Shown here: positions 1-64,000 of the stretch, piece after piece | How positions within the stretch are numbered: position 1 is the stretch's first letter | How the letters are laid out: the number at the start of each line of letters is the position of its first letter | Assembly: GCF_900176465.1 (NCBI RefSeq) | Contig: NZ_FWXR01000007.1 | Coordinates: 1 to 64,000 of the forward strand | Direction: 5' to 3' | DNA: 64,000 bases | Source of the DNA: Fulvimarina manganoxydans | GTDB taxonomy: Bacteria; Pseudomonadota; Alphaproteobacteria; Rhizobiales; Rhizobiaceae | Program-made: the position numbers and the translations under genes | Notes under the pieces: model-generated | Database searches by the model: none | Told to the model about the DNA's origin: nothing | The model's input: the letters and a program-made list of their open reading frames with translations, nothing else

Positions 1-123
1 CGATCCGCGAAATTCTCGAGACCGTCACAAATCGCGAATGTTCAAACTATCTCGCCAATTCAGGTTATGCACCGAGGTAAAATCATCTCGCTCTAATTGT
101 CTAGGCATGCCTAAATTTTGGTA

Positions 124-139
124 TTGTGCAGTGCGGCAA
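124..139. promoter_or_regulatory. Candidate TGC/GCA-rich operator upstream of small exported-protein gene
   Basis: The stretch TTGTGCAGTGCGGCAA lies about 110 bp before the small gene at 248. Similar TTGYGC...TGC words occur at 7113, 18662, 42827 and 42873, each upstream of a small gene. The TGC/GCA-rich pattern resembles binding sites of PhaR-type regulators of phasin genes. That link is an inference from memory of the pattern; the sequence shows only the repeated word. Confidence 0.3.
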
Positions 140-247
140 ATGTCGTAAGGTCAGGTGATCGCGACCGTTCGATGTATCATTCGAAGCGTGGTGTCGCGAG
201 CGGCGGCGAGGGAGGCGGCCGCCGGTAACCATCAAGGGGACCGAACG

Positions 248-442
248 ATGATTGCCATGACTCTCCTTCTCTGCCTGAAGAGCGTGCCGGAAGACTGCCA
301 TCGTGAAAACGTGGCCTTTCAGGGCTCGATGATGCAATGCGCCCTCTTCGGCCAAGCAGCCGCCGCCGAACATCTGAAAGGCCGCCCGGCCTGGTCGGTG
401 AAGAAAATCCGCTGTGAAGGGCGTCCGACCACGGACGCCTGA
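248..442 (+). CDS. Small cysteine-containing hypothetical protein, probably exported
   Basis: This 64-residue protein starts at an ATG preceded by AAGGGG nine bases upstream, which is why the longer in-frame reading from 155 is not used. It opens with a short hydrophobic stretch (MIAMTLLLCL) and has four cysteines (about residues 9, 17, 31 and 57), a spacing that recurs in a family of very short rhizobial proteins of unknown function. No enzymatic motif is visible. It could be an exported disulfide-bonded microprotein. The family resemblance is from memory and its function is unknown. Confidence 0.6.
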   Translation: MIAMTLLLCLKSVPEDCHRENVAFQGSMMQCALFGQAAAAEHLKGRPAWSVKKIRCEGRPTTDA

Positions 443-709
443 ATATCGCGATCCTCCGCTCCTCGTGCTGCAGTTCCCGTAAAGCCGTTTGAATCAAGCC
501 TTGGGCGGCGACCTCGGCAGGACGGTTCCCTTACAGGGCTGCCGAGGGGCCTGTAAAAGCGATGGCTTCACAAGCCCGTCGGCAAAACGAGCGTTCCGGA
601 TCCGGAGACGGCAGCCCAACTCGTGTGGATCAAACGGGCAGCCCTATGGAGCATTCCGCGACAGCTCGCATTGGGCGGCTGGCCGCGTTTGGATCGAAGC
701 CAAGTCCCA

Positions 710-1640
710 TCAAAGGTCGGGCGCTGGGCCCGTCGTCTTGGCGACGATAAATTCCGTCTCGAGACATTCGGGTGCCGGATTTTGGGTATCCGCTGATGCC
801 TCCAGAAGCTTTTCGACGGCCCGGCGTCCGATGGCTGCGATTGGTTGCGCGATGGTGGTCAGGCGCGGTGACGCAGCGGCGGCTTCAGGAAGGCCGTCGA
901 AACCGACAAGAGACGTCTGTGGGGACGGCGATCCCCCGTTTTGCCAGCCAATCGAGGGTGATTAGCGCGATTAGATCCGATTGCGCGATGATCGCCGTGG
1001 GATGCGACTTGGCGGCAAACAGTGCTTCGAGTGCGGGATGGATGGTGGCTTCATCGCTCAAGGTCTCGATGACGGGCACCGTCGCGGGTTCGACACTCCG
1101 CTCACGAAGGGCGGTGAACGTACCTTCGAGGCGACGTTTCGAGGCGTGATAGGCGACATCCTCGCCCACTTCGATTTGCTGAAAGCGATTTGCAGCCATT
1201 TCCATGGCGAGAACGGCGAAATGGCGATGTCCGAGATCGAGGAGATGCTGAGTTAGCGTGTGAGCGCCTGCGCGGTTGTCGATCCCGACACTCGGGAGGC
1301 GGTCGTCGGAACCGCCGAGATCGAGGGCTATGAAGGGGAGGCGACGATCTCGAGACCGTTGAATGAGCTTCTTCGCTCCGGTTAGGCAGAACAGGATGAA
1401 GCCGTCCACCAGCGCGCTTTCCATCGTCCAGGCGATATCCTTTTCGCGGCTTCCCGAGATCAGCGAAAGTCCAATGCCTCTTTCCTGCCACGCCTGTGAG
1501 ATCGCAGCCATGAGGCGTCGGGCAAAAGGGTCTTCGAATGGGTAGGCAAGCGGTTCCATGGTCGCGACGCCGATTGCGTTTGCGCGGCCTGCGCTCAGCA
1601 TCCGTCCTTTCGGGTCCGGTCCATCTGAGCCCTGCCGCAC
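710..1640 (-). pseudogene. LacI/PurR-family transcriptional regulator, decayed
   Basis: The leftward reading contains a clear LacI-type sugar-binding domain: an RANAIGVA start, AWTMESALVDGFILF, VGIDNRAGAHTLTQHLLDLGHRHFAVL, then HPTAIIAQSDLIALITLDWL. Two lesions are visible. Near position 908-912 the reading should continue from VPTDVS into VGFDG, but the frame changes by the equivalent of two missing bases. The rest (VGFDGLPEAAAASPRLTTIAQP to a stop at 710) is intact in another frame. At the 5' end the helix-turn-helix is absent, a stop interrupts the frame near 1680, and only short shards (DETMSA, ILAAIK) remain in mixed frames. It therefore probably no longer binds DNA. It may once have controlled the leftward hydrolase gene upstream. 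Confidence 0.75.
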
Positions 1641-1842
1641 GCGAACCCTGCCGGTCTTGATCGCTGCGAGGATGGATCAGGCGGACATCGTTTCGTCGGC
1701 CGCTCGTTCTTGTCTGTCAGATGGAAAGAGCTGACGATTGACCGAAGCGTCGAGGATATCGGGTTCACGATCAACTCACCACCTGCGGCCGAGCGTCGTG
1801 TCCTGCGCGATTGATTCTGACTGATCGCCCTGTTCTCGGTCG

Positions 1843-2847
1843 TTATTTGAGAGGGCGCGGGGTGTGGCCATCCACGTTTACGTTGAAGGGGTGGTGGTGG
1901 AGATCGGCGCGAATCTGCCGGCGCCAAATTCGTGCAGGATCGCTCAGTGTCTCGGTCAGGTCGGCAAAGATCAGGCTGGGCGAAGCATTCGAGTCCGCGA
2001 TCGCGGCGACATGGCCATGCGGTGCTGCAATCAGGGAACGAGCCATTTGGCCAGAAAAGGCATGAACGGATAAGGTCGTCCAGAATGCAAGGCTCGCCGA
2101 ATGGCCAATGATTTCGGCCTCGAAGGCACGTTGGCGTTCGCTCGTCCCGCCCGTCGTCGAAACGAGAAGGCAGTCGACATCGCGTCCCTCGTAGTCCATC
2201 GCGATCTCGGAATAATGGGATTCCGTACCCAGGGCGCAGGCGAAGCGAAGGCCGCTTATATCGAAGGTTTGCGGCCGGTTGCCCCGCGCATACAGGAAGC
2301 TGGTTTTCGTGTAGGAGAGCATCCGCTCGTCGTAACGGATCGTGATCTTTCCATCAGCCGATATGACGAAGAGGCTGTTGAAGGGCCGCGTCGATCCGTC
2401 GTCGCGGTAAGGAAGGCCGATGACCGTCCAGAGTCCCAGATGTTGGGCCTCGGCGCGGATTTTTTCGAATTCCGCCTGCAACGCGCTCCAATCGACGCGC
2501 GACCAGTCCGCCGGACCGATCTCTTTTGGCCCTGAGGCGGAAAGCGCCCGCTTTTCCGGTTGAAACAGAGATGTTTCCGGAAATTGGATGAGTTTGGCGT
2601 CTGCGCCTCGCGCGGCTCGCATCAAATTACGAAGCCGCTCTCCATGCTGGGTGAGCCCGGATCTGTCCGACAAACTGTTGAAGAGAGGCGACTGTGCGAC
2701 CGCAATGCGGAGCGACGGGACGCTAGAGCACTCCCCCTCGTTCGTCAGCACGATCTTTCGCAGGTGACTGAGAGCTGTGGAATAGGATTCGCCGGTTTTG
2801 GCGGCGCGTGCGCGAACAAGCGACTTGAATCGCCGATTGCGGGTCAT
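1843..2847 (-). CDS. Nitrilase-superfamily (carbon-nitrogen hydrolase) protein with atypical active site
   Basis: This 334-residue protein begins at an ATG preceded by GAAAGG. Residues 1-35 form a basic helical leader (KSLVRARAAKTGESY), a motif seen at the N-terminus of unrelated small proteins. The hydrolase domain follows from LRIAVAQS at 47, with the glutamate of the Glu-Lys-Cys triad at QFPETS (E91). At the expected lysine site the protein reads RYDERML (E174), and at the expected nucleophile site it reads CALGTES, with glycine 207 where cysteine normally precedes the following acidic residue. C204 is three residues off. I recall relatives sharing RYDERML and CALG, so this may be a subfamily trait rather than decay. 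The substrate is unknown and it stands alone next to a decayed regulator. Confidence 0.75.
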   Translation of the reverse strand: MTRNRRFKSLVRARAAKTGESYSTALSHLRKIVLTNEGECSSVPSLRIAVAQSPLFNSLSDRSGLTQHGERLRNLMRAARGADAKLIQFPETSLFQPEKRALSASGPKEIGPADWSRVDWSALQAEFEKIRAEAQHLGLWTVIGLPYRDDGSTRPFNSLFVISADGKITIRYDERMLSYTKTSFLYARGNRPQTFDISGLRFACALGTESHYSEIAMDYEGRDVDCLLVSTTGGTSERQRAFEAEIIGHSASLAFWTTLSVHAFSGQMARSLIAAPHGHVAAIADSNASPSLIFADLTETLSDPARIWRRQIRADLHHHPFNVNVDGHTPRPLK

Positions 2848-3196
2848 GGTGGCCGGACCTTTCTCAGGTCTCGCACGCGCATTTCCCCAGCAATGCACGT
2901 CGAGACGATCGGGCCGATCCACTATCGCCCGAGACCTTGAAGGTCCCTTTGCCTCTCACTGACGAACCGGCTGGGGCGGAACGGAAGAGGTTGGGCGTCG
3001 GGCGTTGCCTTGGCCGAAATCATGACCGCCATCCCGCGAGTCGTCAATCGCCTCCTTATCGTCCTGGCGAGCGACGCGCCCCGCCTTGCAGCCTGAATGC
3101 CTGCTGAACGTCAGCTTCCAGAACCATTCAGCGCCGCGGAGGCAATCTTCCTGTCATCGCACCCGATGTGCTTGGCCGGAAAGAGGAGATGGCCCG
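2848..3196. other. Intergenic region between divergent genes
   Basis: About 350 bp separate the leftward hydrolase gene from the rightward exported-protein gene. It must hold both promoters. I see no reading frame with coding character, no RNA gene and no clear operator. Confidence 0.6.
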
Positions 3197-3574
3197 ATGT
3201 TCAAGACCCTGTCTCGTACAATTTGTCTCGTGGCGGCGCTTGCTGCCGGTGCAACGGCGATCGGCACGGCGCCAGCGGCGGCCGACGGTTTCCGATTCGG
3301 CATCACGATCGGCGACGGACCGCGTCATTTGACGCCGGCCGGTCATCGCGGTGATCGCTGGGATCGCGGCCATCGTCGTGGCCGGGGGCATTACGGTCGT
3401 GGCTGCTCGCCGCGCGAAGCAGTCCATAAGGCCCGCCGCATCGGCATTCATCGGGCCCGCGTCGTCGATGTGGGCCATCGATCGGTGGCGGTCGCCGGCC
3501 GCTCGCGCGGTGATCGCACGCTGGTTCGCTTCGCCCGCGCACCCGGATGCCCGGTGCTCCGCATTCGTGGCTGA
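3197..3574 (+). CDS. Small secreted His/Arg-rich protein of a rhizobial family
   Basis: The 125-residue product starts at an ATG with AAGAGGAG 9-16 bases upstream. Residues 1-30 form a signal peptide (LVAALAAGATAIGTAPAAADG). The mature part has a low-complexity HRGDRWDRGHRRGRGHYGRG segment, followed by a compact C-terminal domain beginning CSPREAVHKARRIGIHRARV and ending ARAPGCPVLRIRG. This CSPR...GCPV pair of cysteine motifs is, to my recollection, typical of a widespread hypothetical exported family in Rhizobiales. A periplasmic or surface location is inferred. No enzymatic residues are recognisable. Confidence 0.75.
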   Translation: MFKTLSRTICLVAALAAGATAIGTAPAAADGFRFGITIGDGPRHLTPAGHRGDRWDRGHRRGRGHYGRGCSPREAVHKARRIGIHRARVVDVGHRSVAVAGRSRGDRTLVRFARAPGCPVLRIRG

Positions 3575-3675
3575 ACTCGCCTCCGCAACGCCAAAGCCTT
3601 TCCGCTAGCGGATGGTTTGAGATCAACGTGGAAAACCTCGGGTCGCGGCTCATCGCGGCCCGAGGTCTCATCCGT

Positions 3676-4434
3676 TCAGGAACCGCCGATACCATAGACG
3701 AGGCGGATATCGGCCGAGACGGTGACTTCGCCGATCTCGACCGGGACAGACGGGCTCGCCTCGGCCATGGCCCGCATGACGCCGCCCTTGGCCATCGGGC
3801 TCGGGTTTTCGCCCATGCGTTCGGTGATCTTCCGGATCGATCCGAGCTCGACGCCCGCGGCCTCGGCATAAAGGGTCGCTTTGGCGCGTCCGTCGGCGAC
3901 GGCCTTTCGCCGAGCTTCGTTGAGAAGCTCGGTCGGGTCGGCGAGGGAGAATGCAATATCGCCACCCTGATTGACGCCTGCCTCGACCGCTCGGTCGAGA
4001 TAGTCGCCGATCGAGGCGATCTCGCGAACCGTTACCATGATCGAATTGCGCGCCTCATATCCGACGATCTGCGGCTCGCGACGGGGCTGGCTCTGATCCT
4101 CGTAGTTATATTGCGGAGATATCTGGAAATAGGCGGTTTGCAGATCGCGGTCTTCAGCGCCGAGATCGCGCATGGCCGAAAGCACGGCCTGCATCGTCTC
4201 GCTTGCGGCCGCGACGGCGCTTTTTGCCGTTTCGCCGCTCTTGACCACGGTGAAACTAAGCCGCGCCTCGTCCGGCGCCGCGCTGGCTTCGCCATGGCCT
4301 TCGACCATGATCGAGCCCTTTCGCGCCGTGTCTTGGGCGAGGCTCGGCGATGCGGCCAGGGCACAAGCGATCGACAGGGCCGCAAGAAGGCCTGCCCGCG
4401 GGCGGAACCATGGGGCCGAGAAGAGATAGTACAC
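3676..4434 (-). CDS. SIMPL-domain (DUF541, YggE-like) periplasmic protein
   Basis: The protein has 252 residues from a GTG start. That start was chosen because GGAG lies eight bases upstream and it leads straight into a signal peptide (GLLAALSIACALAASPSLAQD). The long in-frame extension to 4587 lacks a ribosome site. The SIMPL domain covers about residues 40-250: SIMVEGHGEASAAPDEARLSF, VLSAMRDLGAEDRDLQTAYF, VEAGVNQGGDIAFSLADP, and a terminal ADIRLVYGI. Family members (YggE of E. coli) are periplasmic and linked to oxidative-stress defence, with no known catalysis. The gene is monocistronic and divergent from the flavin reductase gene. Confidence 0.85.
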   Translation of the reverse strand: MYYLFSAPWFRPRAGLLAALSIACALAASPSLAQDTARKGSIMVEGHGEASAAPDEARLSFTVVKSGETAKSAVAAASETMQAVLSAMRDLGAEDRDLQTAYFQISPQYNYEDQSQPRREPQIVGYEARNSIMVTVREIASIGDYLDRAVEAGVNQGGDIAFSLADPTELLNEARRKAVADGRAKATLYAEAAGVELGSIRKITERMGENPSPMAKGGVMRAMAEASPSVPVEIGEVTVSADIRLVYGIGGS

Positions 4435-4622
4435 GGGCGAAACTCCATTCGAGCGGGCAGGGCAAGGATCGCGTCGACCGCTTCCCCTCTTTGAGTCTTT
4501 TGACAGGTGGGAAGCTGCCGAGGCCATGTGGCCGTTTGTGGGCCGCGAAGGCTTGAGAGATTTGCACCCCGTATCGACTTCGTCCAAACCAACGAGGCGA
4601 ATGTCGTGAAAGGGCGTGTCTC

Positions 4623-5858
4623 ATGAGAATCGTCATCGTCGGCGCCGGGCAAGCCGCTGTGCAGCTCGCTGCGAGCTTGCGGCAGGAGGGGCACGAGGGA
4701 GAGATCGTCCTTCTGGGCGACGAGCCGGGCCTGCCGTATCAACGTCCGCCGCTTTCCAAGGCTTACATGAAGGAAGGAGATGCCGATCGGCTGATCCTCA
4801 AGCCGCAGAGCTTCTTTGAGAAGAACAGGATCGAGAGGCGGGAATCGCTGCGCGTGAAGGAGATCGATCGCGCGGGGCGCCAGGTGACGTCTGAGACTGG
4901 CGAGACGATCGCCTATGACCATCTGGTTCTGGCAACCGGCGCCCGCAATGCGCGCCCGCCGATCGAGGGCGCCGATCACGAGAGCGTCGTGGAATTGCGC
5001 ACGCTTGCCCATGCGGCCGATATCCGCGATCGCCTGGCTCGATCGCGGCGCGCGGTGATTGTCGGTGGCGGTTTCATTGGCCTGGAATTTGCCGCCATGG
5101 CAGAGGCCGCGGGCGTTGCGACCACGGTGGTGGAAGCCGGACCTCGCCTGATGGCGCGTGCGGTTTCGCCGGCGATTTCCGAGCGGTTTAAGGCCTTCCA
5201 CCGGGCGGCGGGCACCGAAGTTCTTCTCGATGCGCCGGCCGCTCGTATCCTCGCGCCCACGGGCAGTGCTGCCGACCGTGTTGTTCTCGCCGATGGCAGC
5301 GAGATCATGGGCGATCTCGTCATGGTCGCCACAGGGGTCAAGCCGAATGTCGAACTGGCCGAGGCAGCGGGGCTGGCCGTTCTGAATGGCATTACAGTGG
5401 ATGAGAGCCTGTCGACCGGGGACGAAACGATCTCCGCCATTGGCGACTGCGCGTCCGTGCCCGGGCCTCTCGGCATTCATCTCAGACTGGAATCGGTTCA
5501 GGCGGCAACAGATCAGGCCCGCCATCTTGCACGCCGCCTCGTCACCGGCTGTCGGGAGACCTATCAGGCCGTTCCCTGGTTCTGGAGCGATCAGGGCAGT
5601 CTGAAGTTGCAGATCGCTGGCCTCTCCCAAGGGGCGGATCATTTCCATTCTTTGGGGGAGGAGACCGTCGATACCGTTTTCGGTTTCCGGGCTGGAACGC
5701 TCGTTTCGGTGGAGACCGTCAACCAGCCCGGTCAACATATGGCGGCGCGCAAACTCCTGGCCGGCGAGACGCCGATCTCCCGCGAGGCGATCGAGGCGGC
5801 AGGGTTCGATCTCAGAGCTCTTGCCAAAGGCCAAGCGCCGGCCAGGGCCGCCGAATGA
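4623..5858 (+). CDS. FAD/NAD-dependent ferredoxin reductase-type oxidoreductase
   Basis: At 411 residues this matches the putidaredoxin/rhodocoxin reductase family. It has an N-terminal FAD site IVGAGQAAVQLA (residues 4-15), the signature YQRPPLSKAYMKEG (about 40-53), the NAD-binding site VIVGGGFIGLEFAA (about 145-158) and a second FAD contact TISAIGDCA (about 270). A C-terminal reductase domain contains RLESVQAATDQARHLA. Such enzymes pass electrons from NAD(P)H to a [2Fe-2S] ferredoxin that feeds a P450 or dioxygenase. No ferredoxin or oxygenase gene is adjacent. The gene overlaps the next by four bases (ATGA), so the two are probably translationally coupled. Confidence 0.88.
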   Translation: MRIVIVGAGQAAVQLAASLRQEGHEGEIVLLGDEPGLPYQRPPLSKAYMKEGDADRLILKPQSFFEKNRIERRESLRVKEIDRAGRQVTSETGETIAYDHLVLATGARNARPPIEGADHESVVELRTLAHAADIRDRLARSRRAVIVGGGFIGLEFAAMAEAAGVATTVVEAGPRLMARAVSPAISERFKAFHRAAGTEVLLDAPAARILAPTGSAADRVVLADGSEIMGDLVMVATGVKPNVELAEAAGLAVLNGITVDESLSTGDETISAIGDCASVPGPLGIHLRLESVQAATDQARHLARRLVTGCRETYQAVPWFWSDQGSLKLQIAGLSQGADHFHSLGEETVDTVFGFRAGTLVSVETVNQPGQHMAARKLLAGETPISREAIEAAGFDLRALAKGQAPARAAE

Positions 5859-6637
5859 GCGAGGCGGACCTTCTCTTTGAGACGCGTGACGGCATTGGCT
5901 GGATCACCTTCAATCGATCCTCGTCCCGCAATGCCTTGACTCTCGACATGTATGACCGCCTCGAAGCGATTTGCGCTTCCCTCGAAGCCGGCGGACCGGT
6001 TCGATGCCTGGTCCTCACCGGGGCCGGTGACAAAGCCTTCGCCGCGGGAACCGATATGAGCGAATTCCGTGCTTTTGCGCGGGACGAGGACGCGCTGGCC
6101 TATGAGGCGCAGATGGATCGCGTGATGGGGGCGGTCGAGGCTTGTTCGGTTCCGACCATCGCGGCCATCGCGGGGGCCTGCACGGGCGGTGGGGCGGCGA
6201 TTGCAGCGGCCTGCGACATGCGCCTTGCGAACGCCAATTTGCGCTTCGGCTTTCCGATCGCCCGGACGCTCGGCAACTGCCTGTCGATCGCCAACCTGTC
6301 CCGCCTCGTCGCACTGATCGGCGCAGGGCGCACGAAGGAGTTGATCTTCACCGCAAGGCTCGCAGGGGCGGAGGAGGCGAGGGCGATCGGCCTCGTTTCC
6401 GAAATCCTTCCCGACCATTCCAGCCTGATGGCGCGCGCGAGGGATCTCGCCGAGACGATTGCCGGCCATGCGCCCTTGACGCTTGCGAGCACGAAGGAGG
6501 CACTTCGGCGCCTGCGTTTGGAGGGCGCGGGCGCCGAAGACCGCGACCTGATCGTGTCGGCTTATATGAGCGCTGATTTTCGGGAAGGGATGGAAGCGTT
6601 TTTGGCCAAACGGAAGCCGCAATGGACAGGGCGCTGA
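5855..6637 (+). CDS. Enoyl-CoA hydratase/isomerase-family (crotonase) protein
   Basis: The 260-residue product has crotonase landmarks: FNRSSSRNALTLDMYDRLEA, the oxyanion-hole segment AGTDMSEFRAF and AIAGACTGGGAAIAAACD. At the first catalytic glutamate position of rat crotonase the protein reads FPIARTLG instead of QPEIKLG, so that glutamate is replaced by Ile. The second is retained in TKELIF. It is therefore unlikely to be a standard hydratase and may be an isomerase, hydrolase or lyase of the superfamily. It is coupled to the upstream flavin reductase through an ATGA overlap, but the shared pathway is not evident. Confidence 0.82.
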   Translation: MSEADLLFETRDGIGWITFNRSSSRNALTLDMYDRLEAICASLEAGGPVRCLVLTGAGDKAFAAGTDMSEFRAFARDEDALAYEAQMDRVMGAVEACSVPTIAAIAGACTGGGAAIAAACDMRLANANLRFGFPIARTLGNCLSIANLSRLVALIGAGRTKELIFTARLAGAEEARAIGLVSEILPDHSSLMARARDLAETIAGHAPLTLASTKEALRRLRLEGAGAEDRDLIVSAYMSADFREGMEAFLAKRKPQWTGR

Positions 6638-6729
6638 TCAAGGATCCGGTCTTTATTCGGACGCGCCCGAATCAAGCGAAGATGAGGAGGCGAAAAGCCT
6701 CGCTCCGTTTGGACCAAGGCCTCGGCCGA

Positions 6730-6891
6730 TCAGTTGGACAGGCCATAGGTGGCGATCGTGACCACCTCGTCCCGCATCACCAATGCGAAAACCAGAAGAG
6801 CAATGACGCTCAACAGGACGGCAACGGCCGTCATATTCGCCAAGATGGCTCGCGGGCTGCGGAGCGCCTTCTGCTTTTCGCCGAGCTGCAT
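6730..6891 (-). CDS. Single-pass membrane microprotein (53 aa)
   Basis: A leftward ATG frame encodes 53 residues: a basic N-terminus (MQLGEKQKALRSPRAILAN), one strongly hydrophobic helix (TAVAVLLSVIALLVFALVM, residues 21-39) and a short polar tail (RDEVVTIATYGLSN). The positive-inside pattern suggests an N-in membrane protein. The ribosome site (AGAGAC) is weak. Third-position GC is high, like neighbouring genes. It converges with the crotonase gene. I recognise no family; the coding call rests on composition and the clean helix. Confidence 0.5.
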   Translation of the reverse strand: MQLGEKQKALRSPRAILANMTAVAVLLSVIALLVFALVMRDEVVTIATYGLSN

Positions 6892-7112
6892 GGTTCGTCT
6901 CTGTCAAACCTTAAGCATCGCGCATACGCGATGTCTTCGTCCCACCAGAATAACGAGGCAAGACATTAAGCGTTCCGCTGGGTTCCTTCAGTGGGCGCGC
7001 GGTGGCTTACGGTTGAGAGGGCAGCCCCAAAACCATCGTTGAAGCGATGGATAGGGTTAAACAATCCTGCATGCGATTTGTGCATGGCTGGGCTGGCACA
7101 GCTGCGCTTCTA

Positions 7113-7126
7113 TTGCGCTGCAGCAA
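7113..7126. promoter_or_regulatory. Candidate TGC/GCA-rich operator
   Basis: TTGCGCTGCAGCAA sits 54 bp upstream of the 53-residue gene at 7180. It is a near-palindrome related to the words at 124, 18662 and 42873. It resembles PhaR-type sites upstream of phasin genes, which is an inference. Confidence 0.35.
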
Positions 7127-7179
7127 GGCCTATCTCCGGGTCACACACATTCGTAAGACCGATCAGGAGATCAGAACAG

Positions 7180-7341
7180 ATGAACCGCGTTTCTCGCTTT
7201 GCCGGTGGCTTCGGCCGTTTCTTCAATCAGGTCCGCGCCGCCCGGGCCTGCGCGAGTGCTCTTGAGGCCGGCCGCGTTCCGTCCGATGAAGCCCTGCGCA
7301 CGCTCGGTCTCAATCGCGATACCTTTACGCGCGAATTCTGA
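7180..7341 (+). CDS. Small conserved-type hypothetical protein (53 aa)
   Basis: The ATG at 7180 has AGGAGA ten bases upstream. The product (MNRVSRFAGGFGRFFNQVRA at the start, ending GLNRDTFTREF) has an N-terminal basic amphipathic helix and a C-terminal segment with ALEAGRVPSDEALRTLGL. Short proteins with a phasin-like or DUF1127-like helix followed by P-x-D-x-x-L-R-x-L-G-L are common in rhizobia. I recognise the pattern but no named function. Cytoplasmic location is inferred. Confidence 0.65.
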   Translation: MNRVSRFAGGFGRFFNQVRAARACASALEAGRVPSDEALRTLGLNRDTFTREF

Positions 7342-7433
7342 GCCGTCAGCGCGCTCGTTTCGAAGCGCGCCTGATGCCTGGACAGCGGCGCTCTGGCGGA
7401 CGGAGCGCCTGAAATTGGGCGATGGGCTCGGCG

Positions 7434-8720
7434 CTATCGCCATTCCACATCCGCGCCGAGCTCCTTCAGGCGCTCGACGAATTTTGGGTGAGCGCGACGG
7501 ATCGGATCGGCGTTCTTGATGATCGACTCCCCGTCGATCTGAATGGCTGCGATGAAGAGGGCTAGCACCACACGGATGATGTAGGGCGCCTCGACGATGG
7601 CGGGGCGCAGACGCGTTCCGCCGAAGACGATCAGGCGATGCGGGTCCGACAGATGGACCTTGGCGCCGAACTTGTTCAGCTCCGCGCTCCATCCCAGCGC
7701 ACCCTCATAGATCTTGTTCCAGAACATGATGTCGCCGGTGCAGCCGATCGAGACGCCGATCGCCTGGGGGAGGAGATCGGCCGGAAAATACGGCCACGGC
7801 GCGGCCTCGATCTTCTGCAGCATCTCCACCGTATAGGGGCGCTCAATCTCGCGATTCCAGCCATCGACGGTTAGAACCCCGTCGCCTTCGGTGATCTGAA
7901 GGCCGAGCTTTTGAAACTGGCGGATGATCAGAACCATGTGCTCAGTGACATCGGTGCGCACGGAGATACGTCCGCCAGTCACCCCGCCGATCGCCAGGAA
8001 GGTCGCCACCTCGTGATGATCGTCGGGAACGACGACGGAGGCGCCGGACAGATGGGAAACACCCGTCACCGTAAGGCGCGAAGTGCCGATGCCCTCGATC
8101 TTCGCGCCCATCGCCTCCAGCATCCGGCAGAGCGCCTGGACATGCGGCTCCGAAGCGGCGTTGGTCAGCGTCGAGATGCCTTCCGCCGTCGCCGCCATCA
8201 TCAAAAACGTTTCCGTCGCCGTCACCGAGGCATAATCGGCCCAGATATGCTGCGCCCGGTTCACCGGCGCGCCTTCGATGCGATAGGGCCGCGTCTCACG
8301 CATCGTGCAGCCGAAGCGGCTCAGAATATGAAGATGCGGGTCGATCTCGCGAAGGCCGAGGGCGCAGCCCTTGGCATCGGTGTCGAAAAAGAGCTTCTTG
8401 GCGCGCGTGATGACGGGCGCGAGCAGTAGGACTGCCGACCGGATACCCAGCGGCAGCTCCGCCTCGGCCGAGGATAGCTGGGCCAGGTCGTGGCGCACGG
8501 AGATCGTCCCAGCGTCACGGTCCCAGGAAACATCCGATCCGCAGCGCCGGAAATAGTCGAGGATCTTCTCGACGTCGCTGATCTCCGGGACATTCTCGAT
8601 CGTCGTCGCATCGTCGGTAAGCAGCGAGGCACACAGCATCGGGAGAACGGCATTCTTATTGCCGAACGGCTTGATCTCGCCGGAAATCGGCTTTCCGCCT
8701 CTGACGATCAGTTCGCTCAT
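7434..8720 (-). CDS. murA: MurA-family enolpyruvyl transferase, divergent paralogue
   Basis: The 428-residue protein starts at an ATG with AAGGA upstream. It has the EPSP-synthase fold signatures of UDP-GlcNAc 1-carboxyvinyltransferase: FGNKNAVLPML (K22, N23), the catalytic-loop cysteine in KGCALGLREIDPH (C119), and the acid-base aspartate in PWPYFPADL (D315). Canonical MurA has PGFPTDMQAQ at the last site and a different catalytic-loop context. The PWPxFPADL form is the one I associate with a second MurA-like family in actinomycetes and some alphaproteobacteria. It may make UDP-GlcNAc-enolpyruvate as a second MurA or act on a related substrate. It is leftward, 195 bp downstream of anmK, so a cell-wall role is plausible. 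Confidence 0.8.
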   Translation of the reverse strand: MSELIVRGGKPISGEIKPFGNKNAVLPMLCASLLTDDATTIENVPEISDVEKILDYFRRCGSDVSWDRDAGTISVRHDLAQLSSAEAELPLGIRSAVLLLAPVITRAKKLFFDTDAKGCALGLREIDPHLHILSRFGCTMRETRPYRIEGAPVNRAQHIWADYASVTATETFLMMAATAEGISTLTNAASEPHVQALCRMLEAMGAKIEGIGTSRLTVTGVSHLSGASVVVPDDHHEVATFLAIGGVTGGRISVRTDVTEHMVLIIRQFQKLGLQITEGDGVLTVDGWNREIERPYTVEMLQKIEAAPWPYFPADLLPQAIGVSIGCTGDIMFWNKIYEGALGWSAELNKFGAKVHLSDPHRLIVFGGTRLRPAIVEAPYIIRVVLALFIAAIQIDGESIIKNADPIRRAHPKFVERLKELGADVEWR

Positions 8721-8915
8721 ATCGCTCTGTTCCTTGGCGGTGGATCGGTCGCTGCGCCCAGCTCTTCCCTGGGCTCTCATTCCCGCATCGCGGATCGGGC
8801 TCGAAGCCAAGCCGCGCCCTTGTGCAACGCAATGCGCGACGCCTCTACACCCTGCTTCGCGATCGGGCAACACGAGGGTCGGGTTCACTGACCAACGGAG
8901 CGGCCGGCTCTGTCG

Positions 8916-10046
8916 TCACCCTGGCGCCTTGGCGATGACCCCGGCGACGGTCGGTTCGGCTGCGCCTGTCGTCGTTGGGAAGCTCGATGGGAGACCGCGC
9001 ATGGTGCGCATGGCGAGAAGCGCGAACAGCTCTGCCTCGATCGCGTCGCCACGAAGGCCGAGCGCATCGGCATCGACCACTTCGACCCTGCCACGTTTCG
9101 CGATCTCGGCCATCAGCGTGGGGTTCTTGCGCCCGCCGCCGCAGGCGACGAGGCGGCGCGGCCGCTTCGGCAGGAGGTCGAGCGCCTTACCAACCGCGCT
9201 GGCCGTGAAGGCCGTCAAAAGCGCCGCGCCGTCTTCGAGCGACTGGCCTTGAGCCATGGTTGAGGGAAAGTCGAAACGATCGAGCGATTTCGGGAAGGGC
9301 CGCGTCAGATAGGGATGAGTGAGCAGCTCTGCGAGGCGGGCTTCGTCCACCTTGCCAGAGGCTGCGATCTTGCCATCCCTATCCATCTCCCCAAGCCCGT
9401 GCTGGGCGATCCAGTCATTGACCGGCGCATTGGCAGGGCCGGTGTCAAAGGCGATCAGCGGGCCAGCGCCAGCAAAGGTGAGATTGGCGACACCGCCGAG
9501 ATTGAGAAATGCCGTATCGTCGAGCCCATCGATGCGCTCGAGAAGTGCCTTGTGATAGATCCCGGCGAGCGGCGCGCCTTGTCCGCCTGCGCGCATATCC
9601 GCTGAACGGAAATCATAGACGACGTCGATGCCGGTAATCGCCGCCATTCTCGCACCGTCGCCCAATTGGCGCGTGCGACCCGGGCGCCCGGCTTCAGGGG
9701 CGCGGTGAAGCACCGTTTGGCCGTGAAAGCCGATGGCCGCCACCTCGCTCGGCGCGAACCCGTTTGCGGACAGAAGGGCGAGTACGGCTTCGGCCTGCGC
9801 AACACTGATCGCGTCCTCAGCCTTGGCGAAGATCTCCGGCTCGGGGCCGGAGAACCCCCACTCTCGGGCAACCGCCAGGGTTTCGACGAGAAGCGCGCGG
9901 ATCTCGGCTGGGTAGGGCGCAAAGGCGAAGGGACCGAGCTCGGCCACCGTCTCGCCATCGGTGCGGATCATGGCGATGTCGATATTGCCGTCGAGCACCG
10001 TTCCGGTCATCAGGCCGATCGCCCAGCCCATCCGATCAGCCGCCAT
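8916..10046 (-). CDS. anmK: Anhydro-N-acetylmuramic acid kinase
   Basis: AnmK phosphorylates and opens 1,6-anhydro-MurNAc to MurNAc-6-phosphate during peptidoglycan recycling. The 376-residue length fits the family (about 370). Visible landmarks are the phosphate-binding [10 protein letters not shown] (residues 11-20; usually GLMSGTSLDG), [37 protein letters not shown] and the nucleotide-site [13 protein letters not shown]. Translation probably begins at MAADRMGW. It is oriented with, and upstream of, the MurA-like gene. Confidence 0.92.
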
Positions 10047-10126
10047 CCATCTCTCCTTCGCGCCGAATCATCCGCGCAGCATGGAGAGCTTTGGGAACCA
10101 AGGCAAAGTCCGCCGCACGCCGAGCT

Positions 10127-13100
10127 TCACTCCGCGGGCGCTGCCCCCGTTGTCTGGGCGGCGGCCAGATCGCGTTCCAGCCGGCTCATGCGTTCGGCAT
10201 TCGGCGTCACGAAGCGGCCGAGAAGAAGATAGGCGACGGGCGTGATGTAGAGCGTCGAGAAGGTTGCGAGGCCCAGCCCGCCGACAATGACATAGCCGAG
10301 CGCCTCGCGGGCCTCCGATCCCGCCCCGGAGGAGAGGATCAGCGGCACGCCGCCGACAATGGTCGCGATCATCGTCATCATCACGGGGCGCAGGCGCAAA
10401 AGCGCGGATTCCTCGGCCGCTTCACGCACGCTTCGCCCTTCTTCGCGCAGTTGATTGGCGAATTCGACGATCAGAATGCCGTTCTTGGCCATGATACCGA
10501 CGAGGAGCACGAGCCCGATCTGACTATAAAGATTGAGGCTCGTCCCGAAGAATTGCAGAGCGAAGACGGCGCAGGCGACCCCCAAGGGCACGGTCGCGAT
10601 GATGATCAGCGCCGAGATGAAGCTTTCGAACTGAGCGGCCAGTACAAGAAGGATGACGACGAGAGCGAAGGCGAAGACCAGCGCCATGCCATTATTCGTC
10701 TCGCCGATCGTGCGCGCCTCGGCAAGCGGGATCAGCCTTTGGTTGTCGGTCAGGACACCTTCGGCGAGCTCCTGGACCGCGACCCAGGCATCCTGGATCG
10801 CAAAACCGTCCGGCAGATCAGCCGAGATTGAAATTGCCCGCGTGCGGTTCTCGCGATTGAGCTCGGGCGCGATCGGTTCCTCGGAGACCGAGGCGATGGT
10901 TGATAGGGGTACGATGCGCCCGTCGCCGGCTTTCACGAAGACATTGGCGAGATCGCCGGGATCGTTGATCGGATCGACCGAGGCGATCAAGCGGATCGGC
11001 ACTTCCTTATCGCCGACGTAAGTCTGGCCGATCTGCCGTCCGTCAAGCAGCGCCTGCATCGCGCCGGCCAGCCCATCGATATCGATGCCGAGATCGGAGG
11101 CCCGTTCGCGGTCGATCGTGACGGAGAGTTGCGGCTGTGTCGTCTCCGAGCCGAGACGGGCCCGGCCGAACCGACCGTCTCGTTGCATCGCCGTGACGAG
11201 CGCGTCAGCGCTGTCGGCTATCTCATCAAAATCCTGGCCTGCGACCGCGAAGGTCAGGCCCTCGCCGCCTCCTCGGATGCCGAGTGAGTTGGGTTGGATC
11301 GCGAAGGCCCGCACGCTGGGAATTTGGCGTAGCTTGCCATTGATCTCGCCGACGATCTCGTTCTGGCTTCGCGCCCGCTCCGCCCAGTCGGCGAGACGCA
11401 CGACGATGAAGGCCGAATTCGCCCCGCCGCGACCGGAGATCGCGAAGACGTTCACCGCCTCCCCAGAGTCCACATAGGGCATCAAGATATCTTCGATCTT
11501 CCGGATCTGCGCGTCCGTATAGCCGAGGCTCGCTCCTTGCGGCGCGCTGACCCGCATCAGAACGACGCCGCGATCCTCCTGCGGAGTGAGCTCCTGGGGC
11601 AGGGACTGGAAGGTGAGATAAGCGGCGAAGGAGAACAGCGCGGCCAGACCGACCGTGGCGAGCGGAAAGGCGAGCGCGGCTCTCAGCGTGATCGCGTAAA
11701 GCCCGGCCAGCACGCTGCCGATCCCTTGAATGAAGCGCGCGATGTATCCCGGCTTCTTCTCGCGCTCGCGATCTTTCAGGAGATAGGCCGCCAGCATGGG
11801 GCACAGCGTCAATGCGATAAAGGACGAGATCGCGACGGCAGCAGCCAGAACGAAGCCAAATTCGCGGAAGAGGCCGCCGGCCTGGCCTGGCAGGAATGAA
11901 ATTGGCACGAAGACGGCAGCCAGTGTCGCGGTTGTCGAGACGACGGCGAAGAACATTTCCCGAGCGCCGATCACGGCCGCCGCGCGGGGCGCCGCGCCCA
12001 TATCGCGCCGGCGGACGATATTTTCCAAGACGATGATGGCGTCGTCGACGACGAGGCCTGTCGCAAGGACCAAGGCGAGCAGCGTCAGGATGTTGATCGA
12101 GAAGCCGGCCATATAGATGAAGGCGATGACGCCGATCAGCGCGATCGGCATGGTGATGGCCGGGATGAGCGTCGCGCGCAGATTGAGAAGAAAGAGGAAG
12201 ATGACGGCGGTCACGATGAGCACGGCGAGGACAAGTGTCAGCTGAACCTCTTCGATCGCGCCATTGATGAAGATCGCGTCGTCGCTGTTCACCTCCACAT
12301 GGACGCCCTCGGGCAAGCTACCATTCAGCCGATCCACTTCGGCTCGAACATTCTTCGAGATGTCGAGGGTGGAGGAGCCGGCCTGGCGTACGATGCCGAG
12401 GCCAATCCCGGTGACGCCGGAGACGCGCAAGGAGGAAGCTGCCGTATCCGGTCCGAAGCGCACGCTCGCCACGTCTCCGAGCCGCGTCCTGTCGTCGAGC
12501 CAGATCGCCTCGAATTCCTCCGGGTCGGAGACATTGGCATCGGCGCGAACGACGAGTTCCTGGGATGGCGATTCGAGCGAGCCGGCGGGAACGTCGAGCG
12601 CTGCGTTCTGGAGCGCGGTCGCGACATTGCCAACGGTCAAACCTCGCGTTGCCAGACGGTCGGGCTGTAGATCGACGAAGATCTGACGTTCGCGTTCACC
12701 GTAGATCTGGACGTCGGCCACGCCCTCGACGGCGGCTAGCTGATCGGCGATCCGGTCATCGACGAGCGTCGTCAAATCCTCGATCGCCATTTGCGGTGCG
12801 GTCACCGCAAGACGCATTATCGCCTGGGCGTCGGCATCGGCTTTGACGATGCGCGGCTCCTCCGCATTGTCGGGCAACTGGTTGGCGACACGGCCAACGG
12901 CGTCCCGCACATCGCTCGCGGCAACGTTCAGGTCGGTCGAATCGGTGAATTCGATGGTGACTCGCGCTTCGCCGAATTCCGACTGCGAAGAGATCGAGGC
13001 GATGCCGGAGACGCGCGAAACCGCGCTTTCGATCTGGCTGGTCAGCTGGCGGTCGACGGTTTCTGGCGAGGCGCCCTCAAATTCGACGCTGACCGAAATG

Positions 13101-13264
13101 ACCGGGCGATCGACATTGGGCAATTCGCGCACTTCCACCGCGTTGAAGGCGGCGAGACCCGCGACGACGATCAGAAGATTGACGACGATCGTCAGGACGG
13201 GTCGGCGAACGACAAGGCTCGCAAATCCGCCCAACGCGCTCGGGCGGGGGGGCTCGGCGCTCAT
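10127..13264 (-). CDS. RND multidrug efflux permease (HAE1 / AcrB-MexF type)
   Basis: This 1045-residue inner-membrane pump has the classic layout: a transmembrane helix near residue 20, a large periplasmic loop with the TVDRQLTSQIESAVSRVSGI porter motif, a first helix bundle (about 335-545), a second periplasmic loop, and a second bundle (about 860-1030). The paired proton-relay aspartates are in ATGLVVDDAIIVLENIVRR. GGVPLILSSGAGSEAREALG near the C-terminus is the conserved RND block. Its start codon overlaps the stop of the adaptor gene (ATGA), so both are made from one message. No outer-membrane factor gene or local regulator is adjacent. The substrate cannot be read from sequence. Confidence 0.93.
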   Translation of the reverse strand: MSAEPPRPSALGGFASLVVRRPVLTIVVNLLIVVAGLAAFNAVEVRELPNVDRPVISVSVEFEGASPETVDRQLTSQIESAVSRVSGIASISSQSEFGEARVTIEFTDSTDLNVAASDVRDAVGRVANQLPDNAEEPRIVKADADAQAIMRLAVTAPQMAIEDLTTLVDDRIADQLAAVEGVADVQIYGERERQIFVDLQPDRLATRGLTVGNVATALQNAALDVPAGSLESPSQELVVRADANVSDPEEFEAIWLDDRTRLGDVASVRFGPDTAASSLRVSGVTGIGLGIVRQAGSSTLDISKNVRAEVDRLNGSLPEGVHVEVNSDDAIFINGAIEEVQLTLVLAVLIVTAVIFLFLLNLRATLIPAITMPIALIGVIAFIYMAGFSINILTLLALVLATGLVVDDAIIVLENIVRRRDMGAAPRAAAVIGAREMFFAVVSTTATLAAVFVPISFLPGQAGGLFREFGFVLAAAVAISSFIALTLCPMLAAYLLKDREREKKPGYIARFIQGIGSVLAGLYAITLRAALAFPLATVGLAALFSFAAYLTFQSLPQELTPQEDRGVVLMRVSAPQGASLGYTDAQIRKIEDILMPYVDSGEAVNVFAISGRGGANSAFIVVRLADWAERARSQNEIVGEINGKLRQIPSVRAFAIQPNSLGIRGGGEGLTFAVAGQDFDEIADSADALVTAMQRDGRFGRARLGSETTQPQLSVTIDRERASDLGIDIDGLAGAMQALLDGRQIGQTYVGDKEVPIRLIASVDPINDPGDLANVFVKAGDGRIVPLSTIASVSEEPIAPELNRENRTRAISISADLPDGFAIQDAWVAVQELAEGVLTDNQRLIPLAEARTIGETNNGMALVFAFALVVILLVLAAQFESFISALIIIATVPLGVACAVFALQFFGTSLNLYSQIGLVLLVGIMAKNGILIVEFANQLREEGRSVREAAEESALLRLRPVMMTMIATIVGGVPLILSSGAGSEAREALGYVIVGGLGLATFSTLYITPVAYLLLGRFVTPNAERMSRLERDLAAAQTTGAAPAE

Positions 13265-14616
13265 CAGGAACCGCTCCGATTGGCCGGACTGGGCTGGGCT
13301 GCCCGCTCGCCGGCGGCAGCCTCGCCGATCACGGGGAGCGATGTCGAAGAGCGAGCTGCATCTGTCGGCTTCGCCTCCGCGCTATCGCCTTCGACATCCC
13401 GTGCGGCGAGAGGCCCTGAAGGTTCGCTTGGCGCTGCCGGCGGCGCGGTCGATTCGATCTCGATATCAGCACCGGGCCGCATGGCCTGGATGCCTTCGAC
13501 GACCACGAGATCGTCGGGCTGCAAGGCATCGGACACGACGAGCACCCGGTCCACATCCCGCTGAACGATGCGCACCGGCGCCTTCTCGGCCTTGCCGCCC
13601 GCCACTTTCCAGACGAAGGGCCCCGTTCGTTCCCAAACGACTGCAAGCGGGTCCGTCGCCAGATAATCCTTGCCTTCGAGAGCGACGGTCACTGCGAAGG
13701 ACATGCCGGGTCGCAGACGATCATCTTCATTATCGATGCGCGCTTCTGTGCGCACCGTGCGGCTCTCCTCGTCGACGCGGCTATCGATGGCGACGATCTT
13801 GCCTTCATTGACCGCGTCCGGCCGGGCGATCGATGTCGCGCGAACCGGTGTGCCGATCGAAATGTCGGATAAAAACCGTTCGGGCATATAGAAAACAAGC
13901 TTCAATTCGGACCTGTCGTCGATTGTCGCGATCGTGGTGGATGCATCGACCATCGTCCCTTTCTCGACCGTCACGATCCCCACTCGGCCGGCGATTGGCG
14001 CTTTCACCTCGCGCTTGCGCAAGGCGATCTCGGCGGCTCGTAGATCGAGCAGCGCCGCGTCGCGCTCACGCGTGACGTCTGTGACTTCGACATTCGTCAC
14101 CGCATTACGCCGGACCAGCTGTTCGTATCGGGTGAGCTTGTCCTCGGCCGCCGCCAAGGCGAGGCGCGCCCGATCGACCGCCACGCTCTCGCTCGCCTGT
14201 TCCAGGCGCACGAGCGGTGCTCCTGCTTCGACCACGTCGCCGGATGAGACGAGCACCTCTTCAATGAGGCCGGATGTGCTGTCGGGATGAACGACGACGG
14301 AGCGCACCGCCTCGGCGCTTGCGAGCGCGCGCATATCCGACTGGCTCTCTTCCAGGACGACGGGGGAGACGACTGCCGCGATCTTGCCGCTTCCGCGTCT
14401 GCCGGGTCCTGGACCTTGCGCCAGATCCTTAGCCGGCTCGCCGGCCTCGGGCGCGATCCAGACGATGGCGTCACGCGCGACCCCGGGAAGTGGAAGATCG
14501 GAGCTCAGAAGAGCGCGGCCCGCCTCGGGCTTGACCGCGACGAGAGCGCCGACGCCGAGAATGACGACGAAAGCGGTCACGATGATCTGTCTCAAGACTG
14601 CGAGCATGAATACCAT
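13264..14616 (-). CDS. RND efflux periplasmic adaptor (membrane fusion protein)
   Basis: The 450-residue product begins with an N-terminal membrane anchor or signal (RQIIVTAFVVILGVGALVAV). The lipoyl/hairpin half follows (VHPDSTSGLIEEVLVSSGDVVEAGAPLVRLE, then the coiled coil AVDRARLALAAAEDKLTRYE and VKAPIAGRVGIVTVEKG). Next is the barrel domain with RLRPGMSFAVTVAL. A low-complexity acidic/Ala tail (about residues 385-450) follows the membrane-proximal domain. Such adaptors trimerise or hexamerise to bridge the permease and a TolC-type channel. It is the first gene of the adaptor-permease operon, divergent from ribB. Confidence 0.9.
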   Translation of the reverse strand: MVFMLAVLRQIIVTAFVVILGVGALVAVKPEAGRALLSSDLPLPGVARDAIVWIAPEAGEPAKDLAQGPGPGRRGSGKIAAVVSPVVLEESQSDMRALASAEAVRSVVVHPDSTSGLIEEVLVSSGDVVEAGAPLVRLEQASESVAVDRARLALAAAEDKLTRYEQLVRRNAVTNVEVTDVTRERDAALLDLRAAEIALRKREVKAPIAGRVGIVTVEKGTMVDASTTIATIDDRSELKLVFYMPERFLSDISIGTPVRATSIARPDAVNEGKIVAIDSRVDEESRTVRTEARIDNEDDRLRPGMSFAVTVALEGKDYLATDPLAVVWERTGPFVWKVAGGKAEKAPVRIVQRDVDRVLVVSDALQPDDLVVVEGIQAMRPGADIEIESTAPPAAPSEPSGPLAARDVEGDSAEAKPTDAARSSTSLPVIGEAAAGERAAQPSPANRSGS

Positions 14617-14877
14617 CGGGTTTGAGGCGCCTCGGATTGACCTATAGCCGGCGCAAAAGGGTTTCGGCGACTTTGACCTAACCCAGACACCAAGACGATG
14701 GGGTTACGAATTGTAAGCGGAAGGCTTCCAGCTGTTCACAGCTTCGCGAAGCAACGGTGAGATCAGAGCCGAGGTTGAGGGGAATTCCGGCCGAACGGCC
14801 ATTCAAAAGCGGCGAAAAAGGTTCTAAGCCGCATTCGTGACAGCAAGGACCCGCCGATCTTCGAGCAAAGGCAGACT

Positions 14878-16008
14878 ATGAGCGATACGGACCTCACTCT
14901 CGATCCCGTAGAGGATGCGATCGAAGCCATTGGCCGCGGGGAACTCGTGGTCGTCGTCGACGATGCCGATCGGGAGAACGAGGGCGATCTCATCATGGCG
15001 GCGTCTAGGGCGACGCCGGAGACCATGGCTTTCATGATCCGCCATACGAGCGGGATCATCTGCGTCCCCATGACCGGCGAGCGTGCCGAGAAGCTCAATC
15101 TGCCGCCGATGGTCGCCAACAATCTCGATCCGATGCGGACCGCCTTCACGGTCTCGGTCGACTACAAGGTCGGGATGACAACCGGCATTTCGGCGGAGGA
15201 ACGCTGCAATACGGCGCGGGCGCTTGCCAATGACAATGCGGTCGGGGCCGATTTCCTGAGGCCCGGACACATCTTCCCGCTGATTGCGCGAGGTGGCGGC
15301 GTCCTGACTCGCTCGGGCCATACGGAGGCGGCGACCGATCTGGCGCGTCTGGCCGGTCTCGACGAGGTGGGCGTCCTGGCCGAGGTCGTCAATGACGATG
15401 GCACGGTGAAGCGGCTGACAGAACTCGTTCCCTTTGCCCGCGAGCACGGGCTGAAGATCGTTTCCATCGAGGACATGATCGCCTGGCGCGTGCGGCGCGA
15501 ATCCTTCGTTCGCTCCGTGCGCGAAGAGACGATGATGATCGGCGGGCTCAAAGGTACGATCCGGGTCTATGAAACGCCCTTCGACGAGGTGCAGCACGTG
15601 GTCGCGGTGTTCGGCGATGTGCGTGAGCGCGACAGCGTGCCGGTGCGCATTCATCGCGAACAGCCGGTCACGGACCTGTTCGGCCGAACGCGCAATTCCA
15701 AGACCTGGGTGGAGATCGCCGTCGACGAGATCGGCAAGATCGGCCATGGCGTGCTGATGCTTCTGCGCACGCCCGAGGTCGACGATTTCGTGACCAAGGA
15801 GGAGGTTGCGGCCGATCATGTGGACGGCGAGCGCCACCAATCGGCGACCTCACGCCGCAAGCGCTGGCGTGAGGTCGGTGTCGGCGCCCAGATTCTTCGC
15901 GATCTTCAGGTCCGCTCGATTCGCGAGATCGCGACCCATGAACGCGCCTATGTCGGCCTGACCGGCTTCGGCATCGAAGTCTGCGGCACGATCCTGGTCA
16001 AGGAATAG
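14878..16008 (+). CDS. ribB: 3,4-dihydroxy-2-butanone-4-phosphate synthase with degenerate GTP cyclohydrolase II domain
   Basis: RibB turns ribulose 5-phosphate into the four-carbon unit of riboflavin. Residues 1-205 carry its active-site motifs: DDADRENEGDLIMAA, HTSGIICVPMTGER, FLRPGHIFPLIA and GVLTRSGHTEAATDLARLAG. Residues 215-376 align with GTP cyclohydrolase II, but the zinc cysteines are gone: the family VHSECLTGD is RIHREQPVTD here, and RCDCG is missing. The second half is therefore not expected to make dihydroxy product from GTP, and a separate ribA should exist. Such degenerate fusions are common in alphaproteobacteria. The 261 bp upstream show no FMN-riboswitch (RFN) core. Confidence 0.9.
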   Translation: MSDTDLTLDPVEDAIEAIGRGELVVVVDDADRENEGDLIMAASRATPETMAFMIRHTSGIICVPMTGERAEKLNLPPMVANNLDPMRTAFTVSVDYKVGMTTGISAEERCNTARALANDNAVGADFLRPGHIFPLIARGGGVLTRSGHTEAATDLARLAGLDEVGVLAEVVNDDGTVKRLTELVPFAREHGLKIVSIEDMIAWRVRRESFVRSVREETMMIGGLKGTIRVYETPFDEVQHVVAVFGDVRERDSVPVRIHREQPVTDLFGRTRNSKTWVEIAVDEIGKIGHGVLMLLRTPEVDDFVTKEEVAADHVDGERHQSATSRRKRWREVGVGAQILRDLQVRSIREIATHERAYVGLTGFGIEVCGTILVKE

Positions 16009-16020
16009 GCGATCCGCGAG

Positions 16021-16062
16021 GGGAGAAGGGCGCGGCCTATTCGGCCGCGACCCTCTTCTCGC
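16021..16062. terminator. Candidate shared hairpin between convergent ribB and trmFO
   Basis: A GC-rich dyad (CGCGGCC / GGCCGCG, flanked by GAGAAGGG and CCCTCTTCTC) lies at the meeting point of the two convergent genes and partly inside the last codons of trmFO. It has no U-run, so intrinsic termination is only a possibility. Confidence 0.35.
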
Positions 16063-17467
16063 TCGTCTCGTGCTGCGCAAGCCATACACGAAAATCACTG
16101 AGAGCTCTGGCAGACAAGGCCTTCTTCTTAGCGATCGCCTTTTCCTTGCCTCGGAATCGCTTCTGACCTTCGGGTTTCTGGATCGCGCCCGGCTCCAGCG
16201 GCGCGAAGAGGCCGAAATTGACGTTCATCGGCTGGAAGGAGCGCTTGCCGCCGTCTTCCTCGTGGCTGAGATGCCCGCCGGTGATATGGCCGAGAAGGGC
16301 GCCCATCGCGGTCGTCACCGGTGGCGGGGCGATCTCTAGACCGAGGGCCTCCGATGCGGCGAAGCGACCGGCCATCAGGCCGACGGCCGCCGATTCTACA
16401 TAGCCTTCGCAGCCGGTGATCTGCCCGGCAAAGCGCAGGCGTGGCAGCGCTTTCAGCCGAAGCCGGTCGTCCAGAAGGCGGGGCGAATCGAGATAGGTGT
16501 TTCGATGTAGCCCGCCGAGTCGCGCAAATTCCGCGTTTTCGAGGCCCGGAATCATACGGAAGATTTCGGCCTGGGCCCCGTATCTCAGCTTCGTTTGAAA
16601 GCCGACCATGTTGTAGAGCGTGCCGAGTGCATTGTCCTGGCGCAGCTGGACGACGGCATAAGGCTTGATGTCGGGCTGATGGGCATTGGTCAGACCCATC
16701 GGTTTCATGGGTCCGTGGCGTAAGGTTTCCGGGCCGCGCTCCGCCATGACCTCGATCGGCAGACAGCCGTCGAAATAGGGCGTGCCTTCCCATTCGCGGA
16801 ATTCGGTCCGGTCGCCCTCGACGAGCGCCGCGACGAAACGCTCATAGGTGTCCTTGTCGAGCGGGCAATTGATGTAGTCCTTGCCCGTGCCACCGGGGCC
16901 GACCTTGTCATAGCGCGATTGGAACCAGGCCTTGTCCATGTCGATCGTGTCGAAATGGACGATCGGGGCTATGGCATCGAAGAAGGCGAGGGCATCGCGG
17001 CCCGTCGCCTCGGCGATGCCCGCCGCGAGGCCTGGTGCCGTCAGCGGACCGGTCGCGACGATCGTCGGTCCCCACTCTTCGGGTGGCAGCCCCTCGACCT
17101 CGCCGCGCTCGATCGTGATCAGCGGATGGTCTTCCAGCGCCTTGGTGACAGCCGCGGAAAAGCCATCGCGATCGACCGCGAGCGCGCCGCCCGCAGGCAC
17201 CTGATGGCGATCCGCGCAGGACATGATCAGCGATCCGGCTAGCCGCATCTCGGCATGGATCACACCGACCGCGTTGCTCTCGGCATCGTCCGAGCGGAAG
17301 GAATTGGAGCAGACGAGCTCTGCAAGGTTCTCGGTCTTGTGGGCGTCCGTGCCGCGTACAGGGCGCATCTCGTGCAGCACCACGGGCACGCCGCGCGATG
17401 CGACCTGCCATGCAGCTTCCGAACCGGCGAGGCCACCGCCGACGATATGAATAGGATGATCGGTCAT
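16037..17467 (-). CDS. trmFO: tRNA (uracil-54-C5)-methyltransferase, folate/FAD-dependent
   Basis: TrmFO makes ribothymidine at position 54 of tRNA using methylenetetrahydrofolate and FADH2. The 476-residue protein starts with the FAD-binding [16 protein letters not shown] and continues with [25 protein letters not shown] (the Cys-containing family signature) and [11 protein letters not shown]. Later blocks are [41 protein letters not shown] and [16 protein letters not shown], all family landmarks. It lies downstream of, and in the same direction as, the DUF1127/hairpin locus, with about 240 bp between them. Confidence 0.95.
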
Positions 17468-17710
17468 GCGAAGGATTTAACAATCCGCAGGTCTCTGCGG
17501 AAGGGCATCGCTGACAGGGCGTCCAGGAATGAGCATCAAAATTCGCGGATCGGCCTTGAAGACCGCAAGGCCTTGGCTCGTCGCTGGGGAGAAATCAGAC
17601 CAATCCATTCAAGCGAGCGGGTTTCAGATCGCTCAGCTGGTGCGCTCGATGGGCACTCTGCACTGTAGAATTGATTTTTTAGAAGTGAGCGCCACAAGGC
17701 AGCGGTGCCC

Positions 17711-17829
17711 CAAACGACAACACCCGCCGGTGGGAGGAACCGGCGGGTGTCGTTTGAGTGAAGCCTGCATTTGGGAGGAGGAGTTGCAGGCTCCTATTCG
17801 CCGAGGATTGGGAGGAGGAGGTCCTCGGC
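17711..17829 (-). ncRNA. Cuckoo triplet 5 (distal): hairpins 17800-17829, 17762-17792, 17711-17756
   Basis: The first hairpin has stem GCCGAGGA/TCCTCGGC. The second has AGCCTGCA/TGCAGGCT with a 15-nt loop. The last is the strongest of the array, an 11-bp CACCCGCCGGT/ACCGGCGGGTG stem around a 7-nt loop, extended by AAACGA/TCGTTT, and may act as the 3' end of the transcript although no U-run follows. Confidence 0.75.
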
Positions 17830-17846
17830 AAAACTTAAAATTTCGT

Positions 17847-17958
17847 GGGCGCTCACCGGCGGGAGGAGGTGCCAGCGAGCGCCCGAAGATCGAAGCCTGC
17901 GATTTGGGAGGAGGTGCAGGCCTCTCTTCACCGGGGATTGGGAGGAGGAGGTCCCCGG
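17847..17958 (-). ncRNA. Cuckoo triplet 4: hairpins 17931-17958, 17895-17921, 17847-17884
   Basis: Stems are CCGGGGA/TCCCCGG, GCCTGC/GCAGGC and GGGCGCTC/GAGCGCCC with an inner GGC/GCC. The outer pair of the last stem is G-C here and C-G in triplets 2 and 3, a compensatory change. Confidence 0.75.
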
Positions 17959-17975
17959 CAAACCGTCAATTCTGT

Positions 17976-18087
17976 CGGCGCTCATCGGCGGGAGGAGGTG
18001 CCGACGAGCGCCGTAAGTTCGAAGCCTGCGATTTGGGAGGAGGTGCAGGCCTCTTTTCACCGGGGATTGGGAGGAGGAGGTCCCCGG
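17976..18087 (-). ncRNA. Cuckoo triplet 3: hairpins 18060-18087, 18024-18050, 17976-18013
   Basis: Near-identical to triplet 4 at an offset of 129 bp, including the spacer AAACCGTCAATTCTGTCGG beside the first hairpin, shared with triplet 4. Stems are CCGGGGA/TCCCCGG, GCCTGC/GCAGGC and CGGCGCTC/GAGCGCCG. Confidence 0.75.
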
Positions 18088-18104
18088 CAAACCGTCAATT
18101 CTGT

Positions 18105-18217
18105 CGGCGCTCATCGGCGGGAGGAGGTGCCGACGAGCGCCGTGAGTTCGAAGCCTGCTATTTGGGAGGAGGTGCAGGCCTCTTTTCGCCGAGGATTGGG
18201 AGGAGGAGGTCCTCGGC
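18105..18217 (-). ncRNA. Cuckoo triplet 2: hairpins 18188-18217, 18153-18179, 18105-18142
   Basis: Stems are GCCGAGGA/TCCTCGGC, GCCTGC/GCAGGC and CGGCGCTC/GAGCGCCG. The first stem has A-T where triplets 3 and 4 have G-C, so the pair is kept by a double change. Confidence 0.75.
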
Positions 18218-18247
18218 AAACCGTATATCTTTCTAGACCCCTTGAGT

Positions 18248-18358
18248 GCCCGCCGGTGGGAGGAACCGGCGGGCCTCATAGGAACGGACCACCTTTGGGA
18301 GGAGGAGTGGCGGTCCTTGTCATCGCGGCAACCATTGGGAGGAGGAGAGGTTGCCGCG
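18248..18358 (-). ncRNA. Cuckoo triplet 1 (promoter-proximal): hairpins 18324-18358, 18286-18316, 18248-18274
   Basis: This triplet follows the DUF1127 stop codon by 20 bp. Stems are CGCGGCAACC/GGTTGCCGCG, GGACC/GGTCC with an internal bulge, and a perfect 10-bp GCCCGCCGGT/ACCGGCGGGC around GGGAGGA (plus strand). Its stem sequences differ from triplets 2-5 except that the last resembles the terminal hairpin at 17711. Confidence 0.75.
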
Positions 18359-18378
18359 AATTCGAATTTTATGTTTGG

Positions 18379-18522
18379 TCAGCCGACGGTGCGACGTGCG
18401 ATCGTCGGAATGTCGTATCGCGAGATGCCGAGATCGGCGAGTTCGCGCTGCGAAAGACGATTCAACTCGTTGACGGTCTCGCGATAACGCCGCCAGTTGT
18501 TGTATGAGCGAACGATATCCAT
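18379..18522 (-). CDS. DUF1127 small protein (CcaF1-like), host gene of the cuckoo RNA array
   Basis: The 47-residue product (MDIVRSYNNWRRYRETVNEL at its N-terminus) has the DUF1127 core LSQRELADLGISRYDI, then PTIARRTVG. Short arginine-rich DUF1127 proteins occur in many alphaproteobacteria. CcaF1 of Rhodobacter is described as an RNA-binding factor that affects processing of the small RNAs encoded downstream in the same transcript. The same arrangement is seen here, with the first hairpin 20 bp beyond the stop codon. The ATG has AAGGA close upstream. The gene is below 150 bp and easily missed. Confidence 0.88.
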   Translation of the reverse strand: MDIVRSYNNWRRYRETVNELNRLSQRELADLGISRYDIPTIARRTVG

Positions 18523-18541
18523 AGTTCCTTGCCTTTTCCTG

Positions 18542-18569
18542 ACCAGTTGACTGGTTTCAATCGATTGAA
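18542..18569 (-). promoter_or_regulatory. Two adjacent palindromes just upstream of the DUF1127 gene
   Basis: TTCAATCGATTGAA (18556-18569) is a perfect 14-bp palindrome, and ACCAGTTGACTGGT (18542-18555) directly abuts it as a 6-bp dyad around TG. They lie 20-47 bp before the DUF1127 start codon. They could be an operator, or two small hairpins in the leader that affect translation of the gene. Nothing in the sequence decides between these. Confidence 0.45.
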
Positions 18570-18661
18570 GCGGCAGTTTCGTCTGTGTCGCTTCGTTGAC
18601 CAGAAGCTAGTCTCGGCTGATCGATTCCGGTAGGCGTTGGGCTGCATAGGAGCCATGCATT

Positions 18662-18676
18662 TTGTGCGATGCACAA
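18662..18676. promoter_or_regulatory. Perfect dyad TTGTGC-GAT-GCACAA upstream of DUF1127
   Basis: This 15-bp dyad lies 140 bp upstream of the DUF1127 start. Its half-site TTGTGC recurs upstream of other small genes in the window (124, 42827, 42873), suggesting a common regulator. The regulator is not identified. Confidence 0.4.
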
Positions 18677-19187
18677 TGACGCTCCAGTCAGTCTTGCTTC
18701 AGATATCTGCGATAAGCTCCGCCAACCCGGTGCCGCAGGCTGCAGGAGTGGCGCTGCGCGGGCGGCATTCCTCCTATTTCGGCATTCGGCGAAGCGCCTT
18801 GAGAGTGTTTTGCCTGGTCTCCTGCTCGCCGGAAAACGGTCCGTTCATCCTCGCAAAGCCAATCCGACGACCGATTGGTATTCGGGGCAAGCCATTTTAA
18901 GTCAGCTGCGAAGCGTGGTCGGCCGATCCCGGGTATCACGCGACTGACCCTCACGAATTTTGAGATACTGAAGGGAATCGAGTCTTTGACCGGTTGCGCG
19001 GCGCGCTTGTCCATATAAGAAGAGTGCGACGCGCGTGCCCTTCGGCCGAATTTCGCTCCGCCTTCGTGAAAAAGGCGCGCGAAAGGGGTGAGAGTCGGCA
19101 CAAATTGACCGTTTCCGACTCTTTCGTGACATGGGAGCCGGTGATATAGAGGCGCGCGCCTCATGCCGGTTTGCGCCGGCGTGCCAT

Positions 19188-19272
19188 GCGGGTGTGGCGG
19201 AATTGGCAGACGCACTTGGTTTAGGTCCAAGCGCCGAGAGGCATGGGGGTTCAAGTCCCTCCACCCGCACCA
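19188..19272 (+). tRNA. tRNA-Leu (anticodon UAG)
   Basis: The acceptor stem GCGGGTG pairs with CACCCGC and is followed by A and an encoded CCA. The anticodon stem CTTGG/CCAAG encloses TTTAGGT, giving anticodon UAG, which reads CUN leucine codons. The long variable arm (CGCCGAGAGGCAT) is the class-II form expected for leucine. The T arm GGGGGTTCAAGTCCCTCC is intact. It lies 74 bp before tig. Confidence 0.96.
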
Positions 19273-19346
19273 GTTCCATCGAAAGGACATGGATTGACGG
19301 CCGCGCCCGCCGGGCGCGCCGGACAAGAAGAAGAAGGTTTTTGATA

Positions 19347-20711
19347 ATGCAGGTGACGGAAACGAAGGCCGAGGGCCTCAAGCGGGAGATCGAGGTCGTC
19401 GTCCCTGCCTCGGACCTCGAAGCCCGGCTTCAGACCCGGCTGCACGAAGCCAAGGACAAGGTTCAGCTCAAGGGTTTCCGCCCTGGCAAGGTGCCGGTGT
19501 CTCATCTGCGCAAGATGTACGGCAAGTCGCTGATGGCCGAGATCGTCAACGAGATTCTCAACGAGACGCCGCGCAGCGTGATCGCCGAGCGTAACGAGCG
19601 CTCCGCCATGCAGCCCGAGATCGGCATGAGCGAGGACGAGGGCGAGGCCGAGAAGGTGCTGGCTGGAAAGTCGGATTTCCGCTTCACGATCTCCTACGAG
19701 AAGCTTCCGAGCTTCGAGCTTCAGGACACCGACGGTCTGAAGATCGAGCGCCCGATCGTCGAGATCGAGGATGAGGAAGTCGAGGAGCAGGTCCGCCGCG
19801 TAGCGGAAAACGCGCGCGACTACGAGCCCAAGGACGGCCCGGCCGCCGAGGGCGACCGCGTCACGCTCGATTTCGTCGGCAAGATCGACGGCGAGGCGTT
19901 CCAAGGCGGTTCGGCGACCGATTCCAACCTTGTGATCGGCTCCAAGCAGTTCATCCCCGGCTTCGAGGACCAGCTCGTCGGCGTCTCGGCGGGCGAGGAG
20001 AAAACCGTCGTCGTGACCTTCCCGGAGGACTACGGCGCCCCCGATCTCGCCGGCAAGGAAGCGACCTTCGAGACGACCGTCAAGGCCGTCGCGGCGCCGA
20101 CCGAGATGGCGATCGACGACGATCTCGCCAAGAAGCTGGGGCTCGAGTCGGCTGAGCGTCTGCGCACCGTGGTTCGCGAGCAGATCGAGAGCCAGTACGG
20201 CCAGATGACCCGTCAGAAGGTCAAGCGTCAGATCCTCGACGCGCTCGACGAGACCTATTCCTTCGAGCTGCCGGAGCGCCTCGTCGAGGCCGAGTTCAAC
20301 AATATCTGGAACCAGGTTCAGGCCGAGCTGTCGCGTTCGGGCCGGAGCTTCGAGGACGAGGACACGACCGAGGATAAGGCGCGCGAGGAATATCGTGCGC
20401 TGGCCGAGCGCCGCGTTCGCCTGGGTCTCGTCCTATCAGAAATCGGCGAGAAGGTCGGCGTTCAGGTCTCCGACGAGGAGATGCAGCGGGCGATGTTCGA
20501 TCAGCTGCGCCGCTATCCCGGCCAGGAGCGCGAGATCTACGAGTTCTACCAGAAGAACCCGGATGCCCTCGCCAGCCTGCGCGCGCCGATCTATGAGGAG
20601 AAGGTCATCGATCACCTCCTCGGCAATGCCGACGTGACGGACAAGGTCGTCACCAAGGACGAGCTGCTCGCCGAGGATGAGGACGAGGGGCCGCAGGCTC
20701 TCGCCTCCTGA
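19347..20711 (+). CDS. tig: Trigger factor, ribosome-associated chaperone and peptidyl-prolyl isomerase
   Basis: The 454-residue protein starts at the ATG before [20 protein letters not shown]; the longer upstream reading runs through the tRNA. The ribosome-binding domain holds the signature GFRPGKVP (about residues 48-55; family GFRxGKxP). The FKBP-type domain follows (about 155-240: [29 protein letters not shown]). The helical C-terminal chaperone domain ends in an acidic tail. It binds nascent chains at the ribosome exit. It precedes the clpP-clpX-lon block and is closed by its own terminator. Confidence 0.96.
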
Positions 20712-20788
20712 GGCAATCGGACGCATGGCGCGTGATTCCGCCATGCGCTGACCCCGTTTCGCCTCGGCCGAAAAATTTGAACAAGATC

Positions 20789-20821
20789 ATCGGGTCGGCT
20801 TATCGCCGGCCCGATTTTTTT
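20789..20821 (+). terminator. Intrinsic terminator of tig
   Basis: ATCGGGTCGGC pairs with GCCGGCCCGAT around TTATC, with one mismatch, and is followed by a run of seven T. Confidence 0.85.
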
Positions 20822-20955
20822 AGCCGTCGTCATGTTCTCGTCAAAGCGGGGCGCATAACCCGCCGGATCGCTCACAGATGGGCCAGGCGCGCCATTCTTT
20901 CATCCGCGCCCTATGTGCCGCCCAGACCGCTTTAAGCCACGTGAAGGAAGGTTTT

Positions 20956-23346
20956 ATGCATCGAAGGATGATGGCATGGCTTGTGCTGATCGTTGCGAGT
21001 CTCGTGACGTTCGCCGGGCCGAGTTTCGCGCAAGGGGTGGATTCTCTCACGAGTTCGCAAAGCGCCGGCGACACTTCGGGGCAGGCCGGCGAACCCTCGC
21101 TCGACGATCTCATCGCCATCCTCGAAAATGAGAACACACGCGCAAAGCTCCTGGAGTCCTTGAAGGCTGCCGCTTACACCGCTCCGACGGATGCTGGAGC
21201 CGCCGAGGCGCCCGCGGCCGAAGACGTGCCCCAGACCCTGCCGGGCCAGATCGCGGATGCTGTTCGATCCTTCATCGGCTCGGCCGCTGATACCGGTCAG
21301 GACGTTCTCGACAGCCTCGATTCATCGATGGTGATGCTATCGGGCGCGGGCTCGATCGATATTCCCGATATTCTGACGGCGATCCTTCCCGTCGGCCTCG
21401 TCGCGATTGTCGTGTTCTTGGTTCTGGGTCTCGGACGCATCATCAAAGCGCCGATCTTCAGAGGCCTGTCCGCTTCGACCACCGAGGCCGGACCCTTGCG
21501 CAAATTGTTTCTGCTGGTGGTCTCCGGCGTCGTCGACGCCTTATCGATCGTCCTCGCCTGGGCATCGGGTATCGTTGCGGCCGCTGTTTTCTTCAACGGC
21601 CAGCCGGGTATCAATCAGCAGCTTTTCCTGAATGCCTTCCTCTTGATCGAGATGATCAAGGTCTGTCTCGGCATTTTCGTTTCGCCGAACTATCCGGCCC
21701 TCAGACTGACGCCATTCTCCAATCGGCAGGCCAGCTATTGGTATTTCTGGTTCTCTCGGCTGATTTCGCTTCTCGGCTATACGTTTCTGTTCGTCGCACC
21801 GGTCATTCATAGCTCGTCCTCACCGCAGGCGGCGGATGCCGTCCGTTTTGCCGTCGTGATCTTCTCGGTTCTCCTGATGATCGCCCTGATCTTGAAGAAC
21901 CGAGGCACGGTCCGCGAACGCTTGAAGCGCGCTCATAAGAATGGAGACAGCAGCTTCGGCGCCCATGTGAACGCCTTTATCGGACAGGTTTGGTGGGCCG
22001 TTGCCATCGGTTTCGTGCTGGCGGCCTTCATCGTCTGGCTCCGCAGCCCGGAAGAGGGTTTGCGTTTCCTGACGCTCGCGACGTTGAAATCGATCGCGGC
22101 GATGGCTGTCGGTGGGCTGATCGTCTCGGTCCTGACGCGTTGGATCGCCAGCGGCATCCCCATCCCCGAAAGCACGAAGGCTAAACTTCCGCTGCTCGAG
22201 CGTCGGGTGAACAGCTTCATTCCGAACGCGCTGACCGTCCTGCGCTTCGTGGCCGTCATCGCCGTCCTTGCCTACATCCTGGAGGCCTGGTCGCTGCTTC
22301 ATTACAGCGACTGGTTGGCGACATCGGCTGGCCAGCGCCTTGTCGGCGGCTTCATCGGGGCCGGCATCATCCTCTGCGTCGGCGTCGCGATCTATCTCGC
22401 CGTCTCTTCGTGGGTCGAATACCGGCTCAATCCGAACTTCGGAAAGGTGCCGACAGCCCGCGAGCGCACGCTCCTGTCCCTGTTCCGCAACGCGTTCACC
22501 ATCACCATGGTGGTTGTCGTCGCGATGCTTGTGCTCAGTCAGATTGGCATCGATATCGCCCCGCTTCTCGCCGGTGCCGGTGTCGTCGGCCTGGCGGTCG
22601 GTTTCGGTGCTCAGAAATTCGTTCAGGACATCATCACCGGTGCCTTCATCCAGATCCAGAATGCGATGAACGAGGGTGATATCGTGGAGGTGAACGGTGT
22701 GTCGGGCACGGTCGAACAACTTACCGTTCGCTCCGTCGGCATCCGAACGCTGGACGGCACTTGGTATCTGATCCCGTTCTCATCGGTGGATCAGGTCGCC
22801 AATTTCTCCAAGGACTTCGCCTATTATGTCGCCGATCTCGGCGTTGCTTACCGTGAGAATGTCGACGACGTGAAACAGCTGATGCAGGACGCTTTCGACG
22901 AGATGAAAGAGGGCCCTGTCGCCGACAATCTCCTCAGTGGCTTCGACATGTGGGGTGTGAATGAACTTGGCGATTCTGCCGTCGTGGTTCGCGGCCGCGT
23001 CATGACCAAGCCAGGAACCCAATGGGGCGTCGGCCGCGCCTATCGCGAAATCGTCAAACGGATGGCCGACGAGCGCGGCATCGAAATTCCGTTCCCGCAC
23101 ATGACGGTTTGGTTCGGCGAAGACCGCAAGGGCAAGGCCCCGCCGATCCATGTGGCGCAGGACGTCGTTGCGACGACGGCGAAGCCTGCCCGGATCGCCG
23201 AGGAGCCGAAGCTCGAAGACGGAAAGGCAACGACGAATCAGGCTCCTCGACGCGGAGACGACGCTTACGGAATTCATGATTCCGAAGGTCGGCCGATCCC
23301 GCCCGACCAGGGCGACATCGACAGCGCTGGCGGCGGTCGCGGCTGA
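20956..23346 (+). CDS. Large MscS-family mechanosensitive channel
   Basis: This 796-residue protein starts at an ATG preceded by AAGGAAGG. A signal peptide (to about residue 25, PSFAQG) is followed by a roughly 100-residue periplasmic segment and many membrane helices (about 11, residues 135-570). The MscS pore helix is AGAGVVGLAVGFGAQKFVQ with the following DIITG. The beta domain reads EGDIVEVNGVSGTVEQLTVR, then GTWYLIPFSSVDQVANFSKD, and a cytoplasmic alpha/beta domain follows. A polar tail ends the protein. Such channels open on osmotic down-shock. It sits between tig and clpP, in the same direction. Confidence 0.9.
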   Translation: MHRRMMAWLVLIVASLVTFAGPSFAQGVDSLTSSQSAGDTSGQAGEPSLDDLIAILENENTRAKLLESLKAAAYTAPTDAGAAEAPAAEDVPQTLPGQIADAVRSFIGSAADTGQDVLDSLDSSMVMLSGAGSIDIPDILTAILPVGLVAIVVFLVLGLGRIIKAPIFRGLSASTTEAGPLRKLFLLVVSGVVDALSIVLAWASGIVAAAVFFNGQPGINQQLFLNAFLLIEMIKVCLGIFVSPNYPALRLTPFSNRQASYWYFWFSRLISLLGYTFLFVAPVIHSSSSPQAADAVRFAVVIFSVLLMIALILKNRGTVRERLKRAHKNGDSSFGAHVNAFIGQVWWAVAIGFVLAAFIVWLRSPEEGLRFLTLATLKSIAAMAVGGLIVSVLTRWIASGIPIPESTKAKLPLLERRVNSFIPNALTVLRFVAVIAVLAYILEAWSLLHYSDWLATSAGQRLVGGFIGAGIILCVGVAIYLAVSSWVEYRLNPNFGKVPTARERTLLSLFRNAFTITMVVVVAMLVLSQIGIDIAPLLAGAGVVGLAVGFGAQKFVQDIITGAFIQIQNAMNEGDIVEVNGVSGTVEQLTVRSVGIRTLDGTWYLIPFSSVDQVANFSKDFAYYVADLGVAYRENVDDVKQLMQDAFDEMKEGPVADNLLSGFDMWGVNELGDSAVVVRGRVMTKPGTQWGVGRAYREIVKRMADERGIEIPFPHMTVWFGEDRKGKAPPIHVAQDVVATTAKPARIAEEPKLEDGKATTNQAPRRGDDAYGIHDSEGRPIPPDQGDIDSAGGGRG

Positions 23347-23694
23347 TAGACATCGTGACGCGGGTCTTCGTCGGACGCTGCGCTCGCCAATGAAGCTGAC
23401 AGGCCGGGCGGGATGGGTGGCATCCTACCCGGCGTGACCCAAATTGGGCGGAACGATGCGGGTGAAATTCGATCGTCGTCCTCCGGCGAGGGGACGTTTG
23501 ACGCGCGAGATCGACAAAATTCACTATCGCGCGAAGGAAATTGGGCTTAGCGCCGCCTGATCGGCGCTCTCGCCCGCGCTCGCCTTGCATACCCCTAGGC
23601 GTCGGTCATATCTGTCGATCGAACCCAGACGAAGCGATTCGCCTCGGATCGGCACGCCCGACCCGAAAGCTCCGACCAGCGAGATCAATTGACC
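23347..23694. other. Intergenic region upstream of clpP
   Basis: About 350 bp with no convincing gene. It contains a possible heat-shock promoter near 23584-23613, given separately. The leftward frame covering it is antisense to the channel gene and lacks family features. Confidence 0.55.
23584..23613 (+). promoter_or_regulatory. Possible sigma-32 (RpoH) type promoter of clpP
   Basis: CTTG at 23584-23587 and CATATCT at 23607-23613 are 19 bp apart. The alphaproteobacterial RpoH pattern is CTTG, 17-18 bp, then CYTATNT, so the match is imperfect. It lies about 80 bp before the clpP start, where one would expect it. Confidence 0.25.
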
Positions 23695-24330
23695 ATGAAG
23701 CATCCCGTCGAAACCGCCATGAACCTCGTGCCCATGGTGGTCGAGCAGACCAACCGCGGGGAACGAGCCTACGACATCTTCTCGCGCCTTCTGAAGGAGC
23801 GTGTGATTTTCATCACCGGGCCCATCGAGGACTCGATGGCGACGCTGGTCTGCGCGCAGCTCCTCTTCCTTGAGGCCGACAATCCGAAGAAGGAGATCGC
23901 GCTCTATATCAACTCGCCGGGCGGCGTGGTGACGAGCGGCATGGCGATCTACGACACCATGCAGTTCATCAAGCCGCCGGTCTCCACGCTTTGCATCGGT
24001 CAGGCCGCCTCGATGGGCTCGCTTCTCCTGTGTGCCGGCCATGCAGACATGCGCTTTGCCACGCCCAATGCCCGCATCATGGTGCATCAGCCTTCGGGCG
24101 GCTTCTCGGGCCAGGCCTCGGACATCGAGCGTCACGCCCAGGACATCATCAAACTGAAGCGCCGGCTGAACGAGACCTATGTCAAGCATACCGGCCAGGA
24201 CTACGAAACCATTGAACGCACGCTCGACCGCGACCACTTCATGACGGCGGACGAAGCGCGCGAATTCGGTCTTATCGATAAGGTCTACTCGTCCCGCGAG
24301 GCCTTGGAGACCGAGACGGCCAAGAGCTGA
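23695..24330 (+). CDS. clpP: ATP-dependent Clp protease proteolytic subunit
   Basis: The 211-residue serine protease has the triad in order: S106 in [11 protein letters not shown]131 in [10 protein letters not shown] and D180 in [28 protein letters not shown] is the substrate-site strand. The ATG at 23695 is preferred over the TTG two codons upstream because family members begin [13 protein letters not shown]. Two stacked heptamers form the chamber that works with ClpX, encoded 219 bp downstream in the same direction. Confidence 0.97.
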
Positions 24331-24549
24331 TCGACGCGAAGGAACCCTCTCCATCCGTCCTGCGATTGGACGGATGGTGTTAAGGGCTGCTCAAGCGGAA
24401 CCGGATAGGGTCGGATATTGACCTGACGGCAAGCAGGCGAAACGTCGCAAAATCGTCACTGGCTTTGCCAAGGTGCCGTATTGCGATTAGGTTGAGGCCG
24501 GTACGGTATTGCGAGGACCAGCGGCAGTCCGGATTGGAAGGAAAGACGA

Positions 24550-25818
<1,269 letters not shown>

Positions 25819-25844
25819 CGTTTTCCACTTCTGATAGGAAATCG

Positions 25845-25883
25845 AAAACCCGTTGTGCCGTCGCCGGCGCGGCGGGTTTTTCG
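25845..25883 (+). terminator. Second terminator-like hairpin after clpX
   Basis: AAAACCCG pairs with CGGGTTTT, with internal GCCG/CGGC complementarity, and is followed by TCGTTTT. It stands 27 bp beyond the clpX stop. Confidence 0.65.
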
Positions 25884-25976
25884 TTTTCGATCGGTTGTCG
25901 CTGGACGCCCGCTTGGCTTTGCCGGCGTCCGGCTTGCAGCAAGCCTCGTGATGCACATTGGTTGTTCTGTCACACG

Positions 25977-26006
25977 CTTGCAATTCAGGCGGTTGAGACC
26001 CACATT
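25977..26006 (+). promoter_or_regulatory. Possible sigma-32 type promoter of lon
   Basis: CTTG at 25977-25980 is followed after 18 bp by CCCACATT, close to the RpoH -10 pattern. It lies 95 bp before lon, beyond the clpX terminators, so lon needs a promoter here. The match is by eye. Confidence 0.3.
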
Positions 26007-26100
26007 CCACTTCGAAAACGGCGTCTGATCCGACCGCTTCGAAGAAGGGTCCGAGCGGATGGCCAAAGGACGGCTGAGGCAGCCGTAGAAAGGAAAACTC

Positions 26101-28524
26101 ATGTCCAACATGCCGGAAAGCCGGGATCGGATCGAGGCGAATCTCTATCCGGTTTTGCCCCTTCGCGACATCGTGGTCTTCCCGCACATGATCGTGCCTC
26201 TCTTTGTCGGGCGCGAGAAGTCGATCAAGGCGCTGGAAGAGGTCATGGGCGCCGACAAGCAGATCCTGCTCGCGACGCAGAAGAATGCGGGCGACGAGGA
26301 CCCTGATCCCGACGCCATCTATGAGATGGGGACCGTCGCCAATGTGCTGCAGCTTCTGAAGCTGCCCGACGGCACCGTGAAGGTGCTCGTCGAGGGCATG
26401 GCGCGAGCGCGGATTGAGGAGTTCTCTGGCCGCGAGGAGTGGCACGAGGCGAGCGCGGTCATCATCGAAGACGCCGAGGACGACCCGGTCGAGGTCGAGG
26501 CGCTCGCGCGTTCGGTGGTCTCGGAGTTCGAAAACTACGTCAAGCTCAACAAGAAGATTTCGCCCGAAGTCGTCGGCGCCGCCAGCCAGATCGAGGACTA
26601 TTCCAAGCTCGCCGACACGATCGCCTCGCATCTTGCGATCAAGCTGCCCGAAAAGCAGGAGATGCTGACGCTCGTCTCCGTGCGCGAGCGGCTGGAAAAG
26701 GCTCTCGGCTTCATGGAGGCCGAAATCTCAGTCCTTCAGGTGGAGAAGCGCATCCGCTCGCGCGTCAAGCGCCAGATGGAGAAGACTCAGCGCGAATACT
26801 ATCTGAACGAGCAGATGAAGGCGATCCAAAAGGAGCTTGGCGACGGCGAGGACGGCCGTGACGAGATGGCCGAGATCGAGGAGCGCATCAAGAATACCAA
26901 GCTCTCGAAGGAAGCCCGCGACAAGGCGAATGCGGAGCTGAAGAAGCTCAAGCAGATGTCGCCCATGTCGGCGGAAGCGACCGTCGTGCGCAACTATCTG
27001 GACTGGCTTCTGGGGCTGCCTTGGGGCCTGCGTTCCAAGGCCAAGCTCGACCTCAAGAAGGCCGAGGAGATCCTCGACGCCGACCACTACGGGCTGGAAA
27101 AGGTCAAGGAGCGGATCGTCGAATATCTGGCGGTCCAGAGCCGTCAGTCGAAGCTCAAGGGCCCGATCCTCTGCCTCGTCGGACCTCCGGGTGTCGGCAA
27201 GACCTCGCTCGCCAAATCCATCGCCAAGGCGACGGGTCGTGAATATGTCCGCATGGCGTTGGGCGGCGTGCGCGACGAGTCTGAGATCCGTGGTCACCGC
27301 CGGACTTATATCGGCTCGATGCCTGGCAAGATCATCCAGTCGATGAAGAAGGCCAAGAAGGCCAATCCGCTCTTCCTGCTCGACGAGATCGACAAGATGG
27401 GCATGGACTTCCGTGGTGATCCGTCTTCGGCGCTTCTCGAAGTGCTCGATCCGGAGCAGAACTCGACCTTCATGGATCACTATCTGGAGGTGGAATACGA
27501 CCTATCGCCCGTCATGTTCGTGACGACGGCGAACACGCTCAATATTCCCGGCCCCTTGATGGACCGCATGGAAGTCATCCGGATCGCGGGTTACACCGAG
27601 GACGAGAAGGTCGAGATCGCCAAGCGCCATCTGTTGACCAAGGCGATCCGCGACCATGCCCTGAAGCCGGAAGAGTTTTCCGTCGGCGATGATGCGCTTC
27701 GCGAGATCGCGCGTCGCTACACCCGGGAGGCCGGTGTGCGCAGCTTCGAGCGCGAGCTGATGACGCTCGCGCGGAAAGCCGTGACCTGTATCCTCAAGGG
27801 CGAAGCGGAAAAGATCGAGGTGACGGCCGAGAACATCTCCGACTTCCTCGGCGTTCCGCGCTATCGCTACGGCGAGGCCGAGCTCGAGGATCAGGTCGGC
27901 GTCGTGACGGGCCTGGCCTGGACAGAGGTTGGCGGCGAACTCCTGACGATCGAAGGCGTCATGATGCCCGGTAAGGGCAAGATGACCGTGACGGGCAATC
28001 TGAAGGATGTCATGAAGGAGTCGATCTCGGCGGCGGCTTCCTATGTTCGCTCGCGTGCACTCGACTATGGCGTGAAGCCGCCGCTTTTCGAGAAGCGGGA
28101 CATCCACGTCCACGTGCCAGAAGGGGCGACGCCGAAGGACGGACCATCCGCCGGCACGGCCATGGGCACGGCGATCATTTCGGTCCTCACCGGTATTCCG
28201 GTGCGCCGGGATATCGCGATGACGGGGGAGATCACCCTTCGCGGCCGCGTTCTGCCGATCGGGGGTCTGAAGGAGAAGCTGCTGGCGGCTCTCAGGGGCG
28301 GGATCAAGACGGTCCTGATCCCCGAAGAGAATGCCAAGGATCTGGCCGACATTCCGGACAATGTGAAAAATGGTCTGGAGATCATTCCCGTGTCGCGGAT
28401 GGGCGAGGTCCTGAAGCATGCGCTTTTGGAGCAGCCGGTTCCTGTCGAATGGTCCGAGGAGGAGGAGCCGCTCAAGGGACGCTCGCCTCTGGAAGATGAG
28501 GGCGCTACGGCTGTTGCCCACTGA
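26101..28524 (+). CDS. lon: ATP-dependent Lon protease
   Basis: The 807-residue protein has all three Lon parts. The N-terminal substrate domain begins [20 protein letters not shown]. The AAA+ module has Walker A in [15 protein letters not shown] (about residues 360-370) and [10 protein letters not shown]. The protease domain has the catalytic Ser-Lys pair: S683 in [11 protein letters not shown] and K726 in [12 protein letters not shown]. Lon degrades misfolded and regulatory proteins in the cytoplasm, including CcrM and SciP-type cell-cycle factors in related bacteria. It has its own terminator and precedes hupB, the usual alphaproteobacterial order. Confidence 0.98.
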
Positions 28525-28545
28525 CGGCACTGAGCTAAATTATCG

Positions 28546-28577
28546 AAAAATGCCGCTCTTCGGGGCGGCATTTTTTT
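28546..28577 (+). terminator. Intrinsic terminator of lon
   Basis: AAAAATGCCGC pairs with GCGGCATTTTT around TCTTCGGG, and the T-run extends to 28577. Confidence 0.88.
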
Positions 28578-28692
28578 AAGGAGCCTTGATTCTCCGGGGT
28601 TTGGACGTTGCCGGCTCGGCCAGATTGCGTCAGAGTCGCGCGACCGAACACGAGAGAGTCGTGTTACCCAAGAGCCTGGAGGGTATGAGAGA

Positions 28693-28968
28693 ATGAACAA
28701 GAACGAGTTGGTTTCGGCGGTCGCTGAGAAGACCGAGCTTTCGAAGCAGCAGGCGAATGCCGCCGTGGATGCCACCTTCGAGGTGATCCAGCAGGCCCTC
28801 GCCGACGGTGGCGACATTCGTCTCGTTGGTTTCGGCACCTTCGCCGTCACGCATCGCGCCGCCTCGAAGGGCCGTAATCCTTCGACGGGCGCCGAGGTCG
28901 ACATTCCGGCCCGCAACGTTCCCAAGTTCACGCCCGGCAAGGGCCTGAAGGACGCCGTCAACAAATAA
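28693..28968 (+). CDS. hupB: DNA-binding protein HU
   Basis: At 91 residues this is a standard HU/IHF-fold protein: MNKNELVSAVAEKTELSKQQ at the N-terminus, then the conserved GDIRLVGFGTFAVTHRAA, GRNPSTGAEVDIPA (the DNA-clasping arm with its intercalating proline) and VPKFTPGKGLKDAVN. It bends and compacts the nucleoid. It follows lon with its own upstream gap of about 115 bp past the lon terminator, so it is probably transcribed separately. Homodimer or heterodimer status cannot be read. Confidence 0.96.
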   Translation: MNKNELVSAVAEKTELSKQQANAAVDATFEVIQQALADGGDIRLVGFGTFAVTHRAASKGRNPSTGAEVDIPARNVPKFTPGKGLKDAVNK

Positions 28969-29268
28969 GGCGTCGCTTCGACCACCGTCATCCGCCGCAA
29001 CAGGTTTCGAGGCTCAGCGTGTCACGCGTCTTCGAGCTTGTCGCGGCGGTGGCCGTGCGAATTGAGTTACGGTTTGAAGAGTTTTCTGGCCTGCCTCAGG
29101 GGGGCGGCCACGTTGTGACTTTAGGCCCGCCTTGAGCGAGCATCCTCATTGGCTGAGGCCGTCGCGCCTGGTGGATTGGCGCAGGTAAGCGAATGCGCCG
29201 ATAGCCACGAGATCATAGAAAGCCGTCCGGCCGGGCATTCGCGCCTGCCGGACATGTGAGCGGCGAAT
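28969..29268. other. Intergenic region between hupB and a leftward DUF3297 gene
   Basis: About 300 bp between convergent genes. I see no tRNA, no coding frame with normal codon use and no clear terminator. Confidence 0.5.
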
Positions 29269-29532
29269 TCAGCCCTTTTCGGCCTGCGCCTCTTGTTCAT
29301 CCTCGAAGTAAGCCTCAACCGGACCTTTGAGCTTGATCGTCAGCGGGTTGCCGTGACGGTCCTTCGACTTGCCGGCCTGGACGCGAATCCACCCTTCAGA
29401 AATGCAATATTCCTCCACATTCGTCTTCGTCTGACCTTTGAAGACGATACCGACGCCACGTGTGAGCGCATCCGCATCATAGTGCGGGCTCGACGGATCA
29501 ATGGACAGCCGGTCGGGGATTTCTGAGGTCAT
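29269..29532 (-). CDS. DUF3297 family protein
   Basis: The 87-residue product starts at an ATG with GGAGAA seven bases upstream. It reads PDRLSIDPSSPHYDADAL, then RGVGIVFKGQTKTNVEEYC, GWIRVQAGKSKDRHGNPLTI, and an acidic Gln/Glu tail. DUF3297 (PF11730) proteins are small, soluble, common in Proteobacteria, and of unknown role. A long leftward frame fuses onto it from 30726, but that extension is antisense to the L,D-transpeptidase gene and lacks a supporting start. Confidence 0.88.
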   Translation of the reverse strand: MTSEIPDRLSIDPSSPHYDADALTRGVGIVFKGQTKTNVEEYCISEGWIRVQAGKSKDRHGNPLTIKLKGPVEAYFEDEQEAQAEKG

Positions 29533-30030
29533 TCGAATTTCTCCATGTTTTCGGTGCATGTCCCGATCGGACGGACGAGCGTGTCCATCGGGCCCGCGAG
29601 GGCAAACGAATGCTTGTTGCTCCTCGCCTTCGGCCGAAGGTGTGATCGGATGTTTAATGGGCTCGATATCGCCTGAAGCCGGGTTGCGGCAAGATGGGTT
29701 GGTAGACCGTATCCTGTTTCGCACTTCGACTTGTCCCGATTGCCGCCGCGATTCTGAGTCCCTGATACGAAATCCGTCTGATCGCTTCGCGATACGATTC
29801 TTAAAGCCGCGCAAGCGCCGCGCGGGCTTTGATACAGAGCCCGACCAAAGCAGTTGGACACGGTATGACGCCGCTAGAATGCCCCCCAGCTTCTGGCGAA
29901 GCTTGTGTGAGGACGGGGACACAAGGTTGCTCACGGCCTTTTTCATGTCGGGTTCATGGAGGAGAGAGTATGGCGAATGAAGGCTGAATAAGTGGGCCGT
30001 CGCCAACGGTTCGCTCCGGGCTGATGGGAT
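29533..30030. other. Intergenic region between divergent DUF3297 and L,D-transpeptidase genes
   Basis: Nearly 500 bp without a convincing gene. Frames present on both strands have poor composition and no family features. It must contain both promoters. Confidence 0.5.
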
Positions 30031-31578
30031 ATGAGCGCGATGACATTGAAGAGGACGACCGGAATGAGAACGAGATGGCGCGCAACCTGTCTCACACTTC
30101 TCGTCGCCGGATCGATCCCCTTTGATTCCAGCCCATCTCTGGCGCAGGGTTTCGATGGATATGGCGTTCCGCCGAGCGCGGTCGAAAGCTTCGTCGATCA
30201 ATATGGCCGAGAAGTTTATCTCGACGCCTATGGCCGCATCGTCGCCGTGGTTCAGCGCGGGCAGGGCGGTCGCGGCGATTTCAGCGACAATCCGAATGGA
30301 CCGCGCATCTTCGATGGTCCGCCGCCGCCAGGCGTGACGTTGGAAGGGCCCGTGAATCGGGTGCCGCCAGGCGTCTTCGAGGACGCCCCGCGCGACGACT
30401 TCGACGGCCAAGCGAATGCAGGCCGGCCGCAAACCATCGATCCTTACGATCGAGAAGACCCTTACCAGAGCCCCGGTGGCTCCGAGACGATCGAGGCTTT
30501 GCCCCTGCCGGATACGCCGGGCGGTGAAGATCGCCAGACAGCGGAGTTGCCTCGCTCGGAGGAGCCTGGTCTTGAACAGGCGCCCGGCGGGGGCCTCGAT
30601 CTGCCGGAGCCTGGCGCCTCCATCATCGAGGTGCCGGGAGAAAGCGCTGGTATGCCGAATGGTGGGCCGGCCGAGGGGCAGACCATCATCGAGTCCGATC
30701 CAGCGCCTCAAGTGGCGACCCCGCATGGCGCCAATCAGAAGGCGGAGGTCGCCGCACTGCAGGTTCTACTCGACAGGGCGGGAATGAGCCCCGGCGTGAT
30801 CGACGGGCAGATGGGGTCGAACGTCAATAAGGCCGTCGCCGCCTATGAAGAGAAATTCGGACGCAAGCTGCCGACAGGCGACAGCCGGGCGCTTGCCGAC
30901 GAATTGAACGCGACCGGAGGGCCTCCCGTCATCAATTACGAGCTGACGGCCGAGGACGTGGCAGGCCCCTATGTGGCGTCGATCCCATCGGACTATGCGG
31001 AAAAGGCGCAATTGCCCGCCATGAGCTTCGAGCGGCCGAGCGAGAAGCTCGCCGAACGCTTCCACATGGACGAGGCCTATCTGAAGGCGATCAATCCCGG
31101 TGCGGACTTCTCCCGCGCCGGAACGCGAATCAAGGTCATGAATGTGGGGCCCAACGTGAAGGCGGATGTGGTGCGCATCATCGCCGACAAGGGCCGCGAG
31201 CAGGTGCGGGCCTATGATGCCCAAGGACAGTTGGTCGCGGCCTATCCGTCCACCATCGGCTCCTCCTCGACGCCTTCGCCCTCCGGCACGGTCCAGGTGA
31301 ACCGCATCGCGTTCGATCCGAACTACACCTACAATCCGAAGATCAACTTCAAACAGGGCGCAAACGACAAGGTTCTGACGATCCCACCGGGTCCGAACGG
31401 CCCGGTTGGTACGATCTGGATCGCCCTGTCGAAACCGACCTACGGTATTCATGGGACGCCCGAGCCTTCAAAGATCGGCAAGACGAACAGTCATGGCTGC
31501 ATCCGTCTGACCAATTGGGACGCCTTTGAACTCGCCAAGATGGTCAAGCCGGGTGTGACGGTCGAATTCGTCGATTAG
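30031..31578 (+). CDS. L,D-transpeptidase (YkuD) with peptidoglycan-binding domain
   Basis: L,D-transpeptidases make 3-3 peptidoglycan crosslinks or attach outer-membrane proteins to the wall. The product is up to 515 residues. A signal peptide ends near SPSLAQG. A Pro/Gly/Asp-rich linker (about residues 75-230) precedes a peptidoglycan-binding helical repeat (KAEVAALQVLLDRAGMSPGV, then IDGQMG). The YkuD domain carries the catalytic motif with Cys490 in SHGCIRLTNWDAF and the His in YGIHGTPEP. The start could be the ATG at 30031 or the one at 30064; the signal peptide is kept either way. It is probably anchored in the periplasm by the wall-binding repeat. Confidence 0.88.
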   Translation: MSAMTLKRTTGMRTRWRATCLTLLVAGSIPFDSSPSLAQGFDGYGVPPSAVESFVDQYGREVYLDAYGRIVAVVQRGQGGRGDFSDNPNGPRIFDGPPPPGVTLEGPVNRVPPGVFEDAPRDDFDGQANAGRPQTIDPYDREDPYQSPGGSETIEALPLPDTPGGEDRQTAELPRSEEPGLEQAPGGGLDLPEPGASIIEVPGESAGMPNGGPAEGQTIIESDPAPQVATPHGANQKAEVAALQVLLDRAGMSPGVIDGQMGSNVNKAVAAYEEKFGRKLPTGDSRALADELNATGGPPVINYELTAEDVAGPYVASIPSDYAEKAQLPAMSFERPSEKLAERFHMDEAYLKAINPGADFSRAGTRIKVMNVGPNVKADVVRIIADKGREQVRAYDAQGQLVAAYPSTIGSSSTPSPSGTVQVNRIAFDPNYTYNPKINFKQGANDKVLTIPPGPNGPVGTIWIALSKPTYGIHGTPEPSKIGKTNSHGCIRLTNWDAFELAKMVKPGVTVEFVD

Positions 31579-31765
31579 ATCGGCTCGTGCCCAAACAGCC
31601 TGTGTCGTCCGCGGACGCTATGGCGCTGCCGCATAAAGTCTATGACGGGGGCGTGACAAACGCCCCTGCCTGGTGTATGCGACCCCTCGATTTCCTCAGA
31701 ACAACAGCGCCGTTTGGTCGGCCATGTCGGGGTTGCCCCGGGATGCAACGAATTGAGGCTATGCC

Positions 31766-32224
31766 ATGAATATCATCGCCGAGCTCGAGGCCGCAGAGGT
31801 CGAGCGCATCAGTGCACAGCGCACCATTCCGGAATTTTCCCCGGGTGACACGGTTCGCGTGAATGTCCGCGTCACGGAAGGCACGCGTACCCGCGTCCAG
31901 GCTTTCGAGGGCGTCTGCATCGCGCGCTCCGGCAAGGGCCTGCAGGAGAACTTCACGGTTCGCAAGATTTCCTACGGTGAAGGCGTCGAGCGCGTTTTCC
32001 CGGCCTTCTCCCCGCTGGTGGAATCGGTCGATGTGGTCCGCCGTGGTAAGGTCCGCCGCGCCAAGCTCTATTACCTGCGCGATCGCCGCGGCAAGTCGGC
32101 CCGTATCGTCGAGGCCACCAATGCCCGCGCGCGCAAGCTGAACGACGAGGCCCGTCAGGTCGCCGCCGAGGCGCGCGACAAGGCGAAGGCCGAGAAGGAA
32201 GCGGCGAAGACCGCCGCCGAGTAA
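31766..32224 (+). CDS. rplS: 50S ribosomal protein L19
   Basis: Residues 1-115 are L19: [53 protein letters not shown] and [21 protein letters not shown]. The protein is 152 residues against about 115 in E. coli, with an Ala/Lys/Glu helical tail (about 120-152) typical of alphaproteobacteria. L19 sits at the 30S-50S interface. The usual partners rpsP, rimM and trmD are not upstream. Confidence 0.97.
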
Positions 32225-32264
32225 TCGTTGCTCGCCCGACAGGGCTCAAGTTTGAAGAGATGAC

Positions 32265-32292
32265 AAAAGGCGGTCCAAGAGGCCGCCTTTTT
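32265..32292 (+). terminator. Bidirectional terminator between rplS and the leftward DUF2061 gene
   Basis: AAAAGGCGG pairs with CCGCCTTTT around TCCAAGAGG, with five T on the right and four A on the left, so it can serve both convergent genes. Confidence 0.85.
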
Positions 32293-32325
32293 GCGTTTGC
32301 GGTAGGGGACTGAAGGGCTCAATGC

Positions 32326-32538
32326 TCACTGGCGGCTATGGGCCCGGCCCCAGGAAATCGACGCCCAGACGCGCTCATGGGCGAGGTAGCAGACGAAACC
32401 CACAGCTGCGGAAGCGAGCGCCAATGTCCCGCCTGCCGTCACCGAGCCGGTAAAGGCAAAGCCGAGGGCGGTCATCGTCGCAAGGCCGGAAAGCTGCCAG
32501 GATGCGGCTTTAGCGAGGCTGCGCCGGCGGGAGTCCAT
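32326..32538 (-). CDS. DUF2061 small membrane protein
   Basis: About 70 residues: SRRRSLAKAASWQLSGLATM, two hydrophobic helices (about residues 17-35 and 38-55), then the signature YLAHERVWASISWG. This matches DUF2061 (PF09834), small inner-membrane proteins of unknown function often found near sulfate-assimilation genes, which are absent here. The start is either this ATG (AAGGTG upstream) or one six codons earlier at 32556. Confidence 0.85.
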   Translation of the reverse strand: MDSRRRSLAKAASWQLSGLATMTALGFAFTGSVTAGGTLALASAAVGFVCYLAHERVWASISWGRAHSRQ

Positions 32539-32699
32539 GGATTGCACCTTTTTCATCGGGAGTGTGGGAAGCGTCTTCGACGCGGTTTCATTTCACAGCC
32601 TTGTGATAACACCTCCGATCCAGCCTGTTGATTTCCATAATTTTCTCGATTTTCAGCTCGTTTGTTGATTAAATTCACGGACTAGGATTTAAATCAGCA

Positions 32700-33548
32700 A
32701 TGGACAAACGGGATCGATCGAGGCTGTTTCGCGAGCGCCTGTCCGGCGCCATGAGGGAGCGTCGCCTTTCGATCAGCGCTCTCGCGCGGGCCATCCGAGC
32801 CGATCGCTCGACCGTCTCTTTGATCCTGTCGACCGATGACGGGCGTCTTCCCAATGCCCAGGTCGCGGCCGAATGCGCCACGGCGCTCGGCGTCAGCAGC
32901 GATTGGCTGCTAGGCTTGAGCGACAGGCGGCAAAGCGGAGCCGACATTCTGGAAGCGGCGCTGCGGATGGAGAGCGCGGCCCGTGCGCCCTCGGACGATG
33001 CCATTTTCCGATGGCACGAAGAGGCGCGGGGAACGAAGATCCGCCATGTGCCAGCGACCTTGCCCGACATGCTGAAGACCGAGGCGGTCTTGCGATTCGA
33101 ATATGGCGATTTCGTCGGCCGCACCTCGGATCAGGCGGTCGCGGATATGCGTGAGCGCCTGGCTTACCTGCGCGCGCCCGACACCGATTACGAGATCGCC
33201 ATGCCGATCGACGCGCTGGAGGGTTTTGCGGGCGGGGAAACCTATTGGCACGGCCTCGAGCCCGCTCTGCGCCGCGAACAGCTGGAACGGCTCATCCGCT
33301 TGACCGATGAACTTTATCCCTCGCTTCGCCTCTATCTCTTCGACCGGAAGAAGGTCTTTTCGGCGCCGATCAGCGTTTTCGGCACGCTTCAGGCAACGAT
33401 TTATGTGGGCCGGATGTATCTGGTCTTCCGCGACCGGCGACAGATCCTGGAACTCTCCCGGCATTTCGACGGTCTCGTCCGCGATGCCGCCTTTGAAGCC
33501 CGGCATACGCCGAAATTCGTGGAAGGACTGATCGAGGGGATGGGCTGA
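32700..33548 (+). CDS. XRE-family transcriptional regulator with large C-terminal domain
   Basis: The 282-residue protein has an N-terminal helix-turn-helix (about residues 6-62: LSGAMRERRLSISALARAI, DRSTVSLILS, LGVSSDWLLGLSD). A 200-residue domain follows with no motif I can name, rich in aromatic and charged residues and containing an FRDRRQILELSRHFDGLV segment. Such regulators in Rhizobiales often act alone. It lies divergent from the DUF2061 gene, with 161 bp between. The target genes and any ligand are unknown. Confidence 0.85.
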   Translation: MDKRDRSRLFRERLSGAMRERRLSISALARAIRADRSTVSLILSTDDGRLPNAQVAAECATALGVSSDWLLGLSDRRQSGADILEAALRMESAARAPSDDAIFRWHEEARGTKIRHVPATLPDMLKTEAVLRFEYGDFVGRTSDQAVADMRERLAYLRAPDTDYEIAMPIDALEGFAGGETYWHGLEPALRREQLERLIRLTDELYPSLRLYLFDRKKVFSAPISVFGTLQATIYVGRMYLVFRDRRQILELSRHFDGLVRDAAFEARHTPKFVEGLIEGMG

Positions 33549-33920
33549 CAGTCGTCACAGGGAGTGCAAAACCCGGCATGACCGCCGAATTCTCAAGGTA
33601 TGGAACCGTTCGAGGGTGATTGTGCCGGCGCGGCCCTGTTGCTATTTTCCGTCCATGATCATGATCGCAGACCTGAAGATGCGCCGACGGCTGCCGACAA
33701 GCGAGGGCTTTGCCAAGCTGTCGGACCGCGCGCGTTTGCCGGGCCGCTTCTTTTATCGCCTCCAGTCGGCGCATGACTGACAAAAGAGTGCGACGATAGG
33801 CGGACGATTGACGGCGCGCATGCGCTCGAGCGATCCGATCCGATTTTCTCCTTTTTTGATAGGCTGCGCGAGGTCGCCGATCCGGCTCGACAGCGCAGCG
33901 ATGTGAAAGAACCGACCCTT
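33549..33920. other. Intergenic region upstream of leuC
   Basis: About 370 bp. It holds one possible 41-codon gene (33655-33780, listed separately). No leader-peptide attenuator with leucine codons before a terminator was recognised upstream of leuC. Confidence 0.45.
33655..33780 (+). CDS. Possible 41-residue basic microprotein
   Basis: An ATG frame encodes [20 protein letters not shown], then [21 protein letters not shown]. It is strongly basic, helix-prone and ends cleanly. Codon use (high third-position GC) matches neighbours. No good ribosome site is visible before either ATG, so this is only a candidate. Confidence 0.3.
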
Positions 33921-35336
33921 ATGAGCCAGACCAAACCGCGCACGCTGTATGACAAGATCTGGGACGAGCATCTGGTCGAGACCGACGAGAATGGCTCCTC
34001 TCTCCTCTACATCGATCGTCATCTCGTCCATGAGGTGACGAGCCCTCAGGCCTTCGAGGGGCTGCGTATGACGGGCCGCAAGGTGCGTCATCCGACACGC
34101 ACCCTCGCCGTCGTCGATCACAACGTGCCGACCGATGCGGCGCGCGTCCACGAAATCAAGAATGAGGAAAGCCGTATCCAGGTCGAGGCGCTTGCCCGGA
34201 ACGCCGCCGAATTCGGCATCGAATATTTCGATGCGGCCGATCGGCGCCAGGGCATCGTTCATATCATCGGCCCCGAGCAGGGCTTCACCCTTCCGGGCAT
34301 GACCATCGTCTGTGGCGACAGCCACACCTCGACACATGGCGCCTTCGGGGCGCTCGCCCATGGCATCGGCACGTCGGAGGTCGAGCATGTCCTCGCCACC
34401 CAGACGCTTGTCCAGTCCAAGGGCAAGAATATGCTGGTCGAGGTGAATGGCACGATCCCCGAAGGCGTGACGGCGAAGGACATCATTCTGTCGATCATCG
34501 GCGAGATCGGGACGGCCGGCGGCACGGGTTACGTCATCGAATATGCGGGCGAGGCGATCCGGGCGCTGTCCATGGAAGGTCGCATGACCGTCTGCAACAT
34601 GTCGATCGAAGGCGGCGCCCGCGCCGGCCTGATCGCGCCGGACGAGACCACCTTCGCCTATATCAAGGACAAGCCGCGCGCGCCCAAGGGCGAGGCGTTC
34701 GAGATGGCGGTCGATTATTGGCGCTCTCTCGTCTCGGACGAGGGCGCCCATTACGACAAGATCGTGCGGCTCGACGCGGCCAATCTGCCGCCGATCGTTA
34801 CGTGGGGCTCCTCGCCGGAGGATGTCGTCTCGGTCGAGGGCGTGGTGCCGGACCCGGCCGAGATCGCCGACGAGAACAAGCGCAAGTCCAAGCAGCGGGC
34901 GCTTGACTATATGGGGCTGACCCCCGGCACCAAGATGACCGACATCACCATCGATCGTGTCTTCCTTGGCTCCTGCACCAATGGCCGCATCGAAGACCTT
35001 CGGGCGGCGGCCAAGATCGTGGAAGGCCGAAAGGTCGCCGAGGGTGTGTCCGCCATGGTCGTTCCCGGGTCCGGCCTCGTCAAGGCGCAAGCCGAGGCCG
35101 AAGGTCTCGACAAGGTGTTCAAGGATGCCGGTTTCGACTGGCGCGAGGCGGGTTGCTCCATGTGCCTTGGCATGAACGAGGACCGCTTGAAGCCTTATGA
35201 GCGCTGCGCCTCGACCTCGAACCGCAATTTCGAGGGCCGGCAGGGCTTTAAGGGTCGCACGCACCTCGTCTCCCCGGCCATGGCGGCCGCTGCGGCCATT
35301 GCGGGACGATTCGTCGACATTCGCTCCTGGCGCTAA
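33921..35336 (+). CDS. leuC: 3-isopropylmalate dehydratase large subunit
   Basis: LeuC with LeuD isomerises 2-isopropylmalate to 3-isopropylmalate in leucine synthesis through a [4Fe-4S] cluster. The 471-residue protein, starting at [17 protein letters not shown], carries the aconitase-family signature and the three cluster cysteines: one in [12 protein letters not shown] and two in [31 protein letters not shown] is also conserved. The ATG at 33921 is used rather than the upstream GTG, on family length. leuD and leuB are not adjacent in this window. Confidence 0.97.
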
Positions 35337-35383
35337 CGCCGAGCGGCAAGGGCATCATGCCCCCCGAACCGATATGATCATCG

Positions 35384-35420
35384 AAGCGCTGGCGGGAGGC
35401 TCATTCCGCCGGCGCTTTTT
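35384..35420 (+). terminator. Intrinsic terminator of leuC
   Basis: AAGCGC-T-GGCGG pairs with CCGCC-G-GCGCTT, with a run of five T. Confidence 0.82.
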
Positions 35421-35527
35421 GCTTTCTCAAGCTTTATACGGACGTGTTGCACCTCTTCTCCTGCACCATCATCCGGCGAGGCAGGAGGTTCGTGCGGGTT
35501 GCCGATCCCGATCGATCGAAATTCGCT

Positions 35528-36691
35528 TTATTGCGCTGCTATCGCCCATTTCCTTCCGTCGCCAAAGCCTGCGGACTGGTTGCCATCGCTGAAGACGCGG
35601 TTACGGCCAGCATCTTTAGCCGCGTAGAGAAAACTGTCGGCGCGGCGATAGGCGTTTGGAAGGCGCTCATCGGGCAGGATTCGCGTCGCGCCGATGCTGA
35701 TGGTGACCTCGACGCCGTTCAGGGGATGCGGCCAGCGGGTCCGCATAAGGGCATCGCGCAGTCTCTCTCCAAGGATTTCCGGTTCGAGGAGGCTTGGCAT
35801 GAAAACCGCGAACTCCTCGCCGCCAAGCCTGGCGCCGAAACCGTCTTTGCCTGCCATTCCCGTGATCAGTGTGCCGATGCCAGCGATGATGCAGTCTCCG
35901 GCGTCATGGCCATAACGATCGTTGATGCGCTTGAAATGGTCGAGATCGGCGATGAGCAGGACGCCCACCTCATGGCGTCTTTGATCCATGCGGTTCGTGA
36001 AGCCGCGTCGGTTGAGAAGCCCCGAGAGACTATCGGTCTCTGACTCCGAGCGCAGGGTTTCGAGAACGTCGAGCCCGATGGCCAAGATGAAAATGAACGC
36101 AAAGACCAGCCCGAAGATCGCTCCCATCAGTTGAAGCGCGAAGGCCCAGGGGGAATCCCGCCATGCGGTCACCGTCATATGGGCGTCTGCCGAAAGGACG
36201 ATATTGGTCATCTGAGCGACGAGATTAAGGGCAAAGAGGACCGTCGCCGCGAAGAGAAGCTTGTCAATCCGGTGCACCATCCGCTTGGAAAGCGCGAAGG
36301 CCGCGATCCCCGTAAAAGCGGCACAAATGGCGGTTGTGCCCGCCGCCTCCAGCCGCAAACTGTCGAAATATCCAATGGCGACGGCGGCAAGGGCGGTCCC
36401 GAGAAGAGTGAAGATCGTCAAGGTGCGGATCGGCGAATGCACCCCGGAGCGAAGCGCCAGGACGTGGGCGAAGGCGGCAACGCCAGAAAGGAAGAAGAAA
36501 TCTTCGATCGCGACCTTTATCCAGCCGCCTGTTGTCGGCACTGGAAAGATCGCAAGGGTGAAGCCGACTGCCGATAGAAAATAGGCCGCCCCAAGGCTTC
36601 GCCCAAACGGAAGCTTCAGGAAATAGAACATTGTGCCGAGGCATGCCAGCAGCAGGGGGACGCACCATTCCAACAGATCGCTGTGGGTCAT
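35528..36691 (-). CDS. Membrane-bound diguanylate cyclase (GGDEF)
   Basis: The 387-residue protein has seven or so hydrophobic helices in residues 8-215, a short linker, and a GGDEF domain from about 220 to 365. The active-site loop is ARLGGEEFAVF (GGEEF, the active form), with the metal-site DLDHFKRINDRYGHDAGD and SIGATRILPDERLPNAYRRAD. It should make cyclic di-GMP from two GTP. No RxxD inhibitory site is evident before the GGEEF. The sensory input is presumably read by the membrane part. It is transcribed alone. Confidence 0.93.
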   Translation of the reverse strand: MTHSDLLEWCVPLLLACLGTMFYFLKLPFGRSLGAAYFLSAVGFTLAIFPVPTTGGWIKVAIEDFFFLSGVAAFAHVLALRSGVHSPIRTLTIFTLLGTALAAVAIGYFDSLRLEAAGTTAICAAFTGIAAFALSKRMVHRIDKLLFAATVLFALNLVAQMTNIVLSADAHMTVTAWRDSPWAFALQLMGAIFGLVFAFIFILAIGLDVLETLRSESETDSLSGLLNRRGFTNRMDQRRHEVGVLLIADLDHFKRINDRYGHDAGDCIIAGIGTLITGMAGKDGFGARLGGEEFAVFMPSLLEPEILGERLRDALMRTRWPHPLNGVEVTISIGATRILPDERLPNAYRRADSFLYAAKDAGRNRVFSDGNQSAGFGDGRKWAIAAQ

Positions 36692-37128
36692 GGATCGAAT
36701 AGAGGCTCCCCGAGAGAATGCGGCTGACTCGGCATATGCACAAGACGGAAATGCCCAACAATGCCGGGAGAGCGCGCCTCATTCATGCGACTCGTTCTCG
36801 ACCGAAACGATTGCTACTAAATACAGCTTATTTGGTGAAATATCGAGTGGTTCGAGGTCCAAAAAGAAATCTGAAGTTGCATGCACCTAAGAATCTCACT
36901 GATCGACGCGCCGTCTCTATGCCCGGTGGTTGAGTGTTGTTGCTCACCTTGCGTGATCAGACGGGCTGCCTCAGAGGACACAAGCGCGCCATTGCTCTCA
37001 AAGTGTCTGCCCGGTAGGAGGCGGCGTAACGTCCTGAGTTTCGTTTGACGCGGCGCGCCCTCCTCTCCCGATCCGATAAGGCCTCACGTGGAAGTCGAAC
37101 CGAACGCGCGTGAAGAACAGCAGCAGGG
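36692..37128. other. Intergenic region between divergent cyclase and acetyltransferase genes
   Basis: About 440 bp, locally richer in A and T (36810-36890) than its surroundings, fitting promoters for both genes. No gene or RNA recognised. Confidence 0.5.
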
Positions 37129-37680
37129 ATGCTTGACGCGGCGCTCCTGAGCGCCGATCAACGAGGCATGGAAACGGCCGCACCCAACCAGGCACCCGAT
37201 ATCGAGATCCGCCGGCTTAGATTGTCCGACGCTCGAGAGCTCGCGCCGCTCATTTCGGCCTATAACCAATCGCTCTTTCGTGGACCGCCTGGCGCCCCCG
37301 ACACCTATTATGCCGAGCAGCTTTTGCAGGATCGCACGGCTGAGGTCCTCGGAGCGCGGCTGAACGGCGACCTCGTCGGCTTCATCCTCTTCTACGACAT
37401 CCCGGATCTGTGGACGGGCATGCGCTGTGGGCTCGCCGATCACATCTATGTCGATCACCGCCATCGCCGCAAAGGCATCGCCAAGGCAATGATCGATCTT
37501 CTCGCCGAAGAATCGGACGGACGCGGCTGGTCGAAGCTAGTGCTTCATGCGCCGCGCAATCCGGGGACGGGCCGGCAGCTCTATGAGAAGGTCGCGGATG
37601 CGGCCGACTGGCGCAGCTATGTGATTCGCTTTGTCCATCGCGAACCGGACAATCGCGAGCGAGGAGTTGACACGCTTTGA
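37129..37680 (+). CDS. GNAT-family N-acetyltransferase
   Basis: The product of up to 183 residues has a GNAT fold: IEIRRLRLSDARELAPLISA near the N-terminus and the acetyl-CoA site DHIYVDHRHRRKGIAKAMID (Q/RxxGxG/A form: RRKGIAKA). KLVLHAPRNPGTGRQLYEKV covers the last strand-helix pair. The ATG at 37129 (CAGCAGGG upstream) or the one at 37168 could be used; the fold starts after both. The substrate is unknown. It is separated from sdhC by 219 bp. Confidence 0.87.
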   Translation: MLDAALLSADQRGMETAAPNQAPDIEIRRLRLSDARELAPLISAYNQSLFRGPPGAPDTYYAEQLLQDRTAEVLGARLNGDLVGFILFYDIPDLWTGMRCGLADHIYVDHRHRRKGIAKAMIDLLAEESDGRGWSKLVLHAPRNPGTGRQLYEKVADAADWRSYVIRFVHREPDNRERGVDTL

Positions 37681-37899
37681 CGCACTGCAGCGAAATTCCG
37701 TGCGGTCGGTTGCCGCGTCGAATCGATTGAAGGGTGCAAATCGGTTCATGCGCGCGAGATCAGCTCAGTGAGAGGCTTGCATTCGCAGGCGCGATCTCTC
37801 TTTTAGAACCGACATAAACTGACGAGAACGTGAAGCGCCGATCGGAAGGGTGATTTTCGACGGCCTTCAACATCCGACCCGAGGACTGGAAGGCATCGC

Positions 37900-38292
37900 A
37901 TGTCCGACGTGAAATCCAACCGACCTCTGTCCCCGCATCTGACGATCTATCGGTTTCGTCCGACCATGGCGATGTCGATCATGCATCGCATCACCGGCGG
38001 TGCCCTGTATTTCGGCACGCTTCTGGTCGTGTGGTGGCTGGTCGCGGCTGCAAGCGGGCCAGAGGCGTTCGAGACGGCCGCTTGGTTCTTCGATTCCATC
38101 ATCGGCAAGCTGATCCTCTTCGGCTATAGCTGGGCGCTGCTCCATCATGCGCTTGGCGGCCTTCGCCATTTCGTCTGGGACACCGGCCATGGCCTGTCCA
38201 AGGAAACCTCGACCAAGCTCGCTCAGGCGACGCTGGCGGGTTCCCTCGGGCTGACCGTCGTCATGTGGCTCGGCATCGTCCTCTTCGCATAA
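37900..38292 (+). CDS. sdhC: Succinate dehydrogenase cytochrome b556 subunit
   Basis: SdhC (130 residues) anchors complex II and binds haem b and ubiquinone. It shows the signature RPLSPHLTIYRFRPTMAMSI with the following HRITG, three membrane helices (about residues 30-52, 65-88 and 107-128) and the haem-ligand histidine region HHALGGLRHFVWDTGHG. It is the first gene of sdhC-sdhD-sdhA. Confidence 0.95.
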   Translation: MSDVKSNRPLSPHLTIYRFRPTMAMSIMHRITGGALYFGTLLVVWWLVAAASGPEAFETAAWFFDSIIGKLILFGYSWALLHHALGGLRHFVWDTGHGLSKETSTKLAQATLAGSLGLTVVMWLGIVLFA

Positions 38293-38303
38293 GGGAGCTT
38301 TCC

Positions 38304-38684
38304 ATGTCCGATATGCGCACCCCGCTTCGCCGCGTCCGCGGCATGGGCTCGGCCCATGGCGGCACCGATCACTTCTGGCAGCAGCGGCTGACGGCGATTT
38401 CCAATTTCATTCTGCTCACGATCTTCGTCTTTGTGATCATTTCGCTCATCGGCGAAGGCTATGAGGGCATGAGGGCGACCTTCGGCAATCCGATTGTCGG
38501 CGTCGCGGCCGCGCTCGTGATCGTCTCGGCCTGCGTCCATATGCGACTTGGCATGCAAACCATCATCGAGGACTACGTGCATGGGCCGATGAAGTGGCCG
38601 CTGTCGATCGGCAACATCTTCTTCGCCTGCCTGATCGCGGGGCTTGGCCTCTATGCGATCGTCAAGATGAGCTTCGGAGTCTGA
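38304..38684 (+). CDS. sdhD: Succinate dehydrogenase membrane anchor subunit
   Basis: The 126-residue product starts at MSDMRTPLRRVRGMGSAHGG, with DHFWQQRLTAISN and three membrane helices. The conserved haem/quinone segment is HMRLGMQTIIEDYVHG. It starts 11 bp after sdhC and is followed after three bases by sdhA. The longer upstream reading overlaps sdhC and is not used. Confidence 0.94.
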   Translation: MSDMRTPLRRVRGMGSAHGGTDHFWQQRLTAISNFILLTIFVFVIISLIGEGYEGMRATFGNPIVGVAAALVIVSACVHMRLGMQTIIEDYVHGPMKWPLSIGNIFFACLIAGLGLYAIVKMSFGV

Positions 38685-38687
38685 TCC

Positions 38688-40541
38688 ATGGCGTCCAACG
38701 CATCCAATGGGGGCCAGCCGCACCGCACGGCGCCTTCGCAGAACGGCAAAGCCTATGAATTCGTCGATCACGAATTCGACGTGGTCGTGGTCGGCGCCGG
38801 CGGGTCGGGCTTGCGCGCGACCCTCGGCATGGCCGAGCAGGGCTTGCGCACGGCCTGCATCACCAAGGTTTTTCCGACCCGCTCGCACACCGTTGCCGCC
38901 CAGGGTGGCATCGCGGCCTCCTTGCGGAACATGACCCCGGATTCCTGGCAGTGGCATCTCTATGACACGTTGAAGGGCTCGGACTGGCTCGGTGATGTCG
39001 ACGCCATGCAATATATGGTCATGGAGGCGCCGAAGGCCGTCTATGAGCTCGAGCATTACGGCGTGCCGTTTTCGCGAACCGAAGAGGGGAAGATCTATCA
39101 GCGCCCCTTTGGTGGCCATATGCAGAATTTCGGCGAAGGCCCTCCGGTCCAGCGCACCTGTGCGGCGGCCGACCGGACTGGCCACGCCATTCTCCACACG
39201 CTTTATGGCCAATCGCTGAAGAACAACGCCCAGTTCTTCATCGAATATTTCGCCATCGATTTGATGATGAGCGAAGACGGTCGCTGCACAGGCGTCGTCG
39301 CGTGGAATCTCGACGACGGCACGGTCCATCGCTTTGCCGCTAAGACGGTGGTGCTTGCGACGGGCGGCTATGGACGCGCCTATTTCTCGGCGACCTCGGC
39401 CCATACCTGCACCGGCGACGGCGGCGGTATGGTCGCACGCGCCGGTCTTCCGCTCCAGGATATGGAATTCGTCCAGTTCCATCCGACTGGCATTTACGGC
39501 GCGGGCTGTCTGATCACGGAAGGCGCACGCGGCGAGGGCGGCTATCTCGTCAATTCCGAAGGCGAGCGCTTCATGGAGCGCTATGCGCCATCGGCCAAGG
39601 ATCTGGCCTCGCGCGACGTCGTCTCGCGCTGCATGACCATGGAGATTCGCGAAGGGCGGGGCGTCGGCAAGGAGAAGGATCATATCTTCCTTCACCTCGA
39701 CCATCTTGACCCGGCCGTGCTGCATGAGCGCCTGCCGGGAATTTCCGAGAGCGCCAAGATCTTCGCCGGTGTCGACGTGACCCGCGAGCCGATCCCGGTT
39801 CTGCCGACGGTCCATTATAATATGGGCGGCATCCCGACCAATTATTGGGGCGAGGTGTTGAATCCGACTGCCGAGGAGCCGGACCGGATCGTTCCGGGGC
39901 TCATGGCGGTGGGCGAGGCGGGTTGCGCCTCGGTTCACGGCGCCAATCGTCTCGGCTCCAATTCGCTGATCGATCTGGTCGTCTTTGGCCGTGCCGCCGC
40001 CATCAAGGCGGGGCAGGTCATCGATCGAAATTCCGCTGTGCCGTCGATCGACGAAGGCCAGTCCGAAAAAATCATGGCCCGTTTCGACGCAATTCGTCAT
40101 GCCTCGGGTTCACATGCGACCGCCGATGTTCGCGAGCGGATGCAGAAGGCCATGCAGGAAGACGCCGCGGTGTTCCGGACTCAGGAGACGCTGGAGAATG
40201 GCTGCCAGCGTGTTTCTGCGATTTGGGGTGAGCTTTCCGATCTGAAGGTCAATGACCGCTCGATGATCTGGAATTCGGATCTCGTCGAGACTCTCGAACT
40301 CGAGAACCTCATGGCGAACGCCATCACCACGGTTTATTCAGCCGAGGCGCGCAAGGAGTCGCGCGGCGCTCACGCCCGGGAGGACTTCACGGAGCGGGAC
40401 GACGAGAATTGGCGCCTGCATTCCCTGGCCCGGCTGTCAAGCGACGGCAAGGTCGATCTGAGCTATCGGGGCGTCCATACGGACTTCATCGCCGAGGGCA
40501 TGCCGGCCGAGAAGATGGCGCCGAAGAAGCGCGTTTACTGA
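38688..40541 (+). CDS. sdhA: Succinate dehydrogenase flavoprotein subunit
   Basis: SdhA oxidises succinate to fumarate at covalent FAD. The 617-residue protein has the FAD site [12 protein letters not shown], the flavin-linked histidine in [15 protein letters not shown], the substrate-site [20 protein letters not shown] and the catalytic arginine in [23 protein letters not shown] and [20 protein letters not shown] complete the family pattern. A terminator-like hairpin follows immediately, and the expected sdhB is not next to it. Confidence 0.97.
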
Positions 40542-40562
40542 CGCGACATGATGCCATGCGAG

Positions 40563-40596
40563 CGAACGCCGATCCTCGATCGGCGTTCGTCGTTTT
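40563..40596 (+). terminator. Terminator after sdhA
   Basis: CGAACGCCGAT and ATCGGCGTTCG pair perfectly around CCTCG, followed by TCGTTTT. Confidence 0.78.
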
Positions 40597-40638
40597 GGCC
40601 GGCCCACAAAATGAGGCCGGCAGGACAAGGGAGGACAA

Positions 40639-41157
40639 ATGAAAACCACGACTTCGCGGTCGACTTTCGCGATCGCCGCACTTCTCGCTGCTTCGATTGT
40701 AGCCGGTCCGGTCTTCGCGCAGGACTCGGATGGGGCTGCGCCTGCTCCGTCCCAGGAGACCGAGACGAGCGATCAGCCGCGCAATGCGGTGGGCGACAAG
40801 TTTGAATTGCCGCGTGTGTCCGGCGACAATCAGGTGGAACTGATCACGGGGCTCTGCGGCGTCCAGATGAAGGGCATGACGAAAGCCGATTGCGCCTGCC
40901 TCGCCGAGAGCGCCATGGGCGCTTTGAGCGACCCGCAGCGCGATTATCTCATCGCCTCCGTGGTCGCGCCGCCGGTCGCCGATCGGATGCTGAAGGATGG
41001 CCGTGTCGGCGAGAGCGATCAGGTGACGATCTTCACCTTCCTCAACACCCAGTCGGATCAGTGCCGGGCCGGTTCGCCGGGCGGAGCCGAAGCGCCGGAT
41101 GCCGGCGAAGGCGCCGCTTCGTCGCCTGCCGCGGACGGCAAGGCGAACGCGCAGTGA
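40639..41157 (+). CDS. Exported hypothetical protein with conserved cysteines
   Basis: The 172-residue product starts after GGGAGG. Residues 1-28 form a signal peptide (LLAASIVAGPVFAQD). A low-complexity Pro/Ala/Glu stretch follows, then a compact region with four cysteines (ITGLCGVQMKGMTKADCACL and near SDQCRAGS). An Ala/Gly-rich tail ends it. I do not recognise the family. It is predicted periplasmic and occupies the place where sdhB is usually found, but no iron-sulfur motif of SdhB is present. Confidence 0.75.
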   Translation: MKTTTSRSTFAIAALLAASIVAGPVFAQDSDGAAPAPSQETETSDQPRNAVGDKFELPRVSGDNQVELITGLCGVQMKGMTKADCACLAESAMGALSDPQRDYLIASVVAPPVADRMLKDGRVGESDQVTIFTFLNTQSDQCRAGSPGGAEAPDAGEGAASSPAADGKANAQ

Positions 41158-41160
41158 ATC

Positions 41161-41195
41161 AAAAAGGCCTCGGTCGGTGATCGAGGCCTTTTCCT
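41161..41195 (+). terminator. Intrinsic terminator
   Basis: AAAAGGCCTCG and CGAGGCCTTTT pair perfectly around GTCGGTGAT, ending TTTTCC. Confidence 0.85.
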
Positions 41196-41355
41196 TATGA
41201 CGAGATTGGATGAGATTGCCGCCGATCGCGATGGCAGGTCGACCGACGATTGTTGGACCATCATGGCGAGAAGTTGTACGAACTTTCGGATCACATCACG
41301 CGGCAAAAACAAACACCGAGAGCGAAATCGCGATTCCGATTTGTGACATTTTGCT

Positions 41356-41868
41356 CTAAGCGCCGGGGCCGTTGATAACCGACTTCGTCTCGCGGATCGT
41401 CTCGAGATTGTGCTTCAGCACTGTCGGCTGCTCGCCGAGAGTGAAGGTCATCGGGTCGCGACCGAGAGCTGCGATCTCCTGCTCCAGGGCCGATCGCGTC
41501 TGTTCGCAATTGGCATAAGCCAGATTGGCGGCGACGGCCTCGTCGAATGCATTCGGAGCGACCTTCATGCTCTCGTCGTAATTGCAGAAGGCGTCGGTCC
41601 GCAGAGCCCGTTCGAAGCTTTCCGAGATCGGCGCGCCGGTCTCGGCTTCGATTGCAGCCTTCCGCGTGTTGTAGTTCTTCAAATAGGTCTGCTCCATGGC
41701 CAGCCGGCACTGGGCATAGACGAGTTCGCCGGGCCTCAGAAGCAGGCTCTTGCAATGCGCGTCGTCCTCATAGGCGGTGACGTTCAGGGTTTCCGTGACG
41801 ACGTCGCCATCGTCGCTGACGCAGCCCGCAAGCATGATGCTGCAAAGCGCCAAAGCCGGTATTCGCAT
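41356..41868 (-). CDS. Hypothetical lipoprotein
   Basis: The 170-residue product starts at MRIPALALCSIMLAGC, a lipoprotein signal with lipobox LAGC (C16 the acylated residue). The mature part is helical, with regularly spaced cysteines and YNTRKAAIEAETGAPISESF and KSVINGPGA near the end. Aspartate after the lipobox is absent (VSDDG), so Lol sorting to the outer membrane is possible. The family is not recognised. Confidence 0.75.
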   Translation of the reverse strand: MRIPALALCSIMLAGCVSDDGDVVTETLNVTAYEDDAHCKSLLLRPGELVYAQCRLAMEQTYLKNYNTRKAAIEAETGAPISESFERALRTDAFCNYDESMKVAPNAFDEAVAANLAYANCEQTRSALEQEIAALGRDPMTFTLGEQPTVLKHNLETIRETKSVINGPGA

Positions 41869-42207
41869 GATCGAAAATCCCTGATCGAAGTTGCGCCGCC
41901 TCATCAATGACGTTGGCGACGCGGATATGCGGATTGCAGAGCGTATCGCACCCCACCCGACAAATGTCCTAATGAGGCGGCACGTGGCTTGTCGCGAGAC
42001 GGTCAACTCCCTCTCGGCGCCGCCAACCGAAAGAGGAAGGATGGTGCAGCGATCGCAGTCTGAGAGAAGGCGGGAATCCGGCAAAGCTGTGACCGGACGA
42101 TCGTCGCGCTAAGATTCGGGTGCAGGCGTTGCCGATTTGTCTCATTAAGCCCGTACGATCGCTTCAAGGGACCTCAATTAATTGAGAGGCTTCGAGCGAT
42201 TGGTCGG

Positions 42208-42684
42208 TCACGAACCTGTTCGCGGATCGACCGGGGCCAGCGGATCCGGCGCTTCGCTCTCTCCGCCGCCTCCCGAAGCCAGATCCTTCTTCACGGCCTC
42301 GATCAATTCGGGGATTGCGGATTTTGCCGCGCAGGTGCGTGTCGGGCTCGTGACTGCCTGCTGCTCCAGATCCGTTTCCTTAACGGGGCAGACCTTGCTT
42401 GCGAGATCGGGCTCGACGGAGACCGTCAGCGGAACGTCCGACACGGAGGCGTTCAGGCTTTCGGCGATCTTCGTGCGCACGTCCCAATCGCCGAGCGAGA
42501 CCTCGACGGTGCTCTGGATCCCGCCTTCCTCGGGCGGTAGAAGAGCTTCAACAGGCGTTTCGAGAGGGGAGGTCGCGCTGGACGCGCTGCTTTCGCCGTT
42601 GTCCGACTGTGCCGCCACCGGCGCGATCGCGAAAGTCGCCCATACCATCCCCGCGGCAATGGCGCTGGGTATGAATTTCATCAT
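42208..42684 (-). CDS. Exported hypothetical protein
   Basis: The 158-residue product begins at MMKFIPSAIAAGMVWATFAI with GGAG upstream; the signal peptide ends at PVAAQS. A Ser/Ala/Glu-rich spacer precedes a folded region (STVEVSLGDWDVRTKIAESL to SAIPELIEAVKKDLASGGGG) with two cysteines (about residues 110 and 125) that could form a disulfide. No known motif. It shares a divergent upstream region with the gene at 43011. Confidence 0.72.
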   Translation of the reverse strand: MMKFIPSAIAAGMVWATFAIAPVAAQSDNGESSASSATSPLETPVEALLPPEEGGIQSTVEVSLGDWDVRTKIAESLNASVSDVPLTVSVEPDLASKVCPVKETDLEQQAVTSPTRTCAAKSAIPELIEAVKKDLASGGGGESEAPDPLAPVDPRTGS

Positions 42685-42826
42685 GCTGCTCCGCAAAACC
42701 AAATTTCGTGACCGAACTTCGCAGCACAAGATTGGGCAAACTGGGCAACTCGCCAGTCCCGAACTGCAAAATTCCGACATGACCTGCAGACTATCGGGAG
42801 CGAGCGATCCGGCCAATTTCTTTCGA

Positions 42827-42840
42827 TTGTGCCTGTGCAA
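42827..42840. promoter_or_regulatory. Candidate TTGTGC-type operator
   Basis: TTGTGCCTGTGCAA, an imperfect dyad, lies 143 bp from the leftward gene and 170 bp from the rightward gene. It is related to the words at 124 and 18662. Confidence 0.3.
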
Positions 42841-42872
42841 TGCAGGCATTCCGAAATGGCATGGCCCAACCA

Positions 42873-42887
42873 TTGTGCACTGCAGCA
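42873..42887. promoter_or_regulatory. Candidate TTGTGC-type operator
   Basis: TTGTGCACTGCAGCA lies 123 bp before the gene at 43011 and has the CTGCAG core found also at 7113. Confidence 0.35.
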
Positions 42888-43010
42888 TCTATGCATAGCC
42901 TAGTGAGCGCAACCGTAAAGGACGCTGCCTGTCCCGTCTGATCGGGGCCCGGTCCTCAATCGACCCAAAGCCCGCGCGATGGTTGTTTAGGGCAAATAGG
43001 ACGAAAGATC

Positions 43011-43355
43011 ATGAAGGCACTTCTCATTGCAACGGCGCTCGGCGCCATGGCCGCCACCCCGAGCTTCGCCGATGAGCTCTTCCCGCAAACTGGCCGCACC
43101 TTCGAACTGGGTGGCGTGAACGGTTCGATCTACTACACCGCCGACGACCAGGAGTTCCGAGTGGTCACCACCGTCGGCGCGGAAGGCGCTTCGCCCGTGC
43201 GTCACGTGGCCTTCCTGCGCGACGGTCAATCCTTGCGGCTTGAAGTTCCCGGCGAGGCGGGTTCAGTTTCTCGGACCCTCGTCATCGAGCGGCTCGGCGA
43301 TCGCTTGCATCTGGCGCCAGGCGCCGATTTGCGTGCGTCCCTCATGCTTGATTGA
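43011..43355 (+). CDS. Small periplasmic hypothetical protein
   Basis: The 114-residue product has a signal peptide (MKALLIATALGAMAATPSFA) and a beta-rich mature part: TFELGGVNGSIYYTADDQEF, RVVTTVGAEG, RLEVPGEAGSVSRTLVIERL and a final RASLMLD. The start codon follows GAAAGATC with weak ribosome-site character. A terminator-like hairpin lies 55 bp downstream. I recognise no named domain. Confidence 0.75.
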   Translation: MKALLIATALGAMAATPSFADELFPQTGRTFELGGVNGSIYYTADDQEFRVVTTVGAEGASPVRHVAFLRDGQSLRLEVPGEAGSVSRTLVIERLGDRLHLAPGADLRASLMLD

Positions 43356-43409
43356 GACCGATTCCAATCGAGAGCAGCTTCAAAGGGCCTCTGTTGGACG
43401 GGTTTTGAC

Positions 43410-43442
43410 GAGTGAACCGGGTGCTGCCGGTTCGCTCGTTCT
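43410..43442 (+). terminator. Terminator-like hairpin
   Basis: GAGTGAACCGG pairs with CCGGTTCGCTC (one G-U) around GTGCTG; only GTTCTC follows, so the U-run is weak. Confidence 0.5.
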
Positions 43443-43637
43443 CGCTTCAGAGAGATTGCGGGGCTCGTTGCACCCCGTTTGGAGACCTGTGCGCTATTAC
43501 AAAGCCCTTGAGCGTGCCGACCTTGCAATCAGGTGTCCAGAAGCGCGCTTGCGTGAAGGCTTGCTTCCCCTGCCTCGGAATCGGCATGGTCACTCCGACT
43601 GAGATAAAGGGGTTTTCCGGGACTCGCGGGGGCATGC

Positions 43638-44285
43638 ATGACCACGATCGCCATTGAACCGAGCGACTGTTTGATCGTCGTCGATGTTCAGAACGACTTT
43701 TGCGAGGGGGGAGCCCTGGCCGTACCGGATGGCGACGCGGTGGTCGAGCCCATCAACCATCTTGCCGTCCGTTTTCCCGTGATTGTCTTCACGCAGGACT
43801 GGCACACGCCCGCCCACGCATCCTTCGCCAGCACCCATGGGAAAACGCCATTCGAGATGACGCAGCTGGCCTATGGCGTGCAGGTCCTCTGGCCGGATCA
43901 CTGCGTGATGGGGACGTCCGGTGCCGAATTTCATCCGATGCTCGATCAACGCGCGGCGCAACTGATCGTCCGCAAGGGCTTCCACCCGGAAGTCGACAGT
44001 TATTCCGGTTTTCAGGAGGCCGACCGTATGACGAAGACCGGGCTGGCCTCCTATTTGGGCGAGCGCAGCGTGAAACGCGTTTTCGTGTGCGGCCTCGCAA
44101 CAGATTTCTGCGTGAACTGGACCGCCCAGGATGCGGCGCAGGCGGGGTTCGAGGTGTTCGTCATCGAAGATGCCTGCCGAGGGATCGATCTCGACGGATC
44201 GGTGGAAGCCGCGCGCCAAGCCATGACGGCTGCCGGCTGTCATTTTCTAACGATCGATGAGATTGAAGGTGCCGCCTCGGCCTGA
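43638..44285 (+). CDS. pncA: Nicotinamidase (pyrazinamidase)
   Basis: PncA hydrolyses nicotinamide to nicotinate for NAD salvage. The 215-residue protein shows the catalytic triad D16 (LIVVDVQNDF), K113 (VRKGFHPEVDSY) and C158 (GLATDFCVNWTA). The metal-binding region is DWHTPAHASFASTH. WPDHCVMGTSGAEFHP is also a family block. The gene appears to be alone. Confidence 0.94.
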   Translation: MTTIAIEPSDCLIVVDVQNDFCEGGALAVPDGDAVVEPINHLAVRFPVIVFTQDWHTPAHASFASTHGKTPFEMTQLAYGVQVLWPDHCVMGTSGAEFHPMLDQRAAQLIVRKGFHPEVDSYSGFQEADRMTKTGLASYLGERSVKRVFVCGLATDFCVNWTAQDAAQAGFEVFVIEDACRGIDLDGSVEAARQAMTAAGCHFLTIDEIEGAASA

Positions 44286-44406
44286 GCCGTGCTGCAAGAC
44301 GAAGCGTTTGAATGAACGCTGACGGAGCCGATGCAGACTTCGCGCACCGGCTCCGATTGAAGGGACAAAGCTTCTCCCGAGAAGACTTCTTAACCGGACA
44401 CTTCTC

Positions 44407-44628
44407 TTACGACCGGCCCTGATCGCTCTCGTCACCCGCCTCCATGGCCTCGGCTGGCCGACGCTCGATCTCGGCGCCCTGCGGGTCGACGCTGCCAGGG
44501 CGGTCGAAGGCATTGTCCTGGCTCGGGCGGGCTTTCGGCGCCTGTTTGCGATAGCCAAGATCCTGATCGCGATCCTGCACATCCGACTGGTTCTGCTGAT
44601 TGTCGAACTTATCCGGCGCGTTACTCAT
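44407..44628 (-). CDS. Small hydrophilic hypothetical protein
   Basis: The 73-residue product (MSNAPDKFDNQQNQSDVQDR at the start) is almost free of hydrophobic residues, rich in Asp, Gln, Arg and Pro, and probably disordered. The ATG is preceded by GAGGA. Such proteins are often annotated only as hypothetical in Rhizobiales. It is transcribed divergently from msrB. Confidence 0.65.
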   Translation of the reverse strand: MSNAPDKFDNQQNQSDVQDRDQDLGYRKQAPKARPSQDNAFDRPGSVDPQGAEIERRPAEAMEAGDESDQGRS

Positions 44629-44883
44629 AATGTCGTCCTCTTGCTTGCTCGATCAGGGCGCTTTCCCGGTCGCTCCGACACAGGATGGCGATGAGCCCTT
44701 TCTTCACAAACCAGCCGAACCCGGTCTGCGTTCCGCGTGCCGATCCCATTCGACGCCTTGTGGTGCGCGGAGGGCTCGCCACATAGAGGCGACAGGCATC
44801 GACAGGACAGCATAAGGAGCGCTGCGCCGGAGCCGAAGCGAGGCCCGGACGCAGGAGCCCATTTTCGACGGGAGACGAGAACG

Positions 44884-45303
44884 ATGGATATGAGAAGCGA
44901 AGACGCCGATTTTCCAGTCACGCGAACCGATGCCGAGTGGCGCCAGATGCTGACCCCGGAGCAATATGCCGTGATGCGCGAACATGGCACGGAGCGGCCC
45001 GGGAGTTGCGCCCTGCTAGCCGAAAAACGTGCCGGCACCTTCACCTGCGCCGGCTGCGGGCAGCCGCTCTTCATCTCTGGCACGAAATTCGAGAGCGGAA
45101 CCGGCTGGCCGAGCTTCGATACGCCGATCGAAGGTGCCTTGGAAGAAACCGTCGATCGCAGCTACGGCATGGTGCGCACCGAGGTCCATTGCAGCCAATG
45201 CGGCAGCCATATGGGGCACGTCTTTCCCGACGGCCCGCCGCCGACGGGGCTGCGCTACTGCATTAATGGCGTGGCGATGAATTTCGAGCCCGCCGAGAGC
45301 TGA
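44884..45303 (+). CDS. msrB: Peptide-methionine (R)-S-oxide reductase
   Basis: MsrB repairs methionine-R-sulfoxide. The 139-residue protein has the zinc-binding CxxC pairs CAGC and CSQC, the [13 protein letters not shown] block, and the catalytic cysteine C126 in [11 protein letters not shown]. The family [16 protein letters not shown] block is complete. ATG 44884 is chosen after GACGAGAACG; the upstream extension from 44737 has no ribosome site. Confidence 0.96.
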
Positions 45304-45320
45304 CCCCTTTGCGGTCTGAT

Positions 45321-45357
45321 CGATGCGTCTCCGTCATGCTTTTGCGGAGCCGCATCG
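45321..45357 (+). terminator. Terminator-like hairpin after msrB
   Basis: CGATGCG-T-CTCCG pairs with CGGAG-C-CGCATCG; the trailing GTCTTTG is a poor U-run. Confidence 0.45.
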
Positions 45358-45375
45358 GTCTTTGCGAACTCGAAG

Positions 45376-46059
45376 CTAGGCCACGACCTCAGCCATGTCC
45401 GCCGCCCCGCGCCGGACGATGACCGTCGTTCCGACCGGGACGCGACTTTCGAGATCGATCACGTCCTGGTTCATCATACGAATGCAGCCGGAGGAGACCG
45501 ATTGGCCGATCGTGTGAGGCTCGTTTGTGCCGTGAATGCGGTAATAGGTGTCTTTGCCGCCGCGATAGAGATAGAGCGCACGAGCGCCGAGCGGGTTACC
45601 CAGGCCGCCCGGAAGGCCGCTGGCATAAGGCCCATAGCGGTCGGGATCGCGCCGGATCATGTTCGGTGTAGGCGTCCAGCCGGGCCAATCCGCCTTGCGC
45701 CGAATTGTCGCGGTGCCGGAGAAGGCAAAGCCTGCCTTGCCGACGCCCACACCATAGCGCATCGCCCGACCAGGGGCGGTGATCAGGAAGAGATAGTGGT
45801 TCTCCGGGTCGACCACGATGGTTCCGGTCTTCTCGGAGCCGGACCAGGCGACCTCGCGCCGAATGTTGCGCTCCTTCAGGACGGAGGCGGGCACGGCCGG
45901 CACGACGCGCCCATTGTCCTCGAAGGATCCGTACAGTCCCTCTTCGCCGAAAGCGTAGCCAAGAACCCGCCCCGTCGGACCACCCACGCTGGAACAGGCG
46001 GATAGGGGCAGCGCGCAGCCGGCGAGAAGCCCCAGGAAGAGTGACCGTCGGGTGATCAT
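45376..46059 (-). CDS. L,D-transpeptidase, lipoprotein-type (ErfK/YbiS family)
   Basis: The 227-residue product begins MITRRSLFLGLLAGC, a hydrophobic leader with a possible twin-arginine pair, followed by ALPLSACSS, a possible lipobox at C22. The YkuD domain (about residues 75-215) includes LYLYRGGKDTYYRIHGTNEP and the catalytic SVSSGCIRMMNQD with C192. Unlike the enzyme encoded at 30031 it has no wall-binding repeat. It may crosslink peptidoglycan or tether proteins to it. It converges with msrB. Confidence 0.88.
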   Translation of the reverse strand: MITRRSLFLGLLAGCALPLSACSSVGGPTGRVLGYAFGEEGLYGSFEDNGRVVPAVPASVLKERNIRREVAWSGSEKTGTIVVDPENHYLFLITAPGRAMRYGVGVGKAGFAFSGTATIRRKADWPGWTPTPNMIRRDPDRYGPYASGLPGGLGNPLGARALYLYRGGKDTYYRIHGTNEPHTIGQSVSSGCIRMMNQDVIDLESRVPVGTTVIVRRGAADMAEVVA

Positions 46060-46662
46060 CGGCAAAGTCCTTCGGATATGTCCGTTCTTCGATCGCCTCG
46101 GTCGCCGCAGATGAAGGGCCTCCATAAATCCGCCATCGGCGGAGATACGCGGCGGCGCAGCCGGGAGAGAGCCGAGAAAACCGACCCCGTTTGTGCGCAC
46201 TCCTCCCGCGCTTCCGCAACCCTGATGCCGACGGGAAACGCGGTTTCGGCGCCGTCTTGTGACGGGCCGGCAACAGCAGTTCTGTGATCTCGACAGCCTT
46301 GGGTAAGACAGGGCCCCATTGTCCGCGTCGACTGGCATGCGGATAGGGCTCGGCCGAAGACACATTGGCCCGCGTGGCGAGGACGATTCAGGGTCAGTTC
46401 GCTGCGACGTTGAGCGTCTCAGGTGTCGAAAGGCAAGTGGAAAGCAGAGTATTCCAAGACTCTTCGCTCACCTGCCATTGCGGCAATCAAAACGGCGCCG
46501 CTCTTTCAGGTAGCGATCCCTCTGCCGCCTGCGGATTTGAAGCCTAGACAGATGGCTACCGATCTTGTCCCCCACAACCTGTGCGGTGATATAGTCGCTC
46601 ACTTTATTGCGCATGGTTAAAAGTAAGCTTATTATAAGAAGCTGGAAGTGGGGGGCGGCTGG
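46060..46662. other. Long intergenic region before the histidine kinase
   Basis: About 600 bp between the divergent transpeptidase and kinase genes. Several short frames exist on both strands, but none has a ribosome site with family features. A T- and A-rich segment at 46590-46645 is the likely kinase promoter region. Confidence 0.5.
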
Positions 46663-47865
46663 ATGCGGCAAGTCGAGGCCAAGCGAGCGACTGAAGAGGA
46701 AGCGATGCGGTGCCGGCTCCTCTTGGATTCGCTGGTGGACCAGGCGATCTTCTGGGTCGACAGCCGCGGAACCGTCGTCGAATGGAGCGCGGGTGCGACG
46801 ACGCTTTTCGGCTATGGGCGTGATCGGATGCTCGGCCAGGACCAGTCGATCCTGTATTTCGAAGATGATCGTCGGAATGGTCTTCCGGACAGCTTTCTTC
46901 AAAGTGCCGCGCGAGACGGCGTGCATCGGCACTCCGGACAATTCCGCCATGAATGTGGTCAGGGTATCGAGGCGGAACAGACATTGCGCCCGGTCCATTC
47001 GGCAGCCGGCGATTTCATCGGCTATTCGGTGGTCGTTCAAGCCCGCTGTCCTGAAGCGAACGGATGCACGGACTTTCAGAAAGTGCTGATGGAACGCGTC
47101 GAGACGCTCGGTCAGTTGACGGGTGGCATCGCCCACGACTTCAACAATGTGCTGACGGCCGTTCTCGGCAATCTTGATCTATTGCAGACGAAGCTTCCCG
47201 CCGATGATCTCAGACTGGCGCGCCTCGTCAAGAATGCCCGTTCAGGCGCCCATCAGGGCGCGGCCCTCGTCAAGCAGCTTTCGGCCATCGGGCGGCGGCG
47301 ACGATCCATTGCCGAGGATCTGGCCATCGGCGATCTCGTCTCCGATATCGTCGAGCTGATCCGCACCGCGGTTCCCGATTGCATCAGCCTGTCGGTGGAT
47401 ATCGCGCCGAATTTACCCTTGGTTCGCGGTGACCGCTGCCAGCTCGAAGCGGCGATCTTGAATCTCATCTTCAACGCGCGCGACGCGATCACCGAAGACG
47501 GTTCGATCGAGATAAGAGCGTCGGAGCAGGACTTGCCGCCTGACACGGCGGGTCATCCCTTGGTCGATCGGCACGCTTTCGTCGCCCTTTGTGTAAGGGA
47601 TACCGGGCGAGGGATGGACGCCGAGACGCTGCGAAGGGCTGGTGAACCCTTCTTTACGACCAAACGCCTCGGCCGAGGGACGGGTCTCGGACTTGCCACG
47701 ACGCGTGATTTCGTCGAGGGGAGCGACGGTCATTTTCGGATCGACAGCCAGCCGGGGCAGGGCACGTCGGTCATGCTCTGGTTGCCGGTGGCGGGATCGG
47801 CGCATGAGCGCTCCGCCACGTCTATCCATCGTCACGGCACCGCCCTGTCGTCGCAAGTGTCCTGA
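46663..47865 (+). CDS. Soluble PAS-domain sensor histidine kinase
   Basis: About 400 residues, no membrane helix. A PAS domain spans about residues 20-130 (DQAIFWVDSRGTVVEWSAGA, LFGYGRDRMLGQD). The phospho-acceptor motif is ETLGQLTGGIAHDFNNVLTA with His158. The ATPase domain has the N box NLIFNARDAI, G1 DTGRGMD and G2 GRGTGLGLAT. No receiver domain is attached and no response regulator gene is adjacent, so its partner is elsewhere. The family is the GGIAHDFNN type often found in hybrid kinases. The start could also be the GTG at 46648. Confidence 0.9.
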   Translation: MRQVEAKRATEEEAMRCRLLLDSLVDQAIFWVDSRGTVVEWSAGATTLFGYGRDRMLGQDQSILYFEDDRRNGLPDSFLQSAARDGVHRHSGQFRHECGQGIEAEQTLRPVHSAAGDFIGYSVVVQARCPEANGCTDFQKVLMERVETLGQLTGGIAHDFNNVLTAVLGNLDLLQTKLPADDLRLARLVKNARSGAHQGAALVKQLSAIGRRRRSIAEDLAIGDLVSDIVELIRTAVPDCISLSVDIAPNLPLVRGDRCQLEAAILNLIFNARDAITEDGSIEIRASEQDLPPDTAGHPLVDRHAFVALCVRDTGRGMDAETLRRAGEPFFTTKRLGRGTGLGLATTRDFVEGSDGHFRIDSQPGQGTSVMLWLPVAGSAHERSATSIHRHGTALSSQVS

Positions 47866-48018
47866 TGCCAATGGCCTCTGGTGTTGCCGAGCTTTCGTTG
47901 GGCGCCCGACAGCCCGAGCAGCGTCCCAGTCCGGTGCCGGATTTGGGCGCCGCCCTTCGGGGCAGTTCATACGCCCGACGGAATAGCAGCAGGAGAGCAG
48001 GGCCGGCGCCGAAGGCCC

Positions 48019-50079
48019 TTATCCGCGTCCTTCGTGAAAATGCTCATAGATCTGGCGCGCCATGGCCTCGGAGATGCCTTCCACTTCGGTGAGATCGGTC
48101 AGGCCGGCTCGCGACACGGCCTTTGCGGTCCCAAAGTGATGGAGAAGCGCTCGCTTGCGCGAGGGGCCGATCCCAGCGATCTCGTCGAGCGGGTTCTTGA
48201 CCATCTCCTTCTTGCGCCTGGCCCGGTGACTGCCGATCGCGAAGCGATGGGCCTCGTCGCGAAGGCGCTGGACGAAATAGAGAACTGGATCGCGCGGCGG
48301 CAGGCTGAAGGGCTCTTTCGCGCCGGTCACGAAGCGTTCGCGACCGGCGTCCCGGTCGACACCTTTGGCGACGCCGATCGTCACGACCTTTTCGGCAATG
48401 CCCAGCTCGGAGAGGATCGAGCGGACGGCCGAAATCTGCCCTTTGCCGCCGTCGATGAGGACGAGGTCGGGCCAGGCCGGGAAGGGCAGATCCGCTGCAT
48501 CCTCGGCTTCGATCTCATCGCCCGCCGCCTTCGTATGTGCGTCGTCAAGTTCTACCGCGCCAGGGGCTTCGTCGCCATGCTCCTTCATCAGACGTGAGAA
48601 GCGGCGGGTCATCACCTCTTTCATCATGCCGAAATCGTCGCCGGGCGTGATGTCCGTGCTCTTGATGTTGAACTTGCGATATTGGCCCTTCACAAAGCCT
48701 TCGGGCCCCGCGACGATCATCGCGCCAACGGCATTCGTGCCCATGATATGGGAGTTGTCATAGACCTCGATCCGGCGAGGGGTGCGCTCAAGGCCGAAGG
48801 TCTCCCGCAACCCTTCGAGAAGGCGCGCCTGTGAGGACGTCTCGGCGAGGCGGCGGCCCAACGCTTCGCGGGCATTGGAGGTCGCGTGATCGACGAGATC
48901 GCGCTTTTCGCCGCGCGCGGGGACTTCGATGCGCACCTTGCGGCCGGCACGGACTGCGAGAGCCTCGGCGAGAAGGGCCGCATCCTCGAGCCGTTCGGGC
49001 AAGAGCACGAGCCGGGGCGCCGGCTTGTCGTCATAAAATTGCGACAGGAACGCGCCCAGCACCTCACCCGGCTCCAGCGAAGGATCGGCCTTGGGGAAAT
49101 AGGCCCGGTTCCCCCAATTCTGGCCAGTGCGGAAGAAAAAGACCTGGACACAAGTCAGGCCACCCTCCTGATGAATGGCGAAGACGTCGGCTTCCTCCAC
49201 TCCTTGCGGATTGATGCCCTGGTGGCTCTGGATATGGGAGAGGGCCGCGAGGCGATCGCGGAAGAGAGCGGCGCGTTCGAAATCGAGATCGTCCGAGGCG
49301 GCCGCCATCTGGTTCGCCATGGACTGCTTCACTTGGCCGGACTTGCCGGACAGGAACGCTTTGGCTTCGCTCACCAGCGCGCGGTAGTCGGCCTCCGGGA
49401 TCTCATTCGTGCATGGGCCGGCACAGCGCTTGATCTGATGCAGAAGGCAAGGCCGGCTGCGGCTTTCGAAAACGGAGTCGGTGCAGGTTCGAATGAGGAA
49501 GGCGCGTTGGAGAGCGTTGATCGTCCGATCCACGGCGCCCGCCGAAGCAAACGGACCGAAATAGCTCCCCTTTCTCGATCGCGCGCCACGATGCTTCACG
49601 ATCGCGGGCGCGGAATGATCATCGGTTACAAGGATATAGGGGAAGGACTTGTCGTCCCGCATGAGGACGTTGAAGCGCGGCTTCAGCCGCTTGATGAGAT
49701 TGGCTTCGAGAAGCAGCGCCTCGGTTTCGGTTCGCGTGAGGACGAATTCCATCTGCCGTGTCGCGCGGATCATGCGGGCGATGCGCTGGGTGTGGCCGCC
49801 GAGCCGAGCATAACTTGAGACGCGCTTTTTCAAAGAGCGCGCCTTGCCCACATAGAGGACTTCCCCATCCTCGCTCATCATACGATAGACGCCGGGCTGG
49901 TTCGGAAGACGCTTCACGAGCGCGGCTATGAGATCGGCGCCGACGAGGTCACCGGTCTCGGCCTTCCCGGCATCAGCCCAATCAATAGCGGCGATGAGGC
50001 CGGCGCGTGCCTCGGCGTCGGGCTCGGCTTCGGCCGCCGTCTCGGATTCGAAATCGTCGTCCTCGGGAATGTCTGTCAT
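48019..50079 (-). CDS. uvrC: UvrABC nuclease subunit C
   Basis: UvrC makes both incisions in nucleotide excision repair. The GIY-YIG endonuclease is [20 protein letters not shown] with [11 protein letters not shown] following. The UVR region is [20 protein letters not shown]. The C-terminal RNase-H-like half includes [17 protein letters not shown], and the protein ends in helix-hairpin-helix motifs ([19 protein letters not shown]). The start at 50079 is chosen because AGGA lies just upstream; in-frame starts at 50106 and 50190 have none. This gives 686 residues, longer than the usual 610-620 through an acidic N-terminal leader. Confidence 0.95.
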
Positions 50080-50491
50080 GTCGTCCTGTATGTCGGCGCG
50101 AGGCATCAGAGCGCGGCCGGTGTGGCGCGAAGCCGATTGCGACCGCGTGCGGGAGCGGCGCCGACCGGGCCTGCGTCCTGTCTTGTCCATGGCATCATAT
50201 AGGCCGCCCGGCCGGCGATGTTCACCGTGTTTTCTCGTGGCATCGAGGGCGGGCATCGCGCCCGCACAGTGACTGTTGCTGGGCCGCAACGATCAGCGAT
50301 TATTCGCCCATCGTGTCGCTTAAGGCCTAGCGGCACCTTTCGTCTGGCCCCTGCGCCACCATCTTCCATCGTGTAGAATGACAAAAGGTCGAAGCGGCGG
50401 CCGGCAAATGGACACCTGCCCTTCGGCGAGCGGCCTTGAAGGTTGCAGGAGACGTACAAGAGCCGGACGAGAGGATCTCGGAGTCGAACCC
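50080..50491. other. Intergenic region between divergent uvrC and porin genes
   Basis: About 410 bp. It could shorten by 27-110 bp if uvrC starts upstream. No RNA gene or clear operator recognised. Confidence 0.45.
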
Positions 50492-51154
50492 ATGCGGATC
50501 GCCAGAACCCTTCTGTTGATCGGGCCGCTCGGCCTTTGGACAGCGCCCGCCTTTGCGGCCGATGCTGTGCCGCGCTTTCCAGAGGCGCGGGTCGCGGAGC
50601 CGCCCGCCGCGCCGCCGGTTGAAATCTGGTCTGGGCCCTATGCCGGGACCTTCGTCGGTTACAACGTGTCGAATTTCGACGATCTGGCTGGTGCCTCCTT
50701 GCACGGCGAAGGCTTCGTCGGCGGTGTCTATGGCGGCTACAATCTGCAAAGCGGCAATCTCGTCTTCGGTATCGAGGCCGATATCGGCGGGTCGGGCTTC
50801 GATGCGTCCGATGCTCGCGGGGCGGGAGCGCAAGGCTATAGCGGCGAAAGCAACGTCTTCGGTTCGCTTCGCGGCCGGGCCGGCGTGGCGTTAGACCCGT
50901 TCCTCGTCTATGGCACGGCGGGTCTTGCCGTTGCAGATAGCGAGTTGTCGCGTTCCGGCTTTTCCGACACGGAGACCAATATCGGCTATACCGTCGGCGC
51001 CGGCATCGAGGCCCAGGTCTTCGACGGCGTCACCACACGTCTGGAATATCGCTATTCCGACTATGGCAATGCTGATTACGACCTCGGCAATACGGCGGTG
51101 TCCTCCGGTTTCGACGAGCATTCGGTTCGGGCCGGTGTCGCCCTGAAATTCTAA
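50492..51154 (+). CDS. Outer-membrane beta-barrel protein (Omp25/RopB-like)
   Basis: The 220-residue product has a signal peptide to about residue 23 (APAFAADA), a short Pro-rich segment, then an eight-stranded type barrel: WSGPYAGTFVGYNVSNFDD, GGVYGGYNLQSGNLVFGIEA, RGRAGVALDPFLVYGTAGLA, TTRLEYRYSDYGNADYDL, and a C-terminal strand ending in phenylalanine (VRAGVALKF), as BAM substrates do. WSGxYAG near the mature N-terminus is characteristic of the Rhizobiales Omp25/Omp31 family. Confidence 0.92.
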   Translation: MRIARTLLLIGPLGLWTAPAFAADAVPRFPEARVAEPPAAPPVEIWSGPYAGTFVGYNVSNFDDLAGASLHGEGFVGGVYGGYNLQSGNLVFGIEADIGGSGFDASDARGAGAQGYSGESNVFGSLRGRAGVALDPFLVYGTAGLAVADSELSRSGFSDTETNIGYTVGAGIEAQVFDGVTTRLEYRYSDYGNADYDLGNTAVSSGFDEHSVRAGVALKF

Positions 51155-51252
51155 CCTTCGGGTTTTCTTTGCGCCTTGTCGTCAATTCGCGGAAAGGCTG
51201 GCCTCCTGCGTGCATGACGCCTTCGCTTGAGGCCCGCATCGCCTTTTCGTGC

Positions 51253-52242
51253 TTAGGCGGATGCCCTGCGACGTTCGGCAAGATCCGGCGCCTCGGCCGG
51301 CATGCCGGTATCGCGCGAGGCGATCTCGGCGCCATGACGATAAAGGCCTTCGATCCGCTCTTCGAAAGCGTCTTCGCGCTCGATCAAGAGGCGCCGCGCC
51401 GCGTCCAGTGAGCCTTGTCGCAGCTCGGATTGACGCCGATCCATGAGGGCCAGGACAACCGACAGGCTTTGCGGATCGCCGAAGGATTCCGGCGTCTCGG
51501 TCAAGCCGGCCCTGAAGACCGCATAGTCATGATCGTCGCCGAGATCGTCCGCAATCGCCTTGGCGAGCTTGATCGCAGGCTCAAAGCCGTCCGGCCAGAG
51601 CGGTGACACGAGCCTCAAATGCATCCAGTGATATTTCATGCGCTTGCGCAATTCGTGAAGGTCGTCGGCCTGGCGCGAGCGCTTCGCCGTCTTGTGCGCT
51701 TTGCGCGCTCGGCCATAGGTCTGCGCCATCCCCTCGGCGATGAGCTGCACCTCACGTTTGACCTTCCTTCGCCCGTCGCCGATGACGAAACCTTCCATCT
51801 GGGTCTTGGCTTTGGCGAGGTTCACAAGCGCAGTTTCCACCGCTTCGCCCTGATGGGCAGCGCTCGTTTCCATCGCCTTGTCCCGATCGGCGGTCAGTTT
51901 GGCTCGGACCGGCCCGAAGGCGTCCGTCGCCACTTCGCCTGCAAAGTGCGCTTCGAGCTTGTCGATCGCCTCGACAAGAGCGGCCTTGTCGCGCACGTCG
52001 GAAAGACCCTTGGCCGCATCGCGGAAAAGTGCATTGAGGCTCTTATAGAGCTGCTCGTCGGCCGGCCGCAAAAGGCGGATAAGCCCGCGCAGTTTCTTGA
52101 AGCGCTTCCGGGCCTCGTGGATTGCCTCATGCGGGTCGTCGCCAAGCGCCGAGAGCGTGTCAGCGGCCCGGTCGATTTGTTGGATCGCCACATGGCGAAG
52201 CTGCGCATCCAGAGGCTTTGCCGGGTCGATCTTGTAGGCCAC
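51253..52242 (-). CDS. CHAD-domain protein
   Basis: The 329-residue protein is nearly all helix with the CHAD hallmark of conserved histidines and basic residues: HEAIHEARKRFKKLRGLIRL and DLHELRKRMKYHWMHLRLV, about 150 residues apart as expected for the internal repeat. CHAD domains bind inorganic polyphosphate. It is the second gene of a leftward pair with a CYTH-domain gene 73 bp upstream, the classic functional partner, which supports a role in polyphosphate or triphosphate handling. Confidence 0.92.
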   Translation of the reverse strand: MAYKIDPAKPLDAQLRHVAIQQIDRAADTLSALGDDPHEAIHEARKRFKKLRGLIRLLRPADEQLYKSLNALFRDAAKGLSDVRDKAALVEAIDKLEAHFAGEVATDAFGPVRAKLTADRDKAMETSAAHQGEAVETALVNLAKAKTQMEGFVIGDGRRKVKREVQLIAEGMAQTYGRARKAHKTAKRSRQADDLHELRKRMKYHWMHLRLVSPLWPDGFEPAIKLAKAIADDLGDDHDYAVFRAGLTETPESFGDPQSLSVVLALMDRRQSELRQGSLDAARRLLIEREDAFEERIEGLYRHGAEIASRDTGMPAEAPDLAERRRASA

Positions 52243-52315
52243 GTCGAAACACTCCTTGGGGATCTCTCATTCGTGAAGGGGATGATGGCGATCGCATTCG
52301 CCAATCGTCTGCCCT

Positions 52316-52783
52316 TCAATTCTTCGGCAATCCGTTCAGGGCGAGCCGCGCATTGGTGTAGGCCGGATTGTCCGTGACTTCCTCTCCGAAATAGTCTGGA
52401 AGCGCCATTTGCGTATCGGCACTGGAAAGCTCGATCTCACCGAGGACGAGACCGGCCAATTCGCCTTCGAAGACGTCGAGCTCGACCACGTGATCGCCAT
52501 GGGCAATGCGGTAGCGCCGCTTCTCGATCAAGGAGCCGATCCGCTCGGCCGCCAGATCCTCCGCATCCTGCAGGGGAATTTCATATTCGAATTCTCCCCG
52601 ATCGATCCCGCGTCCGGTCTTGATGGTGAGGCGCGCCGTCGTCTCATCGATGATCCTGATGCGACAGGAGCGGTCCTCGCCCACGAAGAAATAGGCTTGG
52701 CGTATCCTCGCGCCCGCCCCCTCAACCAGCCTTCGCCATTCATCGTTCCGCACCAGGAACTTGCGCTCGATCTCGCGTGCCAA
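52316..52783 (-). CDS. CYTH-domain (triphosphate tunnel metalloenzyme) protein
   Basis: The 155-residue product is read from a TTG start. AGAGGAG lies 10 bases upstream and translation then begins AREIERKFLV, exactly where relatives begin. The tunnel's alternating basic and acidic strands are visible: RIRQAYFF, CRIRIIDETTARLTIKTG, EFEYEIPLQDAEDL, EKRRYRIAHGDHVVELDVFE and EIELSSADT. CYTH enzymes act on triphosphates such as thiamine triphosphate or inorganic triphosphate. It precedes the CHAD gene. Confidence 0.9.
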   Translation of the reverse strand: MAREIERKFLVRNDEWRRLVEGAGARIRQAYFFVGEDRSCRIRIIDETTARLTIKTGRGIDRGEFEYEIPLQDAEDLAAERIGSLIEKRRYRIAHGDHVVELDVFEGELAGLVLGEIELSSADTQMALPDYFGEEVTDNPAYTNARLALNGLPKN

Positions 52784-52943
52784 TTCAAAAAGGCTCCTCT
52801 GCGCTGCCTGCCCGGGTGTCTGCAATCGATCGAGCGGCGAATGGACGGAATGATTGTCAGCCGGGAACAGTTTGGAAAGCGATCAGACGGCAATATGGCC
52901 TCCTGCGGAAACCGGCAAAGACTGTCGGTTCGGAGATTGTGTC

Positions 52944-53132
52944 ATGCCGCCTGAAATGAAAGCAATGACCGGCGCGAGCCGTGTCCGAAAGGCACGTGCA
53001 TCGCGTCGCGGCGTCCTGTTCGGCCTCGTATCGAGCCTCTTTCTCCTGCCATTCGGCCGCTTCAAGCGGATCGAGCGGAGCGGCTTCGTCGAGCGCGGTG
53101 GCTGGATCCTCAAGCGGAGCGACGTCGAATGA
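52944..53132 (+). CDS. Twin-arginine-signal microprotein coupled to the GMC oxidoreductase
   Basis: The 62-residue product (GGAG eight bases before its ATG) has a twin-arginine stretch ARASRRGVLFGLVSSLFLLP (about residues 18-37) and ends FVERGGWILKRSDVE. Its stop codon overlaps the start of the oxidoreductase gene (ATGA), indicating translational coupling. Small Tat-signal proteins like this can carry a partner enzyme without its own signal across the membrane. The following enzyme indeed has none. That role is an inference. The exact family is not recognised. Confidence 0.7.
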   Translation: MPPEMKAMTGASRVRKARASRRGVLFGLVSSLFLLPFGRFKRIERSGFVERGGWILKRSDVE

Positions 53133-54562
53133 TCTTCTCGACCTACGCCGCCCTCAAGGAGTCAGGCTTTCTGCCTCGCGTCACGGTGGTCGGCAGCGGC
53201 CCGGCCGGCATCACCATTGCCCGCACACTCGCCAAAATGGGTATTCCCGTCGCCATATTCGAAGCGGGCGGCGAAGACATCACCGCCGAGTCCCAGGAGA
53301 TCTACGAGGGCGAGACCTTCGGCGATCCGTATTTTACCCTCGACACGACCCGGCTTCGCTATTTCGGTGGCTCTTCGAACCACTGGGCCGGCTGGTGCCG
53401 CGCGATCGATGCGATGGATTTCGAGGCGAAACACTGGGTCCCGGACACGGGTTGGCCGATCGGACGCAATGCGATCGAGCCTTATCTCAGCGAAGTCCAC
53501 GACATTCTCGATCTCGTACCTTTCGAGGACGACAAGCCGATCACCGAAGACATCTCGCTCATCCAGCTGATCAAAAGCCCGGCGGTGCGCTTTGCCAAGA
53601 AGTATCGCTCCGATATCGCTCACAGCCGCAACATCGCGCTCGTCCTCGACACCTATGTGACCGAGCTTGCCGGTGACGGCACGGCGGTCACCGGTGCGAG
53701 CATTCTGTCCGACGGCAAGGTTCATGACCACGATTCGCCGTTCTTCGTCGTGGCGACGGGCGGAATCGAGAATTCGCGCCTGCTTTTGTGGTCGAACGAG
53801 CGGTCCAATGGCGGCGTCGTGCCGCATGCCGCCGCCCTCGGGCGCTATTGGATGGAGCATCCGCAATTCATCGCGGCCGATGTGGTTCTGATGGCGCCTG
53901 ACGCCTTTCCGCTCGACGCGCAGGGCGAGGCGTTCTTTTCCCCCTCCTTCAATGCGATCGAAGAGGCCGGCATCCTCAATTTCGGCGTTCGGCTGATCGC
54001 AAAACCCTATTCGGGCACGAAAGAGACCCTTGCCGATCTAGCCTGTTTCGCGCCGTCGGCGACCGAATGGCTTTCGGCCAAGGCTGGACTTCATCTGGTC
54101 TGTGGCGGTCATGTCTCCGTCGGCTGGGAGCAGGCGCCCGATCGTGAGAATCGCATCACCTTGTCTAACGACATGCGCGATGTGGCCGGCGTGCCGCGCA
54201 CGGAACTTCGCTGGAAGAAAAACGACATCGACTATCGAACCCTGTCCGAAGGCCTTCGCATTTTCGGCCGCTCGCTCGCCGCGGTCGATGCCGGGCGTCT
54301 TCGCCTCGCCGATTGGGTCGACAAGCGCACCTATCCGGACGATGCCGAGCTCGCCGGCCATCATCATATGGGCGGCACGCGCATGAATCTCGACCCAAAA
54401 CGCGGCATCGTCGATGCCGATTGCAAGGTGCATGGGATACGCAATCTCTATATAGCCGGCTCTTCGGTTTTCCCGACATCGGGCCATGCGAATCCGACGA
54501 CGACCATCACCGCTCTGGCTCTGAGATTGGGCTATCATCTGGCCTCCAAGGCCGCTGCCTGA
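53129..54562 (+). CDS. GMC-family FAD-dependent oxidoreductase
   Basis: The 477-residue protein has the FAD site VTVVGSGPAGITIARTLA (about residues 18-35) and a second nucleotide-site segment LRYFGGSSNHWAGWCRAID. The GMC C-terminal block reads AGHHHMGGTRMNLDPKRGIV, then VHGIRNLYIAGSSVFPTSG and NPTTTITALALRLG. GMC enzymes oxidise alcohols or sugars. It lacks a signal peptide of its own and is translationally coupled to the Tat microprotein upstream. No cytochrome subunit gene is adjacent. The substrate is unknown. Confidence 0.9.
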   Translation: MIFSTYAALKESGFLPRVTVVGSGPAGITIARTLAKMGIPVAIFEAGGEDITAESQEIYEGETFGDPYFTLDTTRLRYFGGSSNHWAGWCRAIDAMDFEAKHWVPDTGWPIGRNAIEPYLSEVHDILDLVPFEDDKPITEDISLIQLIKSPAVRFAKKYRSDIAHSRNIALVLDTYVTELAGDGTAVTGASILSDGKVHDHDSPFFVVATGGIENSRLLLWSNERSNGGVVPHAAALGRYWMEHPQFIAADVVLMAPDAFPLDAQGEAFFSPSFNAIEEAGILNFGVRLIAKPYSGTKETLADLACFAPSATEWLSAKAGLHLVCGGHVSVGWEQAPDRENRITLSNDMRDVAGVPRTELRWKKNDIDYRTLSEGLRIFGRSLAAVDAGRLRLADWVDKRTYPDDAELAGHHHMGGTRMNLDPKRGIVDADCKVHGIRNLYIAGSSVFPTSGHANPTTTITALALRLGYHLASKAAA

Positions 54563-54685
54563 GCTTGCGATGATCCGCTTGCGGCGGAATGCCTCCGGTC
54601 GATAAGCGTGAAGATGGCGCGAGACCGTTCATACCCGTGCCTTGACGCTTCCATAGAATGAATGAAATCTCTATATCGGCGGGCC

Positions 54686-56506
54686 ATGAGCACCATGCCC
54701 GCCGATACTCCGCTTGAGCGGATCCGCAATTTTTCGATCGTCGCCCATATCGATCATGGGAAATCGACGCTCGCCGACCGTCTGATTCAGAACACGGGCG
54801 GCCTCGATACCCGTGAGATGAAGGACCAGGTCCTCGACTCGATGGATATCGAGCGCGAGCGCGGTATCACGATCAAGGCCCAAACCGTGCGCCTGCATTA
54901 TAAGGCGCGGGACGGGCAGACCTACGTTCTCAATCTGATCGACACGCCGGGCCATGTGGACTTCGCCTATGAAGTCTCGCGCTCGCTTTCGGCCTGCGAG
55001 GGAGCGCTTCTCGTCGTCGATGCGGCGCAAGGGGTCGAGGCCCAGACGCTCGCTAATGTCTATCTGGCCCTCGACAACGATCTCGATATCGTCCCTGTCC
55101 TCAACAAGATCGATCTTCCTGCCGCAGAACCCGACAAGGTGAAGGAGCAGATCGAAGAGGTCATCGGCCTCGACGCCTCCGAAGCGGTGATGATCTCGGC
55201 GAAATCCGGCCTCGGCATCGAGGACGTTCTGGAGGCGATCGTTCATCGTTTGCCCGCGCCGAAGGAGGGCGATCGCTCGGCGCCCTTGAAGGCGATGCTG
55301 GTCGATAGCTGGTACGACGCCTATCTCGGCGTCATCGTTCTCGTCCGCGTCATCGACGGTGAGCTGAAAAAGGGTCAGACGATCCGCATGATGGGAACGG
55401 ACGCTAAATATCCGGTCGACCGGGTCGGCGTCTTCACCCCGAAAATGGTGCAGGTGGACGCGCTCGGGCCTGGTGAGCTCGGCTTCATCACCGCCTCGAT
55501 CAAAGAGGTCGCCGACACTCGCGTCGGCGATACGATTACCGAGGACAAGCGCCAGACGAAGACGATGCTGCCGGGCTTCAAGCCCGCCCAGCCTGTCGTC
55601 TTCTGCGGTCTCTTTCCGGTGGACGCCGCCGACTTCGACGATCTTCGGGCCGCCATGGGCAAGCTTCGTCTGAACGACGCGTCCTTCTCGTTCGAAATGG
55701 AATCGTCTGCCGCGCTCGGCTTCGGTTTCCGCTGCGGGTTCCTTGGCCTTCTTCATCTGGAGATCATCCAGGAGCGTCTGTCGCGCGAATTCGATCTCGA
55801 TCTGATCGCAACTGCCCCGTCGGTTGTCTACAAGATCCATATGACCGATGGGTCGGACATCGAACTGCATAATCCCGCCGACATGCCCGACGTCGTGCGG
55901 ATCGATCATATCCAGGAACCCTGGATCAAGGCGACGATCCTGACCCCGGACGACTATCTCGGCAATATCCTGCAGCTTTGCCAGGAGCGGCGCGGCATTC
56001 AGGTGGACCTGTCCTATGTCGGCAAGCGCGCGATGGTGGCCTATGAGCTGCCGCTCAACGAAGTCGTTTTCGACTTCTACGATCGGTTGAAGTCGATTTC
56101 GAAGGGATATGCCTCCTTCGACTATCAGATGACCGATTATCGCGAGGGCGACCTCGTGAAGATGAGCATTCTCGTCAATGCCGAGCCGGTCGACGCCCTG
56201 TCCATGCTCGTTCACCGGTCCCAGGCTGACCGGCGCGGCCGCGCCATGTGCGAGAAGCTGAAGGAGCTGATCCCGCAGCATCTCTTCAAGATCCCCATCC
56301 AGGCGGCGATCGGCGGCAAGGTGATCGCCCGCGAGACCATTTCGGCCCTGCGCAAGGACGTGACCGCCAAATGCTATGGCGGCGACGCGACCCGCAAGCG
56401 CAAGCTTCTGGAGAAACAGAAGGAAGGCAAGAAGCGGATGCGTCAGTTCGGCAAGGTGGAAATCCCGCAGGAAGCCTTCATCGCTGCGCTGAAGATGGAT
56501 AGCTGA
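54686..56506 (+). CDS. lepA: Elongation factor 4
   Basis: LepA is a ribosomal GTPase. The 606-residue protein (start [20 protein letters not shown]) has the G motifs AHIDHGKST (20-28), DTPGH and NKID, then EF-G-like domains II-III and V with [19 protein letters not shown]. The LepA-specific C-terminal domain includes [40 protein letters not shown] and [15 protein letters not shown]. The length fits the family (about 600). An in-frame ATG at 54662 gives an eight-residue longer form but has no ribosome site. Confidence 0.97.
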
Positions 56507-56653
56507 CGACCTTCAAGGCAAAATGGCGTGTCTGATTGATCGCGTTTCGCTTTCAACAGTCGGGCGATGAATCAGGATCCATAGTGCGCGACACTTCGCT
56601 CAGGAGCGCAGTCTGCGACTTGGTCCAAAGGCCGATTCCTTCGACGCATCATC

Positions 56654-57006
56654 ATTCTCGGGCTCTGTCCCTACGACATTCACACATCCTGCGAAGGGCC
56701 GGTATTACGGGGATTGCGATCGACCATTGTCATGACACTGACCTTGGTGATCTGTCTCGGTAGCCGGCAGCAAGCGCCGACGACTTCTCCCCCCGGGGGA
56801 GAAAGTGCCCGAAGGGCGGATGAGGGGGATATTTTCTGCGATATCAGGGTTTTCGCCGATCGGCATCTCTTCTAAAAGACTCCTGGCCGGCCCCTCATCG
56901 CCTGCCGGCACTTCTCCCCCATGGGGGAGAAGCAGAAGCTTCCAGGCCCGGCCCTTACCTGTTAGCGAGAAGATGTGTGAATGTCGTAGGGCTCTGTCCC
57001 GAGAAT
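56654..57006. repeat. Element bounded by 35-bp inverted repeats
   Basis: Left arm 56654-56688 and right arm 56972-57006 are inverted copies, identical except for the six-base core CTCTGT inside GGG-CTCTGT-CCC, which is in the same orientation in both arms. No open reading frame of a transposase lies between them. It is a non-autonomous, MITE-like or mosaic element by structure. Confidence 0.65.
56783..56932. repeat. Rhizobial-type palindromic intergenic element (inner inverted pair)
   Basis: Left arm 56783-56827 starts ACTTCTCCCCCCGGGGGAGA and runs through GCCCGAAGGGCGGATGAGGG. The right arm 56891-56932 is the same motif inverted, with CCCCTCATCGCC and CTTCTCCCCCATGGGGGAG. TTCTCCCCC...GGGGGAGAA followed by GGCGGATGAGGGG is, from memory, a common intergenic repeat of Rhizobiales genomes. 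Confidence 0.7.
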
Positions 57007-57175
57007 CCAGAAGTGTCTGAAACTAGAGAGGCTTCACTGGCGCACTGGATGCTCGGGACGGCGCCCGAGCATGACAAACGCGAGAGAAATGAACGCCTGA
57101 TTTGCAAGTGCCGTGTGCTCGCCAGACGCCGTTTGAAGAGACTGTCGGGTACCGTGACGAGGATCGCCGCGCGCT

Positions 57176-57766
57176 CTACCGGAAAAGCCGGCGCATAGAG
57201 TCTTCGGCCAGAATGTTGGAAAATTCTAAGGCAAAACCGTCTTCGAGATTGCGGACCACGCGGCCGGGCATCGCGCCGAGCGTGATCTGAGAACCCAAGG
57301 CCGGGCGCACCGAGCATTGAACGGCGGCGCCGGAGAGCGATAGATCGATGATCTTGACCTTGTAGCGGCGCCCATCGGCCAGGATGATGTCGCGGAACGG
57401 ATTCTCGGGTTGCAGACGCTCGTGGCGACGATCTTCGGGCAGGTTGAGAAGATCGCGATTGCAGAGCCAGGTGAGCTTGGCGGCCAGCCTCTCGCGCTTG
57501 CGCTCCGTCGCGGCCGTCGACATGGAGAAGCCGCCGGTGAAGAGCTCGGTGACGACGCCTTCCAGCCGACCCACATGATCGGCATAGACGATGATCCGCT
57601 CCTCGACCGCAGGCGGCGAGGTGGTCAGGATGGATGCTTCTGCTGGAGACATCGAGTCGATGCGGCAGGGAAACTCGGTATGGTCGGGACGCATGAAGCG
57701 GCCGAGAAGATCGACCGGCACCGCATTGAACTCGCTGGCTTCGACGCCTTCCTGGCCCTGCATCAT
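57176..57766 (-). CDS. PilZ-domain protein
   Basis: The 196-residue product has a C-terminal PilZ domain (about residues 108-190) with the cyclic-di-GMP signature RRHER and DLSLSGAAVQCSV, then GMxGxVVRxxxxGFALEF-like spacing (LGAMPGRVVRNLEDGFALEF). Residues 20-100 look like a second, degenerate PilZ/YcgR-N-like beta domain. It could read the second messenger made by the cyclase at 35528. Start is either of two adjacent ATG codons after GGTGGA. Confidence 0.88.
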   Translation of the reverse strand: MMQGQEGVEASEFNAVPVDLLGRFMRPDHTEFPCRIDSMSPAEASILTTSPPAVEERIIVYADHVGRLEGVVTELFTGGFSMSTAATERKRERLAAKLTWLCNRDLLNLPEDRRHERLQPENPFRDIILADGRRYKVKIIDLSLSGAAVQCSVRPALGSQITLGAMPGRVVRNLEDGFALEFSNILAEDSMRRLFR

Positions 57767-57918
57767 TCCACCCTGTTCCTCTTAACCGCCGCGCTTGACC
57801 GCATCTCGGCGACACTTTCGCACGACCATGGTTAACGAGGGCTGATCTTCGCGTCGGAACGAATGGAAACTGAGAAGCGTGGTTTACGGATAAAGCGACA
57901 AGTCGCGCCGCCGGTTCG

Positions 57919-58242
57919 TCAATTATGGATCGCAAGCTTCAGCCGATAGGCCCCGTCGACCGGCCCGTCGAACATCTCGCCGATCTGCGGATGGCGCACC
58001 GGCTGGCCGCTGTCGTCCGGGACGAGGTTCTGTTCGGAGCAGTAAGCGACATATTCCGTCTCCTCGTTTTCGGCGAAGAGATGATAGAAGGGCTGATCCT
58101 TGCGCGGGCGGATGTCTTCGGGGATTGCCTGATACCATTCCTCGGTGTTGTCGAAGATCGGATCGACGTCGAAGATCACGCCCCGGAAAGGGTAGATCCG
58201 GTGGCGGACGATCTGTCCGATGAAGAAGCGCGCCGTTTGCAT
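57919..58242 (-). CDS. hspQ: Heat shock protein HspQ
   Basis: The 107-residue form starts at MQTARFFIGQIVRHRIYPFR. FRGVIFDVDPIFDNTEEWYQ, RPRKDQPFYHLFAENEETEY and VAYCSEQNLVPDDSGQPVRH are the conserved HspQ (YccV-like) blocks. HspQ modulates Lon activity in enterobacteria and is itself a heat-shock protein, which fits a genome carrying lon with a possible heat-shock promoter. An in-frame reading upstream to 58353 has no family similarity. Confidence 0.93.
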   Translation of the reverse strand: MQTARFFIGQIVRHRIYPFRGVIFDVDPIFDNTEEWYQAIPEDIRPRKDQPFYHLFAENEETEYVAYCSEQNLVPDDSGQPVRHPQIGEMFDGPVDGAYRLKLAIHN

Positions 58243-58430
58243 GACGAAGGGGACTCCGTTACCGAGCATTGCCATAGCCAAGATCGACGGGTCGGCGCAA
58301 GAATCGATCACCCCGCGAGCATTGACAACAGGCATGGTGGCCAGACCTTCCACGAACCGGGAAGCGATCTCGGCGCCACTCGACTTTTCCCGATCATCCG
58401 GCCGAGCCGTCCGTCAGGCAGCCAGCCCGG

Positions 58431-59429
58431 ATGGCCGCAGCAACGGATGCCGCGCTTCCGCCCATGCTTCAGATCCTTGGATTGATCGCGCCCTTTTTCG
58501 GTCTCATTGGTCTCGGCTTCGGGGCGGGTCGCATTGCCCGTCACCCGGTCGAGGGGCTGGCCTGGCTCAATATCTTCGTCATCTATATCGCGCTGCCGGC
58601 GCTGTTCTATCAGCTCTTGTCGAAGACGCCGGTCGAGGAGCTGACGCGGATCGGCTTCATCGCGGCCACCACATTGGCGACCTTCGTCGTCTTTGCCGGC
58701 ACTGTCCTCCTCGGCTTATGGCGCACGAAAGGGGATCTTGCCAGCGCGACGATCCAGGGTTTTGCGGGCGCCTATGGCAATATTGGCTATATGGGTCCCG
58801 GGCTTGCGCTCGCGGCCTTCGGTCCGTCTGCCGCCGTGCCCGTGGCGCTGATCTTCTGCTTCGACAACACCATGCATTTTACCATGGCGCCGCTTCTCAT
58901 GGCGCTGTCGGGGAGTAGCAGCAACAATTCACCCTTCGCGATCATGCGGGCGGTCTTGTGGCGGATTTTCACCCACCCATTCATCCTAGCGACCATTGTT
59001 GGTGTCGGCGCCGCTTTGACCGGGCTCACACTGCCGGAGCCTGTCGACCGCTTCCTTCAGCTTCTGGCGAATGCGGCGGCGCCTTGTGCGCTATTTGCCA
59101 TGGGCGTCACGCTCGCCCTTCGTCCGCTGAAGCGTGTCCCGGTCGAGCTGACTTGGCTCGTGCCGATCAAGCTCGTGATCCATCCGCTGGTGGTCTGGCT
59201 GTTTCTCGGCTTCGTCTCCGATGTGGACGAGGCGTGGATAAAAAGCGCGATGCTGATGGCGAGCCTGCCGGCCGCCACGAATGTCTTCGTCATCGCCCAG
59301 CAGTATCAAGTCTGGGTGGAGCGGGCGACGGCAACGGTTCTGGTGACCACTGTCCTGTCCGTCGCAACCGTCACCCTGCTTTTATATCTCTTCTCGACCG
59401 GCCATCTCCCGCTCAGCCCGTTTGGTTGA
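58431..59429 (+). CDS. AEC (auxin efflux carrier) family transporter
   Basis: The 332-residue integral membrane protein has ten predicted helices in two five-helix halves, with the family segments NIFVIYIALPALFYQLLSKT and GFAGAYGNIGYMGPGLALAA. The second half starts near FTHPFILATIVGVGAALTGL and includes ASLPAATNVFVIAQQY. AEC members move organic acids or other small solutes. The substrate is unknown. It overlaps the convergent monooxygenase gene by 48 bp at their 3' ends. Confidence 0.9.
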   Translation: MAAATDAALPPMLQILGLIAPFFGLIGLGFGAGRIARHPVEGLAWLNIFVIYIALPALFYQLLSKTPVEELTRIGFIAATTLATFVVFAGTVLLGLWRTKGDLASATIQGFAGAYGNIGYMGPGLALAAFGPSAAVPVALIFCFDNTMHFTMAPLLMALSGSSSNNSPFAIMRAVLWRIFTHPFILATIVGVGAALTGLTLPEPVDRFLQLLANAAAPCALFAMGVTLALRPLKRVPVELTWLVPIKLVIHPLVVWLFLGFVSDVDEAWIKSAMLMASLPAATNVFVIAQQYQVWVERATATVLVTTVLSVATVTLLLYLFSTGHLPLSPFG

Positions 59430-60623
59430 GCGGTGCTCCTTGGCCGCGCGCCAGGGGGAGCGGAAGAGCCCCGAGCCGGGCGCGACCCCCTCACGCATGG
59501 CAAAGCGTCTCAAAGGCGGAATTGCGGCCATGGCCGAAAGCCCGAGACTGCGCGCGAACTGAACGGGCAGCATGTCGGCCAGGAGCGAGCGGTTGAGGAG
59601 ATCGACGCCGACCGTCCGGCTCGCCACATCGGCGCGGCGTTTGGCTTCGAAGCTGAGAAGCGTCGACGCGCGTCCCGGGTCGTCGCGGCTTTCGAGAAGG
59701 CAGTCGACCAGAGCCTGGCAATCCCTCAGACCGAGATTGAGCCCCTGCGCGCCAATCGGCGGGAAGACATGGGCTGCCTCACCGACCAGAGCGAGCCGCT
59801 CCCCAGTCAATCGATCGACCGAGGTGCCCGACAAGGGGAAGGCCTGGATCTCGGACTCGATCGTCACCCGACCCAGAATCGAGTGCATCTTCTCTTCGAC
59901 GATACGTTCAAGCTTCTCGGTCTTCACGTCCACATAGAGCTCGGCGAGATCGGGTTTTTCTACCCAGACGATCGCCGAGCGACGGCCGGGCAGGGGAACC
60001 TGGGTGAAAGGGCCGGTCTTGGTGTGGAACTCGGTCGAGATCTGATCATGCGGCACGTCATGGCCGATATTGAAGACGAGCGCCGTCTGCGGGTAGCGCC
60101 AATCGCGGGTCTTGATCCCGGCCGCCTCGCGCATGACGGAGCGGCGACCATCGGCCGCGACCACTAGTGAAACGGCGATCTTATTGCCATCGGCTAAGGT
60201 GACGACCGCCCCGTCTCTGTCGGTTTCGACGCCACTTGCCGCGATTGCGCGTCTCTCCAGCCTGTCCGTCTGATCCACAGCCTCATCGAGCAAGGCGGCA
60301 AGATCGGCGTTGAGAATATTCGTGCCGAAAGCCGGCCGATCGATTTCGGAGGCGCGGAATTCGATCGTCGGTGCTCGGAACAGCCGGCCGGTGTCGTCCA
60401 CGAGCCGCATCACCGCAAGGCTTTCGCCTTTCGCCCTAATGGGTCCTGCCAGGTCGATTCGATCGAGAAAATCCATCGAGGCGCCGATCAGCGCGGTGGA
60501 CCGGAAATCGGTTGGTGCGGGCGGCGCGAGCAGAATGGTGTCGAAGCCGGCTCTGGCGAGCGCGATAGCCGTCGCTGTTCCAGCCAAGCCGCCGCCGACG
60601 ACCGCGATCTCACGTCTCTCCAT
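59382..60623 (-). CDS. UbiH/UbiF-type FAD-dependent monooxygenase
   Basis: The 413-residue flavoprotein starts at an ATG with AGGAG nine bases upstream. It shows the FAD site IAVVGGGLAGTATAIALARA, the DG motif VVAADGRRSVMREAAGI and the second FAD motif LALVGEAAHVFPPIGAQGLN. The FPPIGAQGLNLGLRD block is the UbiH/Coq6 signature. It probably hydroxylates the ring during ubiquinone biosynthesis; which position cannot be decided from sequence. The C-terminus overlaps the end of the AEC gene. Confidence 0.9.
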   Translation of the reverse strand: MERREIAVVGGGLAGTATAIALARAGFDTILLAPPAPTDFRSTALIGASMDFLDRIDLAGPIRAKGESLAVMRLVDDTGRLFRAPTIEFRASEIDRPAFGTNILNADLAALLDEAVDQTDRLERRAIAASGVETDRDGAVVTLADGNKIAVSLVVAADGRRSVMREAAGIKTRDWRYPQTALVFNIGHDVPHDQISTEFHTKTGPFTQVPLPGRRSAIVWVEKPDLAELYVDVKTEKLERIVEEKMHSILGRVTIESEIQAFPLSGTSVDRLTGERLALVGEAAHVFPPIGAQGLNLGLRDCQALVDCLLESRDDPGRASTLLSFEAKRRADVASRTVGVDLLNRSLLADMLPVQFARSLGLSAMAAIPPLRRFAMREGVAPGSGLFRSPWRAAKEHRSTKRAEREMAGREEI

Positions 60624-60832
60624 ATCCCATAAGCTCCTTCTCACGATCCCATGCCAGATATGACCCCGGAGCGCGCTTCGCGCCACAAGGTCTCGACAGG
60701 CGGGGAAAATTCCTCTCAACATCGCGAATTACGCCATGGGCCGCTGATGTCCATGGTTCACGGTCGCCTCGAAGGGGCGACAGATTGCAGCGCGAAGAAG
60801 ACGGCCTGATTGCGAAAGGGCCCGAAGCGAGA

Positions 60833-61567
60833 ATGGTGTTCGATCTTTCCCAATTTGCCCAATGGCGGGCCTTCCTCGTCCATGTCCTGACCGCAACCGG
60901 GGCATTCTTCGCCTTTCTGTCGCTGATTGCGGCGGGCGAGGGACGCTTCGTCGATTGTTTCCTCTGGCTCGGCGTCGGGCTGGCGGTGGATGGTGTCGAC
61001 GGCCCGATCGCCAGGCATTTCGATATCAAACGCCGGCTGCCAAACTGGTCAGGCGACCTTCTCGATTCGGTCATCGACTATTCGACCTTCAGCCTAATCC
61101 CCGCCGTCGCGCTCTATCATTCGGGGATTATTGGCCGGCCAACGTCCTTCGTTGCGGCCGGCCTCATCGTGATCACGAGCGCGATCTATTACGCCGACCT
61201 CAGGATGAAGACGAAGGACAACTTTTTCCGGGGCTTTCCGGTCTGCTGGAACATGCTGGTCTTCACGCTCTTTGCGATCTCGCCGAACGAGTCGACGGCC
61301 TTCGCTTTCGTCGTCTTCTGTTCGGTGGCGACCTTTCTTCCCATCAAGTTTCTTCATCCCGTCCGCGTCAAACGACTGCGGGGCCTCAATCTGACGGTCT
61401 TCGCCGCCTGGTCGCTGTTCGGCATCTGGGCTTTGCTACAGGGGCTGGAGCCGTCCTGGCCGGTCAAGGCGGGACTTGTCGTGACCGGGCTCTACCTCTT
61501 CTGCATCGGCGGCGTCCTTCAGGCCTATGATCGCTACAAGGGCCGGCGCCGCCTCAGCCGAGGCTGA
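60833..61567 (+). CDS. pcs: Phosphatidylcholine synthase
   Basis: Pcs condenses CDP-diacylglycerol with choline in one step, a route typical of Rhizobiales and other host-associated bacteria. The 244-residue membrane protein has the modified CDP-alcohol phosphotransferase motif VDGVDGPIARHFD and then GDLLDSVID, with the 12-residue spacing typical of Pcs (D56, G57, A60, R61, G74, D78, D82). VHVLTATGAFFAFLSL and SAIYYADLRMKTKDNFFRGF also match the family. The ATG at 60833 is used on family length (about 240). The upstream TTG at 60785 is possible. Confidence 0.94.
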   Translation: MVFDLSQFAQWRAFLVHVLTATGAFFAFLSLIAAGEGRFVDCFLWLGVGLAVDGVDGPIARHFDIKRRLPNWSGDLLDSVIDYSTFSLIPAVALYHSGIIGRPTSFVAAGLIVITSAIYYADLRMKTKDNFFRGFPVCWNMLVFTLFAISPNESTAFAFVVFCSVATFLPIKFLHPVRVKRLRGLNLTVFAAWSLFGIWALLQGLEPSWPVKAGLVVTGLYLFCIGGVLQAYDRYKGRRRLSRG

Positions 61568-61604
61568 CGTTCAGCCTAATAGACTACGAGGGGAGTGATC
61601 GTTC

Positions 61605-62591
61605 ATGGCGACGACGACCAAAGCCATTCGCATTAAGGAAACCGGCCCGGCGGAGGTGATGACCTTCGAGGATGTCACGTTGAACGATCCGGGCGAGGGC
61701 GAGATTCTCGTGTGCCAGACCGCGATCGGCATCAACTTCATCGACGTCTATTTCCGCGACGGTACCTATCCGGCTCCGCAATTTCCCTTCACGCCGGGCA
61801 AGGAAGGCGCCGGTGTCGTCGAAGCTGTCGGACCCGGCGTCAGCGAAGTCCAAAAGGGCGACCGCGTCGCTTATTCGGCGGCGGACGGCTCTTACGCGCG
61901 TCATGTTCTGATCGCGGCGTCGAAGGTCGTAACGATACCGGATGGTGTCGATGATGAAACGGCGGCGGCGATGATGCTCAAGGGCATGACCGCCGAATAT
62001 CTGCTTCGGCGCACCTATAAGGTCGGACCGGACACGACGCTTCTCTTCCATGCGGCTGCCGGCGGCGTCGGCCTAATCGCCGGCCAATGGGCCAAGCATC
62101 TCGGCGCAACGGTGATCGGGACCGCCGGCAGCCGGGAGAAATGCGATCTCGCTCTTAAGAACGGCTATGACCACGTCATCAATTATCGTGAAGAGGATTT
62201 CGTCGCACGTGTCGGCGAGCTGACCGACGGCAAGAAATGCGACGTGGTTTATGATTCGGTCGGCAAGGACACCTTCCCGGCAAGCCTCGACTGCCTGAAG
62301 CGGCTCGGTCTCTTCGTCTCCTTCGGCCAGTCCTCGGGGAATGTGCCGCCATTTCCGCTCGGCCTTCTGAACCAGAAAGGCTCGCTTTTCGCGACACGCC
62401 CGAGCCTCTTCAACTACACCGCGACGCGGGAAGACTTGGTCGATTGCGCGAACCATCTCTTCGAGGTGGTCAAGTCAGGGGCGGTCAAGATCCAGATCGG
62501 GCAGAGCTTTGCCTTGTCCCAGGCGGTCGAGGCCCATCGCGCACTTGAAGGTCGACAGACAACGGGCGCGACCATCCTCACCGTCGATTGA
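61605..62591 (+). CDS. Quinone oxidoreductase (zinc-independent MDR family)
   Basis: The 328-residue protein starts after AGGGGAG. It has the GroES-like N-terminal half with INFIDVYFRDGTYPAPQFPF and PGKEGAGVVEAVGPGVSEV, the ADGSYARHVLI substrate strand, and the NADPH site LFHAAAGGVGLIAGQWAKHL with GTAGSREKCDLAL. It lacks the zinc cysteines of alcohol dehydrogenases, as expected. FATRPSLFNYTATREDLVD is typical of quinone reductases. It reduces quinones with NADPH. It follows pcs by 37 bp and may be co-transcribed. Confidence 0.92.
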   Translation: MATTTKAIRIKETGPAEVMTFEDVTLNDPGEGEILVCQTAIGINFIDVYFRDGTYPAPQFPFTPGKEGAGVVEAVGPGVSEVQKGDRVAYSAADGSYARHVLIAASKVVTIPDGVDDETAAAMMLKGMTAEYLLRRTYKVGPDTTLLFHAAAGGVGLIAGQWAKHLGATVIGTAGSREKCDLALKNGYDHVINYREEDFVARVGELTDGKKCDVVYDSVGKDTFPASLDCLKRLGLFVSFGQSSGNVPPFPLGLLNQKGSLFATRPSLFNYTATREDLVDCANHLFEVVKSGAVKIQIGQSFALSQAVEAHRALEGRQTTGATILTVD

Positions 62592-62809
62592 TCCAAGTCA
62601 TTTCAGCGCCAACGCTCGTTTGCCTATGCTCGGCGGGTGTTCGGCACGGCCTTGAGGCGCGCGCGTCTCAAGGCCACCGGCATCGGTCAGGCGCCGCGAC
62701 GGGCGCGGCGGCTGTTGGCCGCCCATGCTTTTCGCAGCTGCGATGGAACATGCGAGCGGCCGGGCTGTTTTGCTTGATGTCGCTTTAAACTCCGTTTTCG
62801 GGAACGTCC

Positions 62810-64000
<1,191 letters not shown>

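Follow-up and report, generated by a model that had tools for sequence, protein, structure and literature searches.

Hairpin RNAs with anti-Shine-Dalgarno (aSD) loops have been described as a family of modules of 2, 3 or 4 hairpins (PMC3927594). In Rhodobacter sphaeroides, four CcsR RNAs are carried on one transcript (PMC10253847): CcsR1-4 are co-transcribed with ccaF1 from an RpoHI/RpoHII promoter (PMC10253847) and released by cleavage from the 3' UTR of ccaF1, a step in which RNase E, the processing enzyme, and CcaF1 both have roles (PMC8625941, PMC10253847). The CIN1 link of DUF1127 with CcsR-like RNAs is already in print (PMC10253847). NfeR1, of the ar14 family (RF02344; Smr14C2 in S. meliloti), has its own promoter (PMC7143759), and its redundant aSD loops silence ntrB and two ABC transporter mRNAs (PMC10746234). 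AbcR1 and AbcR2 (ar15) also carry aSD motifs, with AbcR1 under the control of LsrB, but they bind Hfq (PMC8844928) and form an Rfam family separate from ar14.

The locus analysed here lies on the minus strand of the first 64,000 nt of a Fulvimarina manganoxydans contig (NZ_FWXR01000007.1; “the window” below is this whole stretch) and is of this known kind, a DUF1127 gene with cuckoo RNAs (CIN1), here with five predicted RNAs of three hairpins each. The gene encodes a DUF1127 small protein of 47 codons (18379-18522, minus strand; PF06568 match of 59.3 bits, Pfam cut-off 23.3), has a CcaF1-like position and is found at the equivalent site in relatives. Fifteen stem-loops followed 3' of it on the same strand, from 18359 to 17717, the first stem beginning 19 nt after the stop. 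The fifteen CCTCCC motifs (18342 to 17737, minus strand) all lay in loops, on stems of 8-15 pairs with scores of 21-39 in our scripts; CCTCCTCC was found in 13 of the loops and TCCTCCC in the third and fifteenth. Elsewhere in the window, both strands included, there were 111 CCTCC groups, of which 29 reached the loose stem threshold (a score of 14) and 15 a score of 18, vs. 15/15 in the array. The initial annotation had described a DUF1127 gene followed by fifteen CCTCCC-loop hairpins of anti-Shine-Dalgarno type, and both the description and its coordinates agreed with the sequence and the scripts. Four DUF1127 genes were present in the genome, and the hairpin counter found runs of at least two CCTCC hairpins only at the one preceding the array. 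The layout, in which a DUF1127 gene is followed on its own strand by RNAs with aSD hairpins, is that of a cuckoo RNA/CIN1 locus.

The array was built from triplets. The Rfam ar14 model (RF02344) gave five tandem matches (60.5-84.4 bits, all above the gathering score of 58.8), each covering three hairpins on the minus strand: unit 1 (18241-18364, 72.4 bits; hairpins 18359-18323, 18316-18286 and 18274-18248), unit 2 (18102-18224, 65.7 bits; 18220-18185, 18182-18150 and 18142-18105), unit 3 (17973-18095, 63.7 bits; 18091-18056, 18053-18021 and 18013-17976), unit 4 (17844-17966, 60.5 bits; 17962-17927, 17924-17892 and 17884-17847) and unit 5 (17715-17836, 84.4 bits; 17832-17797, 17794-17760 and 17753-17717). 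This covariance-model result confirmed the proposed cuckoo-RNA identity; the fifteen successive hairpins that had been reported were all present, but they were not independent elements, the repeated unit being the triplet (5 x 3). Units 2-4 were 88.6-95.9% identical among themselves (unit 3 vs. unit 2, 95.9%; unit 4 vs. unit 3, 92.7%), unit 5 shared 73-77% identity with these three, and unit 1 shared 60-67% with every other unit; TRF reported a tandem unit of 129 bp (17760-18224, 91% matches). In the 4.8-Mb genome, ar14 was matched five times at E <= 0.001, always in the array and nowhere outside it, and a triple-CCTCCC pattern 13 times, 13/13 in the array (reversed pattern, 0).

Three hairpins, CCUCCUCCC anti-Shine-Dalgarno loops (two of the fifteen had TCCTCCC only), variable stems, a length of about 123 nt and a candidate LsrB-type box upstream were shared with ar14/NfeR1. 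A DUF1127 gene, several aSD-loop RNAs, one transcript and a terminator at its end would be shared with R. sphaeroides ccaF1-CcsR1-4. The array differed from NfeR1, with its own promoter, in having five tandem units after one DUF1127 gene, and from the R. sphaeroides operon in having a candidate LsrB-type box in place of an RpoHI/RpoHII promoter. We take R. sphaeroides RS0680a to be one of the CcsR RNAs. RS0680a has two stem-loops (PMC3927594), vs. three per RNA and five RNAs predicted for the array. A search for ar15 was silent in the Fulvimarina genome and in the control genomes as well, so that absence of the AbcR family is not claimed. The array is arranged like ccaF1-CcsR and, by analogy, should work like NfeR1.

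A conserved LysR-type (LsrB/VtlR-like) promoter box of 36 nt, with consensus CTTGTTGCGTTGCACAAAACGCATGGCTGCCATGCA, was located at 18643-18678 (minus strand), 156-121 nt before the DUF1127 ATG. Its position weight matrix (PWM), built from 13 seeds each scored with itself left out, gave 42.1 in the window, where the best of 1640 mononucleotide shuffles reached 12.8. Of the 82 upstream regions, 54 exceeded the 99% control level; when up to 3 mismatches were allowed, a 30-nt pattern cut from the box matched the genome only once, at the array's own box. Its core, GCATGGCTCCTAT, differed at a single position from the published consensus of LsrB, GCAT-N3-TG-N3-T (PMC8844928), in the window and in both sister species. 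Among the 82 upstream regions this consensus was matched exactly in 30, mostly in the more distant loci, and with up to one mismatch in 68 (shuffles, 0.6% and 17.7%). VtlR, the Brucella LysR regulator of three DUF1127 genes and AbcR2, has a reported motif, CAATGCAGCCATGCA (PMC12595884), which was matched at 14 of 15 positions in Jiella pacifica and Jiella LLJ827. A perfect inverted repeat, TTGTGC-ATC-GCACAA (18662-18676, minus strand; TTGTGC-AGT-GCACAA in F. endophytica), was observed inside the box and may be a second LysR half-site pair.

Conserved TA--TT alignment columns marked a putative -10 element, TAGCTT (18604-18609, minus strand), which would place the transcript start near 18597 and the box core at about -61 to -49, the same position as that reported for AbcR1 (PMC8844928). 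These similarities suggest that LsrB may control the array transcript. A sigma70 scan showed no promoter-like site within 17300-18900. An own promoter for each RNA, a trait of NfeR1 that is not part of the Rfam model, was not seen; there was a single box, 5' of DUF1127.

At the other end, the last hairpin, with the T-rich end TGTTGTCGTTT (17704-17753, minus strand), is the probable terminator of the whole array, which would thus end at the fifteenth hairpin. At unit 5, 6 of the 12 nt spanning the stem end were T, compared with 1-2 at the internal units of the window, and in 7 of 8 arrays it was the last unit that had most T at this junction of the third hairpin (a tie in G022). When only the 12 nt after the stem were counted, the last unit was richest in 6 of 8 arrays, the exceptions being G022 and the window itself (3 at unit 5, 4 at unit 4). 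A strict terminator scan found no terminator at the array. Because the generic promoter and terminator scans were empty, we infer both the start and the end of the transcript.

Between these ends, a pattern search for RNWUU, which we take to be the RNase E consensus, detected sites at the unit borders (18101, 17972 and 17843-17835, within 17831-18101, minus strand). Of the 12 such sites in the array, 2 preceded unit 1 in the spacer after the gene, 6 fell between units, and the remaining 4 lay at the feet of the hairpins that open units 2-5 (hairpins 4, 7, 10 and 13); at the border of units 1 and 2, the sole site was that at the foot of hairpin 4. None of the 12 lay between hairpins within a unit. 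This placement predicts about five RNAs of about 123 nt, and the locus probably gives one transcript that is cut into about five RNAs blocking Shine-Dalgarno sequences. The suggestion that the locus is a polycistronic source of several processed RNAs is thus consistent with sequence signs, namely the box, the T-rich end and the RNWUU sites.

Each RNA would have three hairpins if the array is processed and fifteen if it is not, and in the latter case one long uncut RNA could act as a multivalent decoy, its fifteen loops titrating either mRNAs that carry GGAGG or a protein that binds CCUCC. A T-rich end was absent from the internal units of most arrays, which makes one long precursor likely, and hairpins occupied 524 of the 643 nt of the array; both speak for a decoy. 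The RNWUU sites at the unit borders argue against it, as does the arrangement of the motif groups in threes in 8 of 12 arrays (the window, F. endophytica, the third Fulvimarina, Aurantimonas 22II, Jiella, Aurantimonas VKM, G022 and G367), where the three-hairpin unit seems to be kept; CcsR1-4 of R. sphaeroides, moreover, are processed (PMC8625941). We regard the decoy as unlikely, and the role of sponge or global regulator raised in the initial annotation was not supported by the analysis. An amplified CIN1-type locus giving five processed aSD RNAs is the explanation we favour, with good confidence.

The number of units varied among relatives. All three Fulvimarina genomes had both the DUF1127 gene and the hairpins, with 2, 4 and 5 units, so that no case of the gene without hairpins was found in the genus. 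F. endophytica had 4 units by motif count (12 groups), with 4 array matches at E <= 0.001, and arrays of Jiella and Aurantimonas had about 4-6 units by the same count: 18 motif groups in Aurantimonas sp. 22II-16-19i, 15 in Jiella pacifica, with an irregular first unit, and 12 each in Aurantimonas VKM B-3413, G022 and G367. Genome G177 had 21 hairpins plus 6 linker motifs, with 7 ar14 matches above cut-off, on a contig of 6.1 Mb, and G024 had 16 motifs, with an N, up to the contig end; the motif counts of G010 (7) and G103 (10) were not multiples of three. Copy number in related genomes therefore ranges from 2 to 7 units, and the initial view of fifteen hairpins as exceptional was overstated, as 15-21 CCTCC hairpins or motif groups also occur in other genera. 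With four CcsR RNAs on one transcript in R. sphaeroides, the fair comparison is five RNAs vs. four. No report of arrays of at least 15 hairpins was found in the literature searched, a search that was incomplete, and absence from print is not claimed.

The array of G177 (locus L131, 2325-3338), the longest found, consisted of seven ar14 units, each some 150 bp long and six nearly identical to one another, and an extra CCTCCC-type motif was present in six linkers. In Jiella pacifica and Aurantimonas 22II, AGGAGG was found just 5' of the DUF1127 ATG and could pair with the loops of their own arrays, as in self-repression; the gene in the window had only AAGGAA 5' of its ATG.

The Rfam cut-off was passed by only some units in the relatives: 2 in F. 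endophytica, 1 in Jiella and 0 in both Aurantimonas 22II and G024. Of 297 genomes of the family, 291 had an ar14 match at E <= 0.001 and 277 had one above cut-off, and the triple-CCTCCC pattern was present in 365 of the 394 genomes of the family sample. At least 13 triple matches on one strand were found in only 3 of these 394 (15 in G177, 13 in F. manganoxydans and 13 in G024, with one match outside the array in both G177 and G024), which places fifteen hairpins at the top end of the range without making them unique. Class-wide, the triple pattern was present in 80 of 385 genomes, mostly as one or a few matches, several genomes having equal counts in the reversed control and the places being known for part of the matches. 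One genome of the class sample outside the family, G398, showed six matches on one strand (reversed control, 0).

Of 10 fetched loci, 9 had a DUF1127 gene ahead of the array (tblastn); the exception, in G024, was cut by the contig end. Among the best 80 of 547 DUF1127 loci, 52 had at least three downstream CCTCC hairpins by automatic count; four hairpins were the commonest number (26/80), none were found in 18 and three in 12, and the triplet rule is not general across DUF1127 loci. A second counter found 21 of these best 80 to be cluster-free within 250 nt downstream, and 15 of the 21, including S. meliloti, had clusters of at least two CCTCC hairpins in the 700 nt upstream. In S. meliloti 4H41 (L102), two separate CCTCC hairpin clusters lay upstream and not downstream of DUF1127, and two upstream clusters were also seen at L083, L084, L088, L089, L095, L097, L099, L104, L115 and L124. 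Automatic counts are approximate: the hairpin counter undercounted (11 vs. 12 CCTCC groups in F. endophytica, 12 vs. 18 in Aurantimonas 22II), the motif counter erred in both directions (14 vs. 12 at L052, 17 vs. 18 at L055), and its value for Jiella pacifica was too low, the 110-nt gap rule meeting a 141-nt spacing in the first unit.

An assembly artefact, by which a shorter or longer array would have been given five units, is very unlikely. The near-identity of units 2-4 and an assembly in 54 contigs would make such an error conceivable, but the units differ from one another, and F. endophytica has 4 units and G177 has 7, the latter on its 6.1-Mb contig.

The array also had a fixed place. 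In 17 chosen loci the gene order was tig - array - trmFO, with trmFO in 17/17 and tig in 13/17; of the loci lacking tig, L132 stops at a contig end, L131 may end too early, and in L108 and L109 the 3 kb upstream gave no match to tig. In S. meliloti (L102) the site lies in this tig-trmFO interval too, which means that RNA and gene have switched order there. A tRNA gene (19188-19269, plus strand, opposite to the array) was found between the array promoter and the trigger factor gene, and the arrays of Jiella, Aurantimonas 22II and F. endophytica likewise have a tRNA nearby. A 40-unit tree (without the first Jiella unit, which was too long, and without the arrays of G010, G024 and G103) grouped the first units of the three Fulvimarina (support 95/99), and placed unit 5 of the window with unit 2 of the third Fulvimarina and units 2-4 of F. 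endophytica with moderate support (80/81). Window units 2-4 formed a clade of their own (100/100), as did the units of G177 (100/100); placement between genera was weak. We read this tree as pointing to a two-unit ancestor, with a first and a last unit, and to separate amplification of inner units in each lineage. In-place amplification of a DUF1127-cuckoo RNA locus is part of the explanation that we consider likely as a whole.

Selection acted on the structure of the hairpins. TCCTCCC was present in 33/33 loops of the three Fulvimarina arrays, and the stems were variable. When stem arms were swapped between homologous hairpins of these 33, mean scores for own vs. swapped arms were 24.9 vs. 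14.1, 22.5 vs. 14.7 and 34.5 vs. 23.8 in the three hairpin classes, and 0 of 2000 permutations reached the observed sum, a result that counts as support and not as a probability because related copies make the permutations lenient. Stems co-varied and loops did not, and the structure is under selection. Consensus folding of 11 MAFFT-aligned Fulvimarina units had given 15 pairs only, in hairpins 2 and 3, because MAFFT misaligned hairpin 1 (double-sided changes at 8 of the 15 pairs), and the arm-swap test was used instead.

Window stems contained 16 G-T pairs and no A-C pair, which fits an RNA made from the minus strand sequence; the G-T excess was clear in the window and weaker as a general signal in the other arrays (14 vs. 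10 in F. endophytica, 114 vs. 54 in twelve arrays together). This bears on the possibility that the plus strand encodes an RNA with GGGAGGAGG loops, a CsrA sponge like CsrB. CsrB and CsrC carry many like-looped hairpins in one RNA, and GGA loops in series, of which the complementary strand would have fifteen, are typical of CsrB. Their loops are GGA, whereas those of the array are CCUCC; the CsrA family (PF02599) had 0 matches in the genome (98.22% complete; control, 3/14), and the stem pairs, the promoter box and the gene all favour the minus strand, making a sponge of this type extremely unlikely. A repeat protein, which a unit of 129 bp (43 codons) could allow by keeping ORFs open (161 aa on the minus strand, 235 and 220 aa on the plus), has a negligible probability, as the 161-aa and 235-aa frames had no Pfam match, the changes preserve pairing, and unit lengths of 136 and 137 in relatives mean that the reading frames do not hold.

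The locus is thus genuine, mostly explained, and a strongly amplified example of a known locus type. In the mechanism we propose for it, transcription would start at the LsrB/VtlR-type promoter near 18597, proceed through the DUF1127 gene and the five ar14 RNAs, and end at the fifteenth hairpin. RNase E, helped by the DUF1127 protein, would probably cut at the AU-rich borders to release about five RNAs of some 123 nt, the three CCUCC-type loops of each pairing with the GGAGG Shine-Dalgarno sequence of target mRNAs and blocking translation as in NfeR1. Tandem copies would multiply a single kind of RNA, raising its dose, and would not yield fifteen different ones. As for targets, GGAGGAGG-N3-12-ATG occurred at 52 sites in the genome vs. 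9 for the reversed pattern; among 30 of the 52 loci that were read, only 2 were convincing gene starts, most ATGs lying within longer frames or opening short ones, and the filter was passed by four entries from three loci (L155, L158 and, twice, L167, low-complexity). With so few convincing gene starts, no target is claimed.

We put forward tentatively, and with some doubt, that evolution uses the DUF1127-cuckoo locus as a dosage dial for translation, in which inner units are amplified in place time and again within one LsrB-controlled transcript and the DUF1127 protein, made with them, sets the number of RNAs released. If so, species with 2 to 7 units would differ in how strongly a stress signal represses Shine-Dalgarno-rich mRNAs, and 15-21 aSD loops per transcript could lower Shine-Dalgarno-led translation generally and not that of selected mRNAs. 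With 2, 4 or 5 units among three species of Fulvimarina and as many as 7 in other genomes, a single site between tig and trmFO offers a natural dose series. Small RNAs with aSD loops are nearly universal in the family. An LsrB-type box ahead of the amplified array, like those reported for NfeR1 and AbcR1, would tie the copy number to one stress regulator.
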